From the NCBI RefSeq assembly GCF_030848565.1, contig NZ_JAVDDV010000008.1:62001-126000 (forward strand): 64,000 bases of DNA, read 5' to 3'. The notes under the pieces were generated by a model. The model saw only the letters and a list, made by a program, of their open reading frames with translations, searched no databases and was not told the origin of the DNA. Origin of the DNA: Natronolimnohabitans sp. A-GB9 (GTDB taxonomy: Archaea > Halobacteriota > Halobacteria > Halobacteriales > Natrialbaceae). Position 1 is the stretch's first letter. Each line of letters begins with the position of its first letter. Shown here piece after piece: positions 1 to 64,000 of the stretch. The position numbers and the translations under genes were made by a program.

Positions 1-25
1 TCGATCCCGCCATCTGTTCACGCGT

Positions 26-640
26 ATGCCAACCGAACGATCCCGACCGATCAATCGACGTCACATGATACAGACGCTGGGCGCTGGCGGTGCGATCGTC
101 CTTGCCGGCTGTCTCGGCGGCGACGAGGACGACGCGGCCGAGAACGGAAACGGTGACGACGAGACGAACGAACTCGCGAGTCTCGAGCCCACTCCTGAGG
201 GCGAGGCGCTCTCGGCGGACGATATCGAAACGCTCGTCGAACGCTTCGACGATCAGCCGATGAGCGAAGAGCAACACGAAGTCGACGGCGACGAACGGTC
301 GTATACGCCGCGACACGTCTGGAAGTGGGTCACCGAGGACACGCTGCTGTTCTTGCACTTCGACGCGCCGAACGTCGAGGAAGCCGAGAACCTGATCTAC
401 TTCGGGATCGGCGTCAGCGGACAGTTCACGGCAGACGATATCCCTGCGGGACAAGATGAGGAGTTCACCCACTTCCACAAACACGAAGCGGAGAGCTGGG
501 AGGCCGGCCACGGCGGCCAGGACCCCGACCAGTACGGTCACTGGCTCGTCCACCACGCCACTCGAGACCACGAGATGGACTGGGGCGCGGTCGAGGTCGG
601 TATCGACCGCGAGTTCATGCCGACGCCGCCCGAGGAGTAA
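26..640 (+). CDS. Tat-type lipoprotein of unknown function
   Basis: The 204-residue product begins with a twin-arginine-like segment (NRRHMIQTLG, residues 10-19) and a lipobox LAGC at about residues 26-29, followed by an Asp/Glu-rich spacer. This is the usual layout of haloarchaeal Tat-exported lipoproteins anchored outside the membrane. The mature part is acidic and histidine-rich near its C-terminus (FTHFHKHE and HWLVHH), which could bind metal, but I recognise no named domain. It ends 6 bp before the halocyanin-like gene, so the two are probably co-transcribed and may act together in extracellular redox or metal handling; that role is inference. A start further upstream lies outside what can be judged, as only 25 bases precede it. 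Confidence 0.75.
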   Translation: MPTERSRPINRRHMIQTLGAGGAIVLAGCLGGDEDDAAENGNGDDETNELASLEPTPEGEALSADDIETLVERFDDQPMSEEQHEVDGDERSYTPRHVWKWVTEDTLLFLHFDAPNVEEAENLIYFGIGVSGQFTADDIPAGQDEEFTHFHKHEAESWEAGHGGQDPDQYGHWLVHHATRDHEMDWGAVEVGIDREFMPTPPEE

Positions 641-646
641 TCCCCG

Positions 647-1075
647 ATGAGGAATCGAGGACCGAACCGAAGGCAAATACTCGCCGGCGTCGCTACCGGC
701 AGCGTCGCCTCACTGACTGCGTTCGCGGGCTGTCTCGGGGAGGACGGCGACGGCGCGGGCGACGATGAAACCGTCGTCGAGATCGAGACGCGCGAGGGCA
801 ACGCGGACGCGGACGAACCGAACTTCGTCTTCGATCCGGCGTTCGTCCGTGTCGACGCGGGTACCACGATCGAGTGGGTCAATACGGACGGCGTCTTCCA
901 CACCGTTACGTCGACCGACGAGGTCGACGACCGCAGCGGCGGTGGCGACGTGTTCGATGCGACGCTTGCGAGTGCGGGTGCCACCTTCGAATGGGACGCC
1001 GACGACCCCGGTACGCAGCCCTACTACTGCTCGCCTCACGCCGGGTTCATGTACGGTGTCGTCGAGATCGAGTGA
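647..1075 (+). CDS. Halocyanin-like blue copper lipoprotein
   Basis: The 142-residue protein has a Tat-like start (NRRQILAGV), a lipobox ending at Cys29, an acidic linker and one plastocyanin/cupredoxin domain (about residues 43-142). The four expected type-1 copper ligands are visible: His85 in VFHTVTS, then Cys128, His131 and Met135 in YYCSPHAGFMYG. Halocyanins are membrane-anchored mobile electron carriers on the outer face of the cell. The gene follows the preceding lipoprotein by 6 bp and is read in the same direction. Family assignment is strong; the redox partner cannot be told from the window. Confidence 0.92.
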   Translation: MRNRGPNRRQILAGVATGSVASLTAFAGCLGEDGDGAGDDETVVEIETREGNADADEPNFVFDPAFVRVDAGTTIEWVNTDGVFHTVTSTDEVDDRSGGGDVFDATLASAGATFEWDADDPGTQPYYCSPHAGFMYGVVEIE

Positions 1076-1160
1076 CCGACGGCGATGCCGTCCCCGCCCG
1101 ACGCTATCGATCCCGCAGCGTGTAGAAAGGCACTTCCGCGACCACCCCTTCCGACCGGCT

Positions 1161-1673
1161 GTGAGCGCCGACGCCACGCGACGTGTCGAAGTCTACCCCG
1201 ACCGCGAGGTCGTCGTCGAGTTCGACCCCGAACTTACCTTCGAGTGCGTCGAGGACTGTACCTGGTGTTGTCACCACGGTGTACTCCTCTACGACAGGGA
1301 TCTCCTCGAGCTCGCACAACGGGCGAACCTCGCCGAGACGACGACCGACTTCCGCGGCGAGAAGTTCGTCACCCGCGAGGAGAAAGCCCGGGACGACCAC
1401 GTCGCCGACGACGGCTGTGCCTGTGCGTTCCTGCGAGAGGACGGCCTCTGTTCGCTCCACCTCGAGGAAGATTGGAAGCCCACCCGCTGTTCGGTCTTCC
1501 CGCTTGGTGTCTGGCTCGAGGACGGTGATCTCCACGTCGACATCCGCGAGTCAGCCCACGACCACTGCGACGGACTACACGTCAGCGAACGGAGGGTCAT
1601 CGACAATCTCGAGGCCTTTCTCCCCGAACTGCTGTGGGAACTCGAGAATCCGGACTCGGATCGAGAGCTGTGA
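1161..1673 (+). CDS. YkgJ-type cysteine cluster protein, start uncertain
   Basis: The protein has the CxxxCxxCC cluster of the YkgJ/CxxCxxCC family (Cys29, Cys33, Cys36 and Cys37 from this start), followed by CACAF, LCSLH and TRCSVFPLGVW, the later conserved cysteines of the family. Such proteins are thought to bind zinc or an Fe-S cluster, but their function is not established. I chose GTG at 1161 (170 residues). Reasonable-looking coding sequence continues upstream in the same frame to about 1107 without any ATG or GTG, while the nearest ATG (1085) is in another frame. The true N-terminus may therefore be disrupted or use an unusual start. Confidence 0.7.
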   Translation: MSADATRRVEVYPDREVVVEFDPELTFECVEDCTWCCHHGVLLYDRDLLELAQRANLAETTTDFRGEKFVTREEKARDDHVADDGCACAFLREDGLCSLHLEEDWKPTRCSVFPLGVWLEDGDLHVDIRESAHDHCDGLHVSERRVIDNLEAFLPELLWELENPDSDREL

Positions 1674-1772
1674 TCCCATCACCGAACGACGATGACGGCC
1701 GTCGAACGGATCACGTATCGCCGTCGTCGCCCGTTCAAAATAGCGGTGTTTGGTACCACGGATCTCCAATCC

Positions 1773-1779
1773 TTTAAAT
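1773..1779 (+). promoter_or_regulatory. TATA box of the eIF1A gene
   Basis: TTTAAAT lies about 23-29 nt before the GTG at 1802. That is the spacing expected for a leaderless haloarchaeal transcript and supports the GTG start. Confidence 0.6.
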
Positions 1780-1801
1780 GTCCTCCCCCCGTAGTAAGCT
1801 T

Positions 1802-2086
1802 GTGACAGAAGACTCCGGGCGACGGAACCTCCGTATGCCCAACAGCGACGAAGTATTCGCCGTCGTAACCGAACACCTCGGTGGCAACCACGTCCAGCTC
1901 CGTTGTGAGGACGGCGAGGAACGTCTCGGCCGCATTCCCGGCCGGATGAAATACCGAACCTGGATCGAGCAAGACGACATCGTCGTCGCCGAACCCTGGG
2001 ACTGGCAGGACGAGAAGGCCACGATCGAGTGGCGCTACACCAGCCAGGACGCAGATCAACTGCGTCGCGAAGGCCACATCGATTGA
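1802..2086 (+). CDS. eif1A: Translation initiation factor eIF-1A
   Basis: The 94-residue product matches archaeal eIF1A throughout: NLRMP near the N-terminus, the OB-fold core with [20 protein letters not shown] and [12 protein letters not shown], and the C-terminal EWRY segment ending in EGHID. eIF1A binds the A-site region of the small ribosomal subunit and helps start-codon selection. I placed the start at GTG 1802 because the sequence [13 protein letters not shown] has the expected family N-terminus and a TATA box sits about 25 nt upstream. An in-frame ATG at 1778 overlaps that TATA box and is unlikely to be used. Haloarchaea often carry more than one eIF1A gene, so this may be one of two paralogues. 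Confidence 0.93.
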
Positions 2087-2151
2087 ACCTCGGCTACACG
2101 TACTGACCGCATTTCTGCAGTGTGTCGTTTCGACTCGCCAGCGACGGCGTT

Positions 2152-2856
2152 CTACCGTGTTGCTTTCTTCCACTCCACCAGGCCGACGATTTCGCCATCG
2201 ATCTCGTCACCGTCGGCGTCGGTCGCCGCCCAGACGAACATTCCCGCGACGGTCTCTGGATCTCGCCCGTGCCCGCCCGACAGGTCGGTCGCGACCCGGC
2301 CCGGATCCAGACACCCGACGGTGTAGTCGGTGTCGGCGGCGAAGCCTCGAGCCACGGCCTCCGCGGTCGCCTTCGAGATTGCGTACGAGCCATACCCCGG
2401 TTCGCCATCGCGAGCGACCGCTCCTGTCGGAACGAGCACGCGGGCATCGTCGTTCAAATGGGGGAGCGATTCGCGAATCGTCGCGAAGACGCCCCGGCCG
2501 TTAGTGCGCCAGTGGTCGTCGACCGCCGAGTAAGGCTCACGGTCGGTCGGCGTCGCACCCGGCTCGCCGTGGTAGACGCCGGCCGCAGGAACCACGACGT
2601 CGATCCCGGATCGACCGGTTCGCGAGGCGGTCTCGACGAGTCGTTCGACGTCGAACTCGTCACGGACGTCGGTTCGAACGCCCGCGACGGCACCAGCCGA
2701 CGACGACCGCTCCTCGAGGTCGTCGACCGTCGCCGTGACCGCCTCGCCGTCTCGAGCGCCGATGGCGACCGTTGCACCCTCGTCGACGAACGCGTCGGCG
2801 ACGGCGCGCCCGATTCCGCGGGTGCCGCCAGTGATGATAACTGTTCGATCGTTCAT
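2152..2856 (-). CDS. Short-chain dehydrogenase/reductase (SDR)
   Basis: The 234-residue product has the classical SDR layout: the cofactor motif TGGTRGIG near residue 9, an acidic substitute for the NNAG region (VVVPAAGVYHG), and the catalytic YAISK motif. The usual active-site serine position appears to be Thr (LVPTGAV), which is seen only in a minority of SDRs and may affect activity. The substrate cannot be predicted. ATG at 2856 was chosen because it begins MNDRTVIITGG just before the Rossmann motif. The gene is divergent from crtD, with 113 bp between the starts. Confidence 0.88.
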   Translation of the reverse strand: MNDRTVIITGGTRGIGRAVADAFVDEGATVAIGARDGEAVTATVDDLEERSSSAGAVAGVRTDVRDEFDVERLVETASRTGRSGIDVVVPAAGVYHGEPGATPTDREPYSAVDDHWRTNGRGVFATIRESLPHLNDDARVLVPTGAVARDGEPGYGSYAISKATAEAVARGFAADTDYTVGCLDPGRVATDLSGGHGRDPETVAGMFVWAATDADGDEIDGEIVGLVEWKKATR

Positions 2857-2933
2857 ACCGTCCGTTCGGGGGCCAGCTACACTATACTGCCGGCAAAGCA
2901 AGCGTAAAATGCGGAGCCCTACGTTGGTATGCC

Positions 2934-2943
2934 TTACATTTAT
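2934..2943 (+). promoter_or_regulatory. TATA box of the bacterioruberin operon
   Basis: The AT-rich run TTACATTTAT ends 27 nt before ATG 2970. This spacing favours the start at 2970 over the in-frame ATG at 2946. Confidence 0.5.
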
Positions 2944-2969
2944 CAGTGACACAACACTCAGGATACACT

Positions 2970-4466
2970 ATGCAATCGCTGGCCGGTGAGTCCGTCGTCG
3001 TGATCGGTGCCGGTGTCGGCGGGCTGTCGACGGCCTGTTATCTCGCCGACGCCGGTGCCGACGTCCACGTGATCGAGAAAAACGAGCAACTCGGCGGCCG
3101 AGCCAGTCGCCTCGAGCGGGACGGCTTTCGCTTCGATATGGGTCCGTCGTGGTACCTGATGCCCGACGTCTTCGAGCGGTTCTTCGCCGACTTCGATCGG
3201 ACGCCGTCGGACTACTACACACTCACACAGCTCGACCCCCACTACCGGATCTTCTTCAAAGACGGCGACCGTGTCGATGTCACGCCGGACAGAGAGCGCA
3301 CTAAACGCGTCTTCGAGGAGTACGAGGACGGCGCGGGCGATGCCCTAGAACGCTACCTCGAGAAATCCCGTGAGAACTACGAGGTCGGGATGAAACACTT
3401 CGTCTATAAGGACCGAACGCGGCTGCGTGATTATATCGACATCGACGTCGCAAAGCAGGCCCGTGGCCTCTCCCTGCTGGGGTCGATGCAGGGCCACGTC
3501 GAGGGCTACTTCGATCACCCGAAGCTCCAGCAGATCATGCAGTACACGCTGGTGTTTCTGGGTGGCTCACCGACGAACACGCCGGCGCTCTATAATCTGA
3601 TGAGCCACGTCGATTTCAACCTCGGCGTCTGGTACCCCGACGGCGGTATCGGCGCCGTCGTCGACGCCATCGTCGAGCTCGGCCGGGAACTCGGCGTCAC
3701 CTACGACACCGACCGGCCGGCGACGGCGATCAAGGGCCGCGAAGGCGCTTTCCTCGTCGAGACGCCACAGGGACCGCTGCGCCCCGATCTGGTAGTCAGC
3801 AACGCGGACTATGCCCACACCGAGCAGGAACTGCTCCCGCCAGAGCGACGCGGCTACGACGCCGACTACTGGGAGTCTCGGACGTATGCGCCGTCGGCGT
3901 TTCTGCTCTATCTCGGCGTCGAGGGAGACGTCGACGAGTTGGCCCACCACACGCTCGTCTTGCCGACCGACTGGCAGGACCACTTCGACCGGATCTTCGA
4001 GGAGCCTGCCTGGCCCGACGACCCGGCCTACTACCTGTGCGTTCCGTCCGAGACCGACGATACGGTCGCCCCAGACGGCCACAGCGCGCTGTTCGTCCTC
4101 GTTCCGATCGCGCCTGGCCTCGAGGACACCCCCGAGATCCGCCAGGAGTACCGCGACCGGATCCTCGCGGACGTCGCCGACAACACCGGTACCGACCTGC
4201 GCGATCGGATCGTCTTCGAGGAACGGTTCTGCGTCGAGGACTTCGCGTCCCGATACAACAGCTACGACGGGACTGCCCTCGGACTGGCCCACACGCTGCG
4301 CCAGACGTCGCTGTTCCGGCCACCGCACCGCTCGAAAGGACTCGAGGGGCTGTACTTCGTCGGCGGCGACACCACGCCCGGGATCGGTGTGCCGATGTGT
4401 CTGATCAGCGGCGAGTTGACCGCCGAGGCGGTCCTCGAGGATTACGGACGGCCGACGGGACAGTGA
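2970..4466 (+). CDS. crtD: Carotenoid 3,4-desaturase CrtD (CrtI family)
   Basis: The 498-residue flavoprotein has the N-terminal FAD-binding motif GAGVGGLSTACYLADAGADV, the family signature LGGRASRLERDGFRFDMGPS, and the C-terminal CrtI signature GLYFVGGDTTPGIGVPM. The whole CrtI family shares these. The assignment as CrtD, the desaturase acting on C-3,4 during bacterioruberin synthesis, rests on its place directly before lyeJ and cruF, the gene set known from Haloarcula japonica. A phytoene desaturase role cannot be excluded from sequence reading alone. It is the first gene of a compact plus-strand operon; lyeJ begins 13 bp after its stop. Confidence 0.88.
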   Translation: MQSLAGESVVVIGAGVGGLSTACYLADAGADVHVIEKNEQLGGRASRLERDGFRFDMGPSWYLMPDVFERFFADFDRTPSDYYTLTQLDPHYRIFFKDGDRVDVTPDRERTKRVFEEYEDGAGDALERYLEKSRENYEVGMKHFVYKDRTRLRDYIDIDVAKQARGLSLLGSMQGHVEGYFDHPKLQQIMQYTLVFLGGSPTNTPALYNLMSHVDFNLGVWYPDGGIGAVVDAIVELGRELGVTYDTDRPATAIKGREGAFLVETPQGPLRPDLVVSNADYAHTEQELLPPERRGYDADYWESRTYAPSAFLLYLGVEGDVDELAHHTLVLPTDWQDHFDRIFEEPAWPDDPAYYLCVPSETDDTVAPDGHSALFVLVPIAPGLEDTPEIRQEYRDRILADVADNTGTDLRDRIVFEERFCVEDFASRYNSYDGTALGLAHTLRQTSLFRPPHRSKGLEGLYFVGGDTTPGIGVPMCLISGELTAEAVLEDYGRPTGQ

Positions 4467-4479
4467 GCGATCCCAACAG

Positions 4480-5343
4480 ATGACGGCTTCATCGACGTCC
4501 TCGAACAACGGACTCGGCACGCAGCTGTCGTACCTGCTAACGCTCTCGCGGCCACGGTTCTGGCTCTATCTGGCCGGGCCGGTCCTCGTCGGCGTCGCCT
4601 ATGCGGCCGACGCCGTCGGCGACCTGCTTGCCCCCGCCGCGATCGCGCTGTTCGTCTACTTCCTCGTTCCGGCGAACGTCTTTCTCTACGGTGTCAACGA
4701 CGTGTACGACCGCGAGATCGACGCCGCGAACCCGAAGAAAGAACGGCGGGAGGCACGCTATCGCGGCCAGCGGATCGTCCCCGTCGCCGTCGTCGCCTGT
4801 GCCCTGCTCGGACTGGCGCTGGTTCCGTTGCTCCCGGCCGCGGCCTGGCCCTGGATCGCGGTCTTTCTCGTCCTCGGGGCAGCCTACAGCGCGCCGCCGG
4901 TCCGATTCAAAACCACGCCGCTGTTTGATTCGATCTCCAACGGACTGTATATCGCGCCGGGCGCGGCGGCCTACGCCGCTGTCGCGGGGACCCAGCCACC
5001 CATCCTCGCCGTCCTCGGGGGCTGGCTGTGGGCGATGGGGATGCACACCTTTTCGGCGATCCCCGACATCGAACCCGACCGGGAGACGGGGATCCGAACG
5101 ACCGCGACGGTGCTCGGCGAGCGTCGGACCTACGCCTACTGTGCTGGCTGCTGGCTCGCAAGCGCCGTCGCTTTCGCCGCAGTCGACGTTCGCTTGGGTG
5201 CGCTCATGCTCGTCTACCCCGGCCTCGTCGCGGCGATCGTCGCCTCGAGCGTGGCCGTCGACCGCGCCTACTGGTGGTTCCCAGCGATCAACACGGTCGT
5301 TGGCGCGGCGCTGACGATGGGCGGACTCTGGAGGCTGATCTGA
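4480..5343 (+). CDS. lyeJ: Lycopene elongase/1,2-hydratase LyeJ (UbiA prenyltransferase)
   Basis: The 287-residue integral membrane protein has about eight hydrophobic segments and both Asp-rich motifs of UbiA prenyltransferases: NDVYDREID at residues 73-81 and DIEPDRETGI near residue 200. These bind the magnesium-diphosphate of the isoprenoid donor. In haloarchaea LyeJ adds C5 units to lycopene and hydrates it, moving from C40 to C50 carotenoids. The gene sits between crtD and cruF, which strongly supports this over other UbiA roles. It is separated from cruF by a single base, so the two are translationally close. Confidence 0.93.
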   Translation: MTASSTSSNNGLGTQLSYLLTLSRPRFWLYLAGPVLVGVAYAADAVGDLLAPAAIALFVYFLVPANVFLYGVNDVYDREIDAANPKKERREARYRGQRIVPVAVVACALLGLALVPLLPAAAWPWIAVFLVLGAAYSAPPVRFKTTPLFDSISNGLYIAPGAAAYAAVAGTQPPILAVLGGWLWAMGMHTFSAIPDIEPDRETGIRTTATVLGERRTYAYCAGCWLASAVAFAAVDVRLGALMLVYPGLVAAIVASSVAVDRAYWWFPAINTVVGAALTMGGLWRLI

Positions 5344-5344
5344 G

Positions 5345-6205
5345 ATGGATACGACGAACTCACGACTTCGAACCGACGGAACGCGTGCGACCGTCCAGCG
5401 GCATCTCGAGGCGATCATCCGTGAGAACCGCTTTACCATCGCGGTCGTCTTCCCGTTCGTCGGCGCGGTGACGCTGGTCGGCAGCGCGGAGGGGCTGCTC
5501 CCCGAGCCGCTGGCGTACAACCCGTTGTTGATCCTCTTCGGGACGCTGGTGATGCGCTCGCCGCTGCTCGTCGGACTGTTACCGAAGATCGGCTGGTGGG
5601 CGCTTGGCTGTCTGGGCGCCCTGACGGCGTATACCTACGCTATCGAACTGATCGGCGTCCGGACGGACTGGCCCTACGGCGCCTTCGAGTATACGATCCA
5701 GCTCGGCCCGATGCTCCTCGGGGCGGTCCCGATAGCGCTGCCGCTGTTTTTCATTCCGCTGGTACTGAACGCGTACCTCCTGACGCTGCTGGTCTTCGGA
5801 GCGTGGACCGAAACCCCGTTCGTCCGGATTCCCGTCGCCATCGTAGCCGTCGTCGCGATCGATCTCGTACTCGATCCGGCCGCCGTCGCCGTCGGCTTCT
5901 GGGCGTTCGAGCCCGCCGGCGTCTACTACGGCGTGCCGGTCTCGAACTACGTCGGCTGGGTCATCTCGGGAACCGTCGCGGTCGTCCTCGTCGATCTCGC
6001 CTTCGACCGTGCAGCGTTGCTCGAGCGGGTCCGTGACTGTGAGTTCCTCCTCGACGATCTGGTGAGTTTCGTGTTGCTCTGGGGGACGATCAACGTCCTC
6101 TATGGCAACTGGGTGGCGGCCGGCGTGGCTGGGTTGTTCTGTCTCGGTCTGTTTCGGACCGACCGGTACGATCGGGAGATGATCCGTCGCTCACTGCCCG
6201 GCTGA
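5345..6205 (+). CDS. cruF: Bisanhydrobacterioruberin hydratase CruF
   Basis: The 286-residue polytopic membrane protein belongs to the carotenoid biosynthesis (DUF422/CruF) family. Segments such as VRTDWPYGAFEYT, LGPMLLGAVPIALPLFFIPLVLNAY and DLVLDPAAVAVGFWAFEPAGVYYGVP resemble family-typical blocks. In haloarchaea CruF catalyses the final hydration to bacterioruberin. It is the last gene of the crtD-lyeJ-cruF operon, directly after lyeJ. The N-terminal 25 residues before the first membrane segment are polar and may be cytoplasmic. Confidence 0.92.
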   Translation: MDTTNSRLRTDGTRATVQRHLEAIIRENRFTIAVVFPFVGAVTLVGSAEGLLPEPLAYNPLLILFGTLVMRSPLLVGLLPKIGWWALGCLGALTAYTYAIELIGVRTDWPYGAFEYTIQLGPMLLGAVPIALPLFFIPLVLNAYLLTLLVFGAWTETPFVRIPVAIVAVVAIDLVLDPAAVAVGFWAFEPAGVYYGVPVSNYVGWVISGTVAVVLVDLAFDRAALLERVRDCEFLLDDLVSFVLLWGTINVLYGNWVAAGVAGLFCLGLFRTDRYDREMIRRSLPG

Positions 6206-6279
6206 CGGGTCACGGCGTCGACCGACAGCGACAGAACGCGGGTGCCGTTATCGGTAATCACCGGTCCGTTCGGCAGACG

Positions 6280-6435
6280 TTATCGGAACTTACGGAACGC
6301 ACTAGAACCGCAGGTACACTCGTCTTCCGTCCCGATCGGAACGAACGAGCCGTCGTTGGCCGCCTCGGCTGCGACGATGGCACCGCACTCGAGACAGTTT
6401 ACGATGGCTCTCTCCGACGTGTTCTGTGTTGCCAT
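6280..6435 (-). CDS. Small zinc-ribbon protein
   Basis: A 51-residue protein with paired cysteines, CLEC at about residues 14-17 and CTCG at about 40-43, that would form one small zinc ribbon. Haloarchaea encode many such mini-proteins, usually without a known role. The start is ATG at 6435. It lies 74 bp from the convergent cruF stop and 155 bp downstream of crtB, so it could be read through from crtB. The function is unknown. Confidence 0.6.
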   Translation of the reverse strand: MATQNTSERAIVNCLECGAIVAAEAANDGSFVPIGTEDECTCGSSAFRKFR

Positions 6436-6590
6436 ACGGCACCAACGACTGCCGCGAGGATGACGGTTCTCCCAACGTGTGTTGGGCGTGGTCGACGGAG
6501 CGGCAGGTGACCTGTTCGGCGTGTCGAACGTACAGTGTCGCTCGAGGGAGTATCCGGGAATCGTATCGACTACTGGAATCGATCGCCGCG

Positions 6591-7541
6591 TTACTGTGTC
6601 GGCACGCGACTCCCGTGGCCGGGCTCGCTGTGATCGGTCTCGGGCGTGGGGACCGCAGAGACGCGATTGAAGACCGCCTCGGGGTCGCGGTTCCAGTGCC
6701 AGTGCCAGCGAGTCTTCGCGAGACACCACAGCTTGCGGCTCGTCGAGAGCGACGGTTCCTGTGAGAGGACGTCGTACTCCTGGGCGCGGATGAGCGTGTG
6801 GTGTTCGGCATAGAGGACGGCCGCGAGGAGGACCGGCAGCTGGCAGTCCTCGGGCAGATAACGGATCCCGGCGACGCCCTCTCGGTAGAGCGCTTCCGTT
6901 CGCTTGAGCTCCGCTGCCATCGCCGTTGCGAACGACTCCGAGTGCTCGAGGCGTTCGATCTGGGCGGGGTCGACGTCGTGTGTGCGAAGCGTCTCCTGTG
7001 GAAGGTAGATCCGGCCGCGTTCGAGGATGTCTTCTCGGACGTCCCGCAGGAAGTTCGTCATCTGGAACGCCTCGCCGAGTCTGATGGCGTGAGGGAGTGC
7101 CGTCTCGCGATCGTCGGGGTCCATAACCGCGGTCATCATCACGCCGACGGCGGCCGCCGAGCCGCGCATGTACGACTCGAGGTCGGCGTAGGTCTCGTAC
7201 CGGTCGGTGTCGATGTCGGTCTGCATTGCGTCGATGAAGGCGTCGATCTCGGCGTCGTCGATCCCGTACTCCCGCCGGAGCTGTTCGAACGCCTCGAGGA
7301 CGGGTCCGTCGGGGCCGGTCTCACCGAGCGCTTGCTCGCGGAGAGACTCGAGTTCGGCGTACTGGGTCTCGGGGGCGACACCGTCGGCGTCGTCGACGAC
7401 CTCGTCGGCGATACGGAAGAAGCCATAGAGGACGTGTGTGGCGTGGCGAACTCGCTTCGGGAGAAACTTGGTTGCGAGATAGAACGTCTTCCCAGTTTGC
7501 TGTTGAATCTCCTTCCCCGCGTCGATATGTTCCTGTTGCAT
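6591..7541 (-). CDS. crtB: Phytoene synthase CrtB
   Basis: The 316-residue product is a squalene/phytoene synthase family enzyme. It has both Asp-rich magnesium-diphosphate motifs: DEVVDD at residues 46-51 and NFLRDVREDILERGRIYLP at about 163-181. It condenses two geranylgeranyl diphosphates to phytoene, the first committed step to the bacterioruberin made by the facing crtD-lyeJ-cruF operon. A TATA-like element at 7595-7604 gives it its own promoter, although it also follows the Bat-like regulator by 65 bp in the same direction. Confidence 0.94.
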   Translation of the reverse strand: MQQEHIDAGKEIQQQTGKTFYLATKFLPKRVRHATHVLYGFFRIADEVVDDADGVAPETQYAELESLREQALGETGPDGPVLEAFEQLRREYGIDDAEIDAFIDAMQTDIDTDRYETYADLESYMRGSAAAVGVMMTAVMDPDDRETALPHAIRLGEAFQMTNFLRDVREDILERGRIYLPQETLRTHDVDPAQIERLEHSESFATAMAAELKRTEALYREGVAGIRYLPEDCQLPVLLAAVLYAEHHTLIRAQEYDVLSQEPSLSTSRKLWCLAKTRWHWHWNRDPEAVFNRVSAVPTPETDHSEPGHGSRVPTQ

Positions 7542-7594
7542 TCTCGACCTCGTACACAGCTGACAGCCGTGGGATGTATGCCGTACAACAGGTC

Positions 7595-7604
7595 GTTATA
7601 AAAT
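7595..7604 (-). promoter_or_regulatory. TATA box of crtB
   Basis: GTTATAAAAT on the plus strand (ATTTTATAAC on the coding strand) lies 54-63 nt before the crtB ATG and immediately next to the stop of the Bat-like gene. It predicts a short leader of about 25-30 nt. Confidence 0.55.
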
Positions 7605-7606
7605 AC

Positions 7607-9259
7607 CTATCCCTCACTAGTGGGGGGATCGGCGAACAGTTCGTCGAGTAGCTTCCGCTGTGCGCTCCGGAGATGCTGGTGGAACGTCGACCGAGAGATA
7701 CCCATCGACTCGGCTAAATCTTCGCCGGAAACGTTGCGTGGCCACTCGAAGTACTCGGCGTAGTACGCCGTTTGCAACGCCGTCAGCTGGCGATCGGTCA
7801 ACGACGACTCGAGTCGAGCCATCACGTCCATCGGCGTCCGCGTCGGCCGATCGGTCTCGTGGTAGCTGATCAGTTCGACGACGTCGTATCGGCTCTCGAG
7901 CAGGTCGTAGATCGAGCGCGCGGATTGGCCGTTCGGAAGCGCGATGGTGAGGTCGACGGTTTCGCCACCGGAGCGGCCGCTCGCAGACGCGCTCGTGGCA
8001 CCGGTATCGAATCGGCGAACCGTGGCCCCGTGGTCCGACAGCGCCGTCACGATATCGTCGTCGACGGTCACCTCGAGGAGCGACTCCCCGTCGTAGGTCG
8101 ACAGGACCGTGACGTCGCTGACGCCGTCGATCTCGCTCACCGGCGGCACAGTATCGACGGCGCGGTCGGCGTGGACGAACACGATCGGCGTTCCTGCCTC
8201 GTCTTCGGTCTGTCCGCGGTAGGTGACCGTCGCCTCGAGTGCGTTTGCAAGCGCGGCGACGAACAGCGACGAATCCTCGATCTCGACCTCGAGTTCGACG
8301 ACGCTGTCGGTCGTCAGCATCCGTCGGGATTCGATCGCGTTCATTCCGGTCGCGATCGTATCCGAAAGCGAGTCCAACACGAGCAGCTCCCGGTCCGAGA
8401 AGGCGCCCTCGTCGGCCGAAAACAACACGAGAACGCCGTAAGTAACGTCGCCGTAGGTCAACGGCAACGCAGCGACCGATCGGAATCGGTCGCCGGCACC
8501 GGTTGGCCACCACCGATTCGCGTCGTCGAACGTCTCGAGGTCCCCGATCACCGCCGGCTCGTCGTCCGTGAGCGCTCGCACGGCGGGATGGCTCTCGTCC
8601 GAGGCGAGGACAAGATCACCGTCTTCGAGGGGGATGTCGCCGCTGCTTGCCCACTCGCGTGGTGATAGTCGCTGGTTGGTCACGTCGACGCGGCCGATCC
8701 AGGCCAGAACGTAGGGTTCGGTCTCGACGAGTCGCGTACAGACGTTCCGTTCGATCTCGTCACGCGTCCGGGCGCCAACGGCGGCGTCGGTAACGTCTCG
8801 AAGTAGGCCGTCGACGCGCTCGAGGACGTGCTCGAGTGCCTGGTGCTCCTCGCGAAGCTCCGCGGTGGTCTCCTCGGCAGCCATCTCGGCCAGTTTACGC
8901 TCGGTGATCTCGAGGTGGACGATCGAGACGCGAACCTCGTCGTCGACGGTAAACCGGCTCGCTCGCATCAGAAACCACCGCTTTCGTTCCGGCGTGTGAC
9001 AGGGATACTCCATCGAGAACGTCTCTTGCTTGCCGTCGATGACGGCCTCGAGGCCCTCGACGGCCCGACGGGCGTGTTCGTCGTCGTCCATTCTGGCGGT
9101 CGCGATGTAGTCGACGCCGACGTGTTCGGTCGCGTCGTCTGGACCGAACTCGCGCCAGGACCGATTCGTCAGCAGGATCTCGCCGGTTTCGTCGATAACC
9201 GCGACGGTGATCGGGAGCGTATCGAGGGTCGCGTCGGCGAGCGAGTTCCCGGAACTCAT
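7607..9259 (-). CDS. Bat-like PAS-GAF-HTH_10 regulator
   Basis: The 550-residue protein has a PAS domain (about 10-125), a helical linker, a GAF domain (about 150-320), the GAF/HTH-associated region seen in bacterio-opsin activators, and a C-terminal HTH_10 domain (about 487-545; LTDRQLTALQTAYYAEYFEW then GISRSTFHQHLRSAQRKLL). Bat of Halobacterium has this layout and senses oxygen or light to activate bop, brp and crtB1. The position directly upstream of crtB, on the same strand, suggests it controls carotenoid synthesis here. There is no bop gene in the window. Signal specificity is inference. Confidence 0.88.
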   Translation of the reverse strand: MSSGNSLADATLDTLPITVAVIDETGEILLTNRSWREFGPDDATEHVGVDYIATARMDDDEHARRAVEGLEAVIDGKQETFSMEYPCHTPERKRWFLMRASRFTVDDEVRVSIVHLEITERKLAEMAAEETTAELREEHQALEHVLERVDGLLRDVTDAAVGARTRDEIERNVCTRLVETEPYVLAWIGRVDVTNQRLSPREWASSGDIPLEDGDLVLASDESHPAVRALTDDEPAVIGDLETFDDANRWWPTGAGDRFRSVAALPLTYGDVTYGVLVLFSADEGAFSDRELLVLDSLSDTIATGMNAIESRRMLTTDSVVELEVEIEDSSLFVAALANALEATVTYRGQTEDEAGTPIVFVHADRAVDTVPPVSEIDGVSDVTVLSTYDGESLLEVTVDDDIVTALSDHGATVRRFDTGATSASASGRSGGETVDLTIALPNGQSARSIYDLLESRYDVVELISYHETDRPTRTPMDVMARLESSLTDRQLTALQTAYYAEYFEWPRNVSGEDLAESMGISRSTFHQHLRSAQRKLLDELFADPPTSEG

Positions 9260-9455
9260 CGGTCGATAATTCGAGCTTGAACATCATAATGGGCTCGGGC
9301 GAGCCGACGTCGTCGACGACTACGGCCTCCGGATCGGTGTGTCGAGCTCGAGCCGGCACGAAGAAGACGTCGTGTTGTAGTGCAGTTACGACGGTGTATA
9401 TCTCGATCGCATAGTATCGGGTGTCGATCGACTTTCAGTGACTACCAGCGCACAG

Positions 9456-9782
9456 CTAGATGATTTCGCCGTGGTCACACCGCTCCGCGACGGCTTCACC
9501 TTCGACGAAGTACTCCTCGCCCGTCTCGAAGTCACCGTCTGCGTACGCCTGCGAACCGAGCGCGTAGTACTCCATCGCGTCGCCGAGGGCGTCCATCTCA
9601 CAAGAGATGTCGATCAGATCGCTCCGGAACTCCGCAGGTGCGTCGGCTTCGGCCTCGCTGAACGTGTAGTACGCGGCGTCGAACCGATCCTCTGCCGCCG
9701 AGAACTCCGACGCAGCAGCGTCAAAGCGCTCTCGCTCGAGCGCGTCGACTGCGCTCTCGAGTGGAATCATCCCTTCGGCCAT
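9456..9782 (-). CDS. Hypothetical helical repeat-like protein
   Basis: The 108-residue acidic, alanine-rich product is predicted to be mostly helical, with repeated FDAAxxxFxxAE and DFETGEEYFVEGEA units that resemble short TPR-like repeats. ATG 9782 was chosen; a second ATG lies four codons later at 9770. The open frame continues upstream to 9956 but that part is arginine- and proline-rich and looks non-coding. It lacks a signal peptide, so it may be the C-terminal remnant of a longer lipoprotein; that is a guess. No name recognised. Confidence 0.5.
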   Translation of the reverse strand: MAEGMIPLESAVDALERERFDAAASEFSAAEDRFDAAYYTFSEAEADAPAEFRSDLIDISCEMDALGDAMEYYALGSQAYADGDFETGEEYFVEGEAVAERCDHGEII

Positions 9783-10098
9783 TCCTCGAGGATTCGTCGG
9801 CGAGCGTCGGAACTTCCGATGTCGGTACCCCCTCCCCCCTCTCCCGGTCACGTGTGCGTCTCCGATCCAGCAGTTGGGTGATGGTTGCGGAGTTGATGTC
9901 GACGCAGACGACTTCGTGATGGGCGGTCGATCCTCGTCACCGGTAGCCACCAACACTTATAGGCGCTGTCGGCTCCGACGGCAGCGACCGCAACGCCCGT
10001 CGATTTGCCACAGCCGCCTCGAGACGATAGGTCAGGGGAAATGATGGCTGCGCCAATACTTTTGTACGCGTCCGTCGACAACCAGTACGAGATCAGGC
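9783..10098. other. Intergenic region without a gene
   Basis: No convincing coding frame. Two AT-rich promoter-like spots are visible: ACTTATAGG near 9955-9963, usable on either strand, and TACTTTTGTAC near 10055-10065, about 35-45 nt before the start at 10099. Nothing else recognised. Confidence 0.4.
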
Positions 10099-10671
10099 GT
10101 GTCGAACACTACCACACAACCAACGACAGTCGAGCTATGGATCCGGTCGTTTGCCCCCACCAGCGTCGGTCCGACCCAGGAACGCGCCCTCGATTACCTC
10201 GACGAACTCGAGTCACAGCCATCGATCGAGTCGGTCGAGATCGGCATCTGGGGAACCGTGATCGAGCGGACGGACCGAACGACCCGGATTCCACAACTTC
10301 GGCGGATCGAAACGCGACTCGAAGCGTTCGAGTCGTGGGCCGCTCGGACCGGCCGCCGGCTCGAGCCGTTCTTCCGTGACAGCCATATCGGATCGATGAT
10401 CGACGGCGAGCGCCACGACGTCTGGCGGCTCCCGACGATCGCGCTCGCCGAGTTCGACGAGGATGATAACCTCCTCCACGTCGCGCCGTGTCGTGACGGC
10501 GATCGGACGATCGACGTCTTCGATCGCCTCGAGTCGCTGCTCGAGGGCACGGCACAGACGAAAACCGGCAACGACCGATCGGCAGACGAGGAGGTCGTCG
10601 ACCGACCTCCGGATAGCGTAACGCGGTATCGACTGGCCCACGTCGGACCGTCCTCGTCACGCTACAGGTGA
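10099..10671 (+). CDS. Haloarchaeal HTH-domain-type protein of unknown function
   Basis: The 190-residue product starts with VELWIRSFAPTSVGPTQERALDYL and continues with an EVGIWG-like strand. This resembles a haloarchaea-specific paralogous family often annotated only as HTH domain proteins; I do not see an unambiguous helix-turn-helix. There are no membrane segments or signal peptide. The middle contains a conserved-looking block with WRLPTIALAEF. The role is unknown. A palindromic repeat pair follows 52 bp after the stop. Confidence 0.6.
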   Translation: MSNTTTQPTTVELWIRSFAPTSVGPTQERALDYLDELESQPSIESVEIGIWGTVIERTDRTTRIPQLRRIETRLEAFESWAARTGRRLEPFFRDSHIGSMIDGERHDVWRLPTIALAEFDEDDNLLHVAPCRDGDRTIDVFDRLESLLEGTAQTKTGNDRSADEEVVDRPPDSVTRYRLAHVGPSSSRYR

Positions 10672-10723
10672 GAGACGGCGCTCCGTCGATCTCGTTCGTT
10701 CCTGATTTCGATACTCAGCGTTT

Positions 10724-10808
10724 CATACGAACTGCTGTCCCAGTCTTCCGCCGAGCGCCGACCCCGCCCTGGCGATCGGCAGGACGCGACGCCAGGAGAC
10801 CGTATCAG
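10724..10808. repeat. Palindromic repeat A7
   Basis: An 85-bp imperfect palindrome of family A. One end reads CATACGAACTGCTGTCC and the other AGGAGACCGTATCAG. The centre contains GCGCCGACCCCGCCCTGGCGATCGGC, whose halves GCGCC and TGGCGATCGGC pair with the opposite arms. It is followed after one base by element D2, so the two fill most of the space between 10671 and 10990. Confidence 0.75.
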
Positions 10809-10809
10809 G

Positions 10810-10893
10810 TATCGTCGCTACTGAACCGATGTACACACCGATCGCAACGCCCGCTGGCGATCGGGTGTGCAGTGACGGTCAGTAGCGACGATA
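10810..10893. repeat. Palindromic repeat D2
   Basis: An 84-bp imperfect palindrome. The outer arms are TATCGTCGCTACTGA and TCAGTAGCGACGATA (perfectly complementary over 15 nt). The inner arms are ACACCGATCGC and GCGATCGGGTGT. The same inner arms occur in D1 near 43655-43710, and one half recurs at 11630-11666. Confidence 0.75.
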
Positions 10894-10989
10894 GTGCCCC
10901 CGTCGGTGTCTTCCTCGAGGTATCCGTCAGACGAACAGTCACTGTTGAGACGAACAATCCCTATGCTACTGGCTGGTGTACGCCATTAC

Positions 10990-11151
10990 ATGGCAAGTGA
11001 ATCAGTAACAGTCGGTCAGTCGCGGTGTCGAAACTGCGGATTCGAGGCCCCGGGCGGCGACGAGGCCTGGAGACGAATCCAGGTCCCGAAACTGGGGCGG
11101 ATGACGCAGTGTCCGAAGTGTAATAGCACAGACGTGATAACGAGTAGATAG
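10990..11151 (+). CDS. Small zinc-ribbon protein
   Basis: A 53-residue protein with two CxxC pairs, CRNC at about residues 13-16 and CPKC at about 41-44, typical of a single treble-clef or ribbon zinc finger. The ATG at 10990 begins MASESVTVG; the longer open frame upstream is non-coding in character and overlaps the D2 repeat. The function is unknown. It is read toward msrB, which starts 53 bp further on. Confidence 0.65.
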
Positions 11152-11204
11152 GGTCAGTTCAGGGCGCAGACAGACTCTTGGGTGTGTCGCGTCTATCTCC
11201 ACGC

Positions 11205-11612
11205 ATGGAACCCGAAACGAACGAGACCGACCTTCCCTCAAGCGACGCCGAGTGGCGCGAGCGGTTAAGCGACGAGGAGTACCGCATCCTCCGGGAAGCC
11301 GGCACCGAATCCCCCTTCAGCGGCGAGTACGTCGACCACAAGGACGATGGGACGTACGCCTGTGCCGGCTGTGGTGCCGAACTGTTCGACTCCGAGACGA
11401 AGTTCGAATCGGGCTGTGGCTGGCCCAGTTTCTACGACACTGACGACGACCGCATCGAAACCCGTCTGGACACCAGCCACGGAATGCGCCGCACCGAAGT
11501 TCTGTGTGCCGAGTGTGGCGGGCATCTCGGTCACGTCTTCGAGGACGGCCCCGAACCGACTGGCAAACGGTACTGTATCAACTCGGTCGCCCTCGAGTTT
11601 GACGAGGCGTAG
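11205..11612 (+). CDS. msrB: Peptide-methionine (R)-S-oxide reductase MsrB
   Basis: The 135-residue product covers the full MsrB fold. It has the structural zinc cysteines in CAGC (53 and 56) and CAEC (101 and 104), the conserved GCGWPSFYD and [11 protein letters not shown] blocks, and the catalytic cysteine Cys124 in RYCINSVAL. It reduces the R-epimer of methionine sulfoxide in proteins, in the cytoplasm. ATG 11205 gives the normal family length; a GTG-like extension upstream adds nothing conserved. Confidence 0.95.
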
Positions 11613-11629
11613 CGTCGAGTCTGCAGGCA

Positions 11630-11666
11630 CTATAGTAGCCACTGAAAGTCAGTGCGCACCCGATCG
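11630..11666. repeat. Half-copy D3 of palindromic family D
   Basis: CACTATAGTAGCCACTGA followed by a GTCAGTGCGCACCCGATCG-like stretch matches the reverse complement of the right arm of D2. No matching second arm is present, so this is a half element, 18 bp after the msrB stop. Confidence 0.6.
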
Positions 11667-11719
11667 TCGACGGTAACGACGACGCGCATACCTTCTCTAC
11701 GGCCTCGAGAGGGGAACCG

Positions 11720-14700
11720 ATGTCGGGTCGTCCCGGATCGATACGTCCGTTCGGACCGGTCGTGTTCCTCGGTTCCAGCTCACGAAACGAAGCGATGGCT
11801 TCTATCGGTGCGAGCCCTAATCAACGTCGAATGCGTTTCGCACGGACCGACGACGACGTACGCTTGCTCGTCGTCGAGAACGACGACCACCGCTTCGACG
11901 TCGAGCTATCCGACGGCGCCGACGAGCGCGTCCGTTCGCTCGACCAGCGGACTGCGGCCGTCGAACCGACCGTCGACGACACCGCGAGCGCGTCCGGGTT
12001 CGCCGCCGTCGACCGAATAACGGACGTGACAACGGCCCTCGAGACCCTCGAGCGACGCCCCGTCGACTGTGTGCTGACGGCCCAGAACTTGGCCGACGGC
12101 GGCGGCCTCGAACTCGTCGAACGGATCCGCGATCGCGATCCTGACCTCCCGATCGTACTCGCCCCACGGGAGGGCGACGAGTCCCTCGCCAGCGACGCGA
12201 TCACCGTCGGCGTCACGGAGTACGTTCCCGCCGACCGGCCGCCCGAAGAACTCGCCGCGACGCTCGAGCGAGCGATCGAACGCGGCCGCGACCGCCGCCG
12301 GTGTCGGGAGCGGGCCCGCCAGTTCGGGGCGGTGTTCGACGACTCAGGGACCTACGTCTGGGTGCTCGAGCCCGACGGACGGGTTCGACGAGCTAACGAC
12401 CCCGTTCTCGAGACGATCGACGCGACAGCGGCCGACGTTCGCGGTCGGCCGCTCCCGGAGCTGTCGTTGTGGCAACGGACCGCGACCGGCCGATCGTCGA
12501 TCCGGGACGCGATCGAGCGCGCGGCAAACGGGACGATCGTTCACCGGGAGGTGACCCTCCACCGGAGCGACGAGCGTGACGAACCGCGAACGTTCGAACT
12601 AACGGTCCGGCCGGTCCGTGACGAATCGGGTTCCGTCGTCTCATTACTCGTACAGGCGAGTGACGTCACCGAGCGGGCGCGACTCGAGCGAGAGCTCCGC
12701 GAGTCCGAGGAACTCCACCGGGTGACGCTGCGCAACATGACCGACACCATCCTCATCACGGACGACGACGGCGAGTTCACCTACGTCTGTCCAAACGTCC
12801 ACTTCATCTTCGGCTACACCGACGACGAGATCCGGGAGATGGGAACGATCGACGAACTGCTCGGTCCCGAGCTCTTCGATCGAGCGAAACTCGAGGAGGA
12901 GGGGGTCTTGACCAACATCGAGTGTACGGCGACCGATCGGATGGGCAACGAGCACACGCTGCTCGTCAACGTCCGTAAGGTCTCGATTCAGGACGGAACG
13001 GTCCTCTATAGCTGTCGGGATATCACGACACGAAAGCGCCGTGAGGAGGCGTTGACGGCGCTTCACCGGACAACGCGTGAACTACTCTACGCGGAAAGCG
13101 AACGCGAGATCGCCGACGTCGTCGTCGAGGATGCAACCGAGATCCTCGATCTCGAGGCCAGCGCCACGTACCTGTTCGACACCGACGAGAACGTCCTCGA
13201 GCCGGCCGCCGTCTCGTCGGGGATGGCACGACTCCACGGGCCGCTCTCACGGCACCGAGCCACCGACGACAGTATCTCCGGTGCGGTCTTCGTCGACGGA
13301 GAGTCCCGCTTTTTCGAGGATATTACCGATGCGGACGTGCCGGCGAGTCCAACGACCGATATCCGGGGTGCGGGGTTCGTCCCGCTCGGCGATCACGGCG
13401 TCCTCGTCGTCGGATCCGCCGACGTCGATGCCTTCGACGAAGTCGACCGCGAACTGACGGACCTGCTGGCGGCGACCGCCGAGGCGGCACTCGACCGGGT
13501 CGAACGAGAGCGTACCCTCCGCGAACGGGACCGCGAGCTCAAGCGCCGGAACCGCCAGCTCACCAGGATCAACCGAATCAACGAGATCATCCGCGAGATC
13601 GACGCGGCGCTGGTCGAAGCCGAGACCCGGGAAGAGATCGAGGCTGCCGTCTGTGAACGACTCACCTCGGCTGACCGGTTTGCCTTCGCCTGGATCGGCA
13701 CGACCGACGCCGGCGGCGACCGTCTCGAGCCGAGTACGCTCGACGGAGAGGGACGGGGGCAGGACTACCTCGACAGCGTCTCGTTGTCCCTTACGGACGC
13801 AAGCGAGCCCGCCGTCAGGACGGCGACCGACCGCGAGGTGACGGTCATCTCGAACGTCGTCGACGGGCTGCGCGACGAATCGTGGCGGTCCGAAGCGCTC
13901 TCACGGGAGTATCAGTCCGTCGTCGGCGTCCCGCTGGCCTACGACGAGTTCACCTACGGCGTGGTGACCGTCTACGCCGACGAGCCCGACGCGTTCGACG
14001 AGGTGACCCGGACCGTCCTCGCCGAACTCGGCGAGACGATCGCCTCCGCTATCGCCGCCGTCGAGCGCAAACAGGCACTGCTGACCGACTCGCGAACTCG
14101 CCTCGAGTTCGACGTCGACGACGAGAGCTTCGTCTTCTCGCGACTCGCCGCCCGTGCCGACTGTACCCTCTCTTTCGACGGCGGCGTTCGATTACACGAG
14201 GACGGGGCCGCGGTGTTTACGACCGTCGAAGGGACGTCGCCGAGCGACATCGTGGACGCAGCCGCGGATCTCATCGCGGTCGAAGCTGTCCGCGAGATCG
14301 GCGACGGCGAAAGCGCCGGTGACGGCGACGGGACAACCGGAACGGTCCTCCTCGAGCTCTCGCCGCCGTTTTTGGCCCTGCAACTGGCCGATCACGGCGT
14401 CGTCTTGCGAAGCGTCGAGGCGACGCCGACGACGACGCGGATCGTCGTCGACGTGCCGCCCAGCGTCGACGCACGCGGTAGCGTCGACGTCGTCGCGAAC
14501 GCCTTCTCCGACGTCGACTTACAGGCCAAACGGGCCGTCGATCGGACGACTGCCCGCGATCTCCGGACCGAACTGCTCGAGCGACTCACTGACCGACAGC
14601 TCGAGGTCGTCCAGCTGGCATACTACGGCGGCTATTTCGCCTCGCCGCGGGAGCGATCGGGCGAGGACGTCGCCGACGCGCTGGGCATCTCGCCGGCCGC

Positions 14701-14797
14701 GTTCTATCGCCACGTCCGGACTGTCCAGCGCAAGCTCTTTACGATCCTCTTCGACGAACTCGGTGTCCCGGCAAGTACTGCCCGTGGGGTTGAATAG
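11720..14797 (+). CDS. Pseudo-receiver/PAS/PAS/GAF/GAF/HTH_10 regulator
   Basis: The 1025-residue protein has a receiver-like domain (about 50-170), two PAS domains (about 190-310 and 335-450), two GAF domains (about 460-600 and 640-780) joined by a helical segment, a Bat-type GAF/HTH-associated region, and a C-terminal HTH_10 domain (about 945-1010; LTDRQLEVVQLAYYGGYF, ISPAAFYRHVRTVQRKLF). The receiver lacks the phospho-acceptor Asp (Ala in CVLTAQNLADGGG) and the conserved Lys, so phosphorylation is unlikely. It is probably a multi-input sensor that binds DNA directly. In-frame ATGs at 11795 and 11831 are possible alternative starts; 11720 has a purine-rich GAGGGG upstream. Confidence 0.85.
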   Translation: MSGRPGSIRPFGPVVFLGSSSRNEAMASIGASPNQRRMRFARTDDDVRLLVVENDDHRFDVELSDGADERVRSLDQRTAAVEPTVDDTASASGFAAVDRITDVTTALETLERRPVDCVLTAQNLADGGGLELVERIRDRDPDLPIVLAPREGDESLASDAITVGVTEYVPADRPPEELAATLERAIERGRDRRRCRERARQFGAVFDDSGTYVWVLEPDGRVRRANDPVLETIDATAADVRGRPLPELSLWQRTATGRSSIRDAIERAANGTIVHREVTLHRSDERDEPRTFELTVRPVRDESGSVVSLLVQASDVTERARLERELRESEELHRVTLRNMTDTILITDDDGEFTYVCPNVHFIFGYTDDEIREMGTIDELLGPELFDRAKLEEEGVLTNIECTATDRMGNEHTLLVNVRKVSIQDGTVLYSCRDITTRKRREEALTALHRTTRELLYAESEREIADVVVEDATEILDLEASATYLFDTDENVLEPAAVSSGMARLHGPLSRHRATDDSISGAVFVDGESRFFEDITDADVPASPTTDIRGAGFVPLGDHGVLVVGSADVDAFDEVDRELTDLLAATAEAALDRVERERTLRERDRELKRRNRQLTRINRINEIIREIDAALVEAETREEIEAAVCERLTSADRFAFAWIGTTDAGGDRLEPSTLDGEGRGQDYLDSVSLSLTDASEPAVRTATDREVTVISNVVDGLRDESWRSEALSREYQSVVGVPLAYDEFTYGVVTVYADEPDAFDEVTRTVLAELGETIASAIAAVERKQALLTDSRTRLEFDVDDESFVFSRLAARADCTLSFDGGVRLHEDGAAVFTTVEGTSPSDIVDAAADLIAVEAVREIGDGESAGDGDGTTGTVLLELSPPFLALQLADHGVVLRSVEATPTTTRIVVDVPPSVDARGSVDVVANAFSDVDLQAKRAVDRTTARDLRTELLERLTDRQLEVVQLAYYGGYFASPRERSGEDVADALGISPAAFYRHVRTVQRKLFTILFDELGVPASTARGVE

Positions 14798-14855
14798 TGA
14801 ACCAGCAATCGAGACCGACGCTAGTTATCTGACGAATACTCCTATCCTAATATCC

Positions 14856-14863
14856 TTATTATA
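14856..14863 (+). promoter_or_regulatory. TATA box of the rubrerythrin-like mini-protein gene
   Basis: TTATTATA ends 26 nt before ATG 14889, in an AT-rich patch that stands out from the surrounding GC-rich sequence. Confidence 0.6.
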
Positions 14864-14888
14864 CCTAAATGCAGTACCCGATCTCCCC

Positions 14889-15029
14889 ATGAAAGACGTT
14901 CAGTTCAATCCCGCCGAGGAATCGAGTTACGAGTGTTTCAATTGTGGAACCGTCGTCCGTTCGACGACACAGACACGCTGTCCCGAGTGTGGCGCCGGAA
15001 TGCGTAACCGTCGAACCCCGATCGAATAA
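14889..15029 (+). CDS. Rubrerythrin-like zinc-ribbon mini-protein
   Basis: A 46-residue protein with two CxxC pairs (CFNC and CPEC) ending in MRNRRTPIE. This matches the small haloarchaeal rubrerythrin-like domain proteins, which contain only the rubredoxin-type metal site and no diiron domain. The function is unknown. A clear TATA box lies 26 nt upstream. It ends 17 bp before the glutamate dehydrogenase gene and may be co-transcribed with it. Confidence 0.75.
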
Positions 15030-15046
15030 CGAGGTCGTCGAATTCT

Positions 15047-16363
15047 ATGGCATCGAAACAGCAGTCGGCATCCGATGAGGAGCAGCGATCGAACGAAACG
15101 ACCGAACCGGAGACGGCACTCGAGACCGCCCGGCGCCAACTCGAGCAGGCGGCGACACACGTCGACGTCGACGGAGCCGCGATCGAACGTCTCAAACACC
15201 CGGCGAAGGTCCACGAAGTGACCGTCCCACTCGAGCGCGACGATGGGTCGGTCGACGTCTTCACAGGGTATCGTGCCCAACACGACAGCGTCCGCGGACC
15301 GTACAAAGGGGGACTTCGCTACCATCCGGAAGTCACGCGCGACGAGTGTGTCGGGCTCTCGATGTGGATGACCTGGAAGTGTGCAGTGATGGACCTTCCC
15401 TTCGGCGGCGCCAAAGGCGGCGTCGTCGTCGACCCCAAATCACTGAGCGACGACGAGAAGGAGCGACTCACCCGCCGTTTCACACAGGAGATCCGTGACG
15501 TTATCGGCCCGACGAAGGACATCCCCGCGCCGGACATGGGGACCGATCCGGACACGATGGCCTGGATCATGGACGCCTACAGCATGCAGGAAGGCGAGAC
15601 CATCCCAGGTGTCGTCACCGGGAAACCGCCGGTCGTCGGCGGCTCCTACGGTCGCGAGGAGGCACCCGGTCGCAGCGTCGCCATCGTCACTCGCGAGACC
15701 TGTGAGTACTACGACTACCCGCTCTCCGACACCACCGTCGCCGTCCAGGGCTTCGGTAGCGTCGGGGCTAACGCTGCCCGCCTGCTCCACGAGTGGGGCG
15801 CGACCGTCGTCGCCGTCAGCGACGTCAACGGGGCGATCTACGATCCCGACGGGATCGACGTAACCGCGATCCCCTCTCACGACGAAGAGCCGGAGGCAGT
15901 CACCGCATACGCCGCGGAAGCGGCCGACGACGTCACTCGGATCTCGAACGCGGATCTCCTCGAGTTAGACGTCGACGTCCTGGTTCCGGCCGCCATCGGA
16001 AACGTCATCACTGCCGACAATGCCGACGCCATCGCGGCCGACATCGTCGTCGAGGGTGCCAACGGTCCGACCACCTTCGCCGCCGACGCCATCCTCGAAG
16101 AACGCGGGGTGCACGTCATTCCCGACATCCTCGCCAACGCGGGCGGGGTGACCGTCAGCTACTTCGAGTGGCTTCAGGACATCAACCGCCGGAAGTGGAG
16201 CGTAGAGCGCGTTCACGACGAACTCGAGAGCGAGATGGTACGTGCGTGGTCGGAGATTCGGGACGAGGTCGAAGAACGTAACGTCAGCTGGCGCGACGCC
16301 AGCTACGTCGTTGCGCTATCACGCGTCTCCGACGCACACGAGGCACGCGGCCTCTGGCCCTGA
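15047..16363 (+). CDS. gdhB: Glutamate dehydrogenase family enzyme
   Basis: The 438-residue product is a Glu/Leu/Phe/Val dehydrogenase. It shows YKGGLRYHP and the catalytic-lysine motif PFGGAKGG at about residue 120-127, then the dinucleotide-binding [11 protein letters not shown] near residue 230. It interconverts glutamate with 2-oxoglutarate plus ammonia in the cytoplasm. The first 35 residues are a charged, non-conserved extension common in haloarchaea. Coenzyme preference (NAD or NADP) cannot be read with confidence. The gene symbol follows haloarchaeal usage and may not match the specific paralogue. Confidence 0.92.
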
Positions 16364-16444
16364 TACCGCCGATATCGATTTCTCTCCGCTCGTAGGTCTC
16401 GCCGGGCTACGGTTTCAAGACCGTCGGGAACGAACGTATCGAGG

Positions 16445-17215
16445 ATGTCCATGCACGGTTCGCTCACGTTCGTCCCGAGCGTCCACTTCTCGCCGACACA
16501 TCGCCGTCGTGTCCGAGAGACGATCCGCGACGTCGATCCGGATCTCGTCGCCGTCGAACTCGACGACCGACGGTACGATCGCATCGAGGGGACACGCCGA
16601 CCGGGCGACGTGCTGTCGGACGCGCTTCCGCCGGCGACGGCGGCCGCCTACAACGTCCTCCGGACGATTCAGCGGACGATCGTCCGGTTCTACGGACTCG
16701 ATCCCGGCGAGACCGACATGGAGGCAGCCATCGAGACCGCCGCCGAACTCGAGACTGCCGTCGCGCTCATCGACGAGCCGATCGGGGAGATCATCGATGC
16801 GCTTACGTCCCGCGTCGGTCCGGAGCTCGTCCCGAAACTGTTCGTCCGCGCCCAGCGGCTGGATCCGAGCCAGCAGGCCCGACAGATCGAACTGCTCACG
16901 CTCCCGTTACAGGACGTCACCTCCGGCGAAGACGTCCAACCGGCGATCGAGCAACTGCGACTGTTGTGTCCCGAAGTGACGGACGTCCTGATCGACCGGC
17001 GCGATCGCGCGATGGCCCGTCGGCTCCACGCGTTACGCCGGGAGGGCCACGACGTCGTCGTCGTCATCGGAGCCGGCCACCATCTCGGGATCGAAGAACG
17101 GCTGGCAGACCTCGAGTCGACCGAGAGCGGCGACTCCGAAGCAACACACGACGAGACGGTGAGCGTACCGATCCGTTCGCCGTCTCGAGACGTCACTCGG
17201 ATTCCGATCGACTGA
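16445..17215 (+). CDS. TraB/PrgY-type domain protein
   Basis: The 256-residue product begins with SLTFVPSVHFSPTHRRRVRE and PDLVAVELDDRRYDRI, the conserved N-terminal block of TraB/PrgY/GumN proteins. It also has LPKLF-like and VIGAGHHLGIEERL motifs near the C-terminus. Unlike many archaeal TraB homologues it has no C-terminal membrane domain, so it is a short soluble form. Biochemical activity of the family is uncertain, and peptide binding or hydrolysis has been proposed. The stop codon TGA is the first base triplet of a half-copy of repeat A. Confidence 0.75.
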   Translation: MSMHGSLTFVPSVHFSPTHRRRVRETIRDVDPDLVAVELDDRRYDRIEGTRRPGDVLSDALPPATAAAYNVLRTIQRTIVRFYGLDPGETDMEAAIETAAELETAVALIDEPIGEIIDALTSRVGPELVPKLFVRAQRLDPSQQARQIELLTLPLQDVTSGEDVQPAIEQLRLLCPEVTDVLIDRRDRAMARRLHALRREGHDVVVVIGAGHHLGIEERLADLESTESGDSEATHDETVSVPIRSPSRDVTRIPID

Positions 17216-17229
17216 GACGGACCGCTGTC
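17213..17229. repeat. Half-copy A8 of palindromic family A, overlapping a stop codon
   Basis: TGAGACGGACCGCTGTC begins with the TGA stop of the TraB-like gene and matches the outer arm of family A. No clear partner arm follows. Confidence 0.6.
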
Positions 17230-17269
17230 CGTACGAGTTCGATGTGGCGATCGAACCATCCGACACGTG

Positions 17270-17398
17270 TTATCCGTCCAGATATTCGATGGCCTCCTCG
17301 TCGGTCACCTGGCCGAACTCGCGATAGAACTGCCCGCCCGGAACGTCCTCGAGTTCGTCGGCGAGTCGTTCGCCGGCGTCGGTTCTGTCGTCGAACAT
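17270..17398 (-). CDS. Possible 42-residue protein
   Basis: A short frame starting ATG 17398 encodes MFDDRTDAGERLADEL and ends EEAIEYLDG. It has haloarchaeal codon use and acidic composition. The first 16 residues resemble the N-terminus of phosphoribosyltransferase-like proteins, but no PRPP-binding domain follows. It may be a genuine micro-protein or the remnant of a deleted gene. It lies between two palindromic repeats. Confidence 0.4.
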   Translation of the reverse strand: MFDDRTDAGERLADELEDVPGGQFYREFGQVTDEEAIEYLDG

Positions 17399-17437
17399 GG
17401 TTCCGATCTGGGCTACGATGACCAGTTACTATGTGTT

Positions 17438-17492
17438 GTACTGTCGACCAGCAGGCAGTGACCCGTCGATGAATCGTGCTGTCCGACAGTAT
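17438..17492. repeat. Short palindromic repeat B3
   Basis: A 55-bp compact copy of family B with GTACTGTCGACCAGCAGGC at one end and CGTGCTGTCCGACAGTAT at the other. Compared with B1 and B2 (109 bp), the central part is deleted. Confidence 0.65.
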
Positions 17493-17572
17493 AGTGTGCC
17501 ACTCGACGTCTCCCGAAGGCGACCGGAACACGCCTGCCGAATCCCTACCCGGCGGGACTCGAGAGAACCTGT

Positions 17573-18349
17573 ATGGCTCGTCTGCAGCGGACGCTCTCGA
17601 ACATCTCCGAAGACAGCGAAACCGACAACGGCCGCGTCGGCATCGTCGCTGGCGCAATCGAGTACCCCAACCAGCCCGCGCTCGCCGGCCGCGCGGCGCT
17701 GCGAACCGGCTCGGATCACGTCCGGGCGTTCGTCGCCGACCCGATCTACGAGGTCGTCGCGAGTCACGACCCCAATTTACTGGTCGACCGCTACGCGGGC
17801 GAACAGTTCGAGGAGAGCGCGGTCGAACGCACCCGCGAACTGAGCGAGTGGGCCGACGCGCTCGTGATCGGTCCCGGACTCGTCGACGCCGACGCCGATG
17901 CCGTTCGCGAGACGATCGACTGCGTCGACATCCCGACCGTCGTCGACGCGCTCGCGATCGAACCCGCTCTCGAGGCCGACCTCTCGAACGCCGTGCTCAC
18001 TCCAAGCGGATCGGAAGACGATGCGATCAAAGAGGCCTACGGCACACTCGAGGCGTTCTCGAAGGAGACGGGCGCGGTTGTCGTACTGACCGGTGACACC
18101 GACGAGATCGTGGCCGACGGCGAGCGGCTCCGTAACGAGACAGGGACCTCGGCGTTGACGGTCGCCGGAACGGGTGACACGTTAGCCGGTATCACCGCTT
18201 CCCTGCTTGGTCAGGGGATGAACCGCCGCGACGCGGCGGAACTGGGCGCGTGGATCCTCGGGAAGACCGGCGAGTTGGCGACGGCCGAGTACGGCCCGGG
18301 CGTTCTCACGACGGACGTCATCGACCGGATTCCGGACACGATCCGCTAG
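17573..18349 (+). CDS. nnrD: ADP-dependent NAD(P)H-hydrate dehydratase
   Basis: The 258-residue product is a stand-alone YjeF C-terminal (ribokinase-like) domain. It shows VGIVAGAIEYPNQPALAGRAA, the ALVIGPGL turn, VVLTGDTDEI and the nucleotide/anion-hole motif VAGTGDTLAGI near residue 200. This enzyme uses ADP to dehydrate damaged NAD(P)H hydrates. The epimerase partner domain (NnrE) is not fused and not in the window. ATG 17573 was chosen because it precedes the first conserved strand by about 20 residues. The TAG stop lies within the CTAG end of repeat C1. Confidence 0.85.
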   Translation: MARLQRTLSNISEDSETDNGRVGIVAGAIEYPNQPALAGRAALRTGSDHVRAFVADPIYEVVASHDPNLLVDRYAGEQFEESAVERTRELSEWADALVIGPGLVDADADAVRETIDCVDIPTVVDALAIEPALEADLSNAVLTPSGSEDDAIKEAYGTLEAFSKETGAVVVLTGDTDEIVADGERLRNETGTSALTVAGTGDTLAGITASLLGQGMNRRDAAELGAWILGKTGELATAEYGPGVLTTDVIDRIPDTIR

Positions 18350-18433
18350 TCCCGTTCCACCCGTCGACTGCTGGGTGAACGCAGCCGACGACCATCGAGT
18401 TCACCCAGCAGTGCAGGCGTGGACCGCCACTAG
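18347..18433. repeat. 87-bp palindromic repeat C1 with CTAG ends
   Basis: It starts with the TAG stop of the preceding gene and ends in CACTAG; both ends lie in CTAG. The inner stem is CTGCTGGGTGAA and TTCACCCAGCAG (12 bp, perfect), enclosing the loop CAGCCGACGACCATCGA (18382-18398). The outer arms are related but not identical (CCGTTCCACCCGTCGA against TGCAGGCGTGGACCG). Confidence 0.85.
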
Positions 18434-18475
18434 AGGGAAATCAGTATCAGTCTCTCTCCCGTCAGGTTCCCGCAC

Positions 18476-19150
18476 ATGTCCGACTCGAGTGTCCGGTCGA
18501 CGACACGGAACGGTGGCGAGATCTCCCATCCGCTTTTCGCCACGCTGTACGAGCTCTCTCCGCAGGGGTTCTTACTCGCTCCCCACCGAGAGTATCTCGC
18601 CGACGACCTCTCGGGGCGCGTCCTCGACCTCGGCTGTGGAACCGGTGACATGTTCCCGTTCGTTGCCGACGCCGCGGGCGATGACCTCGAGTACCACGCC
18701 GTCGAACCCGATCCGCACATGCGAACGCGGGCGGCCGAACGGGCCCGCGAGGTCGGTCTCCCGGTCGATCTCAGAGGGGACCGCGCCGAAGCGCTTCCCT
18801 ACCCCGACGACAGCTTCGACGTCGTTCTCAGCGGGATGGTCTTCTGTACGATCCACGATCCCGACGCCGCCCTCGCGGAAGTCGCCCGTGTGTTGAAACC
18901 CGGCGGTGAGTTTCGCTTCCTCGAGCACGTCCACGCCGACGGCTGGCAGGGAACCGGTCAGGAACTACTGAATCCCGTCTGGAAACGCGTCGCGGGTGGC
19001 TGTCAGCTCACCCGGGAGACGGTCCCGCGGTTCGTCGGCCACGAGGCCTTTTCCGTCGCGGAGATCGAACGACTCGAGTTCGGGATCTTTCCGGCGACGC
19101 CGTTCGTCCGTGGGACGCTGTGTCGCCGTCGTGGCGGACTGGTCGGATAA
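18476..19150 (+). CDS. Class I SAM-dependent methyltransferase
   Basis: The 224-residue product has the SAM-binding motif I VLDLGCGTGDMFPF at about residues 44-57, acidic motif II in YHAVEPDPHM, motif III with DRAEALPYPDDSFDVVLS, and the post-motif ARVLKPGGEFRFLEHV. This pattern is typical of UbiE/Coq5-like small-molecule methyltransferases. The substrate is not evident. It follows repeat C1 and precedes a small membrane protein. Confidence 0.85.
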   Translation: MSDSSVRSTTRNGGEISHPLFATLYELSPQGFLLAPHREYLADDLSGRVLDLGCGTGDMFPFVADAAGDDLEYHAVEPDPHMRTRAAERAREVGLPVDLRGDRAEALPYPDDSFDVVLSGMVFCTIHDPDAALAEVARVLKPGGEFRFLEHVHADGWQGTGQELLNPVWKRVAGGCQLTRETVPRFVGHEAFSVAEIERLEFGIFPATPFVRGTLCRRRGGLVG

Positions 19151-19239
19151 CGGCCGGTTCGAACGCGTTCCTCGTCGTGACGGGGGACCCGGAGCCTGCA
19201 GGTGGAACCGTTTCCCACGCGTCTCTTCAAGTGGAAGAT

Positions 19240-19527
19240 ATGTCCGACCCGGATCGAGAGCCAACGGAGAAACCCACGACCTCGAAGGCGGAGGCCGAAG
19301 CGGAAGGCCAGTGGATGGCCCGCAACTGGATCGGGATCGCCGTCGTCTCGATCCTGGCGCTGCTGTTAATCGTGGTCGCGGCGATGCAGGTCACCGGCGT
19401 CATGGACGTCTTCGCGCCGATCGCCGAGACCGAGACCCAGCAGTGGGGCATCCTCTTCGGCCTCGCGATCGTTCTGATAATCCTTGCCGGCTGGAGCTGG
19501 ACGGCGATCGCTCAGAGTAACCGATAA
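19240..19527 (+). CDS. Small two-span membrane protein
   Basis: The 95-residue product has an acidic N-terminal tail of about 24 residues, then two hydrophobic segments (about 30-50 and 68-90) and the end SNR. I recognise no family. The ATG at 19240 removes an upstream stretch with no protein-like character. It could be a conserved haloarchaeal membrane protein of unknown role. Confidence 0.6.
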   Translation: MSDPDREPTEKPTTSKAEAEAEGQWMARNWIGIAVVSILALLLIVVAAMQVTGVMDVFAPIAETETQQWGILFGLAIVLIILAGWSWTAIAQSNR

Positions 19528-19654
19528 CGCGTCCGCAGGCGCCGACCGACGAACCGACGTTCGAACGGCGACCACCGACCGACCACACCATGTCGTGGGC
19601 GAGCCGGCGAACCGATCTCGTTTTCACCGACACTCATACTGCCGGACAGCAGTG

Positions 19655-20491
19655 TTACTGCTCGCCCGCCTCGAGGATCTCCCGGTCTCGGATCCACGCG
19701 TCCGCGCCGAACTTCCGGTCGGCGAGGTCGTCCGCAGCCGCGAGTTCGTCCTCGCGCCACGACCCTGCCTCGGCAGTACACCACTCGCCCAGTGCCGTCG
19801 CGAGCGTGTCGACGGCGTCCTCGCGGTCGATCCCGGCCTCCTCGCGAACGCTCGTTACCCGGTCGGTAACGATCTCGGGCTCGAGGTCCGCATCGAAGAC
19901 GCCGACGTGGTGGTCGGGCTTGCGGTCGTAACTGATCGAGCCGTGCTGGATGACGACGTCGCGCTGGCGGTACTGGGCGTTGCCGCTGATCTTCCGGGTG
20001 TCGCCGCTCGCAGCCGCTGGCGCAACGACGTCGTGTGCCGGGTTGATGTCCCGCAGATAGCAGGAGGGCTGGTAGATCGACGCCTGTTCGACGCTCGCGA
20101 AGGCCGCGTCGACGCCCATCCGCTCGAGTCCCTCGAGGATCGGCTCACAGAACAGTTCGTAACAGTCCATCAGATCGCTTGGCACTTCCGCGGCCGGCGC
20201 GACGATCGTATACGAGATATCGGCGGTCCGGTCGTGGTAGATCCCGCCACCGCCGGTCTGTCGTCGGGTGACGTCGATCCCCTCCCGGTCGCAGTACGCC
20301 CAGTCGACGGTATCGGCGTCCTGCCGGTAGCCAAGCGACAGCGTGCTCGGCTCCCACGAGTAGACCCGGACCGTCCGCAGGTCGTCCTCGAGGGCCGTCT
20401 TGGCCGCGACTTCCTCGAGGGCCATCTGGACGGCCCCCTCGCGGGGCTCGTCTCGGATCAGCCGCCACTCCCGATCGGCGAGTTCGCTCAT
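19655..20491 (-). CDS. Lipoate-protein ligase A family protein
   Basis: The 278-residue product has the BPL/LPL catalytic fold. It shows LSLGYRQD, the binding-loop motif RRQTGGGGIYHD, SYTIVAP, and KISGNAQYR with the catalytic lysine region. Family members attach lipoate or octanoate to E2 and GcvH proteins using ATP. The C-terminal 60 residues may correspond to the accessory domain, which in archaea is often a separate protein. The precise reaction (ligase or octanoyltransferase) is not certain. The start ATG 20491 is divergent from RIO2 with 251 bp between. Confidence 0.85.
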   Translation of the reverse strand: MSELADREWRLIRDEPREGAVQMALEEVAAKTALEDDLRTVRVYSWEPSTLSLGYRQDADTVDWAYCDREGIDVTRRQTGGGGIYHDRTADISYTIVAPAAEVPSDLMDCYELFCEPILEGLERMGVDAAFASVEQASIYQPSCYLRDINPAHDVVAPAAASGDTRKISGNAQYRQRDVVIQHGSISYDRKPDHHVGVFDADLEPEIVTDRVTSVREEAGIDREDAVDTLATALGEWCTAEAGSWREDELAAADDLADRKFGADAWIRDREILEAGEQ

Positions 20492-20712
20492 ACCTCTGTA
20501 GAGGCCGACCCGCGAGTTAGTGGTTGCGACGATCTCCGTCGGGCGGATCGAACGAATATCGAGTTCGATATCGCAGTATAGAATTTATCACTGGTGGTGG
20601 CCGACGTTCGAGCCACGAGGACAACGGTACCGATCGATGACGGGTTCCCTGTATCAGCCATGGGCACGAGAGAAATCGAACCATCCGCCGCTCTGATCGT
20701 CTCGTCACGACG

Positions 20713-20720
20713 TTTTTACG
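20713..20720 (+). promoter_or_regulatory. TATA box of RIO2
   Basis: TTTTTACG ends 23 nt before ATG 20743, consistent with a leaderless transcript. Confidence 0.5.
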
Positions 20721-20742
20721 TGCCCGACGGTTACTACGGGTT

Positions 20743-21651
20743 ATGGTGCGGAACGTCGCCGGATTACTGCCGGAACTCGAGGACGAAGACTTCTATCTCC
20801 TCTCGGGGGTCGAACAGGGAATGCGCTTCTCCGAGTGGGTCCAACGCGAGAAACTCCCGAAGTTCTCGGACCTGACCGAAGAAGAGGTCGACTACCGCCT
20901 CGAGCGCTGTCTGAAACGCGGATTGATCGAGAAGAAAACGATTCAGTACGAGGGATATACCCTCCAGTTCGAGGGTTACGACGCCCTGGCCCTGCGGACG
21001 CTGGTCCAGCGGGAGACGATCAGCGAGTTCGGCTCGCCGCTTGGCGTCGGCAAGGAAAGTGACGTCTACGAGGTTCGCTCTTACAAACCGCTGGCGCTGA
21101 AATACCACCGCGAGGGGTATACGAACTTCCGGGAGGTACACAAGGAACGCGACTACGCATCGGAAAACGAACACGTCTCCTGGATGTACACCGCCCGGAA
21201 GGCCGCCGAACGGGAACACGACATCTTAGAGACCCTTTATCCCGACGTCTCGGTACCCCAACCGATCGATCAGAACCGCCACGCCATCGTCATGGAGAAG
21301 ATGGACGGCGTCGAACTCTCCCGGACGAGACTCGAGGCCGACCAGGTACTCGGCGTCCTCGATCTGCTCGTCGAGGAGATTGCTAACGCGTACGCAAGCG
21401 GCTACGTCCATGCCGACATGAGCGAGTACAACGTCTTCGTCAACGAAGCGGGCGTGAAGATCTTCGACTGGCCCCAGGCGGTGACGACCGACCACGAGAA
21501 CGCCAGCGAGTTCCTCCGGCGCGATCTGACAAACATCGTCGGCTACTTCCGTCGCAAGTATCCCCAACACGTCCCCGAGGGGATCGACAGTGACGATGTC
21601 GCCGACGCGATCGAAGCCGGAACGTTCGAAAGCGTCGAGGCGGACGTTTAG
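20743..21651 (+). CDS. rio2: RIO2-type serine/threonine protein kinase
   Basis: The 302-residue product is the archaeal RIO2 kinase. The N-terminal winged helix (about 5-85) is followed by the RIO kinase domain with GVGKESDVYE (flexible P-loop), ALKYHREGYTNFREV, the catalytic YVHADMSEYNVFV and the metal-binding IFDWPQAV. RIO2 acts in small ribosomal subunit maturation. The start gives the normal length and carries a TATA box at the right distance. The downstream gap holds palindromic element E. Confidence 0.95.
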   Translation: MVRNVAGLLPELEDEDFYLLSGVEQGMRFSEWVQREKLPKFSDLTEEEVDYRLERCLKRGLIEKKTIQYEGYTLQFEGYDALALRTLVQRETISEFGSPLGVGKESDVYEVRSYKPLALKYHREGYTNFREVHKERDYASENEHVSWMYTARKAAEREHDILETLYPDVSVPQPIDQNRHAIVMEKMDGVELSRTRLEADQVLGVLDLLVEEIANAYASGYVHADMSEYNVFVNEAGVKIFDWPQAVTTDHENASEFLRRDLTNIVGYFRRKYPQHVPEGIDSDDVADAIEAGTFESVEADV

Positions 21652-21669
21652 GACCCGCCGGTTCAGCCC

Positions 21670-21763
21670 GCTTCTCGAGCGATCGCCGTAGCGACCTGGC
21701 CAGTACGATCGCGACCGAGAATCGGGAATCGCTGTTTTACACTACGGGCGTTACTCGAGAAGC
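21670..21763. repeat. Palindromic element E
   Basis: A 94-bp imperfect palindrome with perfect 10-nt ends GCTTCTCGAG and CTCGAGAAGC. Complementarity continues inward (CGCCGTAG against CTACGGGCG). It starts 19 bp after the RIO2 stop and could be its 3' end or terminator. I saw no second copy in the window. Confidence 0.55.
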
Positions 21764-21920
21764 GACGGATAACAGCCGCTCGACCTGCTTATCAAACAAA
21801 CCAGTTATCGCTATATGGAACGTCGATGTCCCCATCTCGATGACGCCTTTTCAAGGAGCTGGACAGTCGTCCCGAACGATGGATGAATGAACTATTTCGC
21901 TCCTTCACGTACATCTGAGC

Positions 21921-22454
21921 ATGGGTGAGAATGTCAACCAATCATTCGACGGCGTCGGCGTCTGGGGTGGCGGCTTTACCGGCGGCCTGGTCGGTGGCAT
22001 CGCCATGGGGCTGGTTCTTCACCTCGGTGCGGACCTGATCGAACTACTCGGCGGACTCGCACCGGTTCCAGGGACAGCGGTCGGCGCCGGGTGGACGATC
22101 CACCTGATCTTGAGCGTCCTGTTCGGGCTGGTGTTCGCCGCCATCGCCTCGAGTCGACTCGTCGGGGAACTGGCGACCTCGTTTACCGACTACGTGATCG
22201 TCGGGCTGATCTTCGCGGCGGTCCTCGGCCTCTTCGCTGGTGGATTCTTGTTCCCGTTGGCGATGGAACGAGCCGGGGTAGCGGCGCTGCCACTGCCGTT
22301 CCTGCCGGTGCCCGGCGTCGCCGGCGAACTGTTCAGCGCGTTGCTGTTCGGACTCGGCCATCTCGTCTACGGACTAGTGTTGGGCGCCGTCTTCGCGACG
22401 GTCAACGGGATCACGCCAAGCGGCGTCGGCGAGTACGTCCCTCTCGAGCGGTGA
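21921..22454 (+). CDS. Four-span membrane protein of unknown function
   Basis: The 177-residue product is glycine-rich and strongly hydrophobic with four likely membrane segments (about 15-38, 53-75, 88-110 and 133-160). The soluble parts are short. Similar haloarchaeal proteins are usually annotated as hypothetical. The ATG at 21921 starts MGENVNQSFDG. No motif suggests transport or enzymatic function. Confidence 0.7.
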   Translation: MGENVNQSFDGVGVWGGGFTGGLVGGIAMGLVLHLGADLIELLGGLAPVPGTAVGAGWTIHLILSVLFGLVFAAIASSRLVGELATSFTDYVIVGLIFAAVLGLFAGGFLFPLAMERAGVAALPLPFLPVPGVAGELFSALLFGLGHLVYGLVLGAVFATVNGITPSGVGEYVPLER

Positions 22455-22565
22455 GGTTCGGGGCCGACGACTCCACTCCGAACCGGTCGCTTGCGTGCGA
22501 AGTTCGAAGCCCTTATACTCGAGAGTTGGCTACGCTGTCGTAGACTCGCTGAGTCGCGGGCATCA

Positions 22566-22656
22566 GCGGGCACCTGTTCGGCATCGACGCCACCACAGGT
22601 CGGGATGTGATCCGCGGGGCTTGGCCCCGGTCGGGATTGAACCAGGAAACGCCCGC
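22566..22656 (+). ncRNA. Putative structured leader RNA of L15e
   Basis: The 91-nt region can close on itself. GCGGGC (22566-22571) pairs perfectly with GCCCGC (22651-22656). Inside, ACCTGT (22572-22577) pairs with ACAGGT (22595-22600), enclosing a smaller GGC/GCC hairpin, and CGGGGC pairs with GCCCCG (22615-22629) around a TTG loop. The closing helix ends one base before the Shine-Dalgarno-like AGGTGA of L15e. Most genes here have no such leader, which suggests ribosomal-protein autoregulation; that function is inference. Confidence 0.5.
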
Positions 22657-22662
22657 AGGTGA
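22657..22662 (+). promoter_or_regulatory. Ribosome binding site of L15e
   Basis: AGGTGA, 5 nt before ATG 22668, complements the 3' end of archaeal 16S rRNA. It fixes the start at MAKSF rather than at the upstream in-frame ATG 22659, which lies inside the site. Confidence 0.7.
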
Positions 22663-22667
22663 TTACG

Positions 22668-23258
22668 ATGGCAAAAAGCTTCTACTCCCACATCAAGGAC
22701 GCATGGAAAGACCCCGACGACGGTAAGCTCGGGGAACTGCAGTGGCAGCGAAAACAGGAATGGCGAGACCAGGGCGCAATCGAGCGTATCGAACGCCCGA
22801 CCCGCCTGGACAAGGCGCGTGAGCTCGGCTACAAGGCCAAGCAGGGCATCATCATGACCCGCGTGTCGGTCCGCAAAGGGACCGCGCGAAAGGAACGATT
22901 CACGGCCGGACGCCGTACCAAGCGCCAGGGTGTCAACCGCATCGGGCGGCGCAAGAACATCCAGCGCATCGGCGAGGAGCGCGTCTCCCGGAAGTACCCC
23001 AACCTGCGGGTGCTCAACAGCTACTGGGTCGGAGAAGACGGCAGCCAGAAGTGGTTCGAAGTGATCCTCGTCGATCCGAACCACCCTGCGATCGAGAACG
23101 ACGACGACCTCAACTGGATCTGTGACGACTCCCACCAGAACCGCGCCTTCCGCGGGCTCACCAACGCCGGCAAGGACAACCGCGGTCTGAACAACCGCGG
23201 CAAGGGTGCCGAGAAGGTCCGCCCGTCCAACACCGGCGGCCAGGGTCGCGCGAAGTAA
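22668..23258 (+). CDS. rpl15e: 50S ribosomal protein L15e
   Basis: The 196-residue basic protein matches archaeal/eukaryotic L15e throughout: MAKSFYSHIKDAW, RPTRLDKARELGYKAKQG, RVSVRKGTARKERFTAGR, RIGEERVSRKYPNLRVLNSYWVGEDG and a C-terminal GLTNAGKDNRGLNNRGKG tail. It is a component of the large ribosomal subunit. Its basic composition contrasts with the acidic proteins around it, as expected. The leader shows a possible regulatory structure and a good Shine-Dalgarno site. Confidence 0.97.
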   Translation: MAKSFYSHIKDAWKDPDDGKLGELQWQRKQEWRDQGAIERIERPTRLDKARELGYKAKQGIIMTRVSVRKGTARKERFTAGRRTKRQGVNRIGRRKNIQRIGEERVSRKYPNLRVLNSYWVGEDGSQKWFEVILVDPNHPAIENDDDLNWICDDSHQNRAFRGLTNAGKDNRGLNNRGKGAEKVRPSNTGGQGRAK

Positions 23259-23432
23259 CGCCGATCGCCGCAGCGACACCGATTTTTCTTCGAGACGAGC
23301 CTCGATCCGATCCTCGAGCGGTCAGTACACGCCGTCTTCGAGTTGGACTCTCGAGCGATCGCGCCGTCTACGGGGCGATGTCCGTCCGCCGTCGGGCGGG
23401 GACTTATTTCGGATGCCCGTGTAGGGTGATCT

Positions 23433-23867
23433 ATGCCAGATCACGTTCTCGTCCCGATCGACGAATCGGAGCGTTCGACACAGGCCCTCGAGTTCGCATG
23501 TGAAGAGTATCCCGACGCCCGAATCACGGCCTTGCACGTCCTCGACCCGGGCGATCTCTATGCGGCGACAGGAGTCGAAGGCGGGACGATGGCGAACTAC
23601 GACGCGATTCAACAACACCACGAGAACCGGGCCGAAGAGCTGCTGAACCAGGCACGCGAGATGGCCGCCGATCACGACGTCGAGATCGAGACCGACCACG
23701 TCGTCGGCGGGATTTCGCGGTCGATCGTCGACTACGCCGACGAACACGACGCCGACCACGTCGTGATCGGAAGCCACGGCCGGACGGGCGCGAGCCGCAT
23801 CCTGCTTGGTAGCGTCGCCGAGAAGGTCGCCCGTCGATCACCGGTTCCGGTGACGATCGTTCGGTAG
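23433..23867 (+). CDS. Universal stress protein (UspA family)
   Basis: The 144-residue product is a single UspA domain. It begins HVLVPIDESERSTQALEFA, has ITALHVLDP, and ends with the ATP-binding motif GSHGRTGASRILLGSVAEKV, followed by SPVPVTIVR. Such proteins bind ATP and dimerise; the stress they respond to is usually unknown. It stands alone, convergent with the glutamate mutase subunit gene. Confidence 0.92.
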   Translation: MPDHVLVPIDESERSTQALEFACEEYPDARITALHVLDPGDLYAATGVEGGTMANYDAIQQHHENRAEELLNQAREMAADHDVEIETDHVVGGISRSIVDYADEHDADHVVIGSHGRTGASRILLGSVAEKVARRSPVPVTIVR

Positions 23868-23985
23868 TACGGCCGACACTATTTCTGCCCGTTCGCACCC
23901 GCCGTCCGTACTCGAGGTCCGACTCTGAATCGCGTGGTTGCCGTCGCTGTCGGACTGACGTGAAATTACGAGACGCGATATCGAT

Positions 23986-24435
23986 CTACGCGGAGACGGT
24001 CTGGCTCTCCTGTTCGGACTCCGAGGAGCGCATGTCCAGGTCAGCCCGGAGCGCCTCGATCGCGTCTTCGGGGTCGGTTTCGGAGTCAAAGACCCGATCG
24101 AAGCCCATCTCGCGGAAGAACGTTCGGGTTTCCTCGAAGTCGTCCTGTCCGACGGCGAGGTTGCCGCCGATGTAGGTGGTGACGTCCTCGAGACCAGCGT
24201 CGACGATCCGCTGGTGGAAGCCCTGACAGTCCTGTTTGGCGTGACCGTAGAGCGAGGAAACGAGTACAGCCTCGGCGTCGTGTTCGGTCGCGGCGTCGAT
24301 GAACTCCTCTTGGGAGGTCTGCACACCGAGGTTGACGACGTCGAATCCCGCGGCATCGAACGCCTGTTCCAGGATGGTGATCCCGACGACGTGGGCGTCG
24401 GAGCCGATCACGCCGAGGATGACTGTCTTCGTCAT
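23986..24435 (-). CDS. glmS: Methylaspartate (glutamate) mutase, small B12-binding subunit
   Basis: The 149-residue product is a cobalamin-binding subunit with the base-off motif DAHVVG (Asp13, His15, Gly18), VNLGVQTSQEEFI, and VLVSSLYGHAKQDCQGF, matching the sigma subunit of glutamate mutase. With GlmE it converts glutamate to 3-methylaspartate, the key step of the haloarchaeal methylaspartate cycle for acetyl-CoA assimilation. No glmE or methylaspartate ammonia-lyase gene is next to it here, so its partners must lie elsewhere. A TATA box lies 28 nt upstream. Confidence 0.9.
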   Translation of the reverse strand: MTKTVILGVIGSDAHVVGITILEQAFDAAGFDVVNLGVQTSQEEFIDAATEHDAEAVLVSSLYGHAKQDCQGFHQRIVDAGLEDVTTYIGGNLAVGQDDFEETRTFFREMGFDRVFDSETDPEDAIEALRADLDMRSSESEQESQTVSA

Positions 24436-24462
24436 GTTCGTACCACCACAAACTGCGGGGAT

Positions 24463-24471
24463 CTACATAAA
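24463..24471 (-). promoter_or_regulatory. TATA box of glmS
   Basis: CTACATAAA on the plus strand (TTTATGTAG on the coding strand), 28 nt before ATG 24435. Confidence 0.55.
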
Positions 24472-24632
24472 CCTAATGATTCATCATGTAAGTACTCGCC
24501 AGAGGATGAAGATTTCCTCTAGCAGGATCTCTCGAGGGAAATTCACGCGCCCACAGCAATGAATGAAAAGTGCTAGCAACCTGCATTCGGAGGACGATAC
24601 GCTCGACCGTTCGAACGGCTGGTATCGCGTTC

Positions 24633-24718
24633 AGTACCGTTCCACCCGCCGACTGCTGTGTCGAACCCTATCGTGCGTGTCGGTTCGACCCAGCAGCGCA
24701 GGCGTGGAACGCCACTCA
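24633..24718. repeat. 86-bp palindromic repeat C3, overlapping a stop codon
   Basis: The arms AGTACCGTTCCACCCGCCGA and GCAGGCGTGGAACGCCACT match C1 and C2. The loop is different (TATCGTGCGTG flanked by GTCGAACC and GGTTCGAC). The right end contains the TGA stop (24716-24718, minus strand) of the GfcR gene. Confidence 0.8.
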
Positions 24719-25426
24719 GACGGTCGTGAGAGCGTCGACCGGCGCGTCGGTTCGGCTCCGTGCGCGCTCGATTCCGTCCTCGCCGGCGGCGATGAGCGCG
24801 AAGACGCCGGCGACGTCGGCGTTGGCAGTCTCGACGATGTCGAGGAGCAGTTCCTGGGTCTCGCCGGATCGGATAAGATCGTCGACCACGAGAACTGACT
24901 CGCCGGCGTCGACGGCCGACTCGGGGAGATAGTAGGTGAGTTCGATTCCAGACTGGAGACGTTCGCGGGCCTCGATGAACTCCTCGACGGCGGTTTCCTT
25001 GCGCTTTTTCGCGTATGCACACCGCGTCCCGTAGTAACTTGCGAGCGACGCGGCGAGCGTAATGCCGTCCGTTGCGGCCGTCAGGACCACGTCGGGACGG
25101 TCGAAGTCGAACCCGTTTGCGACGACGGGCGCGACGAGGTCGAGAAACGGCTGGTCGAAGACGGCCGCGGAGTTGTCGACGTATCCCTCCTCGTCGACGC
25201 CGATTCTGGCCTCGAGTTCCGCGGCCAGCGCCTCCCTGCCGAGGTCCTCGACGACCTCACGTGCGCGATCGGTGCCCGGCAGGACGTGGCCGTTGACGTA
25301 CCGGTTGAGGTCACCCGCCGGGAGACCGGTCGTCTCGGCGAGTTCGTCGTACGTCCGGGTCTCTTTTAACATCCGCAACACGTCGACGGCCCGCAACTGG
25401 AGCGCTGCCTTCTCGGCTCTGTTCAT
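24716..25426 (-). CDS. gfcR: Transcriptional regulator GfcR (PyrE-like)
   Basis: The 236-residue product fuses an N-terminal HTH (about 1-50; LQLRAVDVLRMLKETRTYDELAE) to a type-I phosphoribosyltransferase domain with the PRPP-binding motif SVLVVDDLIRSGETQELL near residue 175. This matches haloarchaeal GfcR, a former PyrE paralogue that activates glucose and fructose catabolism genes in Haloferax. ATG 25426 begins MNRAEKAAL; the upstream extension has no conserved character. The stop codon falls inside repeat C3. The true orotate phosphoribosyltransferase is the separate gene at 34096. Confidence 0.88.
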   Translation of the reverse strand: MNRAEKAALQLRAVDVLRMLKETRTYDELAETTGLPAGDLNRYVNGHVLPGTDRAREVVEDLGREALAAELEARIGVDEEGYVDNSAAVFDQPFLDLVAPVVANGFDFDRPDVVLTAATDGITLAASLASYYGTRCAYAKKRKETAVEEFIEARERLQSGIELTYYLPESAVDAGESVLVVDDLIRSGETQELLLDIVETANADVAGVFALIAAGEDGIERARSRTDAPVDALTTV

Positions 25427-25535
25427 ACGTGTTATGCACGATTCCGCAACTATGGGTATTTCGGTCGTAACTCCAACACAGATAACCACAAACGTGGTAG
25501 AGAGGTCGCAGTATCGGAGCTACGAGTCCCCGTCC

Positions 25536-26228
25536 TCAATACCTGTCGATTGGCTTCTCGCGGCCGTAGCGTTGTACCAGCCGTCGCATAACCCGCGCCT
25601 GTGCCTTCTGGAGGAGCGTCGCCGCCGTACTCGAGGCACAGTCTAACTCGTCGGCGACGGCGTCGACGCCGGCTGCCCGGGGAACCTCGAAGTAGCCGAC
25701 GTCGACCGCACACTCGACGGCCTCGAGCTGGCGATCCGTCAGTCCGCCGCTGATCGGCGCGTGGCGACGGTCGTACTCCCCGATCGTCTCTACGGTGACG
25801 TCGATCGCTGCGGGTAGGCCGTCGAGCATCGCCTGTAGGTCGTCGCCGTCGCCAACGACGGTCACGTAGAACGCGGCCGTAGAATCGTAGACGATCGGCG
25901 GAACGGCGACGAGATTCAGCTCCGCGAAGGCCGCGCGCCAGCGGACGTCTTCCTCGCGGGTCTCCTGGCGGACATAACAGTAAAAGGACTCGTCGTCGAT
26001 CGGGGTTAGATCGTACCAGCGGACCGACTCGACGGACTCGAGGGCGTCCACGTACCGATCGCGGTCGGCCTCGACGTAGAACAGTTCGTACTCGAGGCCG
26101 TCGTCGCGAGGGTCGAGATTCCAGGCCCGAAGCTCCTCGTATCGAACGGCGTCTCCCTCGCGGATGAACCGCTGCATCGGGTGGAGCATCGAGTCGGGCT
26201 GGGAGAGCCGAACGTCGAGATATTTCAT
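25536..26228 (-). CDS. HTH_10 (Bat-type) transcriptional regulator
   Basis: The 230-residue product has an N-terminal mixed domain (about 1-160) of the sort found in haloarchaeal Bat-like regulators and a C-terminal HTH_10 domain (GLTDRQLEAVECAVDVGYFEVPR, then ASSTAATLLQKAQARVMRRL). It lacks PAS and GAF sensor domains. A clear TATA box lies 30 nt upstream, so it is probably leaderless. Its target is unknown; GfcR lies 109 bp downstream in the same direction. Confidence 0.85.
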   Translation of the reverse strand: MKYLDVRLSQPDSMLHPMQRFIREGDAVRYEELRAWNLDPRDDGLEYELFYVEADRDRYVDALESVESVRWYDLTPIDDESFYCYVRQETREEDVRWRAAFAELNLVAVPPIVYDSTAAFYVTVVGDGDDLQAMLDGLPAAIDVTVETIGEYDRRHAPISGGLTDRQLEAVECAVDVGYFEVPRAAGVDAVADELDCASSTAATLLQKAQARVMRRLVQRYGREKPIDRY

Positions 26229-26257
26229 TCGCCTGTCGGCTATCGGACCGGCGGATA

Positions 26258-26265
26258 CTTATAAA
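26258..26265 (-). promoter_or_regulatory. TATA box of the HTH_10 regulator at 25536
   Basis: CTTATAAA on the plus strand (TTTATAAG on the coding strand), 30 nt before ATG 26228. Confidence 0.65.
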
Positions 26266-26363
26266 TCAGCTAGTACGTCCGTGAGAACGTTCAGCGGGAA
26301 CGCGATCGTTCGATCGACTATGACAGGCAAATCGGACTCTGGCGATCGAACAGTTCGGCCGAG

Positions 26364-26370
26364 GGAGGTG
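26364..26370 (+). promoter_or_regulatory. Strong Shine-Dalgarno site deciding a GTG start
   Basis: GGAGGTG lies 5 nt before GTG 26376 and is complementary to the 16S rRNA 3' end. Most genes in this window lack such a site. Confidence 0.75.
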
Positions 26371-26375
26371 GCGTC

Positions 26376-26978
26376 GTGTTCGAGTCGCTGACGACGATCG
26401 CGTTCGCCGTCGGCGTCGGCAGTTTACTCGTTCCGTTCGTTGGCGTCGCCGCCAGTGCCGCCGGGATCGCCGACTACTGGCCGCCGGGCGAGCGCAATTG
26501 GGCGTTCTACGTCCAGTGGACACTCTCACAGGTGTTCAGCGTCTCGTTGCTCGTGGTCGCCGTCCTCGACTGGAACAGTCTTGGACTCCCGCGAGTGGCG
26601 ACGCTCGTCGTCGGTGTCCCGCTGTTCGTCGTCGGGTTCGCCGTCGCCATCGCGGCCGGACGCGACCTCGGCCTCGAGGAGACGTCGGGGCTGGCCGGCG
26701 AGTTGCGAACCGACGGCTGGTATCGATACTCCCGGAACCCACAGTACGTCGGCTACATCGTCGCGACCGTCGGCTTCGCGTCGCTCGCAAACGCCACGCT
26801 AGCGACCACGCTCTGTATCATGTACGTCGGCTGGTGGCTAACGCTGCCCTTCGCTGAGGAGCCATGGTTGCGCGACCAGTACGGCGATGCGTACGACCGC
26901 TACGCCGAACGTGTGCCGCGGTTCGTCGGCGTTCGAACGCTTCGTGCGATCAAAAACGAGACCGGAACTCGAGCGTAA
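26376..26978 (+). CDS. Isoprenylcysteine/phospholipid methyltransferase-like membrane protein
   Basis: The 200-residue product has about five membrane segments and the C-terminal signature of the ICMT/PEMT-like family: GWYRYSRNPQYVGYI, then EEPWLRDQYGDAYDRYAERVPRF. In this family the two blocks form the SAM and substrate pocket. The substrate is unknown; a membrane lipid or isoprenoid is plausible. Translation starts at GTG 26376 behind a strong Shine-Dalgarno site. The gene is convergent with thrS, with only 3 bp between the stops. Confidence 0.8.
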   Translation: MFESLTTIAFAVGVGSLLVPFVGVAASAAGIADYWPPGERNWAFYVQWTLSQVFSVSLLVVAVLDWNSLGLPRVATLVVGVPLFVVGFAVAIAAGRDLGLEETSGLAGELRTDGWYRYSRNPQYVGYIVATVGFASLANATLATTLCIMYVGWWLTLPFAEEPWLRDQYGDAYDRYAERVPRFVGVRTLRAIKNETGTRA

Positions 26979-26981
26979 CGA

Positions 26982-28931
26982 TCAGTCCTGCAGGAAGTCC
27001 GGCTCCGTCCGCTGCTCGTCGATTTCGGCCTCGAGGTGGCGTTTGAACGCGTCGATCTCGACGTCGTACTCCTGGTCCTCAAAGCGGTCGCGCACGGAGA
27101 TGTTGTCGGCCTCCTCCTCGTTGTCGCCGACGATGATCTGGTAGGGGACCCGGTCGTCGTGGGCCGCGCGGATCTTCCGTTCTAAGGTGGAGTCACGGTC
27201 GTCGACCTCGACGCGGAAGTCGTCGAACTCCGCGGCGATCTCGTGGGCGTACTCGAGGTTGTTGTCGGAGATCGGCAGGACGCGGACCTGTTCGGGCGCG
27301 AGCCACAGCGGGAACCGACCCTCGTAGTGCTCGATGAGCATCATGAAGAACCGCTCGTAGCTGCCATACAGCGCGCGGTGGATCATCACGGGGCGGTGCT
27401 CTTCGTTGTCTTCGCCCACGTAGGAGAGGTCGAACCGCTCGGGCATGTTGAAGTCGAGTTGGACGGTCGGGCCATCCCACGAGCGGCCGATGGCGTCCTC
27501 GAACGCGAAGTCGATCTTCGGTCCGTAGAAGGCGCCATCACCCTCCTCGATCTCGTAGTCGTGGTCGCGCTCCTCGAGGACACTCTCGAGCGACGATTCG
27601 GCCTTCTCCCAGATCTCGTCGCTCCCGACCGACTTCTCGGGTCGGGTGGCCAGGGCCATCTCGTAGTCGAGGTCGAACGTCTCCAGAACGTCCGTGATCA
27701 TGTCCATGATCTCCTCGACCTCGCTTTTGATCTGATCCGGTCGGATGAACAGGTGGCCGTCGTCGATGGTAAACGCCCAGACCCGGGAGAGCCCCGACAG
27801 CTCGCCGCGTTGCTCTTTGCGGTAGACCTTCCCGTTTTCCGCATAGCGGATGGGGAGATCGCGGTAGCTCCAGGACTGGTCCTGGAAGATCGCGGCGTGG
27901 CCGGGACAGTTCATCGGCTTCAGGCCGAACTCGTCGTCGCCGACGTCGAAGATAAACATGTCGTCGGCGTAGTTCTCGTAGTGGCCCGAGCGGTGCCAGA
28001 GGTCGGTCTTGAAGACGTGGGGCGTCTCGACGTAGTCGTAGCCCGCCTCCTCGTTTAGGTCCTCGACGAAGTCCTCGAGTTCCTTGAGGACGGTCTTGCC
28101 CGGTGGATGATACAGTGGCAGTCCGGGGCCGGTGACGTCCTGAATCGAGAAGAGGTTCATCTCGTTGCCGATCCGCCGGTGGTCACGCTTCTCGGCCTCG
28201 CGTTTGCGATCTAAGAAGTCCTCTAAGTCGCTTTCGTCCTCGAAGGCCGTCCCGTAGATGCGGGTCTGCATCTCGTTGTCCTCGTCGCCGCGCCAGTAGG
28301 CGCCGGCGATCTCGAGGAGTTCGACCGCGCCGATATCGCCCGTCGAATCGACGTGGGGGCCGGCACAGAGATCCTCCCACTCGCCCTGTTCGTAGAAGGA
28401 GACCTCGTCGTTCTCGTCGGCGAACTCCGCTAAGAGTTCGAGCTTGTAGGGCTCGCCTTCGAGGCGCTTCTCGGCCTCCTCGATCGAGACGTCCTCGCGT
28501 TCGATCTCGTAGTCGGCCTCGATGATCGCCTCCATCTCGGCTTCGATCTCTTCGAGGTCTTCCTCGTCGACGTCGAGGTTATCGAAGTCGTAATAAAAGC
28601 CCTCGTCGGTCGGCGGCCCGATCGCGAGTTTGACCTCCTCGGCGTCGTACAGTCGCTCGACCGCCTGGGCGAGACAGTGGGCCGCGGAGTGGCGCATGAC
28701 CTCGAGGTACTCGTCGGAGCCGTCGGTGACGATCTCGAGTTCGGCGCCGTCGTAGACTGGTTCTTCCTTGGCGACGAGTTCGCCGTCGAGCTTGCCGGCG
28801 GCCGTGTCGCTGCCGAGCCCGGGGCCGATTTCGTAGGCGCAGTCTTCGACCGTCGCGCCGGCGTCGACCTCGAGTTCGGAGCCGTCGGGCAGTACTACCG
28901 CGATCCGTTCCTGTGAATCTGATTCTGACAT
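26982..28931 (-). CDS. thrS: Threonyl-tRNA synthetase
   Basis: The 649-residue class II synthetase has the N-terminal TGS domain (about 1-75), the editing domain with [14 protein letters not shown] and FYYDFDN, the catalytic core with motif 2 ([26 protein letters not shown]) and motif 3, and the anticodon-binding domain (about 535-640; [14 protein letters not shown]). It charges tRNA-Thr in the cytoplasm. It has the bacterial-type N-terminal editing domain rather than the archaeal one, as is usual in haloarchaea. Start ATG 28931. Confidence 0.97.
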
Positions 28932-29204
28932 GGCTATCGCTGTGGCTGGTCGGTGAACTTCGATGAGAAGTTCGGTCGGTAGTCCGCGTTCCGCTCCCTG
29001 TGGAGTGGTCCGGTCACAGCAAGCGGTAGGTGTGAGTTAGAAACGGGCGAACGCCCCTGTAAAGCGGACACCTACCATCGTGAATACGCGTAGTCTCGAG
29101 CAGGATAAAAGCGTTGTGATGGCGCGCTGGTCACACGTATCTTCACAGTAAACGAGCGAGCCGTACACCGCCGAAATCGACGAGATAACGGCGGTTTGGC
29201 GTGA

Positions 29205-30026
29205 TTATCGGATCATCTCCGAGATCGCTATTGAATTTCCACGAAGGAAAGAGTCGACTTCCGCCGATATTAGTTCCGGGGCTTCGGCGGGGCCGCCGTG
29301 GCCAACGCTGTCGAACTCGACGAGGCGGCTGTTTGGGAGCAGTTCGTGGGTGGTGCGAGCGCTCTCTCGAAGAAAATCGGGACCGTCGGTCCCGGCCAAC
29401 ATGAGTACGGGCGCGGCAACGTCGAAACTGTTTGGTAGCTGGTACTGCTCAACAGCGCGGTTCATCCGAACGACCTCCTCAGCGAGGTCTACACACTCCG
29501 GCCAGGCCGGCCATTCTGTCAGCCATGCATCGAGGTCATCGATTCCGTCCGGATGAAGGACCTGCTCGATATAGCGTTTCACCGCCTTACGCCGGTTACC
29601 TGCCTCGATGAGTGTCTGCATTCGGTCTGCAAGGTCGGCTTCAGTTCGGTAGTCATCAGGAAGGATCGCCGGTTCGTACGCAACAACTGACGCTACCGGT
29701 ACGTCCGTCGCAGCTTCGATCGCAGTGAGTGCGCCGTAGGAGTGACCGAACAGAATTGGATCTCCGTCGACAGCGTCAACGAGCTTTCGCACGTATTCGA
29801 TCTCGCGATCCAGCACTTCGTCGGCGCTGGTCTCGGTCGGACCGTCGAGACACGTTCCGAATCCCGGCCGTTGTGGGACAATTACAGTGTAACCATCTAG
29901 GTGTGGAAAGATCGGATTCCAGTATTCACGGGGCGCCATTCCCCCATGGAGAAGAATCAGGTCTGGGCCATCGCCGTGGCGTTCGTACGTTACTTCGATA
30001 TCAGCTTCGGACTGTATCGTTTGCAT
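29205..30026 (-). CDS. Alpha/beta hydrolase
   Basis: The 273-residue product has the alpha/beta-hydrolase fold with LILLHGGMAPREYW (oxyanion-hole region), nucleophile elbow FGHSYGAL (Ser near residue 98), acid residue in LAGTDGPDFL and a catalytic His in VGHGGPAE. The substrate is unknown. ATG 30026 (MQTIQSEAD) was chosen; ATG 30038 adds only four residues. It is divergent from an HTH_10 regulator at 30260, a plausible regulator of this gene. Codon use looks slightly less GC-rich than in neighbours. Confidence 0.85.
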   Translation of the reverse strand: MQTIQSEADIEVTYERHGDGPDLILLHGGMAPREYWNPIFPHLDGYTVIVPQRPGFGTCLDGPTETSADEVLDREIEYVRKLVDAVDGDPILFGHSYGALTAIEAATDVPVASVVAYEPAILPDDYRTEADLADRMQTLIEAGNRRKAVKRYIEQVLHPDGIDDLDAWLTEWPAWPECVDLAEEVVRMNRAVEQYQLPNSFDVAAPVLMLAGTDGPDFLRESARTTHELLPNSRLVEFDSVGHGGPAEAPELISAEVDSFLRGNSIAISEMIR

Positions 30027-30139
30027 CCATCTATGCATTCGGAACGGGCGGGGCTAACTGATTCTCTCAGTGATGAGGGTGTTTAAATGAGGACCGAAAC
30101 ATACCACGTCAGGCCGGTGGAAGGAATAGCTGGTTGGAA

Positions 30140-30176
30140 GCTGTAGTAGTCACTGAACGTCAGTGATTCGATCGCA
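30140..30176. repeat. Half-copy D4 of palindromic family D
   Basis: CTGTAGTAGTCACTGAACGT followed by CAGTGATTCGATCGCAC resembles D3 and the right arm of D2. It lies between the divergent hydrolase and HTH_10 genes. Confidence 0.5.
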
Positions 30177-30259
30177 CGGTTACTGTGATACCGGTGTACA
30201 AAACCCTCAGTCCGTCGAACTTTCGACACGTCCATTAGCACCGATCGAAACGATGCGGT

Positions 30260-30946
30260 ATGGGACTCGTTGCAGCGTTTGATATCCGCTGTGAGTCACT
30301 CCCGCTTGTCGGGGTCGCACGGGCAGTGCCCGAGGCGACGATCCTTCTCCGGCTTCAGTTCAACCACGGTAATCGGCCGCTCTTTATCGCCACCGTGACG
30401 AGCGATTCACAGAGCACAGTTGAGAGTGCCTTGACTGATGCCGACGACATCGACGAGTGGATGTTGATCGGAGAGTCCGGCGACACGCGACGGTATCAGG
30501 CGTTGCCGGCGCTCAGTTTCGAGGAACAGCTTGGCGACCACATCGACGACCTCGACGGACTCAAAGCCCTCGCCACCGCTGATGCTACTATCGAACGAAT
30601 CGAAGTCAACACAGATGGATGGCGACAGTCTGGGTGGTTTGCTAATAGAGAGGCTTTCACCGAGTTCTCGTCTTTCTGGCAACGTAATGCGGGGTTTCGA
30701 TTACACCGTCTCGCTTACGATGGTGACCCTGAACCACCTGGTGATGGACTCTCCGACCGTCAACGCGAAGCGCTCAGAACGGCCTACGAAATGGGTTATT
30801 TCGACGTTCCCCGGCAGACATCTCTGGAAAAGATTGCTGCAGAGTTAGATATTTCGGCATCTTCGGTATCGGAGCGAATTCGTCGTGCTCAAACGCAACT
30901 CATTGAAGAAACGGTCGCAACAAGGTGGCCGTCCCTCCCCGACTAA
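30260..30946 (+). CDS. HTH_10 (Bat-type) transcriptional regulator
   Basis: The 228-residue product has an N-terminal mixed domain and a C-terminal HTH_10 domain (GLSDRQREALRTAYEMGYFDVPR, then ISASSVSERIRRAQTQLIEE). There is no PAS or GAF domain. It starts 234 bp from the divergent alpha/beta-hydrolase gene, which makes a regulator/target pair possible. Repeat A4 follows downstream, between this gene and the convergent proA. Confidence 0.85.
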   Translation: MGLVAAFDIRCESLPLVGVARAVPEATILLRLQFNHGNRPLFIATVTSDSQSTVESALTDADDIDEWMLIGESGDTRRYQALPALSFEEQLGDHIDDLDGLKALATADATIERIEVNTDGWRQSGWFANREAFTEFSSFWQRNAGFRLHRLAYDGDPEPPGDGLSDRQREALRTAYEMGYFDVPRQTSLEKIAAELDISASSVSERIRRAQTQLIEETVATRWPSLPD

Positions 30947-30996
30947 CACTACAGCGTTTCGTATCGAGCAGGTCTCGCGAATTCGAGAGAGACAGT

Positions 30997-31079
30997 CATA
31001 CGGTCTCCTGTCGTCACTGCCCGCCGATCGCCACACGGGGTCGGCGGTTGGCGGGAACTCGATACAGCAGTCCGTATCG
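30997..31079. repeat. Palindromic repeat A4
   Basis: An 83-bp family A copy: left arm CATACGGTCTCCTGTCGTCA, right arm GATACAGCAGTCCGTATCG, inner stem CCGCCGATCGCC against GGCGGTTGGCGG. It lies between two convergent genes, the HTH_10 regulator and proA. Confidence 0.75.
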
Positions 31080-31118
31080 ATGCTCAGCGGAGACTCCCTC
31101 GCGACGAACGAGTGGAGA

Positions 31119-32450
31119 TCACTCCTCGGAGAGACGCCCGGGCGTCCACTCTGCGTCGAACTCCTCGTGGAGGTACGGCTTGGCGTCTTCGCCGGCATAG
31201 GTCGCGACGAGTTGGCCGTCGCCCTCGAGGTGGTACTTGTAGGTCGTCAGCCCCTCGAGACCGACGGGACCGCGGGCGTGGATCTTGCCGGTGGAGATGC
31301 CGACCTCCGCGCCGAGGCCGTACCGGTAGCCGTCGGCAAAGCGCGTCGAGGCGTTGTGATAGACGCTCGCAGAGTCGAGCCCGCGCATGAACCGTGCGGC
31401 GCGGTCGTCGTCTTCGGTGACGATCGACTCGGTGTGTTTCGAGCCGTGGGCCGTGATGTGGCCCATGGCGGCTGACAGCGAGTCGACGACCTTGATCGAG
31501 AGCTCGAGGTCGCCGTACTCGGTGTCCCAGTCTTCCTCGGTCGCCGCGTCGACGTCGACGACTTCGCGGGTCAGTTCGTCGCCACGCAGTTCGACACCGG
31601 CCTCCTCGTAGCGTTCGACGATTCCAGGGAGGAAGTCGGCGGCGACGTCCTCGTGGACCAGCAGCGTCTCGACGGCGTTACAGACGGCGGGATACTGCAC
31701 CTTCGCGTCGAAGGCGATCTCTTCGGCCATCTCGAGGTCGGCCTCGGTGTCGACGAAGACGTGACAGATTCCCTCGGTGTGGCCGAGTACGGGGATGCTC
31801 GTGTTGTCCTGGATGTAGGAGACGAACGCCGAGCTGCCACGGGGCATCAGCAGGTCGATGGAGTCGTCCATCTCGAGCATCGCGTTGACGTCCTCGCGGG
31901 CCTCGATCTGCTGGGCCCAGCCGTCGGGCAGATCGGCGGTGGCCTCTTCGATGATCTCGAACAGCACCCGGTTCGAGTGGGCCGCCTCGCTGCCACCCTT
32001 GAGGATGACCGCGTTGCCGGATTTGAGCCCGAGTGCGGCGATCTGGACCAGGGCGTCGGGTCGGGACTCGAAGACCGTCCCGACGACGCCGATGGGGACG
32101 GCGACCTTGTACAGTTCGAGGTCCTCGTCGAGCCGTCGTGCTTCCAGGGTCTTCTCGAGTGGGTCCTCCTGGTCGGCGACGCTGCGGACCATCTCCGAGA
32201 TGTCCTCGAGTTTCGACGGCGAGAGCTTCAGCCGATCGACCAGCGCCTGGCTGTACTCGCCCTCCTCGAGGAGTTTTTCGGCCTCGCTGACGTCTTTCTC
32301 GTTTGCCTCGAGGATCTCGTCGTGGCGCTGGTCGATCGCGTCGGCGATCGCCTCGAGTCCGGCCCGCCGTCGCTCGTCGGGCAGCGTCGCAAGCTCTAGG
32401 GCCGCGCTCTCTGCCTCCGCTACCTTGGTTTCGATCGTCTTCTCACTCAT
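31119..32450 (-). CDS. proA: Glutamate-5-semialdehyde dehydrogenase (gamma-glutamyl phosphate reductase) ProA
   Basis: The 443-residue product is an aldehyde-dehydrogenase-superfamily ProA. It has [35 protein letters not shown], the catalytic cysteine in [13 protein letters not shown], and [20 protein letters not shown]. It reduces gamma-glutamyl phosphate in proline synthesis. The start ATG 32450 overlaps the proB stop (ATGAGTGA), so translation is coupled. It is the last gene of the proC-proB-proA operon. Confidence 0.96.
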
Positions 32451-33276
32451 CGGTGACACCGTTTATGGGGACAAATAGCGTCCCGACCTCCTTGCCAGTA
32501 GCGATTTGATCAAGCACGTCCGGTTCGGTCGATTTGGCGATGACCGCCGGGATACCGTGTTCGCTGACCTCGCGAGCGCCCTGGACCTTGGTCTGGATGC
32601 CGCCGAAGGTCGAACTCGAGCTCTCGTCGATGATGGCCTGGACCTCGTCATAGTTGTCGCCGACGGCCTCGATGCGTTCGGCGTCGGGGTCCCGTTTCGG
32701 GTTGCCGGTGTAGACGCCGCCGACGTCGGTCAGCGTGACGAGCAGGTCGACACCGACGCCGATCGCGACCGACGAGGAGAGCATGTCGTTGTCGCCGATG
32801 CGGATCTCCTGGGTCGCGACGGCGTCGTTCTCGTTGATGATTGGCACGACGTCCCACGAGAGCAGCGTTTCGATCGTGTTCCGGAAGTTGGTAAACCGGT
32901 CGGTGTTCTCGAGGTCGTGTTCGGTCAACAGGATCTGTGCGACCTTGGTGTCGTACCGTTCGAAGCTCTCGGTGTACCGGCGCATCAGGTGACTCTGTCC
33001 GACGGTCGACAGCGCCTGGGACTCCTCGACGGTCTCACCGGTGTAGCCGACGCGGCCGACGCCGGCGCCGACCGCACCCGAGGAGACGAGGATGACGTCT
33101 GTCCCTCGTTCCCGAAGGTCGGCGATGTCGTCGACGAGTTTGTCGAGTTTCTCGTCGTCCAAGTTCGACGACTCGTCGGTCAGGGAGTTGGTGCCGGCCT
33201 TGACGACTGCACGGTCGGCCTCGGCGGCCCGTTGTCGTACGCGGTCGATCGCTTCGGGGGTCATCATCTCACTCAT
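32443..33276 (-). CDS. proB: Glutamate 5-kinase ProB
   Basis: The 277-residue amino-acid kinase has [47 protein letters not shown]-type substrate and ATP residues, and a [10 protein letters not shown] block. It lacks the C-terminal PUA domain of bacterial ProB, consistent with the shorter archaeal form. It phosphorylates glutamate for proline synthesis. It overlaps proC upstream by ATGAGTGA and proA downstream by the same eight bases. Confidence 0.95.
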
Positions 33277-34045
33277 TGTCTCCGTTGCTGGCGAGTTCCG
33301 CGGATCGCTCTGCAGCGGCTGTCACCGCGTCGGCGACCGCCGCATCGGCGTCGCTGTCCCACAGGACTTCCATCCCTTCGATAGTCGTTCCGTTCGGCGA
33401 ACAGACGCTGTCGATCATCTCGTCGATGGGACGGTCGGACTGCAACACCGTTTCGGCGGCGCCCTTGAACGTCTGTGCTGCGAGCAGCCGCGCCTGTTCG
33501 GGCGTCAAGCCGTCGTCGACGCCGGCCTCGGCCATCGCACCAAGGAGGTAGTAGACGAAGGCGGGACCGCTGCCGTTGACGGCGGTCGCGATGTCCATTT
33601 TCGACTCGTCGATCTCGACGAACTCGCCGACGGCGTCGAGCAGTTCTCGGACGTCGTCGGTGACGCTGTGTTCGGTCACTGCCGCAGCCATCGTCCTCGT
33701 CTCGGCGGCGAGGTTCGGCATCACGCGAACGACCGTCGCGTCGGTGTACTGCTCGATGACGTCCGTCGGGACACCCGCCGCGATCGAGACCAGCGTCTGA
33801 TCAGGCGACAGTTCGATCTCCTCGAGCACGGCCTCGACGATGTCCGGTTTCACGGCGACGACGACGATCTCCGACTCCGTTGCGACCGCGGGATCGGTGG
33901 TCGTCCGTGAACTGTACTCGGCGACAGCCTCGAGCGCGTCCGGATCCAGGTCACACGCCGTCACCGCATACTGGTCGGACGCCGAGAGACCCTGTAACAG
34001 GGCACTCCCCATGTTGCCACAGCCGATAACGCTCACATCTGTCAT
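33269..34045 (-). CDS. proC: Pyrroline-5-carboxylate reductase ProC
   Basis: The 258-residue product has the Rossmann motif [15 protein letters not shown] at the N-terminus, [13 protein letters not shown], and the C-terminal dimerisation domain with [18 protein letters not shown] and QTFKGAA. It carries out the last step of proline synthesis. It is first in the minus-strand proCBA operon. ATG 34045 is preferred over the in-frame TTG at 34054. Pyr synthesis gene pyrE follows upstream on the same strand, 50 bp away. Confidence 0.96.
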
Positions 34046-34095
34046 CCTACTCAATTCTGGGTGGCGAAGTGGACATACACCTTTGGATTCGACTG

Positions 34096-34623
34096 TTACT
34101 CGCGGTCGGCCAGCAACTCGCTTGCGGTCACCAACGCATCCATCTCGACGCCGGCGTCTTCGACGTTCTCACGGCCGCCTTCCTCTCGGTCGACGACCAC
34201 GAGCGCCCGTTCGACGGTCGCGCCCGCGTTACGGAGCGCTTCGATGGCCTCGACGAGGCTCGTCCCCGTCGTCACGATGTCCTCGACGACGACGACCTCT
34301 TCGCCGTCCTCGAGATCGCCCTCGATCAGGTTCCCCGTGCCGTACTCCTTGCGCTGTTTGCGCGCGATGACGTAGGGGACGCCGGCGGCGACACTGGTCG
34401 CAGCCGCCAGTGGAACGCCACCGAGTGCGACGCCGCCGAGTTTGTCGTCGGCGTCGACGCGGTCGGCGAACGCATCGGCGATCGCCGCGAGACAGTCTGG
34501 ATCGGTCTCGAAGAGGTACTTGTCGACGTAGTACTCGCTTGTGCCTCCGTGGGAGAGTTCGAACTCGCCGAACTTGACGGCCTCGGCCTCGCGCAGGGCC
34601 GTGATGAGTTCCTGGTTCGTCAT
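34096..34623 (-). CDS. pyrE: Orotate phosphoribosyltransferase PyrE
   Basis: The 175-residue product starts [21 protein letters not shown] and has [25 protein letters not shown] and the PRPP-binding motif [17 protein letters not shown]. It makes OMP from orotate in pyrimidine synthesis. ATG 34623 gives the standard length. The stop is 50 bp before the proC start on the same strand, so it might be co-transcribed with the proline operon, although the pathways are unrelated. Confidence 0.95.
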
Positions 34624-34745
34624 TGCTCGAACACCCGCACCGGACCGAAATAAGCGGTGTGGAACCGATCGGTGGATCTCATCCTCGCATCGGGTCGACA
34701 TCCGCCCGCGTACCTTTTTGTCGGTACCGACGAGAGTTCCGTTCG

Positions 34746-35720
34746 ATGACACCGTCCCGTGCACCGGATCCCCACCCGGACGTCAAGAACTTCCTCGAGC
34801 GATACGATTCGCTCGAGATCCCGTCGTTCCACGAATGCTCGGCCGTGGAGGCCCGTCAGACGTTCGAGCAGCTACAGGTCGGCGGCGAACCGGCGGTCGA
34901 ACTCGCCTCCGTCGAGGACCGAACGATCGACGGACCGAACGGCACCGTCCCGATCAGAATCTACGAGCCCGGACCCGTCGGCGACGGCGACGACGCCGGT
35001 GACCGACCGCTCGTCCTCTACTTCCACGGCGGCGGCTGGGTCATCGGCAGTATCGACACCCACGACGACACCTGTCGAACGCTCGCCGCCGAGTCGGGCT
35101 ACCCCGTCGTCAGCGTCGACTACCGACTCGCGCCGGAGCACCCGTTTCCCGCGGGCCTCGAGGACTGTTATGCCGCCCTCGAGTGGGCCGCCGAGACGGC
35201 GCCGACACTCGAGGCCGATCCGGATCGGCTCGTCGTCGCGGGCGACAGCGCCGGCGGTAACCTGGCGGCGGCGACGGCACTGCTGGCACGCGACCGTGAT
35301 GGCCCCGAGATCGCCTACCAGCTGTTGATCTACCCGAACACCGGTGACGTCACCGAGACCGAAGCCTACGAGGAAAACGGCGAGGGATACGTGCTGACAG
35401 CCGACGACATCGAGTGGTTCCGCGAGCAGTACTTCGAACGCGGAATCGACGAGGGGAACGTTTACGCGTTGCCCCGCCGCGTTGCCGACCACTCAGGGCT
35501 CCCGCCGGCGACAGTCATCACCGCCGGCTTCGATCCGCTCAGGGACGACGGTGCCGCCTACGCCGAGGCGCTCGAGGCCGACGGCGTCCCGGTGGTCTAT
35601 CGCAACTACGACGACGTCGTCCACGGCTTCGTCGGTATGCTCTCGGAACCAGTGACCCTCGAGCGAGCCCACGAGGCCATCGAAGATGCCGTCCGCGACC
35701 TCCGGAAGACCCTCGAGTGA
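34746..35720 (+). CDS. Alpha/beta hydrolase, HSL/acetyl-esterase family
   Basis: The 324-residue product has the hormone-sensitive-lipase-family oxyanion motif HGGGWVIGS, the nucleophile elbow GDSAGGNLA, the catalytic Asp in GFDPLRDDG and His in [28 protein letters not shown] is also typical. It is predicted to hydrolyse short-chain esters in the cytoplasm. ATG 34746 lies 123 bp from the divergent pyrE start. The natural substrate is unknown. Confidence 0.9.
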
Positions 35721-35766
35721 GCGGATCACGATGACGATCGGTCGATGCAGTTCGGTCCCGTCCGTC

Positions 35767-35904
35767 TCACCACCGTTCGACGCGGTATGGCCCGTCGACG
35801 GCTTCGAATCGATCGATCCCGAGTACGCAATCCCGCTCGAGGGGGACGTCGATACGTGGCGTCGCCTCGACGATGATCTCGGTGACGGTGTCGCGGTCGG
35901 ACAT
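35767..35904 (-). CDS. Possible 45-residue protein
   Basis: The frame from ATG 35904 encodes MSDRDTVTEIIVEATPRIDV and ends GPYRVERW. It has haloarchaeal acidic composition and GC-rich third positions. I recognise no family. It lies between the esterase gene and repeat B1. It may be a genuine mini-protein; the alternative is chance coding. Confidence 0.4.
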   Translation of the reverse strand: MSDRDTVTEIIVEATPRIDVPLERDCVLGIDRFEAVDGPYRVERW

Positions 35905-35928
35905 CACGTGAGACGTCCGTCGGCGGGG

Positions 35929-36037
35929 ATACTGTCGGACAGCAGTCAGTGACCCGTCGGTCGCGGATTCGCGGCCGTCACCCGCGGGGACGGCCGCAGC
36001 CATGCGACCGACGGTGAATCGTGCTGTTCGACAGTAT
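35929..36037. repeat. 109-bp palindromic repeat B1
   Basis: Ends ATACTGTCGGACAGCAG and GTGCTGTTCGACAGTAT are complementary. Inner arms CCGTCGGTCGCGGATTCGCGGCCGTC and GACGGCCGCAGCCATGCGACCGACGG pair as well. It lies 26 bp beyond the stop of tenA. Confidence 0.85.
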
Positions 36038-36063
36038 GACAAAAGTCCCGTCCTCGTCTCGAG

Positions 36064-36723
36064 TTACAGGTCCCAGCCCTCGAGCGTATACGCCATCTCC
36101 CAGAACCGATACTCGAGTTTGGCACTCGTCAGAAACGCCTCACGCATGGCCTCGTGTTCGCCGGGATAGCGCGTTCCACACTGATCGACGAACTCGCGAC
36201 ACCACGCCGTGGCCTCGCGGAACTCCTCGCCGGTGTACAGCTCGATAAACGGTGTGTACCGATGCTCGTCCTCGGCGAGATCGGCCATGTGCTCGGCGAC
36301 GTCGAGGTACCCCTGCATACAGGGATACAACGCGCCGGCGATCTCCGCGAGCGAACCCTCGTGGGCCGTCCGTACGAGGAAGTTCGTGTAGGCGACACAG
36401 GTCGGTGCCTTCTCGACGGACTCGAGTTCCTCGGGTGAGATACCGTAGTCGGCGGCGAACTCCCGGTGGAGGTCCATCTCGTGATCCAAGACCTCGTGGG
36501 CGACGCCGAGCAGGTGGGTCATCGTCTCCTCGTCACGGGCCTTCGTGCCGGCGATCGAGAACAGCCGTGCGTAATCGAGGAGATACCGGTAATCCTGTTT
36601 CACCCAGTGTTCGAACGCGGCCTCGTCTACCGTCCCCGCCGCGAGTTCACGAACGAACGGGTGGTCCTTCTGTGCCTCCCAGATGTGTGCGCCGTCCTCG
36701 AGTAGCTGATCGCTGAACGCCAT
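36064..36723 (-). CDS. tenA: TenA family thiaminase II-like protein
   Basis: The 219-residue all-helical product matches TenA. It has FVRELAAGTVDEAAFEHWVKQD near the N-terminus, the central YTNFL helix, the catalytic-cysteine motif ALYPCMQGYLDV near residue 132, and a C-terminal SAKLEYRFWEMAY with the conserved Glu and Tyr. TenA salvages the pyrimidine half of degraded thiamine. The promoter region is unusually AT-rich with two TATA-like stretches. Confidence 0.92.
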   Translation of the reverse strand: MAFSDQLLEDGAHIWEAQKDHPFVRELAAGTVDEAAFEHWVKQDYRYLLDYARLFSIAGTKARDEETMTHLLGVAHEVLDHEMDLHREFAADYGISPEELESVEKAPTCVAYTNFLVRTAHEGSLAEIAGALYPCMQGYLDVAEHMADLAEDEHRYTPFIELYTGEEFREATAWCREFVDQCGTRYPGEHEAMREAFLTSAKLEYRFWEMAYTLEGWDL

Positions 36724-36751
36724 CTCGACTCGAGTCTGAGGGACCCGATGG

Positions 36752-36760
36752 TATTATAAT
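36752..36760 (-). promoter_or_regulatory. TATA box of tenA
   Basis: TATTATAAT lies 29-37 nt before ATG 36723, with a second run TATATAAT at 36766-36773. Confidence 0.55.
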
Positions 36761-36773
36761 CATGCTATATAAT

Positions 36774-37183
36774 TCATTGATAGCATAGGGACGTGAGTCC
36801 GCGATCGGGACGACTGGTCGGATACGGACGGTTCTGGCATCGCGAAGAAGGCACGGGCGGAAAACACGCCGGCGTGAGCCGCTCGGTGGGGGACGAACGG
36901 TTCGGGCACGGCGCCGGCGTGCCGGGTGAGTGGTAACTCGGTGTGCCGCTGTCGGTCTGGGGAGTGATGACAACGGTGCCGACGATCGTCGGCAAGTAAT
37001 ACTTTATACTGATGACTTATAAATTTTTTACCTAATTACTTATTTTACCGGAGCCAGGACTGGCACGAAGATCGCATTCGAGGGAAAACGGATCTTGCAG
37101 TCGAGCGTCGAGACTCGAGGAAACGAACGCTGTAAAAAACGAGGGTCGACGTCGACCGGTGTGATCGGGAGTCGGTTGGAGTA
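36774..37183. other. 410-bp region without a convincing gene
   Basis: It contains an 18-bp perfect palindrome TGCCGACGATCGTCGGCA (36977-36994) next to an AT-rich block (36995-37046) with a TATA-like CTTATAAAT at 37016-37024. A possible leaderless 73-codon TTG frame on the minus strand (36995 to 36774) is proline/serine-rich and not acidic, so I do not call it. The rest shows nothing. Confidence 0.5.
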
Positions 37184-38851
37184 CTACAGGCGCTTGCTGA
37201 CGTAGGGTCCGTCCTGGTGGTAGCCGAGTTTCTGCCGGTAGTACTCCCGGGCGCCGATGCCCGAGATGACACTGAGTTTGTCGTAGCCGGCGTCGGCGGC
37301 GAGAGCCTCGGCGCGTTCCATCAGCCGACGGCCGTAGCCTTTGTGTTGGTGTTGGTCGGTCTCGCCTTCGTCGCCCATCGTGACCTCCGAGCCGTAGACG
37401 TGGAGTTCGCGAACGAGTGCGGCGTTCTCGAGTTCCGGTCGCACCGGGTCCGACGGGAACCGAAGCCGACAGAAGCCGATCAGGAGGTCCTGTTCGAAGT
37501 CCTCGAAGGAGATGAAGTGTTCGGTGCCGCCACAGGCGTCGTAGGTCATGACGTCGAGTTCGACGTCATCGGGTTCGGCGTCGTTCATCCCGACCTCGCG
37601 ACAGCGGATACACTCACACGACCAATCGTGGTCGTCCATCCGCTGTCGGGCGAGCTGTCGGAGGTTCGACTTCCAGACGCCGGCGTCGATGAAGTCCGCC
37701 GGGATGTCCCGCTGGACGCGCTGGAGGCGCGTGTAGCGGGGAATCATGTCCTTGATCTCGGCGATCAGTTCGGCGGCTTCCTCGTTGCCAAGCGGTTCGA
37801 ACTCACCTTTGTGCCACCAGTCGTAGGTCGCCGTCCCGCGGACGATCAGCGTCGGATAGATCTTCAGGTAGTCGGGCTTCCAGGCGTCGTCCTCGAAGAG
37901 TCGCCGGAAGTCCTCGAGACACATCTCCTTCGACATCCCAGGCTGGCCCGGCATCATGTGGAAGCCGACCTTGAACGCCGAATCTCGCAGGCGCTGGTTT
38001 GCCTCCATCGACTCCTGGACGCCGTGGCCGCGGTGCATCTCGCGGTTGATGCGCTCGTAGGTCGTCTGGACGCCGACCTCGACTTTCGTTCCGCCCAGAT
38101 CGAGCATTCGATCGATCTGTTCGGGATCACACCAGTCGGGTTTGGTCTCGAAGGTCGTCCCGATGTTGCGGACGTCTGCAGTCTCGTTTTCGGCGATAAC
38201 GTCCTCTAGGTACTTCCACTCGTACTCCTCTGGGTCCTGTGCGAAACTCTCGTCCTCGGCCGGCTCGGGTTCTTTGTCGACGTCGTAGTCGTTCATCGCC
38301 TCCAGAGCGCGTTTGACGAACCACTCCTGGTAGTCGTGGCTGCGGGCGGTCATCGTCCCGCCCATTAGGATGAGTTCGACCTTGTCGACGGGGTGACCGA
38401 TCTCGCGCAGTTGCTCGAGACGAAGGGTCACCTGTCCGTAGGGATCGTAGTCGTTCTGGACTCCGCGGGCGGCGGCGGGTTCCTCGCCCGTGTAGCTCTG
38501 GGAGGAGGAAAACTCCGAGTCGGGTCCGCCGGGACAGTAGAGACACTTCCCGTGGGGACATCGCTCGGGCGAGGTCATGATCGCGACCGGCGAGACTCCC
38601 GAGGCCGTCCGGACGGGTTTGCGCTGGAGAACTTCCTCGAGTTCCTCGCGGCGCTCCTGGGGCGCGTAATCGAGCAGCTCGGAGTTTTTCGGCACTTTCG
38701 GTGCCGAGTACTCCGAACAGGCCTCGAGTTTGGCCTTCTCGACGTCGTCGCGTTCGATCTCGCCCGCGAGGATCCGGTCGATGAGCGTCTCACAGACCTG
38801 CTCGAACGCATCAGTCTCGGTCGGATCGGAGTCGGGCGTCTCGGTACTCAC
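37184..38851 (-). CDS. elp3: tRNA uridine(34) acetyltransferase Elp3
   Basis: The 555-residue product combines a radical-SAM domain with the cluster motif CPHGKCLYC (about residues 92-100), MGGTMTAR, VEVGVQTTYERIN and FHMMPGQPG, and a C-terminal GNAT acetyltransferase domain (HKGYGRRLMERAEALA). Elp3 installs the carboxymethyl group on tRNA wobble uridine. GTG 38851 begins VSTETPDSD, the expected N-terminus; the longer frame upstream is not conserved in character. It is monocistronic here. Confidence 0.95.
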   Translation of the reverse strand: MSTETPDSDPTETDAFEQVCETLIDRILAGEIERDDVEKAKLEACSEYSAPKVPKNSELLDYAPQERREELEEVLQRKPVRTASGVSPVAIMTSPERCPHGKCLYCPGGPDSEFSSSQSYTGEEPAAARGVQNDYDPYGQVTLRLEQLREIGHPVDKVELILMGGTMTARSHDYQEWFVKRALEAMNDYDVDKEPEPAEDESFAQDPEEYEWKYLEDVIAENETADVRNIGTTFETKPDWCDPEQIDRMLDLGGTKVEVGVQTTYERINREMHRGHGVQESMEANQRLRDSAFKVGFHMMPGQPGMSKEMCLEDFRRLFEDDAWKPDYLKIYPTLIVRGTATYDWWHKGEFEPLGNEEAAELIAEIKDMIPRYTRLQRVQRDIPADFIDAGVWKSNLRQLARQRMDDHDWSCECIRCREVGMNDAEPDDVELDVMTYDACGGTEHFISFEDFEQDLLIGFCRLRFPSDPVRPELENAALVRELHVYGSEVTMGDEGETDQHQHKGYGRRLMERAEALAADAGYDKLSVISGIGAREYYRQKLGYHQDGPYVSKRL

Positions 38852-38973
38852 TATACGAATTTGGACGGTCACCGCGAATAAGCGTGTCGGAGTCGCGACC
38901 CTACAGCTACGGCCGTCGGGAGCAAACTCGAGTGTACCGATCGAGAACAAAGACGACGACCGATCACGGACGG

Positions 38974-39330
38974 CTACTCGTCGGTCGTCGGCCGGATCAA
39001 CTCCAGATACGGGTGGAGCGATTCGGGTGTAACCCGCAGCGACACCGTCTCGCGGTCGACGTCGTAGGTCACGATTCCGACGTCCGTCAGGTAGGGTAGA
39101 TGCGCGTGACAGAGACCCGTGAGAACGCGCTCGTAGGCGTCACGCGTCGGGTCGCCTTCCTCGATCGTGACGTACTCGGCGACGTCACCGAGTGCGACGG
39201 CGCCCGGCTTGGTGACGAGATACTGCAACGCGTGTTGTCGACGTTTGTTCGACAGGGCGCCGAAGATCGTCGTCGGCGATACGTCTTCAGTGGCGGTCCC
39301 TGCGTCGGGGTCTAGTGCATCGGATTTCAT
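38974..39330 (-). CDS. Winged-helix protein, haloarchaeal ArsR-like type
   Basis: The 118-residue product has TTIFGALSNKRRQHALQYLV, then YERVLTGLCHAHLPYLTDVGIVTYD, the layout of the small haloarchaeal ArsR-like winged-helix proteins (DUF7344-type). It is predicted to bind DNA and probably to dimerise. No ligand or target can be inferred. It lies upstream of elp3 on the same strand, 122 bp away. Confidence 0.8.
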   Translation of the reverse strand: MKSDALDPDAGTATEDVSPTTIFGALSNKRRQHALQYLVTKPGAVALGDVAEYVTIEEGDPTRDAYERVLTGLCHAHLPYLTDVGIVTYDVDRETVSLRVTPESLHPYLELIRPTTDE

Positions 39331-39532
39331 AGCGACGGGTCCGTCTCGGCCTACGCGACACCTGGCAACGTCCGCATCTCATCGCGACTTCGGCAGAGTA
39401 CAGGCGAGTGGATGTGCCATCTACTCATAAACTTTCCCATGAAATTAATCGGGTGCGCGGACAGTCTCGAGGAAAAGCGCTTGCGATCGGACGCGCTCGC
39501 TCTAGAGATGGTGGCCGCCGTCCGGTGGCATA

Positions 39533-39748
39533 TCACTCCTCGAGCAGCGTGGGTTGGTAGGCCGTTTCGTCCGGTTCCATTCTGGAGACGTGAACCGTCC
39601 AGTTGGGCGCACCGGTCGCGGGGACGGTAACCTCCCACGTCCGTTCGATCGGCGTCCCGTGGGCGAAGGCGGTCGCGATCAGATCGGTCAACTGGCGCTC
39701 GAATTCGGTAGTCGCTTCGGCTTCTGGTGGCGTGTCATTTGGTGGCAT
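39533..39748 (-). CDS. Small acidic haloarchaeal protein
   Basis: The 71-residue product contains TTEFERQLTDLIATAFAHGTPIERTWEV and ends PTLLEE. It looks like a conserved haloarchaeal mini-protein with one helix followed by a beta hairpin, but I know no function for it. Start ATG 39748. Confidence 0.65.
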   Translation of the reverse strand: MPPNDTPPEAEATTEFERQLTDLIATAFAHGTPIERTWEVTVPATGAPNWTVHVSRMEPDETAYQPTLLEE

Positions 39749-40015
39749 TCAGTGGGTGCGCGGAGTCGACGCGTAGCTCACGGTCACAAGAACCGCGTGT
39801 TACAGACTCCACGGGAAGTGGACGTCACGACCGAATATAACCACATCGCCGTTATAGCGCCCCTCTCGAGGGTCGGGGAGACACATCCCGGCACACCGTG
39901 ACTCGCCTGCGGATCGCCGGCATCGACCGGAGCCGTGGATTCGGTCCCCATCGACGTAGATTCGACGGACGCGTCGCTATGGGGTGTATCGACGGTCGGA
40001 GGAGAGACTGTCGCG

Positions 40016-42175
40016 TTACGCGAGCGTGTCGCCGAGTGCCTCGAGTGCGGCCTCGCGGACGGCATCGCGTTCGCCGGGCAGGAACTCGACGTGGCCGTCC
40101 TGTCCGCCGACGACGCGAACGCCGGCGTCGGGTGCGACGGCAGCGATCTCGTCGCCGAGTTGTCGGACGTCGACCTGCTCGGTCGCACGGACGTGCAGTT
40201 CGTCGTCACCGACACCGAGCGTGACGAACGGTTCGTCGGCGTCGTCACGCTGGCGACGGTGGAGCGCGTCGAGCAACAGCGTCGTCGTCGGGAAGTTGTA
40301 CCGGTGGGTAAACGCCGCCGTATCGAGGACCGCAGCGGTCAGCCCGTCGACCTGTTCGATCTGGAGGTTCTCCCGGGCCGTCTCGAGTTCGGTCTCGAGT
40401 TTCGCGCGGAACTGTTCGGAGACGTGGGCCGCGAGATCGCCGTCGCGGGACGTCCCGTCCTCGCTACCGAATAGCAGGTCGATGACGAGTTCGCGTTTGT
40501 CCTTGTAGGACTGGTAGAACGACTCGAGGGCGACGGCCTCCCGCCGTTCCGAGATCGCGGTCTCGTCGTAGCCGGCGTCGGTCGCGAGCTCGAGGTACGC
40601 CTCGGGCGTCTGCTCCCAGTAGCTGATTGCAGGGAGATGCTCGAGATCAGCACGGACGTCGTCGTTGACGTGAGCGGCAACGTTCGAAGCCAGTGCCGTC
40701 GACGTCAGATTGGAGACGTCGGCGCCGGCGAGCGACGGGGCGACGGCGACCGAGACGGCGTCGGTGATCTCGTCGTCGGCTCGGCTGTCGTCGATGACGA
40801 CCGTCTTCGCGTCGTACAGCGAGAGCAGGTCGTAGCCGTCGACGGATTCGACCGTCGAACCGGCGTCGACGACGACGACCAGCGGCAGTTGCTCGCCGTG
40901 GCGGTCGCGGGCCTCGAGCATCGAGGTGACGTCGTTGGTCGCGGCGTCCATGTCGTAGACGCGGCCGTCGAGCGGACGTCGTTCGAAGTAGTGATACTCC
41001 GCATCCTCCTGGGTGTGTTTCTCGCGGATCAGTGGGAGGACGGCCCGCTCGATAGCGGCACCGGCGACGTAGCCGTCGGCGGTCGCACCGTGGCGGACGA
41101 CGATCGGACGGGCCTCCATGACGGCCCGGCGGATCGCGGTCGCGGCGTCGGCGATTCCGCTCTCGACGGCCGTGACGGGGTCGTGTTCGGCCAGAAGGTC
41201 GATCTCGGCTGGCCGGGCTTCGCGTTCGATCGCGTCCTCGAGGCGGTTGCGAACGGTCTCACGGTCCTCACCCTCGAGTACGTCGAGCGTCTCGGTCTCG
41301 ATCTGGAGGTCGCCGTTGTGGCGCTCGACTTCGCCCTCGAGGGCGACGACGTCACCGACGTCGACAGTGGGGTAGGCCCGCACGCCGGCTTCCTTGAACG
41401 CAGCACACTCGACGCTGCCGGTCTCGTCGCTCAGTTCGAACACCGTCGGACCGCTGGTCTGACGGACACCGGTGATCTCGCCCTCGAGACGGACGACAGT
41501 CCCGACCTGGGTGTCGATAGACTCGACCGTCGTACGCTTGAGCGCCGGTTCGTCTTCGGGTTCGGCGTCGTCGGCGTCGTCGGTCGCGTGCGACGCGGCG
41601 GGCGTCTCGGTCGCGACGGAGCCGCTGCCGGAGGTGACCGTCTCGGCTGCGTTCGGCGCAGCGGTGTCGTCGGTCGGGCCGGCCTCGTCGGCAGCCGTCT
41701 GGAGTTCGCCGGCTGCGGGTTCCTCTTCGGGCTCGTCTTCGCCTTCAGGTTCGGCCTCGCTCTCGGTGGTGTCCTCGTCGGCTTCTGCCTCGAAGTCCTC
41801 GGGACGGACCTCGGTGTCGCCCGTGTCGATCAGCTTGCCACGGAACTCGCGTTCGCGCTGGCGGATCGACCAGCCGAGATCGACGTTTCCGTTGTCTCGG
41901 ACGTCGAGTACCTGGACGAAGACCTCGTCGCCTGGCTCCCAGTCGAGGCTCTCGAGTCGTTGGTCGAGTTCGCTTCTGTGCAACAGACCGGTTACGTGGT
42001 CTCCGATGTCAACGAAGACACCGAAGTCGGCGTAGCCGTCGACGACCCCGCGGTAGTACCGACCGGGGGTGAGCTGCGAGGGTGCGCTGCCACGAAACTC
42101 GAAGACGACGTCCTCCTCGTGACTCTCGCAGATTGCACCGTCGACAGCTGTGCCACAGATGATACAGTTACCCAT
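40016..42175 (-). CDS. S1-OB-DHH protein (RecJ-like phosphoesterase)
   Basis: The 719-residue product has an N-terminal zinc-knuckle-like CIIC/C pair (residues 4-7 and 15), an S1 RNA-binding domain (about 38-105), a long Glu/Ala-rich linker, an OB-fold nucleic-acid-binding domain (about 215-300), and a DHH/RecJ-like domain with VVVVDAG and VVIDDSRADDE in place of the usual DHH. Such proteins are thought to be nucleases or nucleic-acid binding relatives. The changed DHH motif leaves catalysis in doubt. Confidence 0.8.
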   Translation of the reverse strand: MGNCIICGTAVDGAICESHEEDVVFEFRGSAPSQLTPGRYYRGVVDGYADFGVFVDIGDHVTGLLHRSELDQRLESLDWEPGDEVFVQVLDVRDNGNVDLGWSIRQREREFRGKLIDTGDTEVRPEDFEAEADEDTTESEAEPEGEDEPEEEPAAGELQTAADEAGPTDDTAAPNAAETVTSGSGSVATETPAASHATDDADDAEPEDEPALKRTTVESIDTQVGTVVRLEGEITGVRQTSGPTVFELSDETGSVECAAFKEAGVRAYPTVDVGDVVALEGEVERHNGDLQIETETLDVLEGEDRETVRNRLEDAIEREARPAEIDLLAEHDPVTAVESGIADAATAIRRAVMEARPIVVRHGATADGYVAGAAIERAVLPLIREKHTQEDAEYHYFERRPLDGRVYDMDAATNDVTSMLEARDRHGEQLPLVVVVDAGSTVESVDGYDLLSLYDAKTVVIDDSRADDEITDAVSVAVAPSLAGADVSNLTSTALASNVAAHVNDDVRADLEHLPAISYWEQTPEAYLELATDAGYDETAISERREAVALESFYQSYKDKRELVIDLLFGSEDGTSRDGDLAAHVSEQFRAKLETELETARENLQIEQVDGLTAAVLDTAAFTHRYNFPTTTLLLDALHRRQRDDADEPFVTLGVGDDELHVRATEQVDVRQLGDEIAAVAPDAGVRVVGGQDGHVEFLPGERDAVREAALEALGDTLA

Positions 42176-42243
42176 CTATTCGGACCAAGCAGTTTCGCCC
42201 TAAAACGGTTGTCGAAATGCGGCCGGACTCGGCTCCGTCCGTC

Positions 42244-42507
42244 TCACTCGAAGACGGGCGATTCCTCCTCCATGGTCTCGATGTCGTCGACGAGCTTCCG
42301 GACGTCGTCCGGGAACAGCGAAACCTGGATCTCGCTGCCGTCCTCGTCCTCGAAGACGAGTTTGACGCGCTTGTCGCCGAACTCCCGTGCCTCGGCGGTC
42401 TCGACGTCGAACATCTTGACCTCCGCGGACTTGTTCGTCGGGCCGACGTTCTTGATCGATCCGTCGTTTACCTCTACCATGAAATCCTCGAGCGTCAGTG
42501 CGAGCAT
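42244..42507 (-). CDS. Conserved haloarchaeal protein of unknown function
   Basis: The 87-residue product has GSIKNVGPTNKSAEVKMFDV and FEDEDGSEIQVSLFPDDVR, ending ESPVFE. It looks like a compact beta-rich domain that I have seen only in haloarchaea-type proteins; function unknown. ATG 42507 is preferred because a TATA-like TTTCTATG lies about 20-27 nt upstream; the start could instead be ATG 42480. It lies 68 bp downstream of the S1-OB-DHH gene start, on the same strand. Confidence 0.7.
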   Translation of the reverse strand: MLALTLEDFMVEVNDGSIKNVGPTNKSAEVKMFDVETAEAREFGDKRVKLVFEDEDGSEIQVSLFPDDVRKLVDDIETMEEESPVFE

Positions 42508-42617
42508 ACGCTCCGTACGAACCCAGCATAGAAAACGCCACGGCATCGCCACGAGGACGGGACGTCGTCTTCAGTGCACCTTCGGCTCGGGCCATGGAAC
42601 AGACCGGGCGGTTACTG

Positions 42618-42726
42618 ATACTGTCGGACAGCACGATTCGGCGAGCGGTCGCGCGACTGTGGCCGACTCGAGGATAACGGCCGCGACGTCGCGACCGACT
42701 GCTCACTGACTGCTGTCCGACAGTAT
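42618..42726. repeat. 109-bp palindromic repeat B2
   Basis: Ends ATACTGTCGGACAGCA and TGCTGTCCGACAGTAT are complementary, and the inner arms GAGCGGTCGCGCGACTGTGGCCG and CGGCCGCGACGTCGCGACCGACTGCTC pair over most of their length. Its length is the same as B1. Unlike most copies it lies between two divergently transcribed genes. Confidence 0.85.
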
Positions 42727-42811
42727 GGCCGTCGTTCGACGGTATGACCATCGCTTCCGTACGAGCGCTCGACTACTTTTAAGTTGTGTTCACACCAAGT
42801 GTTCGCGTGCA

Positions 42812-43525
42812 ATGCAAGTCACCTGGCACGGCCACTCGACGTGGCACGTCACCGTAGGGGAGACGGAGCTGTTGATCGATCCGTTCTTCGACAACCCGAA
42901 AACGGACCTCGAGCCGTCGGACGTCGACGAACCGGACTACGTGTTGCTGACTCACGGCCACGCCGACCACATCGCCCACGCCGGCGAGTTCTCCGGGGCG
43001 ACGCTGGTTGCGACGCCCGAACTCGTCTCCTACTGTGAGGCCGAGTTCGGATACGAGGACGCCGTCGGCGGGATGGGGATGAATCTGGGTGGTACCGTCG
43101 AGTGTGGCGATGCGCTCGTCACGATGGTTCGTGCCGACCACACGAACGGCATCATGACCGAGAACGACGCGAGCGGCGGTATGCCCGCCGGCTTCGTCAT
43201 CTCGGACGGCGAGCCGACCGACGAGTCGTCGACGACGCTGTACAACGCCGGCGACACGTCGCTGATGTCCGAGATGCGTGACGTCATCGGCGAGTATCTC
43301 AACCCCGACGCGGCCGTCGTTCCTATCGGCGATCACTTCACGATGGGTCCCCAGCAGGCCGCCATCGCCGTCGACTGGCTCGACGTCGATGTCGCCCTGC
43401 CCCAGCACTACGATACCTTCCCACCGATCGAGCAGGACCCTGCGGACTTCGAGAGGGCAGTCGCCGACACGGGCAGCGACGCCGAGGTCGTCACACTCGA
43501 GGGCGACGAGTCCTCCGAACTCTAG
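42812..43525 (+). CDS. MBL-fold metal-dependent hydrolase (UPF0173 type)
   Basis: The 237-residue product starts [20 protein letters not shown] and has the zinc-binding [31 protein letters not shown] and the final [11 protein letters not shown], matching UPF0173 proteins. These are predicted zinc hydrolases of unknown substrate. ATG 42812 gives the standard N-terminus; a TATA-like CTACTTTTAAG lies about 30-40 nt upstream. The TAG stop is inside the CTAG end of repeat C2. Confidence 0.88.
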
Positions 43526-43609
43526 TGGCGGTCCACGCCTGCACTGCTGGGTGAAATCAGCCGACGACCATCGATTTCACCCAGCAGTCGACGGGTGGAA
43601 CGGTACTAG
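43523..43609. repeat. 87-bp palindromic repeat C2 with CTAG ends and inverted loop
   Basis: The same size as C1. Its arms are inverted relative to C1 (TAGTGGCGGTCCACGCC at the left, GGGTGGAACGGTACTAG at the right) while the loop CAGCCGACGACCATCGA (43558-43574) keeps the C1 orientation. It includes the TAG stop of the MBL-fold gene. Confidence 0.85.
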
Positions 43610-43625
43610 CGTCGGTCCGTCACTA

Positions 43626-43735
43626 ATACTTCCGGACAAAACGATGCACACACCGATCGCGCCTCGACGCCTGTCGCGTTCCGCGACAGCGTCTCGAGTG
43701 CGATCGGGTGTTTACTGACTTTTGTCCGGTAGTAT
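43626..43735. repeat. 110-bp palindromic repeat D1
   Basis: Ends ATACTTCCGGACAAAA and TTTTGTCCGGTAGTAT pair; inner arms ACACCGATCGC with GCGATCGGGTGT, and GACGCCTGTCGCG with CGCGACAGCGTC, pair as well. The ends are related to family B and the inner arms to D2. It lies 16 bp after C2. Confidence 0.8.
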
Positions 43736-43858
43736 AATCGGACGTTCCGATCTTTCTTCCAACCGCTCTCGAGCGACGAGCGCGACGACTCCGACGACTG
43801 TGAACGCTCGTCGGCCTGGAAAGAGAGATTCTTTGTCGTGGGGCCGAAATCGGGTCGT

Positions 43859-44032
43859 ATGGAACGATCCGTCTCGCTGATCGGTGCCGGGGCGTTCGGG
43901 CTTCTCGCCGGACTCTGGGCGATGAACTTCTACGATTCGTACGCGATCATCTGGGATTTCGCCGCCGCCGTCGCCGTCTTCGGTCTGGGAAGCCTGATCG
44001 CCGGGCTGTTGCAGAAAGCCGGCGTCTACTGA
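43859..44032 (+). CDS. Small two-span membrane protein
   Basis: The 57-residue product has two hydrophobic helices (about 5-25 and 32-52) with the end QKAGVY. No family recognised; similar small membrane proteins are common in haloarchaea. The TGA stop is the start of element B5 (TGATACTGCCGGAAC). Confidence 0.55.
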   Translation: MERSVSLIGAGAFGLLAGLWAMNFYDSYAIIWDFAAAVAVFGLGSLIAGLLQKAGVY

Positions 44033-44097
44033 TACTGCCGGAACGACGGACACTGCGACGCGATCGAGCGGGTGCTGACAGCGTTATCCGACAGTAC
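44032..44097. repeat. Degenerate palindromic repeat B5
   Basis: A 66-bp copy: ATACTGCCGGA at the left and TCCGACAGTAC at the right, with weaker inner pairing (ACTGCGACGC against GCGGGTGCTGA). Its first base is the last base of the TGA stop of the membrane-protein gene. Confidence 0.6.
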
Positions 44098-44192
44098 GGT
44101 CGATCGGCGGTCGATCGGGGACGGACCCGAATCCGACCGGAACCGAGACACCAGTAACGTTTACAGCGACGGCTGTGGACGACTCGAGTGCG

Positions 44193-44588
44193 ATGACGAA
44201 AAACGTTACCACCGTCTCCGAGGAGGGGTTCAGCGCCACGAACGAGGTTCGCGACTTCGAGACGACTATCGACGCGGAAGGCGACGCGGCGCCGGACACG
44301 CTCGAGACGCTGCTCGCGACGTATGCGTCCTGTTACGTGCCGGCGCTGCGCGTCGGCGGACAGCAACGCGGGGCCGACGATCTCGGCACGATCGAGATCG
44401 AGTCGACGGGCGAACTCAACGACGACGACAAACTCGAGTCGATCTCCTTCGACATCCACGTCGAGGCCGACGTCGACGACGACACGGCCGAGGAGATCAT
44501 CGACCGCGCGAACGAACTCTGTAAGGTCCACGACGCCCTGAAGCCGGAGCTTCACGCGGACATGTCCCTCGAGGGCGACGCCTTCTAG
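44193..44588 (+). CDS. OsmC family protein
   Basis: The 131-residue product has the OsmC-like fold: DTLETLLATYASCYVPALRVGGQQRG, with the peroxidatic-type Cys in the SCY position, and ELCKVHDALKPEL with a second cysteine near residue 110. Both redox cysteines of the family are therefore present. Members reduce organic hydroperoxides. ATG 44193 begins MTKNVTTVSEEG. Confidence 0.88.
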   Translation: MTKNVTTVSEEGFSATNEVRDFETTIDAEGDAAPDTLETLLATYASCYVPALRVGGQQRGADDLGTIEIESTGELNDDDKLESISFDIHVEADVDDDTAEEIIDRANELCKVHDALKPELHADMSLEGDAF

Positions 44589-44598
44589 GCCGCGGTAG

Positions 44599-44868
44599 CC
44601 CGACCAGTACACCGCCGTTCTCGGTCGGCTCGTCGACGGCGAGTCGGCCGTCCTCCTGCTCGAGGCCGACGGCTCGGTCGTCGACGAGCGCGTCCTCGAG
44701 GTCGAATCGCTGCCGGAAGCGGGCCGCCACGAGGGGGCCGTCTTCGACGTCGAACTCGAGGACGAGACGCTCGGCGAGGTGACCTATCGACCCGAGACCG
44801 AACGGGAGCGACGCGAGCGGGCACAGGAGCGGTTCGATCGCCTCTCGGAACGGCTCTCGGACGAGTAA
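44599..44868 (+). pseudogene. DUF3006-like gene with no start codon
   Basis: An 89-codon open frame follows an in-frame TAG (44596-44598) and encodes PDQYTAVLGRLVDGESAVLL, then VVDERVLEVESLPEAG, and ends with a helical ERRERAQERFDRLSERL tail. This matches DUF3006 proteins from end to end apart from the missing initiator. There is no ATG, GTG or TTG in the first half of the frame. The TAG sits just where ATG would be expected. Either the start codon was lost, the sequence has an error, or a non-standard start is used. Confidence 0.65.
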
Positions 44869-45148
44869 CTGCTCGGAGCGTCGATCGGAAAGAGAGTGGA
44901 ACGAAGGTCAGGGGGTGGCCCTGTGGTGGTTCGGGATGCGTGGGATGACACAGCGGCGGAACGCCATCGGTGGGATGGATGCCGCTGCAGTACGTCGGTT
45001 TCTCCCTCGGTGAAATAGCTGTGATGCCAAACTATGTTGGTATCTCTCTCGAAAGGACGAACGCGATCGTCCGTCTATGGGGCTCGGTCACGAGCAACGG
45101 TGGCAGTCGATGGCCACCTTCATGGCACTGCTCGAGTCACAGACAGGC

Positions 45149-45649
45149 ATGTTACGTTCGTTCGACGGGATCGAACCCCAGGTTGCCGAGTCGGCGTACG
45201 TCGACGAAGCAGCGGTCGTGATCGGAGATGTCGTCATCGAAGCGAAGGCGAGCGTCTGGCCGAACACGACGCTGCGTGGCGATAACGGCCGGATCGTCGT
45301 CGGAGAGGGTGCAAACGTCCAGGACAACGCCGTCCTCCACGAGGACGCCGAGCTCGAGCCCTACTCGACGGTCGGCCACAGCGCGATCGTCCACGACGCG
45401 ACCGTCGCCGAGCGCGGGCTGGTCGGGATGAACGCGGTCGTCTTAGATGGCGCTCACGTCGGTGAGGGGTCGGTCGTCGCGGCTGGCAGCGTCGTCACCG
45501 AAGACACCGAGATTCCGCCCTCGACGCTCGTCGCCGGCGCCCCCGCCGAACCCAAGACCGAGATCGACGACCCACATCTCGAGTCGACCGCCGACCGATA
45601 CGTGGCACTCTCTCGAGAGTACGCCGAGACGTCGGAACGACTCGACTGA
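45149..45649 (+). CDS. Gamma-class carbonic anhydrase-like protein
   Basis: The 166-residue product is a left-handed beta-helix (hexapeptide repeat) protein of the gamma-carbonic-anhydrase/YrdA group. It has NTTLRGDNGRIVVGEGANVQDNAVLH, GHSAIVHDATVAERGLVGMNAVVLDGA and VAGAPAEPK. The three zinc histidines can be assigned to LHED, GHS and VHD. Activity as carbonic anhydrase is not assured in this group. ATG 45149 starts MLRSFDG; in-frame upstream ATGs lie in sequence without coding character. A hairpin follows 5 bp after the stop. Confidence 0.88.
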   Translation: MLRSFDGIEPQVAESAYVDEAAVVIGDVVIEAKASVWPNTTLRGDNGRIVVGEGANVQDNAVLHEDAELEPYSTVGHSAIVHDATVAERGLVGMNAVVLDGAHVGEGSVVAAGSVVTEDTEIPPSTLVAGAPAEPKTEIDDPHLESTADRYVALSREYAETSERLD

Positions 45650-45653
45650 TACT

Positions 45654-45704
45654 GCCGAATCGTCGATCACCGAGATGAAGACGATCTCGGTCGCGCGATT
45701 CGGC
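45654..45704 (+). terminator. Hairpin after the carbonic anhydrase-like gene
   Basis: GCCGAATCG (45654-45662) pairs with CGATTCGGC (45696-45704), and inside it ACCGAGAT pairs with ATCTCGGT around a GAAGACG loop. It starts 5 bp after the stop and overlaps a B-family end motif (TGATACTGCCG), so it may be a derived repeat that acts at the 3' end. Confidence 0.5.
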
Positions 45705-45762
45705 GGCGTCGATCCGGTGGCTGATGAAAACGCTGATACAGCCACCGTGCGAACCGACACCT

Positions 45763-46260
45763 ATGAGCGAGAGACCGTGGACGGACCGGATCGTCGGCGC
45801 TCGAATGGCCGTCGATCAGGAGTTTACCTCCCGCGTCGAGTCCTCACAGTTTTCCAGCCAGCAGTGGAGTCTGATCATGACCGCGACGGAGTTCGAGATC
45901 GAACACCCCGAGGATCCCGACCGTGCACGGATCGTCGCCGACACCGACCAGGTCGAGCAGATCATCCCCGAACTCGAGAACATGCCGACCGGCGGCATGG
46001 GCGGGATGGGTGGCCCAGGACAGGGACAAGGCCAGGGACGCAGTGACAGCTCCTCGAGCGGTGGCGGCGTCCTCGATTCGATCAAAGGCGCCCTCGGGCT
46101 CGGTGGAGGCGACGGCGACGACGACCACGCCGAGAAGCTCCAGGCGGCCGAGCAGCTCACACAGGAGTACGCCGACGAACTCCAGTCACACCTCGAGTCG
46201 GAAGGACGCTGGGAACCGGTCCGGCAAGCGGCGGCCGCCGAAGACGACGGTGCCGAGTAG
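45763..46260 (+). CDS. Haloarchaeal hypothetical protein (DUF5799-like)
   Basis: The 165-residue product starts MSERPWTDRIVGARMAVDQE and contains SSQQWSLIMTATEFEIEHPEDPDRARIVAD, followed by a Gly/Ser/Gln-rich low-complexity region and an acidic helical tail. It resembles a haloarchaea-only family I recall as DUF5799; function unknown. The middle has MGGMGG and GQGQGQG repeats. Confidence 0.7.
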   Translation: MSERPWTDRIVGARMAVDQEFTSRVESSQFSSQQWSLIMTATEFEIEHPEDPDRARIVADTDQVEQIIPELENMPTGGMGGMGGPGQGQGQGRSDSSSSGGGVLDSIKGALGLGGGDGDDDHAEKLQAAEQLTQEYADELQSHLESEGRWEPVRQAAAAEDDGAE

Positions 46261-46369
46261 ATCAGCGTCCAGCGGCTCTTCGCCCTGTCGGAGGACGGAT
46301 CGTACGAATTGATATACCGATTTACCGGGCAACCGTCTCCTCTGGTCGTGGTTGCGCCGGTACCGACTT

Positions 46370-46513
46370 CTAGTCGCCGGCGTGAAAGAGCGTGTACTCG
46401 CTCGTCTCGTAGATGTTGATGAGTTCGTTGATGAGTTCGTCGTAGGATTCGTCGTCGACGCGCAGTGCATCGAGTCGTTCGACGGTTTCCTCCTCGAGTT
46501 CAACGGATGGCAT
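46370..46513 (-). CDS. Small ribbon-helix-helix-like protein
   Basis: The 47-residue product MPSVELEEETVERLDALRVD followed by ESYDELINELINIYET has one strand and two helices, typical of an RHH DNA-binding or VapB-like antitoxin protein. No toxin gene is adjacent. It is divergent from the winged-helix regulator at 46650, with 136 bp between the starts. Confidence 0.65.
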   Translation of the reverse strand: MPSVELEEETVERLDALRVDDESYDELINELINIYETSEYTLFHAGD

Positions 46514-46649
46514 ACCTACGCATACGACTGCGACGGGCAAAAACGCCACGGGCCCGACGGTCGAGTGTCGGTCACGCGAGCCAGAGCGTACGTTTCGTCC
46601 CCGCAAAGGTTTACTTCCGTGGCTGTCCTTGAGCCGGATAAGAGGACAG

Positions 46650-47324
46650 ATGGCTTCCGACGACACCGACGAGCACCGAATCGACGACGCGGGCAGCGAG
46701 CGGAACCGAGAGGAAACCGACGACCCGTTCGAGGGAACGGATCTCGAGCCGATCGGCGAAGAAGGTGAGACGACGTCGCAAGACGACGACGGCGTCCGCA
46801 AGGCGGCGATCGAGGAGGTCGACCAGCGGATCGTCGATCTGCTCTCGTGGATCCTCGATACGGAGACGCGAGCGAAGATCTACGTTTACCTGCTAGCAAA
46901 TCCCGGCAGCACCTCCGAGGAAGTCGCCAAGGGGACGGGGCTCTATCCGAGCACGGTCCGGGAGGCACTCGCAGAGCTCCACGACGAGGAGCGGGTCCTG
47001 CGCGAAAAGCGTGCGAGTGACGGCGCCGGGAACAACCCCTACGAGTACACGGCGATCCAGCCAAGCGAACTCGTCGGCGGCGTCGTCGATCAGGTCCAGC
47101 GGGAGCTGAACACGATCTTTACGCTCGATCGCGTCGTCGACCGCCACGACGAGTCCGAACCCGACCTCGAGGCGGGGGCCGAGCCGGTGACGATCACCGT
47201 CGACGACACCGAACCGCCTGCACCCGGGACCGACGACGAAGCCGATTCCGAGGCGGAAGCCGACGTCGAACTCGTCGACGAAGACGACCCGGAGCCAGAG
47301 TCGGAATCCGACGCCGATCGGTAG
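46650..47324 (+). CDS. Winged-helix transcriptional regulator (TrmB-like HTH)
   Basis: The 224-residue product has an acidic N-terminal tail (1-45), a winged helix (about 55-125; RAKIYVYLLANPGSTSEEVAKGTG, then PSTVREALAELHDEERVLREK), and an Asp/Glu-rich C-terminal tail. There is no sugar-binding domain. It is divergent from the RHH-like gene. Repeat A1 lies 11 bp after the stop. Confidence 0.8.
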   Translation: MASDDTDEHRIDDAGSERNREETDDPFEGTDLEPIGEEGETTSQDDDGVRKAAIEEVDQRIVDLLSWILDTETRAKIYVYLLANPGSTSEEVAKGTGLYPSTVREALAELHDEERVLREKRASDGAGNNPYEYTAIQPSELVGGVVDQVQRELNTIFTLDRVVDRHDESEPDLEAGAEPVTITVDDTEPPAPGTDDEADSEAEADVELVDEDDPEPESESDADR

Positions 47325-47335
47325 TCGGGAGCCGT

Positions 47336-47420
47336 CAGACGGTCTCCTGTCGTCACTGCCTGCCGATCGCCGACCCCGTCCTGGCGACCGGCAGGAGATC
47401 GGGACAGCAGTCCGTCTCAG
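47336..47420. repeat. 85-bp palindromic repeat A1
   Basis: Left arm CAGACGGTCTCCTGTCGTCA, right arm GGGACAGCAGTCCGTCTCAG; inner arms CTGCCGATCGCC with GGCGACCGGCAG pair almost perfectly. It lies between two convergent genes. Confidence 0.85.
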
Positions 47421-47493
47421 TCGTCGACCCCGTCTCGTCCGCGTCGCCCCGTTGCTTCCCGCCTCGAGGGTGTCGTCCGCAAGTGGTCCGAAA

Positions 47494-48597
47494 TCAATCT
47501 TCGAGACCGAGCACCGCCGGTCGCTCGAGTTCCAGATCGTACTCGACGGCTCGCGCGGTCGTCGTCGGCCACCGGCCTGTCTCGGTCAGCACGTCGATCT
47601 CGTCGTCCGTAACGAGGACCGTGTCTTCGCTTTTTGCGCCTTCTACCGTTGGGTTCCAGGCGTAGGCCATCGGTGCCGTGATCGATGCTTCGTGATCCGG
47701 CGTGGCGATCCACTCCCGGCCCGCGAAGCCAGCGGCACCGCCCTGGTGGTGCCGTTCCCACTCGCCTCCGTAGCCGAGCGTCTCGTAGGCGTCCTGAATC
47801 GCCGTGAAGACGTCTCCAGCCGTTCCGCCGTCGGTCGCTGCCGCCTGCGTTGCAGCCAATGCCGTCGTCTCGACACGGGCCGCGCCGGCGTGTCGATCCT
47901 CGAGCCACGACGGCGGATCGAAGGCGACAGCGCGGGTACAACTCGCGTGGAGGCCGGCCCGCTGAGTCGTCACGGAGACGAGCACGTAGTCGCCGAGTTC
48001 GGCGTCAGTCGGCGTGTAGTGGCGGTACTGCTGAGCCCGTTCGGCGCCGCCGACGAGGACGACCGGCGCCTCGATGTCCCGTGCCGAGAGGGCGACCCGC
48101 AGGGCCGAAGCGACCTCGTGTTCGGTGTCCTCGCTGCGAAGTTCCCGGCAGACCGACTCCACGGCGGCAGCCGTTTCTTGACCCAACTCCCGGTACTGGT
48201 TCCGGTCTTGGTCGGTCAACGGCTGGCGCAGCGGCGTCGGATCGACCCGCTCGAGGCCGGGGACGTCGATGTCGGCAGCGGCTCGTTCGTCGTCTTCGAC
48301 GCAGGCCGCGATGGCCTCACCGAGTGACGACGCGTGCCACGGGAACTCCTCGAGGGTGACGTCGTCACGGTCGATGTCGGGCAGTTCTTCGGCGACGATC
48401 CGCTCGGCCTCGATGTTGTTCGTCACGAGCCGGAACTCGGTTCCGTCGTAGCCAATGGCGGCGACGCCGGCGTCGGTCTCGCGGTCGACGACGTTGCTGC
48501 CACCGGTCAGCCAGGCGAAGGCGTTCGGTCGAGCGAACCAGACCGAATCGAGTCCGTCGGACTCGAGGTACGCCTCGAGTCGGTCACGTTTCTCCAT
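47494..48597 (-). CDS. M24 (creatinase/aminopeptidase P) fold protein lacking canonical metal ligands
   Basis: The 367-residue product has an N-terminal creatinase-like domain (about 1-125) and a C-terminal pita-bread domain. The usual first ligand motif (V-x-D-x-G) reads VLVSV and the second (S-D-x-T-R) reads ASCTR, so both metal-binding aspartates are missing. The His region (HHQGGAAG) and the Glu region (KSEDTVLV) remain. It may be a pseudo-peptidase. ATG 48597 begins MEKRDRLEAYL. The upstream frame to 48738 is non-coding in character. Confidence 0.8.
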   Translation of the reverse strand: MEKRDRLEAYLESDGLDSVWFARPNAFAWLTGGSNVVDRETDAGVAAIGYDGTEFRLVTNNIEAERIVAEELPDIDRDDVTLEEFPWHASSLGEAIAACVEDDERAAADIDVPGLERVDPTPLRQPLTDQDRNQYRELGQETAAAVESVCRELRSEDTEHEVASALRVALSARDIEAPVVLVGGAERAQQYRHYTPTDAELGDYVLVSVTTQRAGLHASCTRAVAFDPPSWLEDRHAGAARVETTALAATQAAATDGGTAGDVFTAIQDAYETLGYGGEWERHHQGGAAGFAGREWIATPDHEASITAPMAYAWNPTVEGAKSEDTVLVTDDEIDVLTETGRWPTTTARAVEYDLELERPAVLGLED

Positions 48598-48776
48598 GCC
48601 GGGTGCTGGCGTGGCCGACTCTTGAATGCGACGGACTGCCGACTCTCGAGTGCGGGACGTCCCCGACGAAAGCCCGTTAATTGACGGGTTGGAGCGCTCG
48701 GAACAACGATTCCAGCGTGCTAAGAACGACTCGGGCAACCTAAGTATGGGAGGTCCTAACCCTCGTCCGAACGCCC

Positions 48777-49661
48777 GTGTCGACCGATAGTCAGACCTCT
48801 CGTCCGCTCGTCCGTCCGCTGATCGAACGGTTCGGCTTTCATCATCTACTCGCGACGACGCTCGTGTTAGTCGCGGCGACGATCCTGCTGGGCGTCGCCG
48901 CGAAGGCGACCGGGTCGGGACTGGCCTGCGAGGCGAACTGGCCCCAGTGTGACGCCGGGCCGTACAATCTGCTCCCGGCGAACCTGCCGAGTTTCTACGA
49001 GTGGTTCCACCGCTTCGTGGCCATGTTCGCCGGCTTCGCCATCATCGGCAGCGCCCTGGCGGCCTGGCGGCTTCCCGACATCGACAAGCGGGTCGTGGGA
49101 CTCGTCGTCGCCGGAATGATCCTGACGCCGATTCAGGTCGTCCTCGGCCGTGAGACGGTCACGCAGTACACGATGGACATCCTCGAGTTACACTTCTGGA
49201 CAGCAGTCCTCATCTTCGTCCTGTTTATCGTCGCAACCGTCCTCGTCTGGTCGTCCCGCCTGACGGCGACACACGTCACCGGTGCGCTCGGGCTGGGCGC
49301 GCTCTCCGTGCCGTTTCACGTCGCGCTCAGTCCGCTGGTGATCGGCGACATTACCTCCTACAGTCCCTCGGTCCAGATGGCCCAGTACGGCGTCACCCTC
49401 GCGTTGCTGGCTGCGGTCATCGTCGCTGTCATGGTCGGCCGCCGTCGGTTCGAGTCCGGACGGCTGACCGGGCTGCTGTCCGTCTCGGTACTGTTGGCGA
49501 TGGTCGTGATCTTCCTCGGCCGCCGTGCCGTGATGACGTTCAACCCCGCACTCGACGTCCTCTACGTCGTCGCCTCCGCTGCGCTGCTTGCGGTGTTCGC
49601 CGTCGGGATCTCTCTCTCTCGAGACGCCTCGAGCACCTCCCGGTCGCCGCTCTCGCGGTGA
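48777..49661 (+). CDS. ctaA: Heme A synthase CtaA
   Basis: The 294-residue product has eight likely membrane helices and matches the CtaA/COX15 family: TGSGLACEANWPQCDAGPYN, YEWFHRFVAMFAGF with a heme His, and VVLGRETVTQYTMDILELHF with further conserved Glu and His. It converts heme O to heme A for cytochrome oxidases. GTG 48777 gives the expected N-terminus; it lies 179 bp from the divergent M24-fold gene. Its TGA stop overlaps the beginning of a decayed family A palindrome. Confidence 0.9.
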   Translation: MSTDSQTSRPLVRPLIERFGFHHLLATTLVLVAATILLGVAAKATGSGLACEANWPQCDAGPYNLLPANLPSFYEWFHRFVAMFAGFAIIGSALAAWRLPDIDKRVVGLVVAGMILTPIQVVLGRETVTQYTMDILELHFWTAVLIFVLFIVATVLVWSSRLTATHVTGALGLGALSVPFHVALSPLVIGDITSYSPSVQMAQYGVTLALLAAVIVAVMVGRRRFESGRLTGLLSVSVLLAMVVIFLGRRAVMTFNPALDVLYVVASAALLAVFAVGISLSRDASSTSRSPLSR

Positions 49662-49736
49662 CGGTCCGCTCGCGTCGTCGCGTCTGTCGTTGGTGACGGC
49701 GTTTCGAGGCGATCGGCGGTACAGCAGTCCGTTTCA
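49660..49736. repeat. Decayed palindromic repeat A5
   Basis: The right half (49711-49736) reads GATCGGCGGTACAGCAGTCC then GTTTCA, matching the family A outer and inner arm, and it ends in the TGA stop (minus strand) of the next gene. The left half (from the TGA stop of ctaA: TGACGGTCCGCTCGCG) is strongly diverged. Confidence 0.55.
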
Positions 49737-50222
49737 GGCGAGGACGACGACGGACAATCCGGCGATCGTCGCGGCCGTGCCGATCCCGAACAACGCGTAG
49801 TTCGCAAGCGGGTTCGCGGCCGTCGTGACCTCGAGCGTGTAGTGACGACTCGAGAGTGGCCAGAACGGACGCACTCCCATCGGTGTCAGTGCGTCAGCCA
49901 GGATATGGGAGACGATCGACAGCGTTCCGACGACGAACGCGAACGCGACGACGCCGACGCCGAGCAGCGGTGAGGTGGCGTCGACGAACACGGCCGTGAC
50001 CGCGGCGAGGCCGCCACCGACGAGGAGGGCGAAGACGAACGAGTGGGTCGGCCCACGGTGTTCGAGAAACGGCAGTTGGTGATCGCAGTCGGGTAGCGTC
50101 GAGAGCGCGACACAGACGAGTGCGCCGACCAGTGCCGTCGTTTCGTTCCCGGTGAGGGCAACGGCGGTACCGAGGGGCGCGTACGTAAGCAACGCGGCGC
50201 CGTAGTGGCCGACCTGATACAT
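49734..50222 (-). CDS. Membrane-bound metal-dependent hydrolase (YdjM/DUF457 type)
   Basis: The 162-residue product has four or five membrane helices and the conserved STLPDCDHQLPFLEHRGPTHSF and VSHILADALTPMGVRPFWPLS motifs of the YdjM-like family, with His/Asp residues that would bind metal. The function is poorly known. ATG 50222 (MYQVGHYG) has a TATA box 27 nt upstream. Confidence 0.88.
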   Translation of the reverse strand: MYQVGHYGAALLTYAPLGTAVALTGNETTALVGALVCVALSTLPDCDHQLPFLEHRGPTHSFVFALLVGGGLAAVTAVFVDATSPLLGVGVVAFAFVVGTLSIVSHILADALTPMGVRPFWPLSSRHYTLEVTTAANPLANYALFGIGTAATIAGLSVVVLA

Positions 50223-50248
50223 CACCCAACGTAATTCGCCAACGGCCC

Positions 50249-50256
50249 ATAAATAC
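50249..50256 (-). promoter_or_regulatory. TATA box of the YdjM-like gene
   Basis: CATAAATA on the plus strand (TATTTATG on the coding strand), 27 nt before ATG 50222. Confidence 0.6.
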
Positions 50257-50333
50257 ACCGCTGCCTGCCCCGCCCGCTTCGCTCGCCGGACACGACCGCT
50301 GCACCTTTTTCGACGCCGGTCGAACGGCTGATC

Positions 50334-50744
50334 ATGCGAACCAGCCTCAACATTCCCGAAGAGACCTTGGCGGAGTTCGATCGGACCTGGCAAGCCGAAG
50401 GACTCGACTCCCGGTCGCGGGCGCTTCGGGAAGCGATCCAGGAGTACGTCGAGTCTCACCACCGCCTCGAGCGAGCCCGTGGGACGGTCGCGGCGACGGT
50501 CGTCTTCGATTACGTCCACGAGGAGATCATCGAAGACCTCCACGAGATCCAACACGAGTTTCAGTCGGTCATCGATACGACCTGTCACGTCCACCACGGC
50601 GAGTGGTGTCTCGAGGCCGTCTTCTGTCACGGATCGGCAGAGCGGGTCCGGAATCTCGTCTATCGACTGAAAGACTTCGATGCCGTCGGCCGCGTCTCGG
50701 TCACGCTGTTGCGTGCGGACTCCGCGTCCGACCGAACCTCGTAG
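50334..50744 (+). CDS. nikR: NikR-type nickel-responsive regulator
   Basis: The 136-residue product has an N-terminal ribbon-helix-helix (MRTSLNIPEETLAEFDRTWQ, about 1-45) and an ACT-like metal-sensing domain. Ligand candidates are His85, His87 and Cys92 in CHVHHGEWC, with one residue fewer between His and Cys than in E. coli NikR. NikR represses nickel uptake genes, but none is adjacent here. ATG 50334 is clear. Confidence 0.85.
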   Translation: MRTSLNIPEETLAEFDRTWQAEGLDSRSRALREAIQEYVESHHRLERARGTVAATVVFDYVHEEIIEDLHEIQHEFQSVIDTTCHVHHGEWCLEAVFCHGSAERVRNLVYRLKDFDAVGRVSVTLLRADSASDRTS

Positions 50745-50951
50745 GCAGTCAGGAGGAATTACAGCCACCTATCCACTACTTAAACCACTTCGATATCTAA
50801 CCGTCCCATTCTTATAAGATCCTGTGAATGTTTTATCGAACACCCCCTTCATGTACTGTGACGTTCGACGATACTTCCTACGGCAGTCGGATCGCGGACG
50901 ACCGTTCCGACACGACGCGCTCGAGCGACGGTTCGAGAGGCGACGCGAACG

Positions 50952-51671
50952 ATGAGCGTCATCGCGACAGTCAGCGTTCCGGCTGCCGCGTTCCCACTCG
51001 GTTCGTCGCTCGAGATCGATCAGGACGTGACGCTGACCGTCGAGACGACGGTCCCGACCGGTGACGCCGTCATCCCATACTTCTGGGCGCCGGCGACCGC
51101 CGCCGATTCCCTCCTCGAGTCACTCGAGTCCAACGACACCGTTTCGAGCGTCTCGATCGTCGACGAGGTCGCCGATCACGTCCTCGTCAAGGTGACGTGG
51201 GCCGATCGTGTCGGCAGCATCCTCGAGTCGATCCGCGAGCGCGACGCGATCGTTATGAACGCCGTCGGCTCGACGACGCAGTGGACGCTCCGGTTGCGGT
51301 TTCCGTCCGCCGACGATCTCTCGGCGTTTTATACGAGCTGTCTCGAGCGCGATATCTCGATCGAGCTCGTCCAGCTTCACGAAACGGTCGATCCGGGACG
51401 CAACGACCGGTTCGGCCTCACCGGCCCACAGCGGGAACTGCTCGCCGCCGCCTACGAGGCGGGCTACTTCGACGTTCCGCGCCGAGTCACTCTCGTCGAA
51501 CTAGGTGACCGACTCGATATCTCCGACTCCGCCGTCTCACAGCGGCTACGCCGTGGGCTCGCTGCGCTCATCGATTCGACGATCGCGGTCGATACCAACG
51601 GCGAGTCGCCACTGCGTCGATCGAACGAACGACTCGGTATCGAACCGTTTGACGGTTCTCGCAACGATTGA
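50952..51671 (+). CDS. HTH_10 (Bat-type) transcriptional regulator
   Basis: The 239-residue product has an N-terminal mixed domain (about 1-150) and the C-terminal HTH_10 domain (GLTGPQRELLAAAYEAGYFDVPR, then ISDSAVSQRLRRGLAALID). No PAS or GAF domain. A TATA-like CTTATAAG at 50812-50819 would give a leader of about 100 nt, unusually long for this genome. Its TGA stop is the first triplet of repeat A6. Confidence 0.85.
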   Translation: MSVIATVSVPAAAFPLGSSLEIDQDVTLTVETTVPTGDAVIPYFWAPATAADSLLESLESNDTVSSVSIVDEVADHVLVKVTWADRVGSILESIRERDAIVMNAVGSTTQWTLRLRFPSADDLSAFYTSCLERDISIELVQLHETVDPGRNDRFGLTGPQRELLAAAYEAGYFDVPRRVTLVELGDRLDISDSAVSQRLRRGLAALIDSTIAVDTNGESPLRRSNERLGIEPFDGSRND

Positions 51672-51751
51672 GACGGATTGCTGTACCGACGTCCCGACGC
51701 ATCCGCCGTCGGTTGTGGGTGTGCCGGAACTGACAGACAGGAGACCATATG
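51669..51751. repeat. Palindromic repeat A6, overlapping a stop codon
   Basis: An 83-bp family A copy: left arm TGAGACGGATTGCTGTACC (the TGA being the stop of the HTH_10 gene), right arm CAGACAGGAGACCATATG. The centre is more diverged than in A1-A4. Confidence 0.75.
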
Positions 51752-51828
51752 ACGGACGGCCGACCGTCCGAAATCGATCCGCTACCTCGATGAGGAAACC
51801 GGTACGTCCGTCGGCAACCGTGGTGGTT

Positions 51829-52488
51829 ATGCGCTTCGACGGGTTTTCACCGGTCGTGAAGAACGTCACGGAGCGAACGAGCAACCCGTTCGGACTGCAA
51901 CCGCCGTGTGACCGGACCGGTTCCGGCGAGCGAGCGGCCGTCTTCGGCTACGGTGACGCCAACGCCGACTTCCACCTGATCGGCGACCATCCCGGCGTCC
52001 ACGGCGGCACCTCGACGGGTGTGCCGTTTACCGAAACGCCGTCGGGCGTGGCCATCCAGGACGTCGTCCGCGAAATCGATTTCGCCAGCGGTCCCGCCGA
52101 TCGGCCCGACCTCGAGAACCTGTACTGCAGCTATATTCACATGTGTCTCCCATCGGACGGTGAGACGCCCGAGGAGGAGTCGTATGCCGACTTAGAACGG
52201 TTTTTCGATGCCGAACTCCGGGCGATCAACGCCCACATCCTGCTCCCGGTCGGCGAGCGAGCGACCGATCACGTTCTCCGTGAGTATACGACCCAGCGGC
52301 GCCGGCTCGAACTCGATATGGCGACACTACACGCCAAGGAGGTCCGCGGTCGCGGCTTTCTGGTCGTCCCGATCCGGGAGCCGACCGAGTGGGTGGATAC
52401 CGACCGAGACGCGATACGCTCGCGACTCGAGGCGATCCTGGGACGGGATTACCGGCAGACGAAAGGCGTCGCGACGCGGATCGGCTGA
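51829..52488 (+). CDS. Uracil-DNA glycosylase superfamily-like protein
   Basis: The 219-residue product has FHLIGDHPGVHGGTSTGVPFTET, which resembles motif 1 of family 4/5 uracil-DNA glycosylases (G-E-x-P-G and G-x-P-F). The second catalytic motif (H-P-S/A) is not evident; VPIREPTEW lies in its place. Fe-S cysteines are incomplete. It may have a different base specificity or be inactive. ATG 51829 starts MRFDGFSP. A B-type repeat follows the stop. Confidence 0.7.
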   Translation: MRFDGFSPVVKNVTERTSNPFGLQPPCDRTGSGERAAVFGYGDANADFHLIGDHPGVHGGTSTGVPFTETPSGVAIQDVVREIDFASGPADRPDLENLYCSYIHMCLPSDGETPEEESYADLERFFDAELRAINAHILLPVGERATDHVLREYTTQRRRLELDMATLHAKEVRGRGFLVVPIREPTEWVDTDRDAIRSRLEAILGRDYRQTKGVATRIG

Positions 52489-52493
52489 TACTG

Positions 52494-52559
52494 AGACTGC
52501 CGGACAGCAGTCGGCCGCGAATTCGCGACCGACCGTCGAGTCGTGCTGTTTGACGGTCT
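52494..52559. repeat. 66-bp palindromic repeat B4
   Basis: AGACTGCCGGACAGCAG pairs with GTGCTGTTTGACGGTCT, and the inner GGTCGGTCGCGAATTCGCGGCC-type core is nearly symmetrical. The preceding bases TGATACTG contain the TGA stop of the UDG-like gene. Confidence 0.75.
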
Positions 52560-52590
52560 GACCGACGGCAAACCGTACGAGTCGGCGTCG

Positions 52591-53874
52591 CTATTTTCCG
52601 AACCGCTTCCTGACCGTCGCCCGCAGCGGCAATCCGAGTGCGCCGATCAACGGCAAGACGACGAACGCGAGCAGGTCCACGGCGAGTGTCGCCTCGCCGG
52701 CAGCGGTCACGGCGAGTCCGGCAAGGGGTGCCAGTACGGGCACGACGTAGAGATACGACGGCTTCCAGCCGGGCCCGCGACGTGTGTGGCGGACGACGAC
52801 GCCGAAGAGAAGCGGCATAAGCACCGCACCAGCCAGCAGCGGCCCGCCGACGAGCCCGGTCGTCACGGTCACGGCCAGTGCGACGACGATCGTCTCGTCG
52901 ATCGACACCGGGCCCCACGTCTCGCCGTCCCGATACGCACGAGCGCCGAGTATGGCCACGAGCGTCAGGCCGACGACGCCAGCCAACGTCCCGTACCACA
53001 GCTCCGCCTCGAGTGGCGGCGCGACGAGTTCGAACGCGGCCAGATACTCGACGGTCGAGGCGATACCGTAGCGGCCACTCGAGAGCGTCTCCAGAACCCC
53101 GTTCGGGTCGGTACCGACGGCGACAAGTTCGGCTCGCAGCGTCTCGAGACCCGATTCGTTTACGAGCGCGAAGTGCCCCAGGCCGCCGAGATAGAGCAGT
53201 ACGGACAGCCAGATCAGCGGCAGCGAGAAGTTCCGTCGGCGCCACCAGCGGACGACGGCGTTGCTGTCGCTGTCGCCGGCCTGTGACCGGTCACGATCGT
53301 GATCGGAAGCGGTGTCGCGTCCCGTCCCCGTCGTGGCTGTGGCGGTATCGGTCGCTCGAGTCGACGTACTCGAGGTGTTGCCGGCCGTTTTGCTCGTTCC
53401 GGCCGTCCCACTCGTCGTTCCGGTTGCCCTCGAACTCGAGGATCCTGTCGACGTCGAACGCGAGGACCCCGTCCCCGTCGAGGCCGTCCCCGTTGATGTC
53501 GCGCCGGTGGTAGACGCCGAGGCCGTTCTCGAGGTCCTCGAGGTGCGCTCGCTCGAGGTGCGCTCGCTCGAACTCGAGTCGTCGTCGGTCTCCTCGGTCG
53601 AGTCGTCGCCCGACCGCCAGACGTCGGGCGACGGGAGGCCGCTGGTCCGTTTCGCGACGTACTCCTCGTGGCCGAGCCGGTCGTAGGCCTGCCGTTCGAC
53701 CGGATCGCCGAGGATATCGTAGGCTTTCTTGACCGCGGTAAACTGTGCTCGTGCCCGATCGTCGTCGTTGTGATCGGGGTGATAGACACGAACCTGTTCG
53801 CGGTAGGCGGCTTTGATCTCGTCTTGGGAGGCGTCGGTTGGAACGTCGAGCAGGTCGTAGAAATCCTCAGTCAT
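52591..53874 (-). CDS. Membrane-anchored J-domain protein
   Basis: The 427-residue product has an N-terminal J domain (about 1-70) with the HPD motif in YHPDHND and the DILGDPVERQAYD helix, then a Ser/Thr/Gly-rich low-complexity linker of about 120 residues (about 95-215), and about seven membrane segments to the C-terminus. The J domain would stimulate a DnaK-type chaperone at the membrane. No G/F-zinc-finger DnaJ region exists, so it is a type III J protein. Confidence 0.85.
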   Translation of the reverse strand: MTEDFYDLLDVPTDASQDEIKAAYREQVRVYHPDHNDDDRARAQFTAVKKAYDILGDPVERQAYDRLGHEEYVAKRTSGLPSPDVWRSGDDSTEETDDDSSSSERTSSERTSRTSRTASASTTGATSTGTASTGTGSSRSTSTGSSSSRATGTTSGTAGTSKTAGNTSSTSTRATDTATATTGTGRDTASDHDRDRSQAGDSDSNAVVRWWRRRNFSLPLIWLSVLLYLGGLGHFALVNESGLETLRAELVAVGTDPNGVLETLSSGRYGIASTVEYLAAFELVAPPLEAELWYGTLAGVVGLTLVAILGARAYRDGETWGPVSIDETIVVALAVTVTTGLVGGPLLAGAVLMPLLFGVVVRHTRRGPGWKPSYLYVVPVLAPLAGLAVTAAGEATLAVDLLAFVVLPLIGALGLPLRATVRKRFGK

Positions 53875-54038
53875 GTGAGAGTCAGGAATCGTATCGTCTG
53901 CCGTGAGTTATCGGCAGGGAATTATAGCCGTCGTGTTTATTTCGTCTCAGCTTCCTGTCTCTCGTCGCTCCAGCAAGTTGATTATTTCGGCTATTACAAG
54001 CGTCATGCTATCGTGACTGTCACGAATAATCGAATCTA

Positions 54039-55340
54039 CTATCGGCTCGAGAAGTCCGTCAGCGACGACTGGCCGTCGGGCGGCTCAGTCGTCGGCCCCG
54101 AAGCACCGGCAGTCGAGTCCGCGTCGTCCGACCGTCCCCCGTCGGTTCGCCCGCCGGTACCGTCTCGTTCCCAGCCATCGAGACTGGTCTGATCGGCACT
54201 CGCGAACTCGAGGTTGGCCACGCGGACGCCGACTTTGCGGACCGGTTCGGACTCGAACTCGGTAAAGAGGTCCCGGGCGATCCGGTCGACGAGTTCCGGA
54301 TCGTCGATCGGTCCGGGCAGGGATCGCTCACGGGTGTTGACGTCGTACGGCGGCGTGACGGCCTTGACACCGACGGTCCGATAGAGTGCGCCTTCGCGCC
54401 GTGCGCGGTCGGCGACGGCCGCCGCGAGGGTCTCGATCTGTTCGTACTTCGGCTCCGGGTCGGTGACGGGATCGGCAAAGGCAGACTCTCGAGAGAAACT
54501 CTTGGGATCGCCCTTGGGTTCGACGCGGCGGTCGTCGTCCCCACGGGCGCGGTCGTACAGTTCTCGGCCGCGCTCGCCGAAGCGCTCGACGAGAGGTTCT
54601 GGGTCGGCCGCGGCGACGTCACCAGCGGTCTCCAGTCCCATCTCGCGCAGTTCGCGGGCCGTCACGGGGCCGACGCCGTGGAGCAGATCGACCTCGAGCG
54701 GGGAGAGAAACTCCCGAAGTTCGCCAGGGCGGACGACGGTCAACCCGTCGGGCTTGTCGAAGTCGCTGGCGATCTTGGCGGCGCTCATCGTCGGCGCGAC
54801 GCCGACGCTTACCGTGACGCCGACCTCTCGGCGGATACGGTCTTTGATGTGGCGACCGAACCCGTCGGCGACCTCCCAGGCGGTGCGGTCGGTGACGTCC
54901 AGATAGGCTTCGTCGATGCTTACCTCCCGGACGACGTCGGCACAGTCGTGGAGGATCGCCTGCACGTCGTCGGCGATCGACTCGTAGTAGTCCATGTCGA
55001 CGGGTCGGTAGTAGCCGGTCTCCTCGCGCGTGAGGTCGGGATCGTAGTCGTCCGCGTCCGACTCGAGTGCCGCCCGTCGGGGAAGGCGCTCGAGGGCAGT
55101 CGAGATGGCCTGGGCGCTCTCGACACCGAATTCGCGGGCCTCGTAGCTTGCGGTGGCGACCGCGCCGACGGTCTCCCCGGGTTCGTACCCCATCCCGACG
55201 ACGACGGGTTCGCCCCGCAGTTCGGGCTCGCGAAGCCGCTCACAGGAGGCATAGAAGCAGTCGGCGTCGACGTGACAGACGATCCGCTCTTCAGCGTCGT
55301 CGTCCGCCACGACACCCGGTAACCGCGGCCCGTCGGTCAT
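54039..55340 (-). CDS. dinB: DNA polymerase IV (Y-family, DinB)
   Basis: The 433-residue product has the catalytic motifs HVDADCFYASCE (about 22-33) and REVSIDEAYLDVT (about 140-152), the thumb with LHGVGPVTARELREMGLETAGDV, and the little-finger domain. The C-terminus ends QSSLTDFSSR, a PCNA-interacting (PIP) box of the QxxLxxF type. It performs lesion bypass. ATG 55340 starts MTDGPRLPGV. An acidic, Gly/Ser-rich linker separates the core from the PIP box. Confidence 0.94.
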   Translation of the reverse strand: MTDGPRLPGVVADDDAEERIVCHVDADCFYASCERLREPELRGEPVVVGMGYEPGETVGAVATASYEAREFGVESAQAISTALERLPRRAALESDADDYDPDLTREETGYYRPVDMDYYESIADDVQAILHDCADVVREVSIDEAYLDVTDRTAWEVADGFGRHIKDRIRREVGVTVSVGVAPTMSAAKIASDFDKPDGLTVVRPGELREFLSPLEVDLLHGVGPVTARELREMGLETAGDVAAADPEPLVERFGERGRELYDRARGDDDRRVEPKGDPKSFSRESAFADPVTDPEPKYEQIETLAAAVADRARREGALYRTVGVKAVTPPYDVNTRERSLPGPIDDPELVDRIARDLFTEFESEPVRKVGVRVANLEFASADQTSLDGWERDGTGGRTDGGRSDDADSTAGASGPTTEPPDGQSSLTDFSSR

Positions 55341-55432
55341 GCGTTTGGGGGGTTCGAGCGGATCGTTGTGAACGTTGTGTCCGGTGACGGTCGGCGGCTC
55401 CGGACGGGGGATAGTGGATCGACACCAGTCGC

Positions 55433-55516
55433 CATACGGCCTGCTATCGTCACGTCCCCCGATCGCCGACCTCACTCTGGCGATCGATGGGAGATCGGGA
55501 CAGCAGTCCGTCTCAG
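55433..55516. repeat. 84-bp palindromic repeat A2, overlapping a stop codon
   Basis: Left arm CATACGGCCTGCTATCGTCA, right arm GGGACAGCAGTCCGTCTCAG; inner arms CCCGATCGCC and GGCGATCGATGGG pair. The right end contains the TGA stop (55513-55515, minus strand) of the TFS gene. Confidence 0.85.
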
Positions 55517-55842
55517 TTGTAGCCGCGCCAGCGCTTGCCACACTCGGTGCACTTGAAAAAGCGCGTCGGCGGCTCGTCGGCCGAGGCGGTCTGTTTGAGC
55601 GTATACCAGGCCTCCTGGTTACCACACTCATCACAGACCACGTCCGTCGCTTTGGGCTTGCCCTCGAAGTTCGCCTCTTCCGAGGACTCGATCACGTCGT
55701 CGTCGGTCTGGGACTCGGTCGTGACGAAGGCGTCTTCCTGCTCGCGGTCGCGCTCGCTCGAGGCGCCACAGTCGTCGTTCGTACAGACCATGCGGTCGCC
55801 CTGGGCTTTCATCATCGAACCGCAGTCGTCGCAAAACTGCAT
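55513..55842 (-). CDS. tfs: Transcription factor S (TFS)
   Basis: The 109-residue product has two zinc ribbons: CDDC/CTNDDC (residues 4-25) and CDEC/CTEC (about 70-105). The catalytic acidic pair lies in QTASADEPPTRFFKC, as in TFIIS and RPA12. TFS stimulates RNA cleavage by stalled archaeal RNA polymerase. ATG 55842 (MQFCDDCG) is the standard start. The stop codon is inside repeat A2. Confidence 0.95.
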   Translation of the reverse strand: MQFCDDCGSMMKAQGDRMVCTNDDCGASSERDREQEDAFVTTESQTDDDVIESSEEANFEGKPKATDVVCDECGNQEAWYTLKQTASADEPPTRFFKCTECGKRWRGYN

Positions 55843-55919
55843 ACCTGGGTGTAGCGGATCGAGGCGCAAAAACGCTCCTCTCGAGTGGCCCGAACGCGGT
55901 GGCTCCGTCGACGACCGCC

Positions 55920-56903
55920 TTATCGCCGCTGGCCGTCGATCCACACGCGAGCCCCGCTCGAGGCCGGCTCCGACAGGAGAACCTGGCCCTCGTGACCGGT
56001 GTCGGAAAGCGCGTCACGGGCCGCGGCTTCGGCTTCGTCGGCGTGTGCCCGATCGGTCACGCCGTAGACGACGGGGCCCCACGACGACTGGCCGACGCCG
56101 GTCGGGACCGGATACGACTCGAGGGCCTCGACGATCGTCCCCGCCGGCGGGCGAAAGACACCGCCCTGGGCGTCGGCGTACCAGGCGCCGTTCTTGCGGC
56201 CGATTTCGGCGATCGCTTCACCGAAGGCCTCGAGACGGCCCGCAGCGACGGCCGGGAGCAGCTTTCGAGTGACGACGCCGGCAATCTCGTCGGCGACGGC
56301 TGGATCGGCGCGTTCGACGACTGCGCGCATACTCGCGTCTTCGTCGTCGCCGCTGCGGCCGGGATCGGCATCGGGGACGACGACGAGAAAGCGCCAGTCG
56401 TCGGGCAGTTCGTGGCGGGCGACGACCGGCGGGACCGTCCAATCGCCCTCCGTCGGTGGCTCCGTCGTGAAGCGGTTCGTCGGGTGGCCGGCGTCGACGA
56501 CGAAGCCGCCGTCTTCGAAGGTCGCGACGCCGACGCCGCTGCGACCGCCACGTCCCATCGCTGGCGCGTGCTCTCGCACCCGGGGCTCGAGGTCGTAAGC
56601 GTGAGCCGTCGCGGCGAGGACGGAGAGTGCGAGCTGGGTGCCGCTGCCGAGGCCGACGTGTCGCGGCAGGCGTTCCTCGAGCGTGATCGCGACCCCGGGG
56701 ACCCCGAGGACGTCGGCGGCGCAGGCGGCGTACTTCCGAACCAGCGGATCGTCACCGTCGATCGTCGATGCGCGCTCGGCCGAGACGGTGACGCGTGGCT
56801 CTTCGAGGCCGACGCCGAGGCCGCCGTAGAGTCGTCGCCGGGCGAGCGAGAGGTTCTGGAAGCCGACGTGGAGTCGGGCCCCCGCGCTGACGGTCGCGGT
56901 CAT
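55920..56903 (-). CDS. Beta-ribofuranosylaminobenzene 5'-phosphate synthase family (GHMP)
   Basis: The 327-residue GHMP-superfamily product starts MTATVSAGARLHVGFQNLS and has the ATP/phosphate loop LPRHVGLGSGTQLALS near residue 83, GRGGRSGVGVATF and VVVPD. This matches beta-RFAP synthase, which makes the first intermediate of tetrahydromethanopterin-type cofactors. Haloarchaea often carry the gene even though their C1 cofactors are debated. ATG 56903; the extension to 57047 overlaps the mobA promoter and is not coding in character. Confidence 0.85.
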   Translation of the reverse strand: MTATVSAGARLHVGFQNLSLARRRLYGGLGVGLEEPRVTVSAERASTIDGDDPLVRKYAACAADVLGVPGVAITLEERLPRHVGLGSGTQLALSVLAATAHAYDLEPRVREHAPAMGRGGRSGVGVATFEDGGFVVDAGHPTNRFTTEPPTEGDWTVPPVVARHELPDDWRFLVVVPDADPGRSGDDEDASMRAVVERADPAVADEIAGVVTRKLLPAVAAGRLEAFGEAIAEIGRKNGAWYADAQGGVFRPPAGTIVEALESYPVPTGVGQSSWGPVVYGVTDRAHADEAEAAARDALSDTGHEGQVLLSEPASSGARVWIDGQRR

Positions 56904-57009
56904 TACGGCGGCGTTAGGGAGCCCCTCGGGAAGGGGGTTTCGACGTTGGCAACGACTGTCGGCGGTAGTGTCCGCGGCGTCGCCGGGTTCGACTGCCCGA
57001 GACGCTAGT

Positions 57010-57016
57010 GGTTTAT
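57010..57016 (+). promoter_or_regulatory. TATA box of mobA
   Basis: GTTTATG lies 25-31 nt before GTG 57041. This favours the GTG over the in-frame GTG at 57008, which would overlap the promoter. Confidence 0.5.
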
Positions 57017-57040
57017 GAGCCGAACGCCTATGCTCGAGTC

Positions 57041-57673
57041 GTGCCAACCGATCGATCGCTCGGCGGCGTTGTCCTCGCGGGTGGCTACTCGACGCGGTTC
57101 GGCGAGGCCGACAAAGCCGTCGCCGACCTCGCGGGACGGCCGATGATCACCCACGTCGTCGACCGGCTCGCGGCGGTGGCCGACGACATCGTCGTCAACT
57201 GTCGGGACGAACAGCTCGCGTCGATTCGAGACGCGTTCGCCGACGCCGACGCCGACGTCGAGCCGACGTACGCGACCGATCCGGTCCCCGACCGCGGGCC
57301 GCTGGCTGGGATCCGGGTCGGCCTCGAGGCCGCCGATCGCGAGTACGCTGCCGTCGTCGCCTGCGACATGCCGTTTGCCGATCCGAACCTGTTCGAGACG
57401 CTCTACGAGCACGCCCGTGGCCGCGACGGGGCCGTCGTCCAACTCGAGGACGGCTGGTATCAAACGACCCAGGCAGTCTATCGGACCGAGACGATGGCTC
57501 GCGCCTGCGGTGACGTGATCGACTCCGACGACCGACGGATCCTCACCGCGTTCGAACAACTCGACGTCGCGACCGTTCCCGAGGCCGAACTCGAGGATAT
57601 CTCCGAGCGGACGTTCGAGAGCATCGACACCCAGGAGGCACTTCGGGAAGCGGAACGACGACTCGAAAAATGA
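57041..57673 (+). CDS. mobA: Molybdenum cofactor guanylyltransferase MobA
   Basis: The 210-residue product has the nucleotidyltransferase motif LAGGYSTRFGEADKAVADLAG at the N-terminus, DRGPLAGIRVGLEA, and VACDMPFADPNLFE with the metal-binding Asp. It links GMP to molybdopterin. The GTG at 57041 starts VPTDRSLGGVVLAGG and has a TATA box at the correct distance. It is divergent from the GHMP gene and convergent with ilvD. Confidence 0.9.
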   Translation: MPTDRSLGGVVLAGGYSTRFGEADKAVADLAGRPMITHVVDRLAAVADDIVVNCRDEQLASIRDAFADADADVEPTYATDPVPDRGPLAGIRVGLEAADREYAAVVACDMPFADPNLFETLYEHARGRDGAVVQLEDGWYQTTQAVYRTETMARACGDVIDSDDRRILTAFEQLDVATVPEAELEDISERTFESIDTQEALREAERRLEK

Positions 57674-57696
57674 GTCCGATCGCGCCCCGATAGCAG

Positions 57697-59439
57697 TCAG
57701 TCTCTGTCCTGTTTCGCGCCGGGGTTTGTCACGGCGCCGTTAGCAGCGGAGCCGAACTGCTGGCCGTACTTTGCCAGCACGCCGGTGGTGTAGCTCGGTT
57801 CGGGCAGCGCTTTGTCCTCGAGTCGAGCCTCGAGTTCTTCGTCGCTGAGGTCGACGGAGAGTTCGAGGTCGTCGATGTCGATCGTCACGGTGTCGCCGTC
57901 CTCGAGTGCGGCGATGGGGCCGCCGACGGCGGCCTCGGGTGCGACGTGACCGATGGAGAACCCGCGGGTGGCACCGGAGAACCGACCGTCAGTAAAGAGT
58001 GCGACGTCCTCGGCGTGGCCCTGACCGGCGACCGCGCTCGTGACGCCGAGCATCTCCCGCATACCGGGGCCGCCACAGGGACCTTCGTTCCGAATCCCGA
58101 TGACGTCTCCGCTCTCGACGTGTCCCTCCTGGACGTACTCCATCGCGTTCTCTTCGTTCTCGAAGATCCGGACCGGCCCCTCGTGATGGAGGTGGTCTTC
58201 GCCGGTGATCTTGATGACGGCACCGTCGGGTGCGAGGTTGCCCGTGAGGATGCGGATCGCACCCCGCTCGTGGATGGGATCGTCGACGGTGTGGAGGAAG
58301 TCGGCCTCGAGGTCCTCGATGGCCGGCGGATCGACGCGTTCGATGGCCTCGGCGATCGTCTCGCCGGTGACCGTCAGCGCGTCGCCGTGGAGCAGGCCGG
58401 CCGAGAGCAGTTCGCGGAGCACGACGGGGACGCCACCGACCTCGTGGAGGTCGTTCATCACGCGCTCGCCACCGGGCTGGAGGTCGGCGATCTTCGGCGT
58501 TCGGGCGCTGATCTCGTTGAACTCCTCGATGTCGAGGTCGATACCGGCCTCGGCGGCCATCGCCAGCAGGTGGAGCACGGCGTTGGTCGAGCCGCCGACG
58601 GCGACCTGCAACGCGATCGCGTTCTCGAAGGACTCCTTGGTGAGGAAATCGGAGGGCTTGCGCTGTTCTTCGACGACCTCGACGGCGAGTTCGCCACTTT
58701 CGCGGGCGACCTCGTAGCGGTCGTCGTCCTCGGCGGGCGGCGAGGACGAACCCAGCGGCGCGAAGCCGATGGTTTCGGAGATCGACGCCATCGTGTTCGC
58801 AGTGAACATCCCGCCACAGGAGCCCGCGCCGGGACAGGCGTGGCGCTCCATTTCGTCGAGTTCTTCCTCGGACATCTCGCCGGTGGCGACGGCGCCGACG
58901 CCCTCGAAGACGTTCTGGATGGTGACCTCGCGGCCGTCGTGTTCGCCAGGCATGATCGAACCGCCGTAGAGGAAGACACTCGGCAGATCCGTCCGGATGG
59001 CGGCCATCATCATCCCTGGCATGTTCTTGTCACAGCCGCCGATGGTGACGAGACCGTCCATGCGCTCGCCGAAGGCGACGAGTTCGACGGAGTCGGCGAT
59101 CACTTCTCGAGAGATCAGCGAGGCTTTCATCCCCTCGGTCCCCATCGAGATGGCGTCGGAGATGGTGATCGTTCCGAACTCGATCGGCATCCCGCCGGTC
59201 TCGTCGATGGCGTCGTACGCCGACTGGGCGACGTCGTCTAAGTGCACGTTACAGGGCGTGATGTCGGCAGCCGGGTTTGCGATGCCGATCATCGGCGAGG
59301 ACAGGTCCGCGTCGTCGTAGCCCATCGCACGGAACATCGCTCGGTGCGGGGCTCGTTCGACGCCCTCGGTGACCTCCGTACTCGGTAGATCGTCGGGTTT
59401 GCCCTCCGCGGGCGACTGCTGCTCGGGTTGCTGACTCAT
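57697..59439 (-). CDS. ilvD: Dihydroxy-acid dehydratase IlvD
   Basis: The 580-residue product matches IlvD/Edd dehydratases: [80 protein letters not shown]-like and [19 protein letters not shown]. The three conserved cysteines that hold the Fe-S cluster are present. It acts in branched-chain amino acid synthesis. Start ATG 59439. Confidence 0.97.
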
Positions 59440-59617
59440 ACCTTGTGGGAAGGAACTGGGTCGTTTAAAGTCCCCGGATACCGCCGTCTCGGACCGCGGC
59501 GACCGAAACGGCGCCCGTCACCGACTGCCGGTTCGGCGACGTTCGTCCGTCTGTTTCCCCTTCGCTTTCCTGCACGGGTCTTTCCCGATACTGTCACAGA
59601 GTAGTTACCAGAGTCGA

Positions 59618-59773
59618 ATGTACAAGTACTGTCTGGAGTGTGACTGGCACGCCAGCACCGCCGAGGGGAACACCGAAGGGGAGGTCTCGAAAGCGGCGAT
59701 CGAGCACTTCGTCGAGACGGGACATACGGTCGAGTCGCTGCGGCTTCCGCCGCCGGTGATCATCGAGAACTGA
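59618..59773 (+). CDS. 51-residue conserved-looking mini-protein
   Basis: The frame from ATG 59618 encodes MYKYCLECDWHASTAEGNTE and ends PPPVIIEN. It has one CxxC, a WHAS and a HFVETGHTVES segment with His, compatible with a C2H2-like zinc site. Composition and codon use are haloarchaeal. It resembles small haloarchaeal zinc-finger proteins; function unknown. It is convergent with the propeller lipoprotein, with repeat A3 in between. Confidence 0.65.
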   Translation: MYKYCLECDWHASTAEGNTEGEVSKAAIEHFVETGHTVESLRLPPPVIIEN

Positions 59774-59785
59774 TACGGTCCACCT

Positions 59786-59870
59786 CATACGGACTGCTGT
59801 CCCGATCTCCCGCCGATCGCCGACCCTGCCCTGGCGAGCGGCGGGTAGTGACGACAGCGGTCCGTCTCAG
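59786..59870. repeat. 85-bp palindromic repeat A3, overlapping a stop codon
   Basis: Left arm CATACGGACTGCTGTCCCGA, right arm GACGACAGCGGTCCGTCTCAG-like; inner arms CCGCCGATCGCC and GGCGAGCGGCGG pair. The right end contains the TGA stop (59867-59869, minus strand) of the propeller lipoprotein. Confidence 0.85.
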
Positions 59871-61246
59871 TTCTCGCCGAACGGCGGTGAGGTCTCGATC
59901 CCAGTGTCGAACGCCTCGAGCGGGCGAACGCCGACGGCGTGGAAGTCGGGCACGCGCGGCCCGTCTTCGTCCTCGTCCTGTGCAAGCTCGATGTGCTCGT
60001 CGTCGAACTCGTCGATCGGGTGCGGTTCGATGACGTCGACGACCTCCCGGTCATCGACGCTGAGTACCGAGACACCCGGTGTCACGCCGGTCGAGGCGTG
60101 GGGGTCGCCGGACAGCGGTGCGGGACCGCGCAGCGTCACGAACATGTACTCTCCGTCGGGCGAGGCCCACATGATGTCGGGCGCGTCGCTCTCTGCCGGA
60201 TCCTCGGACTGTTCCGGTCCGTACTCGTCGATCTCCTCGAGAACCTCGTTGGTCTCGGGATCGACGACCACGCCGTCGTTGGTCTCGCGGTTGAGCACCC
60301 ACAGCTCGTCGCCGTCGGGCGTAAACCAGAACCCGTGAGCGTCGACGCCCTCGGTACTCTCGTCTTCTACCTCGACGGTGACCTCGTCGCCGCTGGTGTC
60401 GAGGACGTAGTAGGCGCCGACACCCTCCTCGTCGCTCGAGGGAAGCCCGGCGGTGAGGTAGAACTTGTCCTCGGTTGGGTGGGGCATGGTTCCACAGTTG
60501 GTCGGGAGTTCGTCCTGCGAGAACGCCTGCGTGACGGCGAACTCGTCGTGGTCGACGATCACGAGACCCGCATCGTGGTAGCTCGGCCCGAGCGTGTGGA
60601 TCGAGCGTCCCTGATTGTCGAACTGATGGCAGATCGGTGCACCGTCCTCGACGCCGGCCTCCTGGACCGTCTCGTCCTCGAGGACTTCGATCTCGTCGAC
60701 GACCTCGAACTCCTCGCTCTCGAGGTCGGCATCGACGCGGACGATCGCGCCCTCGTCGATGGCGTCGACGTGGATGTACTCGTCGTCGGGCGAGAACGCA
60801 GCCATGTGCGAGCCTGCACCGGTCTCGATGTTACCGACCAGTTCGTGGTCCTCGGTCCGGAAGACGAGCGTCCGGGCGCCGGCCGTACAGGCGACGGCGG
60901 CGTACTCGTAGTCCGAACTGTAGTCGATCATGTGCGGGACGACGCCCTCGTCGGGGACGTCCTCGAGGTCGTTGACGTCGATGAACTCCGTCAGCGCGAA
61001 CTCGGCTTCGCCCGACTCGGTGTCGGCTGGTTCGTAAACGAAGACGTTGTCCCGGCCCTGATCGAGCGCCCAGACCTCGTAGGAGCCGTCTCCCTCCTCG
61101 AGTTCGGGATCGATCTCGTAGTCGAATTCAGTCTCCTCGTCCTCGCCGTCGTCATCGTCGTCGCCCCCGATACAGCCAGCGACGGCGACGGCGCCGGCCG
61201 CTGCGCTGCCCGCCAGAAAGGTGCGTCGAGTCTGGTTCGTCTGCAT
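59867..61246 (-). CDS. Tat lipoprotein with beta-propeller (YncE-like)
   Basis: The 459-residue product has a Tat motif (TRRTFLAGSA), a lipobox ending AGC (Cys about 25), an acidic linker, and a series of propeller-like blades (SHMAAFSPDDEYIHVDAID, GFWFTPDGDELWVLNRETND, DIMWASPDGEYMFVTLRG). It is probably an extracellular YncE/WD-like propeller anchored by lipid. The ligand is unknown. Confidence 0.8.
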   Translation of the reverse strand: MQTNQTRRTFLAGSAAAGAVAVAGCIGGDDDDDGEDEETEFDYEIDPELEEGDGSYEVWALDQGRDNVFVYEPADTESGEAEFALTEFIDVNDLEDVPDEGVVPHMIDYSSDYEYAAVACTAGARTLVFRTEDHELVGNIETGAGSHMAAFSPDDEYIHVDAIDEGAIVRVDADLESEEFEVVDEIEVLEDETVQEAGVEDGAPICHQFDNQGRSIHTLGPSYHDAGLVIVDHDEFAVTQAFSQDELPTNCGTMPHPTEDKFYLTAGLPSSDEEGVGAYYVLDTSGDEVTVEVEDESTEGVDAHGFWFTPDGDELWVLNRETNDGVVVDPETNEVLEEIDEYGPEQSEDPAESDAPDIMWASPDGEYMFVTLRGPAPLSGDPHASTGVTPGVSVLSVDDREVVDVIEPHPIDEFDDEHIELAQDEDEDGPRVPDFHAVGVRPLEAFDTGIETSPPFGEN

Positions 61247-61586
61247 ACCTCTTCTTCAACACTGCGCGGACAAAAGTTTGGGGGTTTCAAGCCCTCTACC
61301 TCCTGAAATCGGAAGATAAGACCGGGAACGGGGCAACACTTGACACGTCTTTTGATGGTCCGAGTACTGATCGACGGTTTTCGGCTCTTTCCGCGCAGAT
61401 AGCGGCGTCTCTTCGGCGTAGCTGAGGAAAATATTGCCGCCATCTACGTCGACACAGCGACCTATTCACGATTCGGTCGGTACCGCGACTCAGTCCGTTC
61501 GGTACGGACTCCTTTCCCGGAGATAATAGGTGAAACGTTCTTATAGCACAGTGTTCAATCATCATTACTTTCGAAGTTGCTACCAG
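61247..61586. other. Intergenic region without a gene at the start of the AT-richer segment
   Basis: No coding frame of haloarchaeal character. Base composition becomes clearly more AT-rich from about 61.5 kb onward, marking the left edge of the distinct segment at the end of the window. Confidence 0.5.
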
Positions 61587-61595
61587 AGTATATTT
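61587..61595 (+). promoter_or_regulatory. TATA box of the FilR1-like regulator
   Basis: AGTATATTT ends 26 nt before ATG 61621. Confidence 0.55.
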
Positions 61596-61620
61596 CTCAC
61601 CTGTCACCAAATGGCAAATT

Positions 61621-62388
61621 ATGACTGGCGGACAAGATCCATTACTCGAGTTAACGTACAAACGGGGCTATATTCTCCGAGCGATATCGACTGACGGAGC
61701 AGAAAAACGGGATCTCGCCGACGAGTTATCAGACTCACGACCGACGATCGATCGGGCGATCCGCGAACTCGAAGCAGAAGGGCTTGTTGTACGGATCGAA
61801 GGGAACTGCCAGCTAACGTTGTTAGGGCGTTTGTTGTACGAGCGATATCAGGAAGTCCGTAAAGATTACAAGAAATTTAAATCAGCAAAAAGGTTACTCC
61901 AAGAATTAGGCCCAAGCGAACCTATCGATGATCGGTTCCTCAGCGGCTCAACCACGATCGAATGTCCTGATCGAATGCCGTATGGGCCTACGCCGATCAC
62001 TGAGTCGATGATCAGTCAGGCGGACACGGTTCGGGGCATTTTGAGTAGGGTTCTTCCCGAGAGTATAGAGAGCGAAGAACTGACCGATCAGGAAGTAAAA
62101 CGAACATTTGTGATTCACCCAGGAGTTGTGGATGCAACAGACAGTCATCGCCATCCGATAATACAACGGATGAACGAGGAGAGCTATGAGGTCTTGAAAA
62201 CGTCCGAGACACCCGACTTCGATCTACTACTGATCGACGACGATCTCGTTTTTATTAGAGTATATTCCCAAACTGGAGGTCAACTCCTCGGTATGATCAA
62301 AAACGATTCCGATGCTGCCATCAAATGGGGAGAAGAGTTGTTCCGTCAGAAGAAACGACGTGCCAAACGAGTTCTCGGAGGAGAATGA
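61621..62388 (+). CDS. Winged-helix regulator with FilR1-like domain
   Basis: The 255-residue product has an N-terminal winged helix (about 5-75; LTYKRGYILRAISTDGAEKRDLADELSDSR, then IDRAIRELEAEGLVV) and a C-terminal domain of the type found in methanogenesis regulatory FilR1-like proteins (FDLLLIDDDLVFIRVYSQTGGQLLGMI). It has less acidic composition and more AT-rich codons than most of the window. It overlaps the convergent membrane-protein gene by 68 bp. Target unknown. Confidence 0.8.
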   Translation: MTGGQDPLLELTYKRGYILRAISTDGAEKRDLADELSDSRPTIDRAIRELEAEGLVVRIEGNCQLTLLGRLLYERYQEVRKDYKKFKSAKRLLQELGPSEPIDDRFLSGSTTIECPDRMPYGPTPITESMISQADTVRGILSRVLPESIESEELTDQEVKRTFVIHPGVVDATDSHRHPIIQRMNEESYEVLKTSETPDFDLLLIDDDLVFIRVYSQTGGQLLGMIKNDSDAAIKWGEELFRQKKRRAKRVLGGE

Positions 62389-62725
62389 TCGCAAAGAGGC
62401 CAACTGCTGCAGCGGTGGTGATGATACCGCCAAAAAACACGCCGGCGTCTGCAAAATAAAACCCTGCTATGCTCCATAATCCGATAGCTAGAGTAGCTCC
62501 GGCACAGATCCCGACCAGAATATTCAGTACTGAAATGCCATCTTGATAGGTCCCGAAGAGTACAACCGCCGCGAAGAATGTTGGAATCCAGACCATAATC
62601 AGTAAACTCGCAGTGTTTGAATCGTAGAGAGGATATACAAAAACATCCGTAAGAAGCGATCCGACAATAATCGCTCCGATACATAATTCTAGTATCCTCG
62701 TAGTCTCTCGACTCATTTCGAGCAT
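62321..62725 (-). CDS. Four-span membrane protein
   Basis: The 134-residue product has four hydrophobic segments (about 15-35, 42-62, 70-95 and 98-122). No family recognised. ATG 62725 (MLEMSRETT) is chosen because a TATA box lies 24-32 nt upstream; ATG 62716 is the alternative. Its 3' 68 bp overlap the end of the convergent FilR1-like gene. Codons are AT-rich. Confidence 0.65.
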   Translation of the reverse strand: MLEMSRETTRILELCIGAIIVGSLLTDVFVYPLYDSNTASLLIMVWIPTFFAAVVLFGTYQDGISVLNILVGICAGATLAIGLWSIAGFYFADAGVFFGGIITTAAAVGLFAIILLRELVWHVVSSDGTTLLPI

Positions 62726-62748
62726 GAGTAAGTACACTTTTGTTTGAA

Positions 62749-62757
62749 ATATAAAAT
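62749..62757 (-). promoter_or_regulatory. TATA box of the four-span membrane protein gene
   Basis: ATATAAAAT on the plus strand (ATTTTATAT on the coding strand), 24-32 nt before ATG 62725. Confidence 0.6.
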
Positions 62758-62883
62758 TAATGTTTGAACAACTAATCAGGGATTGATCCAGCAGAATTGA
62801 GTCAACACTAGATCACTATTGTTGGAAATTATAGTAGATAATGCAAATAACCGATCTAAAGAAGCCTGAGTTGCGGTCAAACC

Positions 62884-64000
62884 ATGACAGATGGTACCCC
62901 AAACAGATCCGATAGCAGTAACAGTTCAATTGGACGTCGTGACAGTCTGAAGGTACTGGGAAGTACCATTCCCCTTGTTGCTGGCAGCTCGCTTAGCCTC
63001 GGCTCAGTAGCAGCTCAGTCAGACACTGACGATCCGGACGTTTCCGTTCGTGAGGCGCTTACGGTCGCACGAGCGGTAGCAGAAGATGCTTCCCGGAAAG
63101 AGGCATACAACGATTTCAGTGCAGGCCGCGTCGAACGTCCCGAACTGTACTACTCCCTCACCAGGGAAGAAGCTACCACCGATCTCGTTCCAACTGCCTA
63201 TGTATTCCCGGTCACGGATGATGACGATCACGTCGGACACATCACTGTCGCTGCACAGTCTACCATGCCCCCCGTCCTCGAGTACGCTACGACCCCTGCA
63301 CCCCATGTGAATTTGGGCCGCGTTGGAGCACGAACAGATTCCTCGTTGTCGTCCGGAAAACAATTCCTCTACCAAGGTCCCCTCTCGTTCGGCGTGAGCG
63401 CTGTTACAAAAACCACCGGTGAGCTTGGTGAGCAGTTCATCGACCTCGAACGGGGTCTCTCATACGACCTCGAGATAGCACCGCGCATCAATCCCAACAC
63501 CGGAGCGGATCGCTCCGAACAATGGGAATCTGTACTGGAGTCCAGTGATGATGTCGCAGCGTTCTCCGTAGCGCCCCAATCTAGTGGGTCTATCTCCGGC
63601 GTCCCTAACTGGACGGACACTGGATTCAGCGACTGGCCGGGATGTTCGCCGATCGCTGCAGCGATGTCCCTGGGTTACCACGAGACCAATCCGAGCCGTA
63701 CAGACTTGATCGACGGGCTAAACGATGCGATGGATACGGATTCTGATGGGATGACATGGCCACAGAACATTCCGAGCGGTATCGAGGACTACGATAGCTC
63801 CTACTCTGCATCAAATAACTATATTGGCCGTCCATCGGCTGCAAAAGGAGGAGTGAACAACAACAACCCACCGATCGTCAGCACGCTTGGAGACAAGGAA
63901 GACGGTAAGGGAGACACAGCAGACGTCTCCCCGGACAGTTGGGACTCGCTGGTCGGACACTCAGAAACGGTCGTTGGTTACGAGGAGGACAGTTCCATTC
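62884..64000 (+). CDS. Tat-exported C39-like cysteine peptidase, 3' end cut off
   Basis: The frame from ATG 62884 stays open for 372 codons to the window edge. It has a Tat signal (GRRDSLKVLGSTIPLVAGSS, about 17-36) with likely cleavage after VAA, a prodomain-like region (about 50-230), and a papain-like C39-family segment: WTDTGFSDWPGCSPIAAAMSLGYH with the catalytic Cys in GCSPIAAAM (about residue 260) and the His in VGHSETVVGY near residue 362. It is probably a secreted cysteine peptidase or related enzyme, with low GC relative to the window. The rest of the gene lies outside. Confidence 0.75.
   Translation, partial: MTDGTPNRSDSSNSSIGRRDSLKVLGSTIPLVAGSSLSLGSVAAQSDTDDPDVSVREALTVARAVAEDASRKEAYNDFSAGRVERPELYYSLTREEATTDLVPTAYVFPVTDDDDHVGHITVAAQSTMPPVLEYATTPAPHVNLGRVGARTDSSLSSGKQFLYQGPLSFGVSAVTKTTGELGEQFIDLERGLSYDLEIAPRINPNTGADRSEQWESVLESSDDVAAFSVAPQSSGSISGVPNWTDTGFSDWPGCSPIAAAMSLGYHETNPSRTDLIDGLNDAMDTDSDGMTWPQNIPSGIEDYDSSYSASNNYIGRPSAAKGGVNNNNPPIVSTLGDKEDGKGDTADVSPDSWDSLVGHSETVVGYEEDSSI

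Follow-up and report, generated by a model that had tools for sequence, protein, structure and literature searches.

The gene for ribosomal protein eL15 in the window (the whole 64,000-nucleotide stretch of Natronolimnohabitans sp. A-GB9 DNA that was analysed) is preceded by a haloarchaeal form of the RF03144 mRNA leader, in which an H-type pseudoknot is laid around the core of this RNA family. The compared sequences show the helices with their covariation, a constant distance to the ATG, the promoter geometry and a near-universal occurrence in haloarchaea as a single copy. We consider it probable that the leader is autoregulatory, with eL15 as the ligand that would bind at stem P2 of the core, block initiation and so repress translation.

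The eL15 leader and its known core

The presumed regulated gene, rpl15e (22668..23258, with the ATG at 22668; PF00827, E 1.7e-81), lies on the forward strand, as do all leader elements described below. RF03144, the eL15-Euryarchaeota leader, was matched directly upstream of this gene at 22573-22648 with 40.3 bits (gathering cut-off 33.7) and over model positions 1-48 in full, and this copy is the single one in the genome of the window. The window shares with the family the downstream gene and the core, namely P1 and a P2 stem with GG-NAUGU opposite GAA-CC. Eckert and Weinberg (2020) predicted, on the basis of covariation and gene context, that RF03144 is a leader through which eL15 regulates its own synthesis; eL15 was named as the ligand only because it is the sole gene downstream (PMC7247131). 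The Rfam 15 paper added three covarying pairs to the family, whose model still has 48 positions (PMC11701678); no experimental test of the leader was found in the open-access literature. The basic finding of a structured eL15 leader is already known as RF03144, and the architecture beyond the Rfam model is the part added here. Among relatives, eL15 is the only constant neighbour of the leader, the other neighbouring genes being variable. Upstream of eL15, and in its orientation, is a RIO2 kinase gene (20743-21651); 20 of 80 relatives also have one within the 1.5 kb flanks of eL15.

The preliminary description of this DNA had drawn three perfect 6-bp helices before L15e, and all three are present as described: an outer helix, GCGGGC 22566-22571 with GCCCGC 22651-22656, which spans 91 nt; a second, ACCUGU 22572-22577 with ACAGGU 22595-22600; and a third, CGGGGC 22615-22620 with GCCCCG 22624-22629. 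The outer helix indeed adjoins the Shine-Dalgarno (SD) site, since AGGTGA begins at 22657, directly after GCCCGC. Compensatory changes, which were to be looked for in all three, were found in the second helix; the third proved to be a variable extension of a terminal hairpin, and the outer helix lacks them (one double-change cell, 62 of 500 shuffles, 62 leaders). The absence of compensatory changes, which was to count against the proposal, holds for the outer helix in its proposed pairing and not for the whole leader. That description had missed the internal-loop stem 22602-22613/22634-22643, the hairpin at 22547-22568 and the second GCGGGC copy at 22556-22561, which are treated below.

Folding energy was of little help. 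The leader folds no better than chance (z of -0.91, with 39 of 200 shuffled sequences folding at least as well), and it is therefore called structured solely on the basis of its RF03144 membership and of comparison among relatives. Minimum-energy folding, tried as a test of structure, was set aside as uninformative, and it also chooses the wrong outer partner, because the window carries two identical GCGGGC copies.

For the comparison, loci were gathered for 80 named haloarchaeal eL15 genes, 30 from class genomes, 60 further haloarchaeal and 60 non-haloarchaeal ones. Anchored segments served to align the 164 distinct haloarchaeal leaders, and double changes were counted in alignment A1, a MAFFT alignment of 62 full named haloarchaeal leaders. 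A tree-aware scan covered 5460 column pairs against a branch-shuffled all-pairs null; since this null was heavy-tailed, a Pagel-type test was added, in which dependent and independent evolution were compared on an independent eL15 coding tree with 107 taxa.

Crossing helices PA and PB

The two GCGGGC copies of the window, copy 1 (22556-22561) and copy 2 (22566-22571), are 10 nt apart, and both can pair with GCCCGC at 22651-22656, directly before the SD-like element. The covariation falls on copy 1. In alignment A1, the helix formed by copy 1 and GCCCGC, PB, is paired in 97.6% of cells and shows 30 double-change cells, a number reached in 0 of 500 shuffles. Correlated evolution was found for pairs 22556-22656 (LR 38.1, p 1e-7) and 22560-22652 (LR 27.6, p 1.5e-5), and the former ranked third among all column pairs of the tree-aware scan (E about 0.017). 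In relatives, the SD-adjacent strand reads GCCCGC, GCCCGU, GUCCGC, GUCCGU or GCUCGU, and copy 1 tracks it as GCGGGC, ACGGGC, GCGGAC, ACGGAC and ACGAG; copy 2 does not match the changes among the first four of these strands. The outer PB pair is non-standard in about 10% of leaders.

Copy 1 itself lies in the loop of a second covarying hairpin, PA (22547..22568), formed by CGCUGA 22547-22552 and UCAGCG 22563-22568. PA is paired in 97.0% of cells, four of its six pairs have changed on both sides in the 62 leaders, and pair 22550-22565 gave p 1.7e-8 in the correlated-evolution test. Its variants in relatives include CGCUGG/CCAGCG, CGUCGG/CCGACG, CAUCGG/CCGAUG and CACUG/CAGUG, and where G-C is usual the window has the compensated pair A22552-U22563. 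PA and PB are thus two crossing helices, both supported by covariation, and since copy 1 sits in the PA loop and PA crosses PB, the leader is an H-type pseudoknot with the Rfam core, P1 and P2, inside its third loop. Over the whole model, 97.2% of cells are paired in the 62 leaders, and 15 of 24 pairs show double changes (196 cells); the covariation score is 0.388, whereas shuffled alignments gave 0.175 (0/500) and slid versions of the model never exceeded 0.087.

The 48-position Rfam model runs from P1 to before the SD and lacks both PA and PB. The main text of the 2020 paper (PMC7247131) makes no mention of a pseudoknot or of an SD, and priority for the PA/PB pseudoknot over that paper is not certain.

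Pseudoknots at the initiation region of ribosomal protein mRNAs are known from the E. coli rpsO (S15) and alpha-operon (S4) leaders, where they are thought to be stabilised by the protein. The eL15 leader, known from sequence comparison, has a pseudoknot at the same place; the E. coli leaders belong to other proteins and another domain of life and are unrelated in sequence, and, unlike them, the eL15 leader holds a separate two-hairpin core, putatively protein-binding, in the pseudoknot loop. A Halobacteria S15 leader, from Eckert and Weinberg (2020), is likewise a predicted haloarchaeal ribosomal protein leader, with a different gene and ligand.

The second GCGGGC copy and Methanosarcinales-like leaders

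Copy 2, which the preliminary description had chosen as the partner of GCCCGC, shows no correlated evolution with it (pair 22567-22655, LR 0.43, p 0.98, 107 taxa). Its GGGC (22568-22571) is identical in at least 163 of the 164 haloarchaeal leaders, and the whole of GGGCA (22568-22572), just before P1, is nearly invariant and covaries with nothing found. The pseudoknot alone does not account for this invariance, which may reflect a protein contact, a tertiary contact or a partner in an alternative state.

The last possibility leads to a two-state switch, in which the SD-adjacent strand would be shared between copy 1, in the PA and PB pseudoknot, and copy 2, in a closed three-way junction, with eL15 shifting the balance. 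We find it conceivable, if doubtful. Two competing GCGGGC strands do stand in the window, one of them nearly invariant, and in one lineage the 3′ strand changed jointly with both copies; except in that lineage, however, copy 2 fails to track the 3′ strand, and a protein or tertiary contact could explain its invariance equally well. Methanosarcinales-like leaders, which carry two copies of the 3′ strand instead, also speak for a switch. Should it be conserved, one SD-adjacent strand with two upstream copies in haloarchaea might be mirrored in Methanosarcinales by one upstream strand with two downstream copies, eL15 setting the state; this wider version we hold equally doubtful.

The joint change was seen in a Haloquadratum sp. 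MAG (L094), where GGG has turned into GAG in both copies and the 3′ strand into GCUCGU; it is the only lineage in which both pairings changed together. In the Methanosarcinales-like leaders, an upstream GUUUCAU faces two downstream copies of RUGAAAC, so that two mutually exclusive pairings are possible. One RUGAAAC copy comes right after the core; the other stands a few nucleotides short of the start region, in many cases immediately 5′ of AAGGUGA. By visual inspection, about 22 of the 60 non-haloarchaeal leaders have this arrangement, among them L175, L177, L185, L189-L190, L192, L198-L200, L202, L209-L212, L217 and L220. No common closing stem was seen by eye in Methanomicrobiales-like leaders.

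Initiation region, probable protein site and distribution

The pseudoknot sits at the ribosome-binding site: the 3′ end of PB lies 8-12 nt before the ATG in 161 of 164 leaders (median 10). In the window, PB is followed by the SD-like AGGUGAU (22657..22663), a 7-nt match to the complement of the anti-SD. The latter was taken from a relative (G064) whose 16S ends GGATCACCTCC; an anti-SD pattern match in the window's own genome was rejected, as it fell inside a coding region. SD matches of at least 4 nt were found in 124 of 164 leaders and of only 2-3 nt in the other 40, so the SD is not universal. The matches are notable because H. volcanii is reported to lack an SD mechanism at 5′-UTRs (PMC3986360) and leaderless RNAs make up 72% of its transcripts (PMC4983044); the latter figure also bears out, for this species, the earlier premise that most transcripts have no leader. 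From the reported lack of SD use and the 40 leaders with short matches it follows that simple SD masking is not the whole mechanism. Occlusion of the SD by CAUC/GGUG or CACCU/AGGUG pairing is possible in the window and was set aside, since the SD is not universal.

Upstream, a TATA box, TTATAC, is located at 22513..22518, with a predicted transcript start some 28-30 nt downstream, near 22540-22545. Of the 144 leaders scored in haloarchaea, 135 have the first T of a TTWW motif 28-30 nt before a conserved AACTCG. Judged by this spacing, transcripts are predicted to start a few nucleotides before PA.

Under the autoregulatory reading, transcription would start near 22543 and PA would form at the very 5′ end of the RNA; its loop strand GCGGGC would pair with GCCCGC before the SD to give PB, with P1 and P2 enclosed. 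Excess eL15 would bind the internal loop of P2, which looks like a hairpin in domain I of 23S rRNA, and, once bound, would stabilise the pseudoknot and deny the small subunit access to the start region, some 10 nt further downstream. Control of L15e translation by L15e itself, already suggested in the preliminary description, matches the published prediction (PMC7247131) and fits this anatomy, and the interpretation as a whole may be called partly supported. Control that acts on transcription or on the stability of the mRNA, and not on the initiation of translation, seems unlikely: SD-dependent initiation at leaders is said not to occur in haloarchaea, and a hairpin at the mRNA 5′ end could protect the transcript, but the tight spacing of PB to the ATG points to the initiation region.

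The autoregulatory reading places the protein at P2 (22602..22643), the probable protein site. As a stem, P2 is supported by the Rfam alignment and by covariation; it consists of P2a (22602-22603/22642-22643; 100% of cells paired, with double changes), an internal loop of GAUGU (22604-22608) opposite GAA (22639-22641), P2b (22609-22613/22634-22638; 96.0% of cells paired, with double changes) and the terminal hairpin (22615-22620/22624-22629). It is preceded by hairpin P1 of the Rfam alignment (22573-22577/22595-22599, extended by A22572-U22600), in which three of five pairs show double changes in the 62 leaders. The internal loop of the leaders, GG-(A/G)AUGU-GG opposite GAA-CC, resembles a 23S domain I hairpin. 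In the 23S rRNA of a related haloarchaeon (L233), nucleotides about 246-268 form the hairpin CC-GAA-GCC-uucg-GGGC-AAUGU-GG, which has the same loop and flanks with the strand order swapped and is the only such local hairpin in that molecule; no 23S gene was found in the window's own assembly. Eckert and Weinberg (PMC7247131) had noted a partial resemblance, involving a bulged G, at the site of eL15. Mimicry of the 23S hairpin by P2, a likeness noticed post hoc between sequences, is offered as a lead only. That the ligand is another ribosomal or assembly protein appears very unlikely: the published assignment (PMC7247131) was made only from the downstream gene, but eL15 alone is constantly downstream, and in yeast eL15 is a protein of domain I (PMC12825303), the domain of the look-alike hairpin.

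To follow the leader through genomes, a whole-leader covariance model, R1, was built on PA, P1 and P2, with PB left out because some rows of alignment A2 have the loop strand in the wrong place. Of 292 haloarchaeal class genomes, R1 matched 287, once in each apart from G265, the sole listed genome of the class in which it matched twice. With the same filters, RF03144 matched 238 of the 292; it misses about a sixth of haloarchaeal leaders, for example those of G006, G011 and G027 (genus g28), which R1 recovered, and the family model could be extended accordingly. In the wider phylum, the core was present in 205 of 393 sampled genomes, haloarchaea included, and is common in methanogens.

Only a few structured leaders with a regulatory role have been described in archaea, and a study of Haloferax start sites judged control by such leaders untypical of haloarchaea. 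The eL15 leader would illustrate a way of blocking the initiation region in organisms that are said not to depend on SD pairing. The pseudoknot architecture makes the published autoregulation hypothesis directly testable: with a near-universal leader and a fixed 8-12 nt spacing, swaps of the PB strands would be a test of autogenous control in a tractable archaeon.

It is most improbable that the closed three-helix fold, with copy 2 paired to 22651-22656 and no pseudoknot, is the sole functional structure: the pairing is possible in 97.6% of cells, is as stable in the window as PB without PA (-33.0 kcal/mol each), involves the nearly invariant GGGC and has a seeming counterpart, judged by eye, in two basal genomes where a CACGG/CCGUG closing strand flanks the core directly, but it lacks covariation by both tests given above, is incompatible with the strongly covarying PA, and the changes in the 3′ strand are matched by copy 1 and not by copy 2. 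The two genomes (L235 and L236, family f11, possibly basal haloarchaea) have the core and no R1 match, and their CACGG/CCGUG strand near the core may be an older arrangement.
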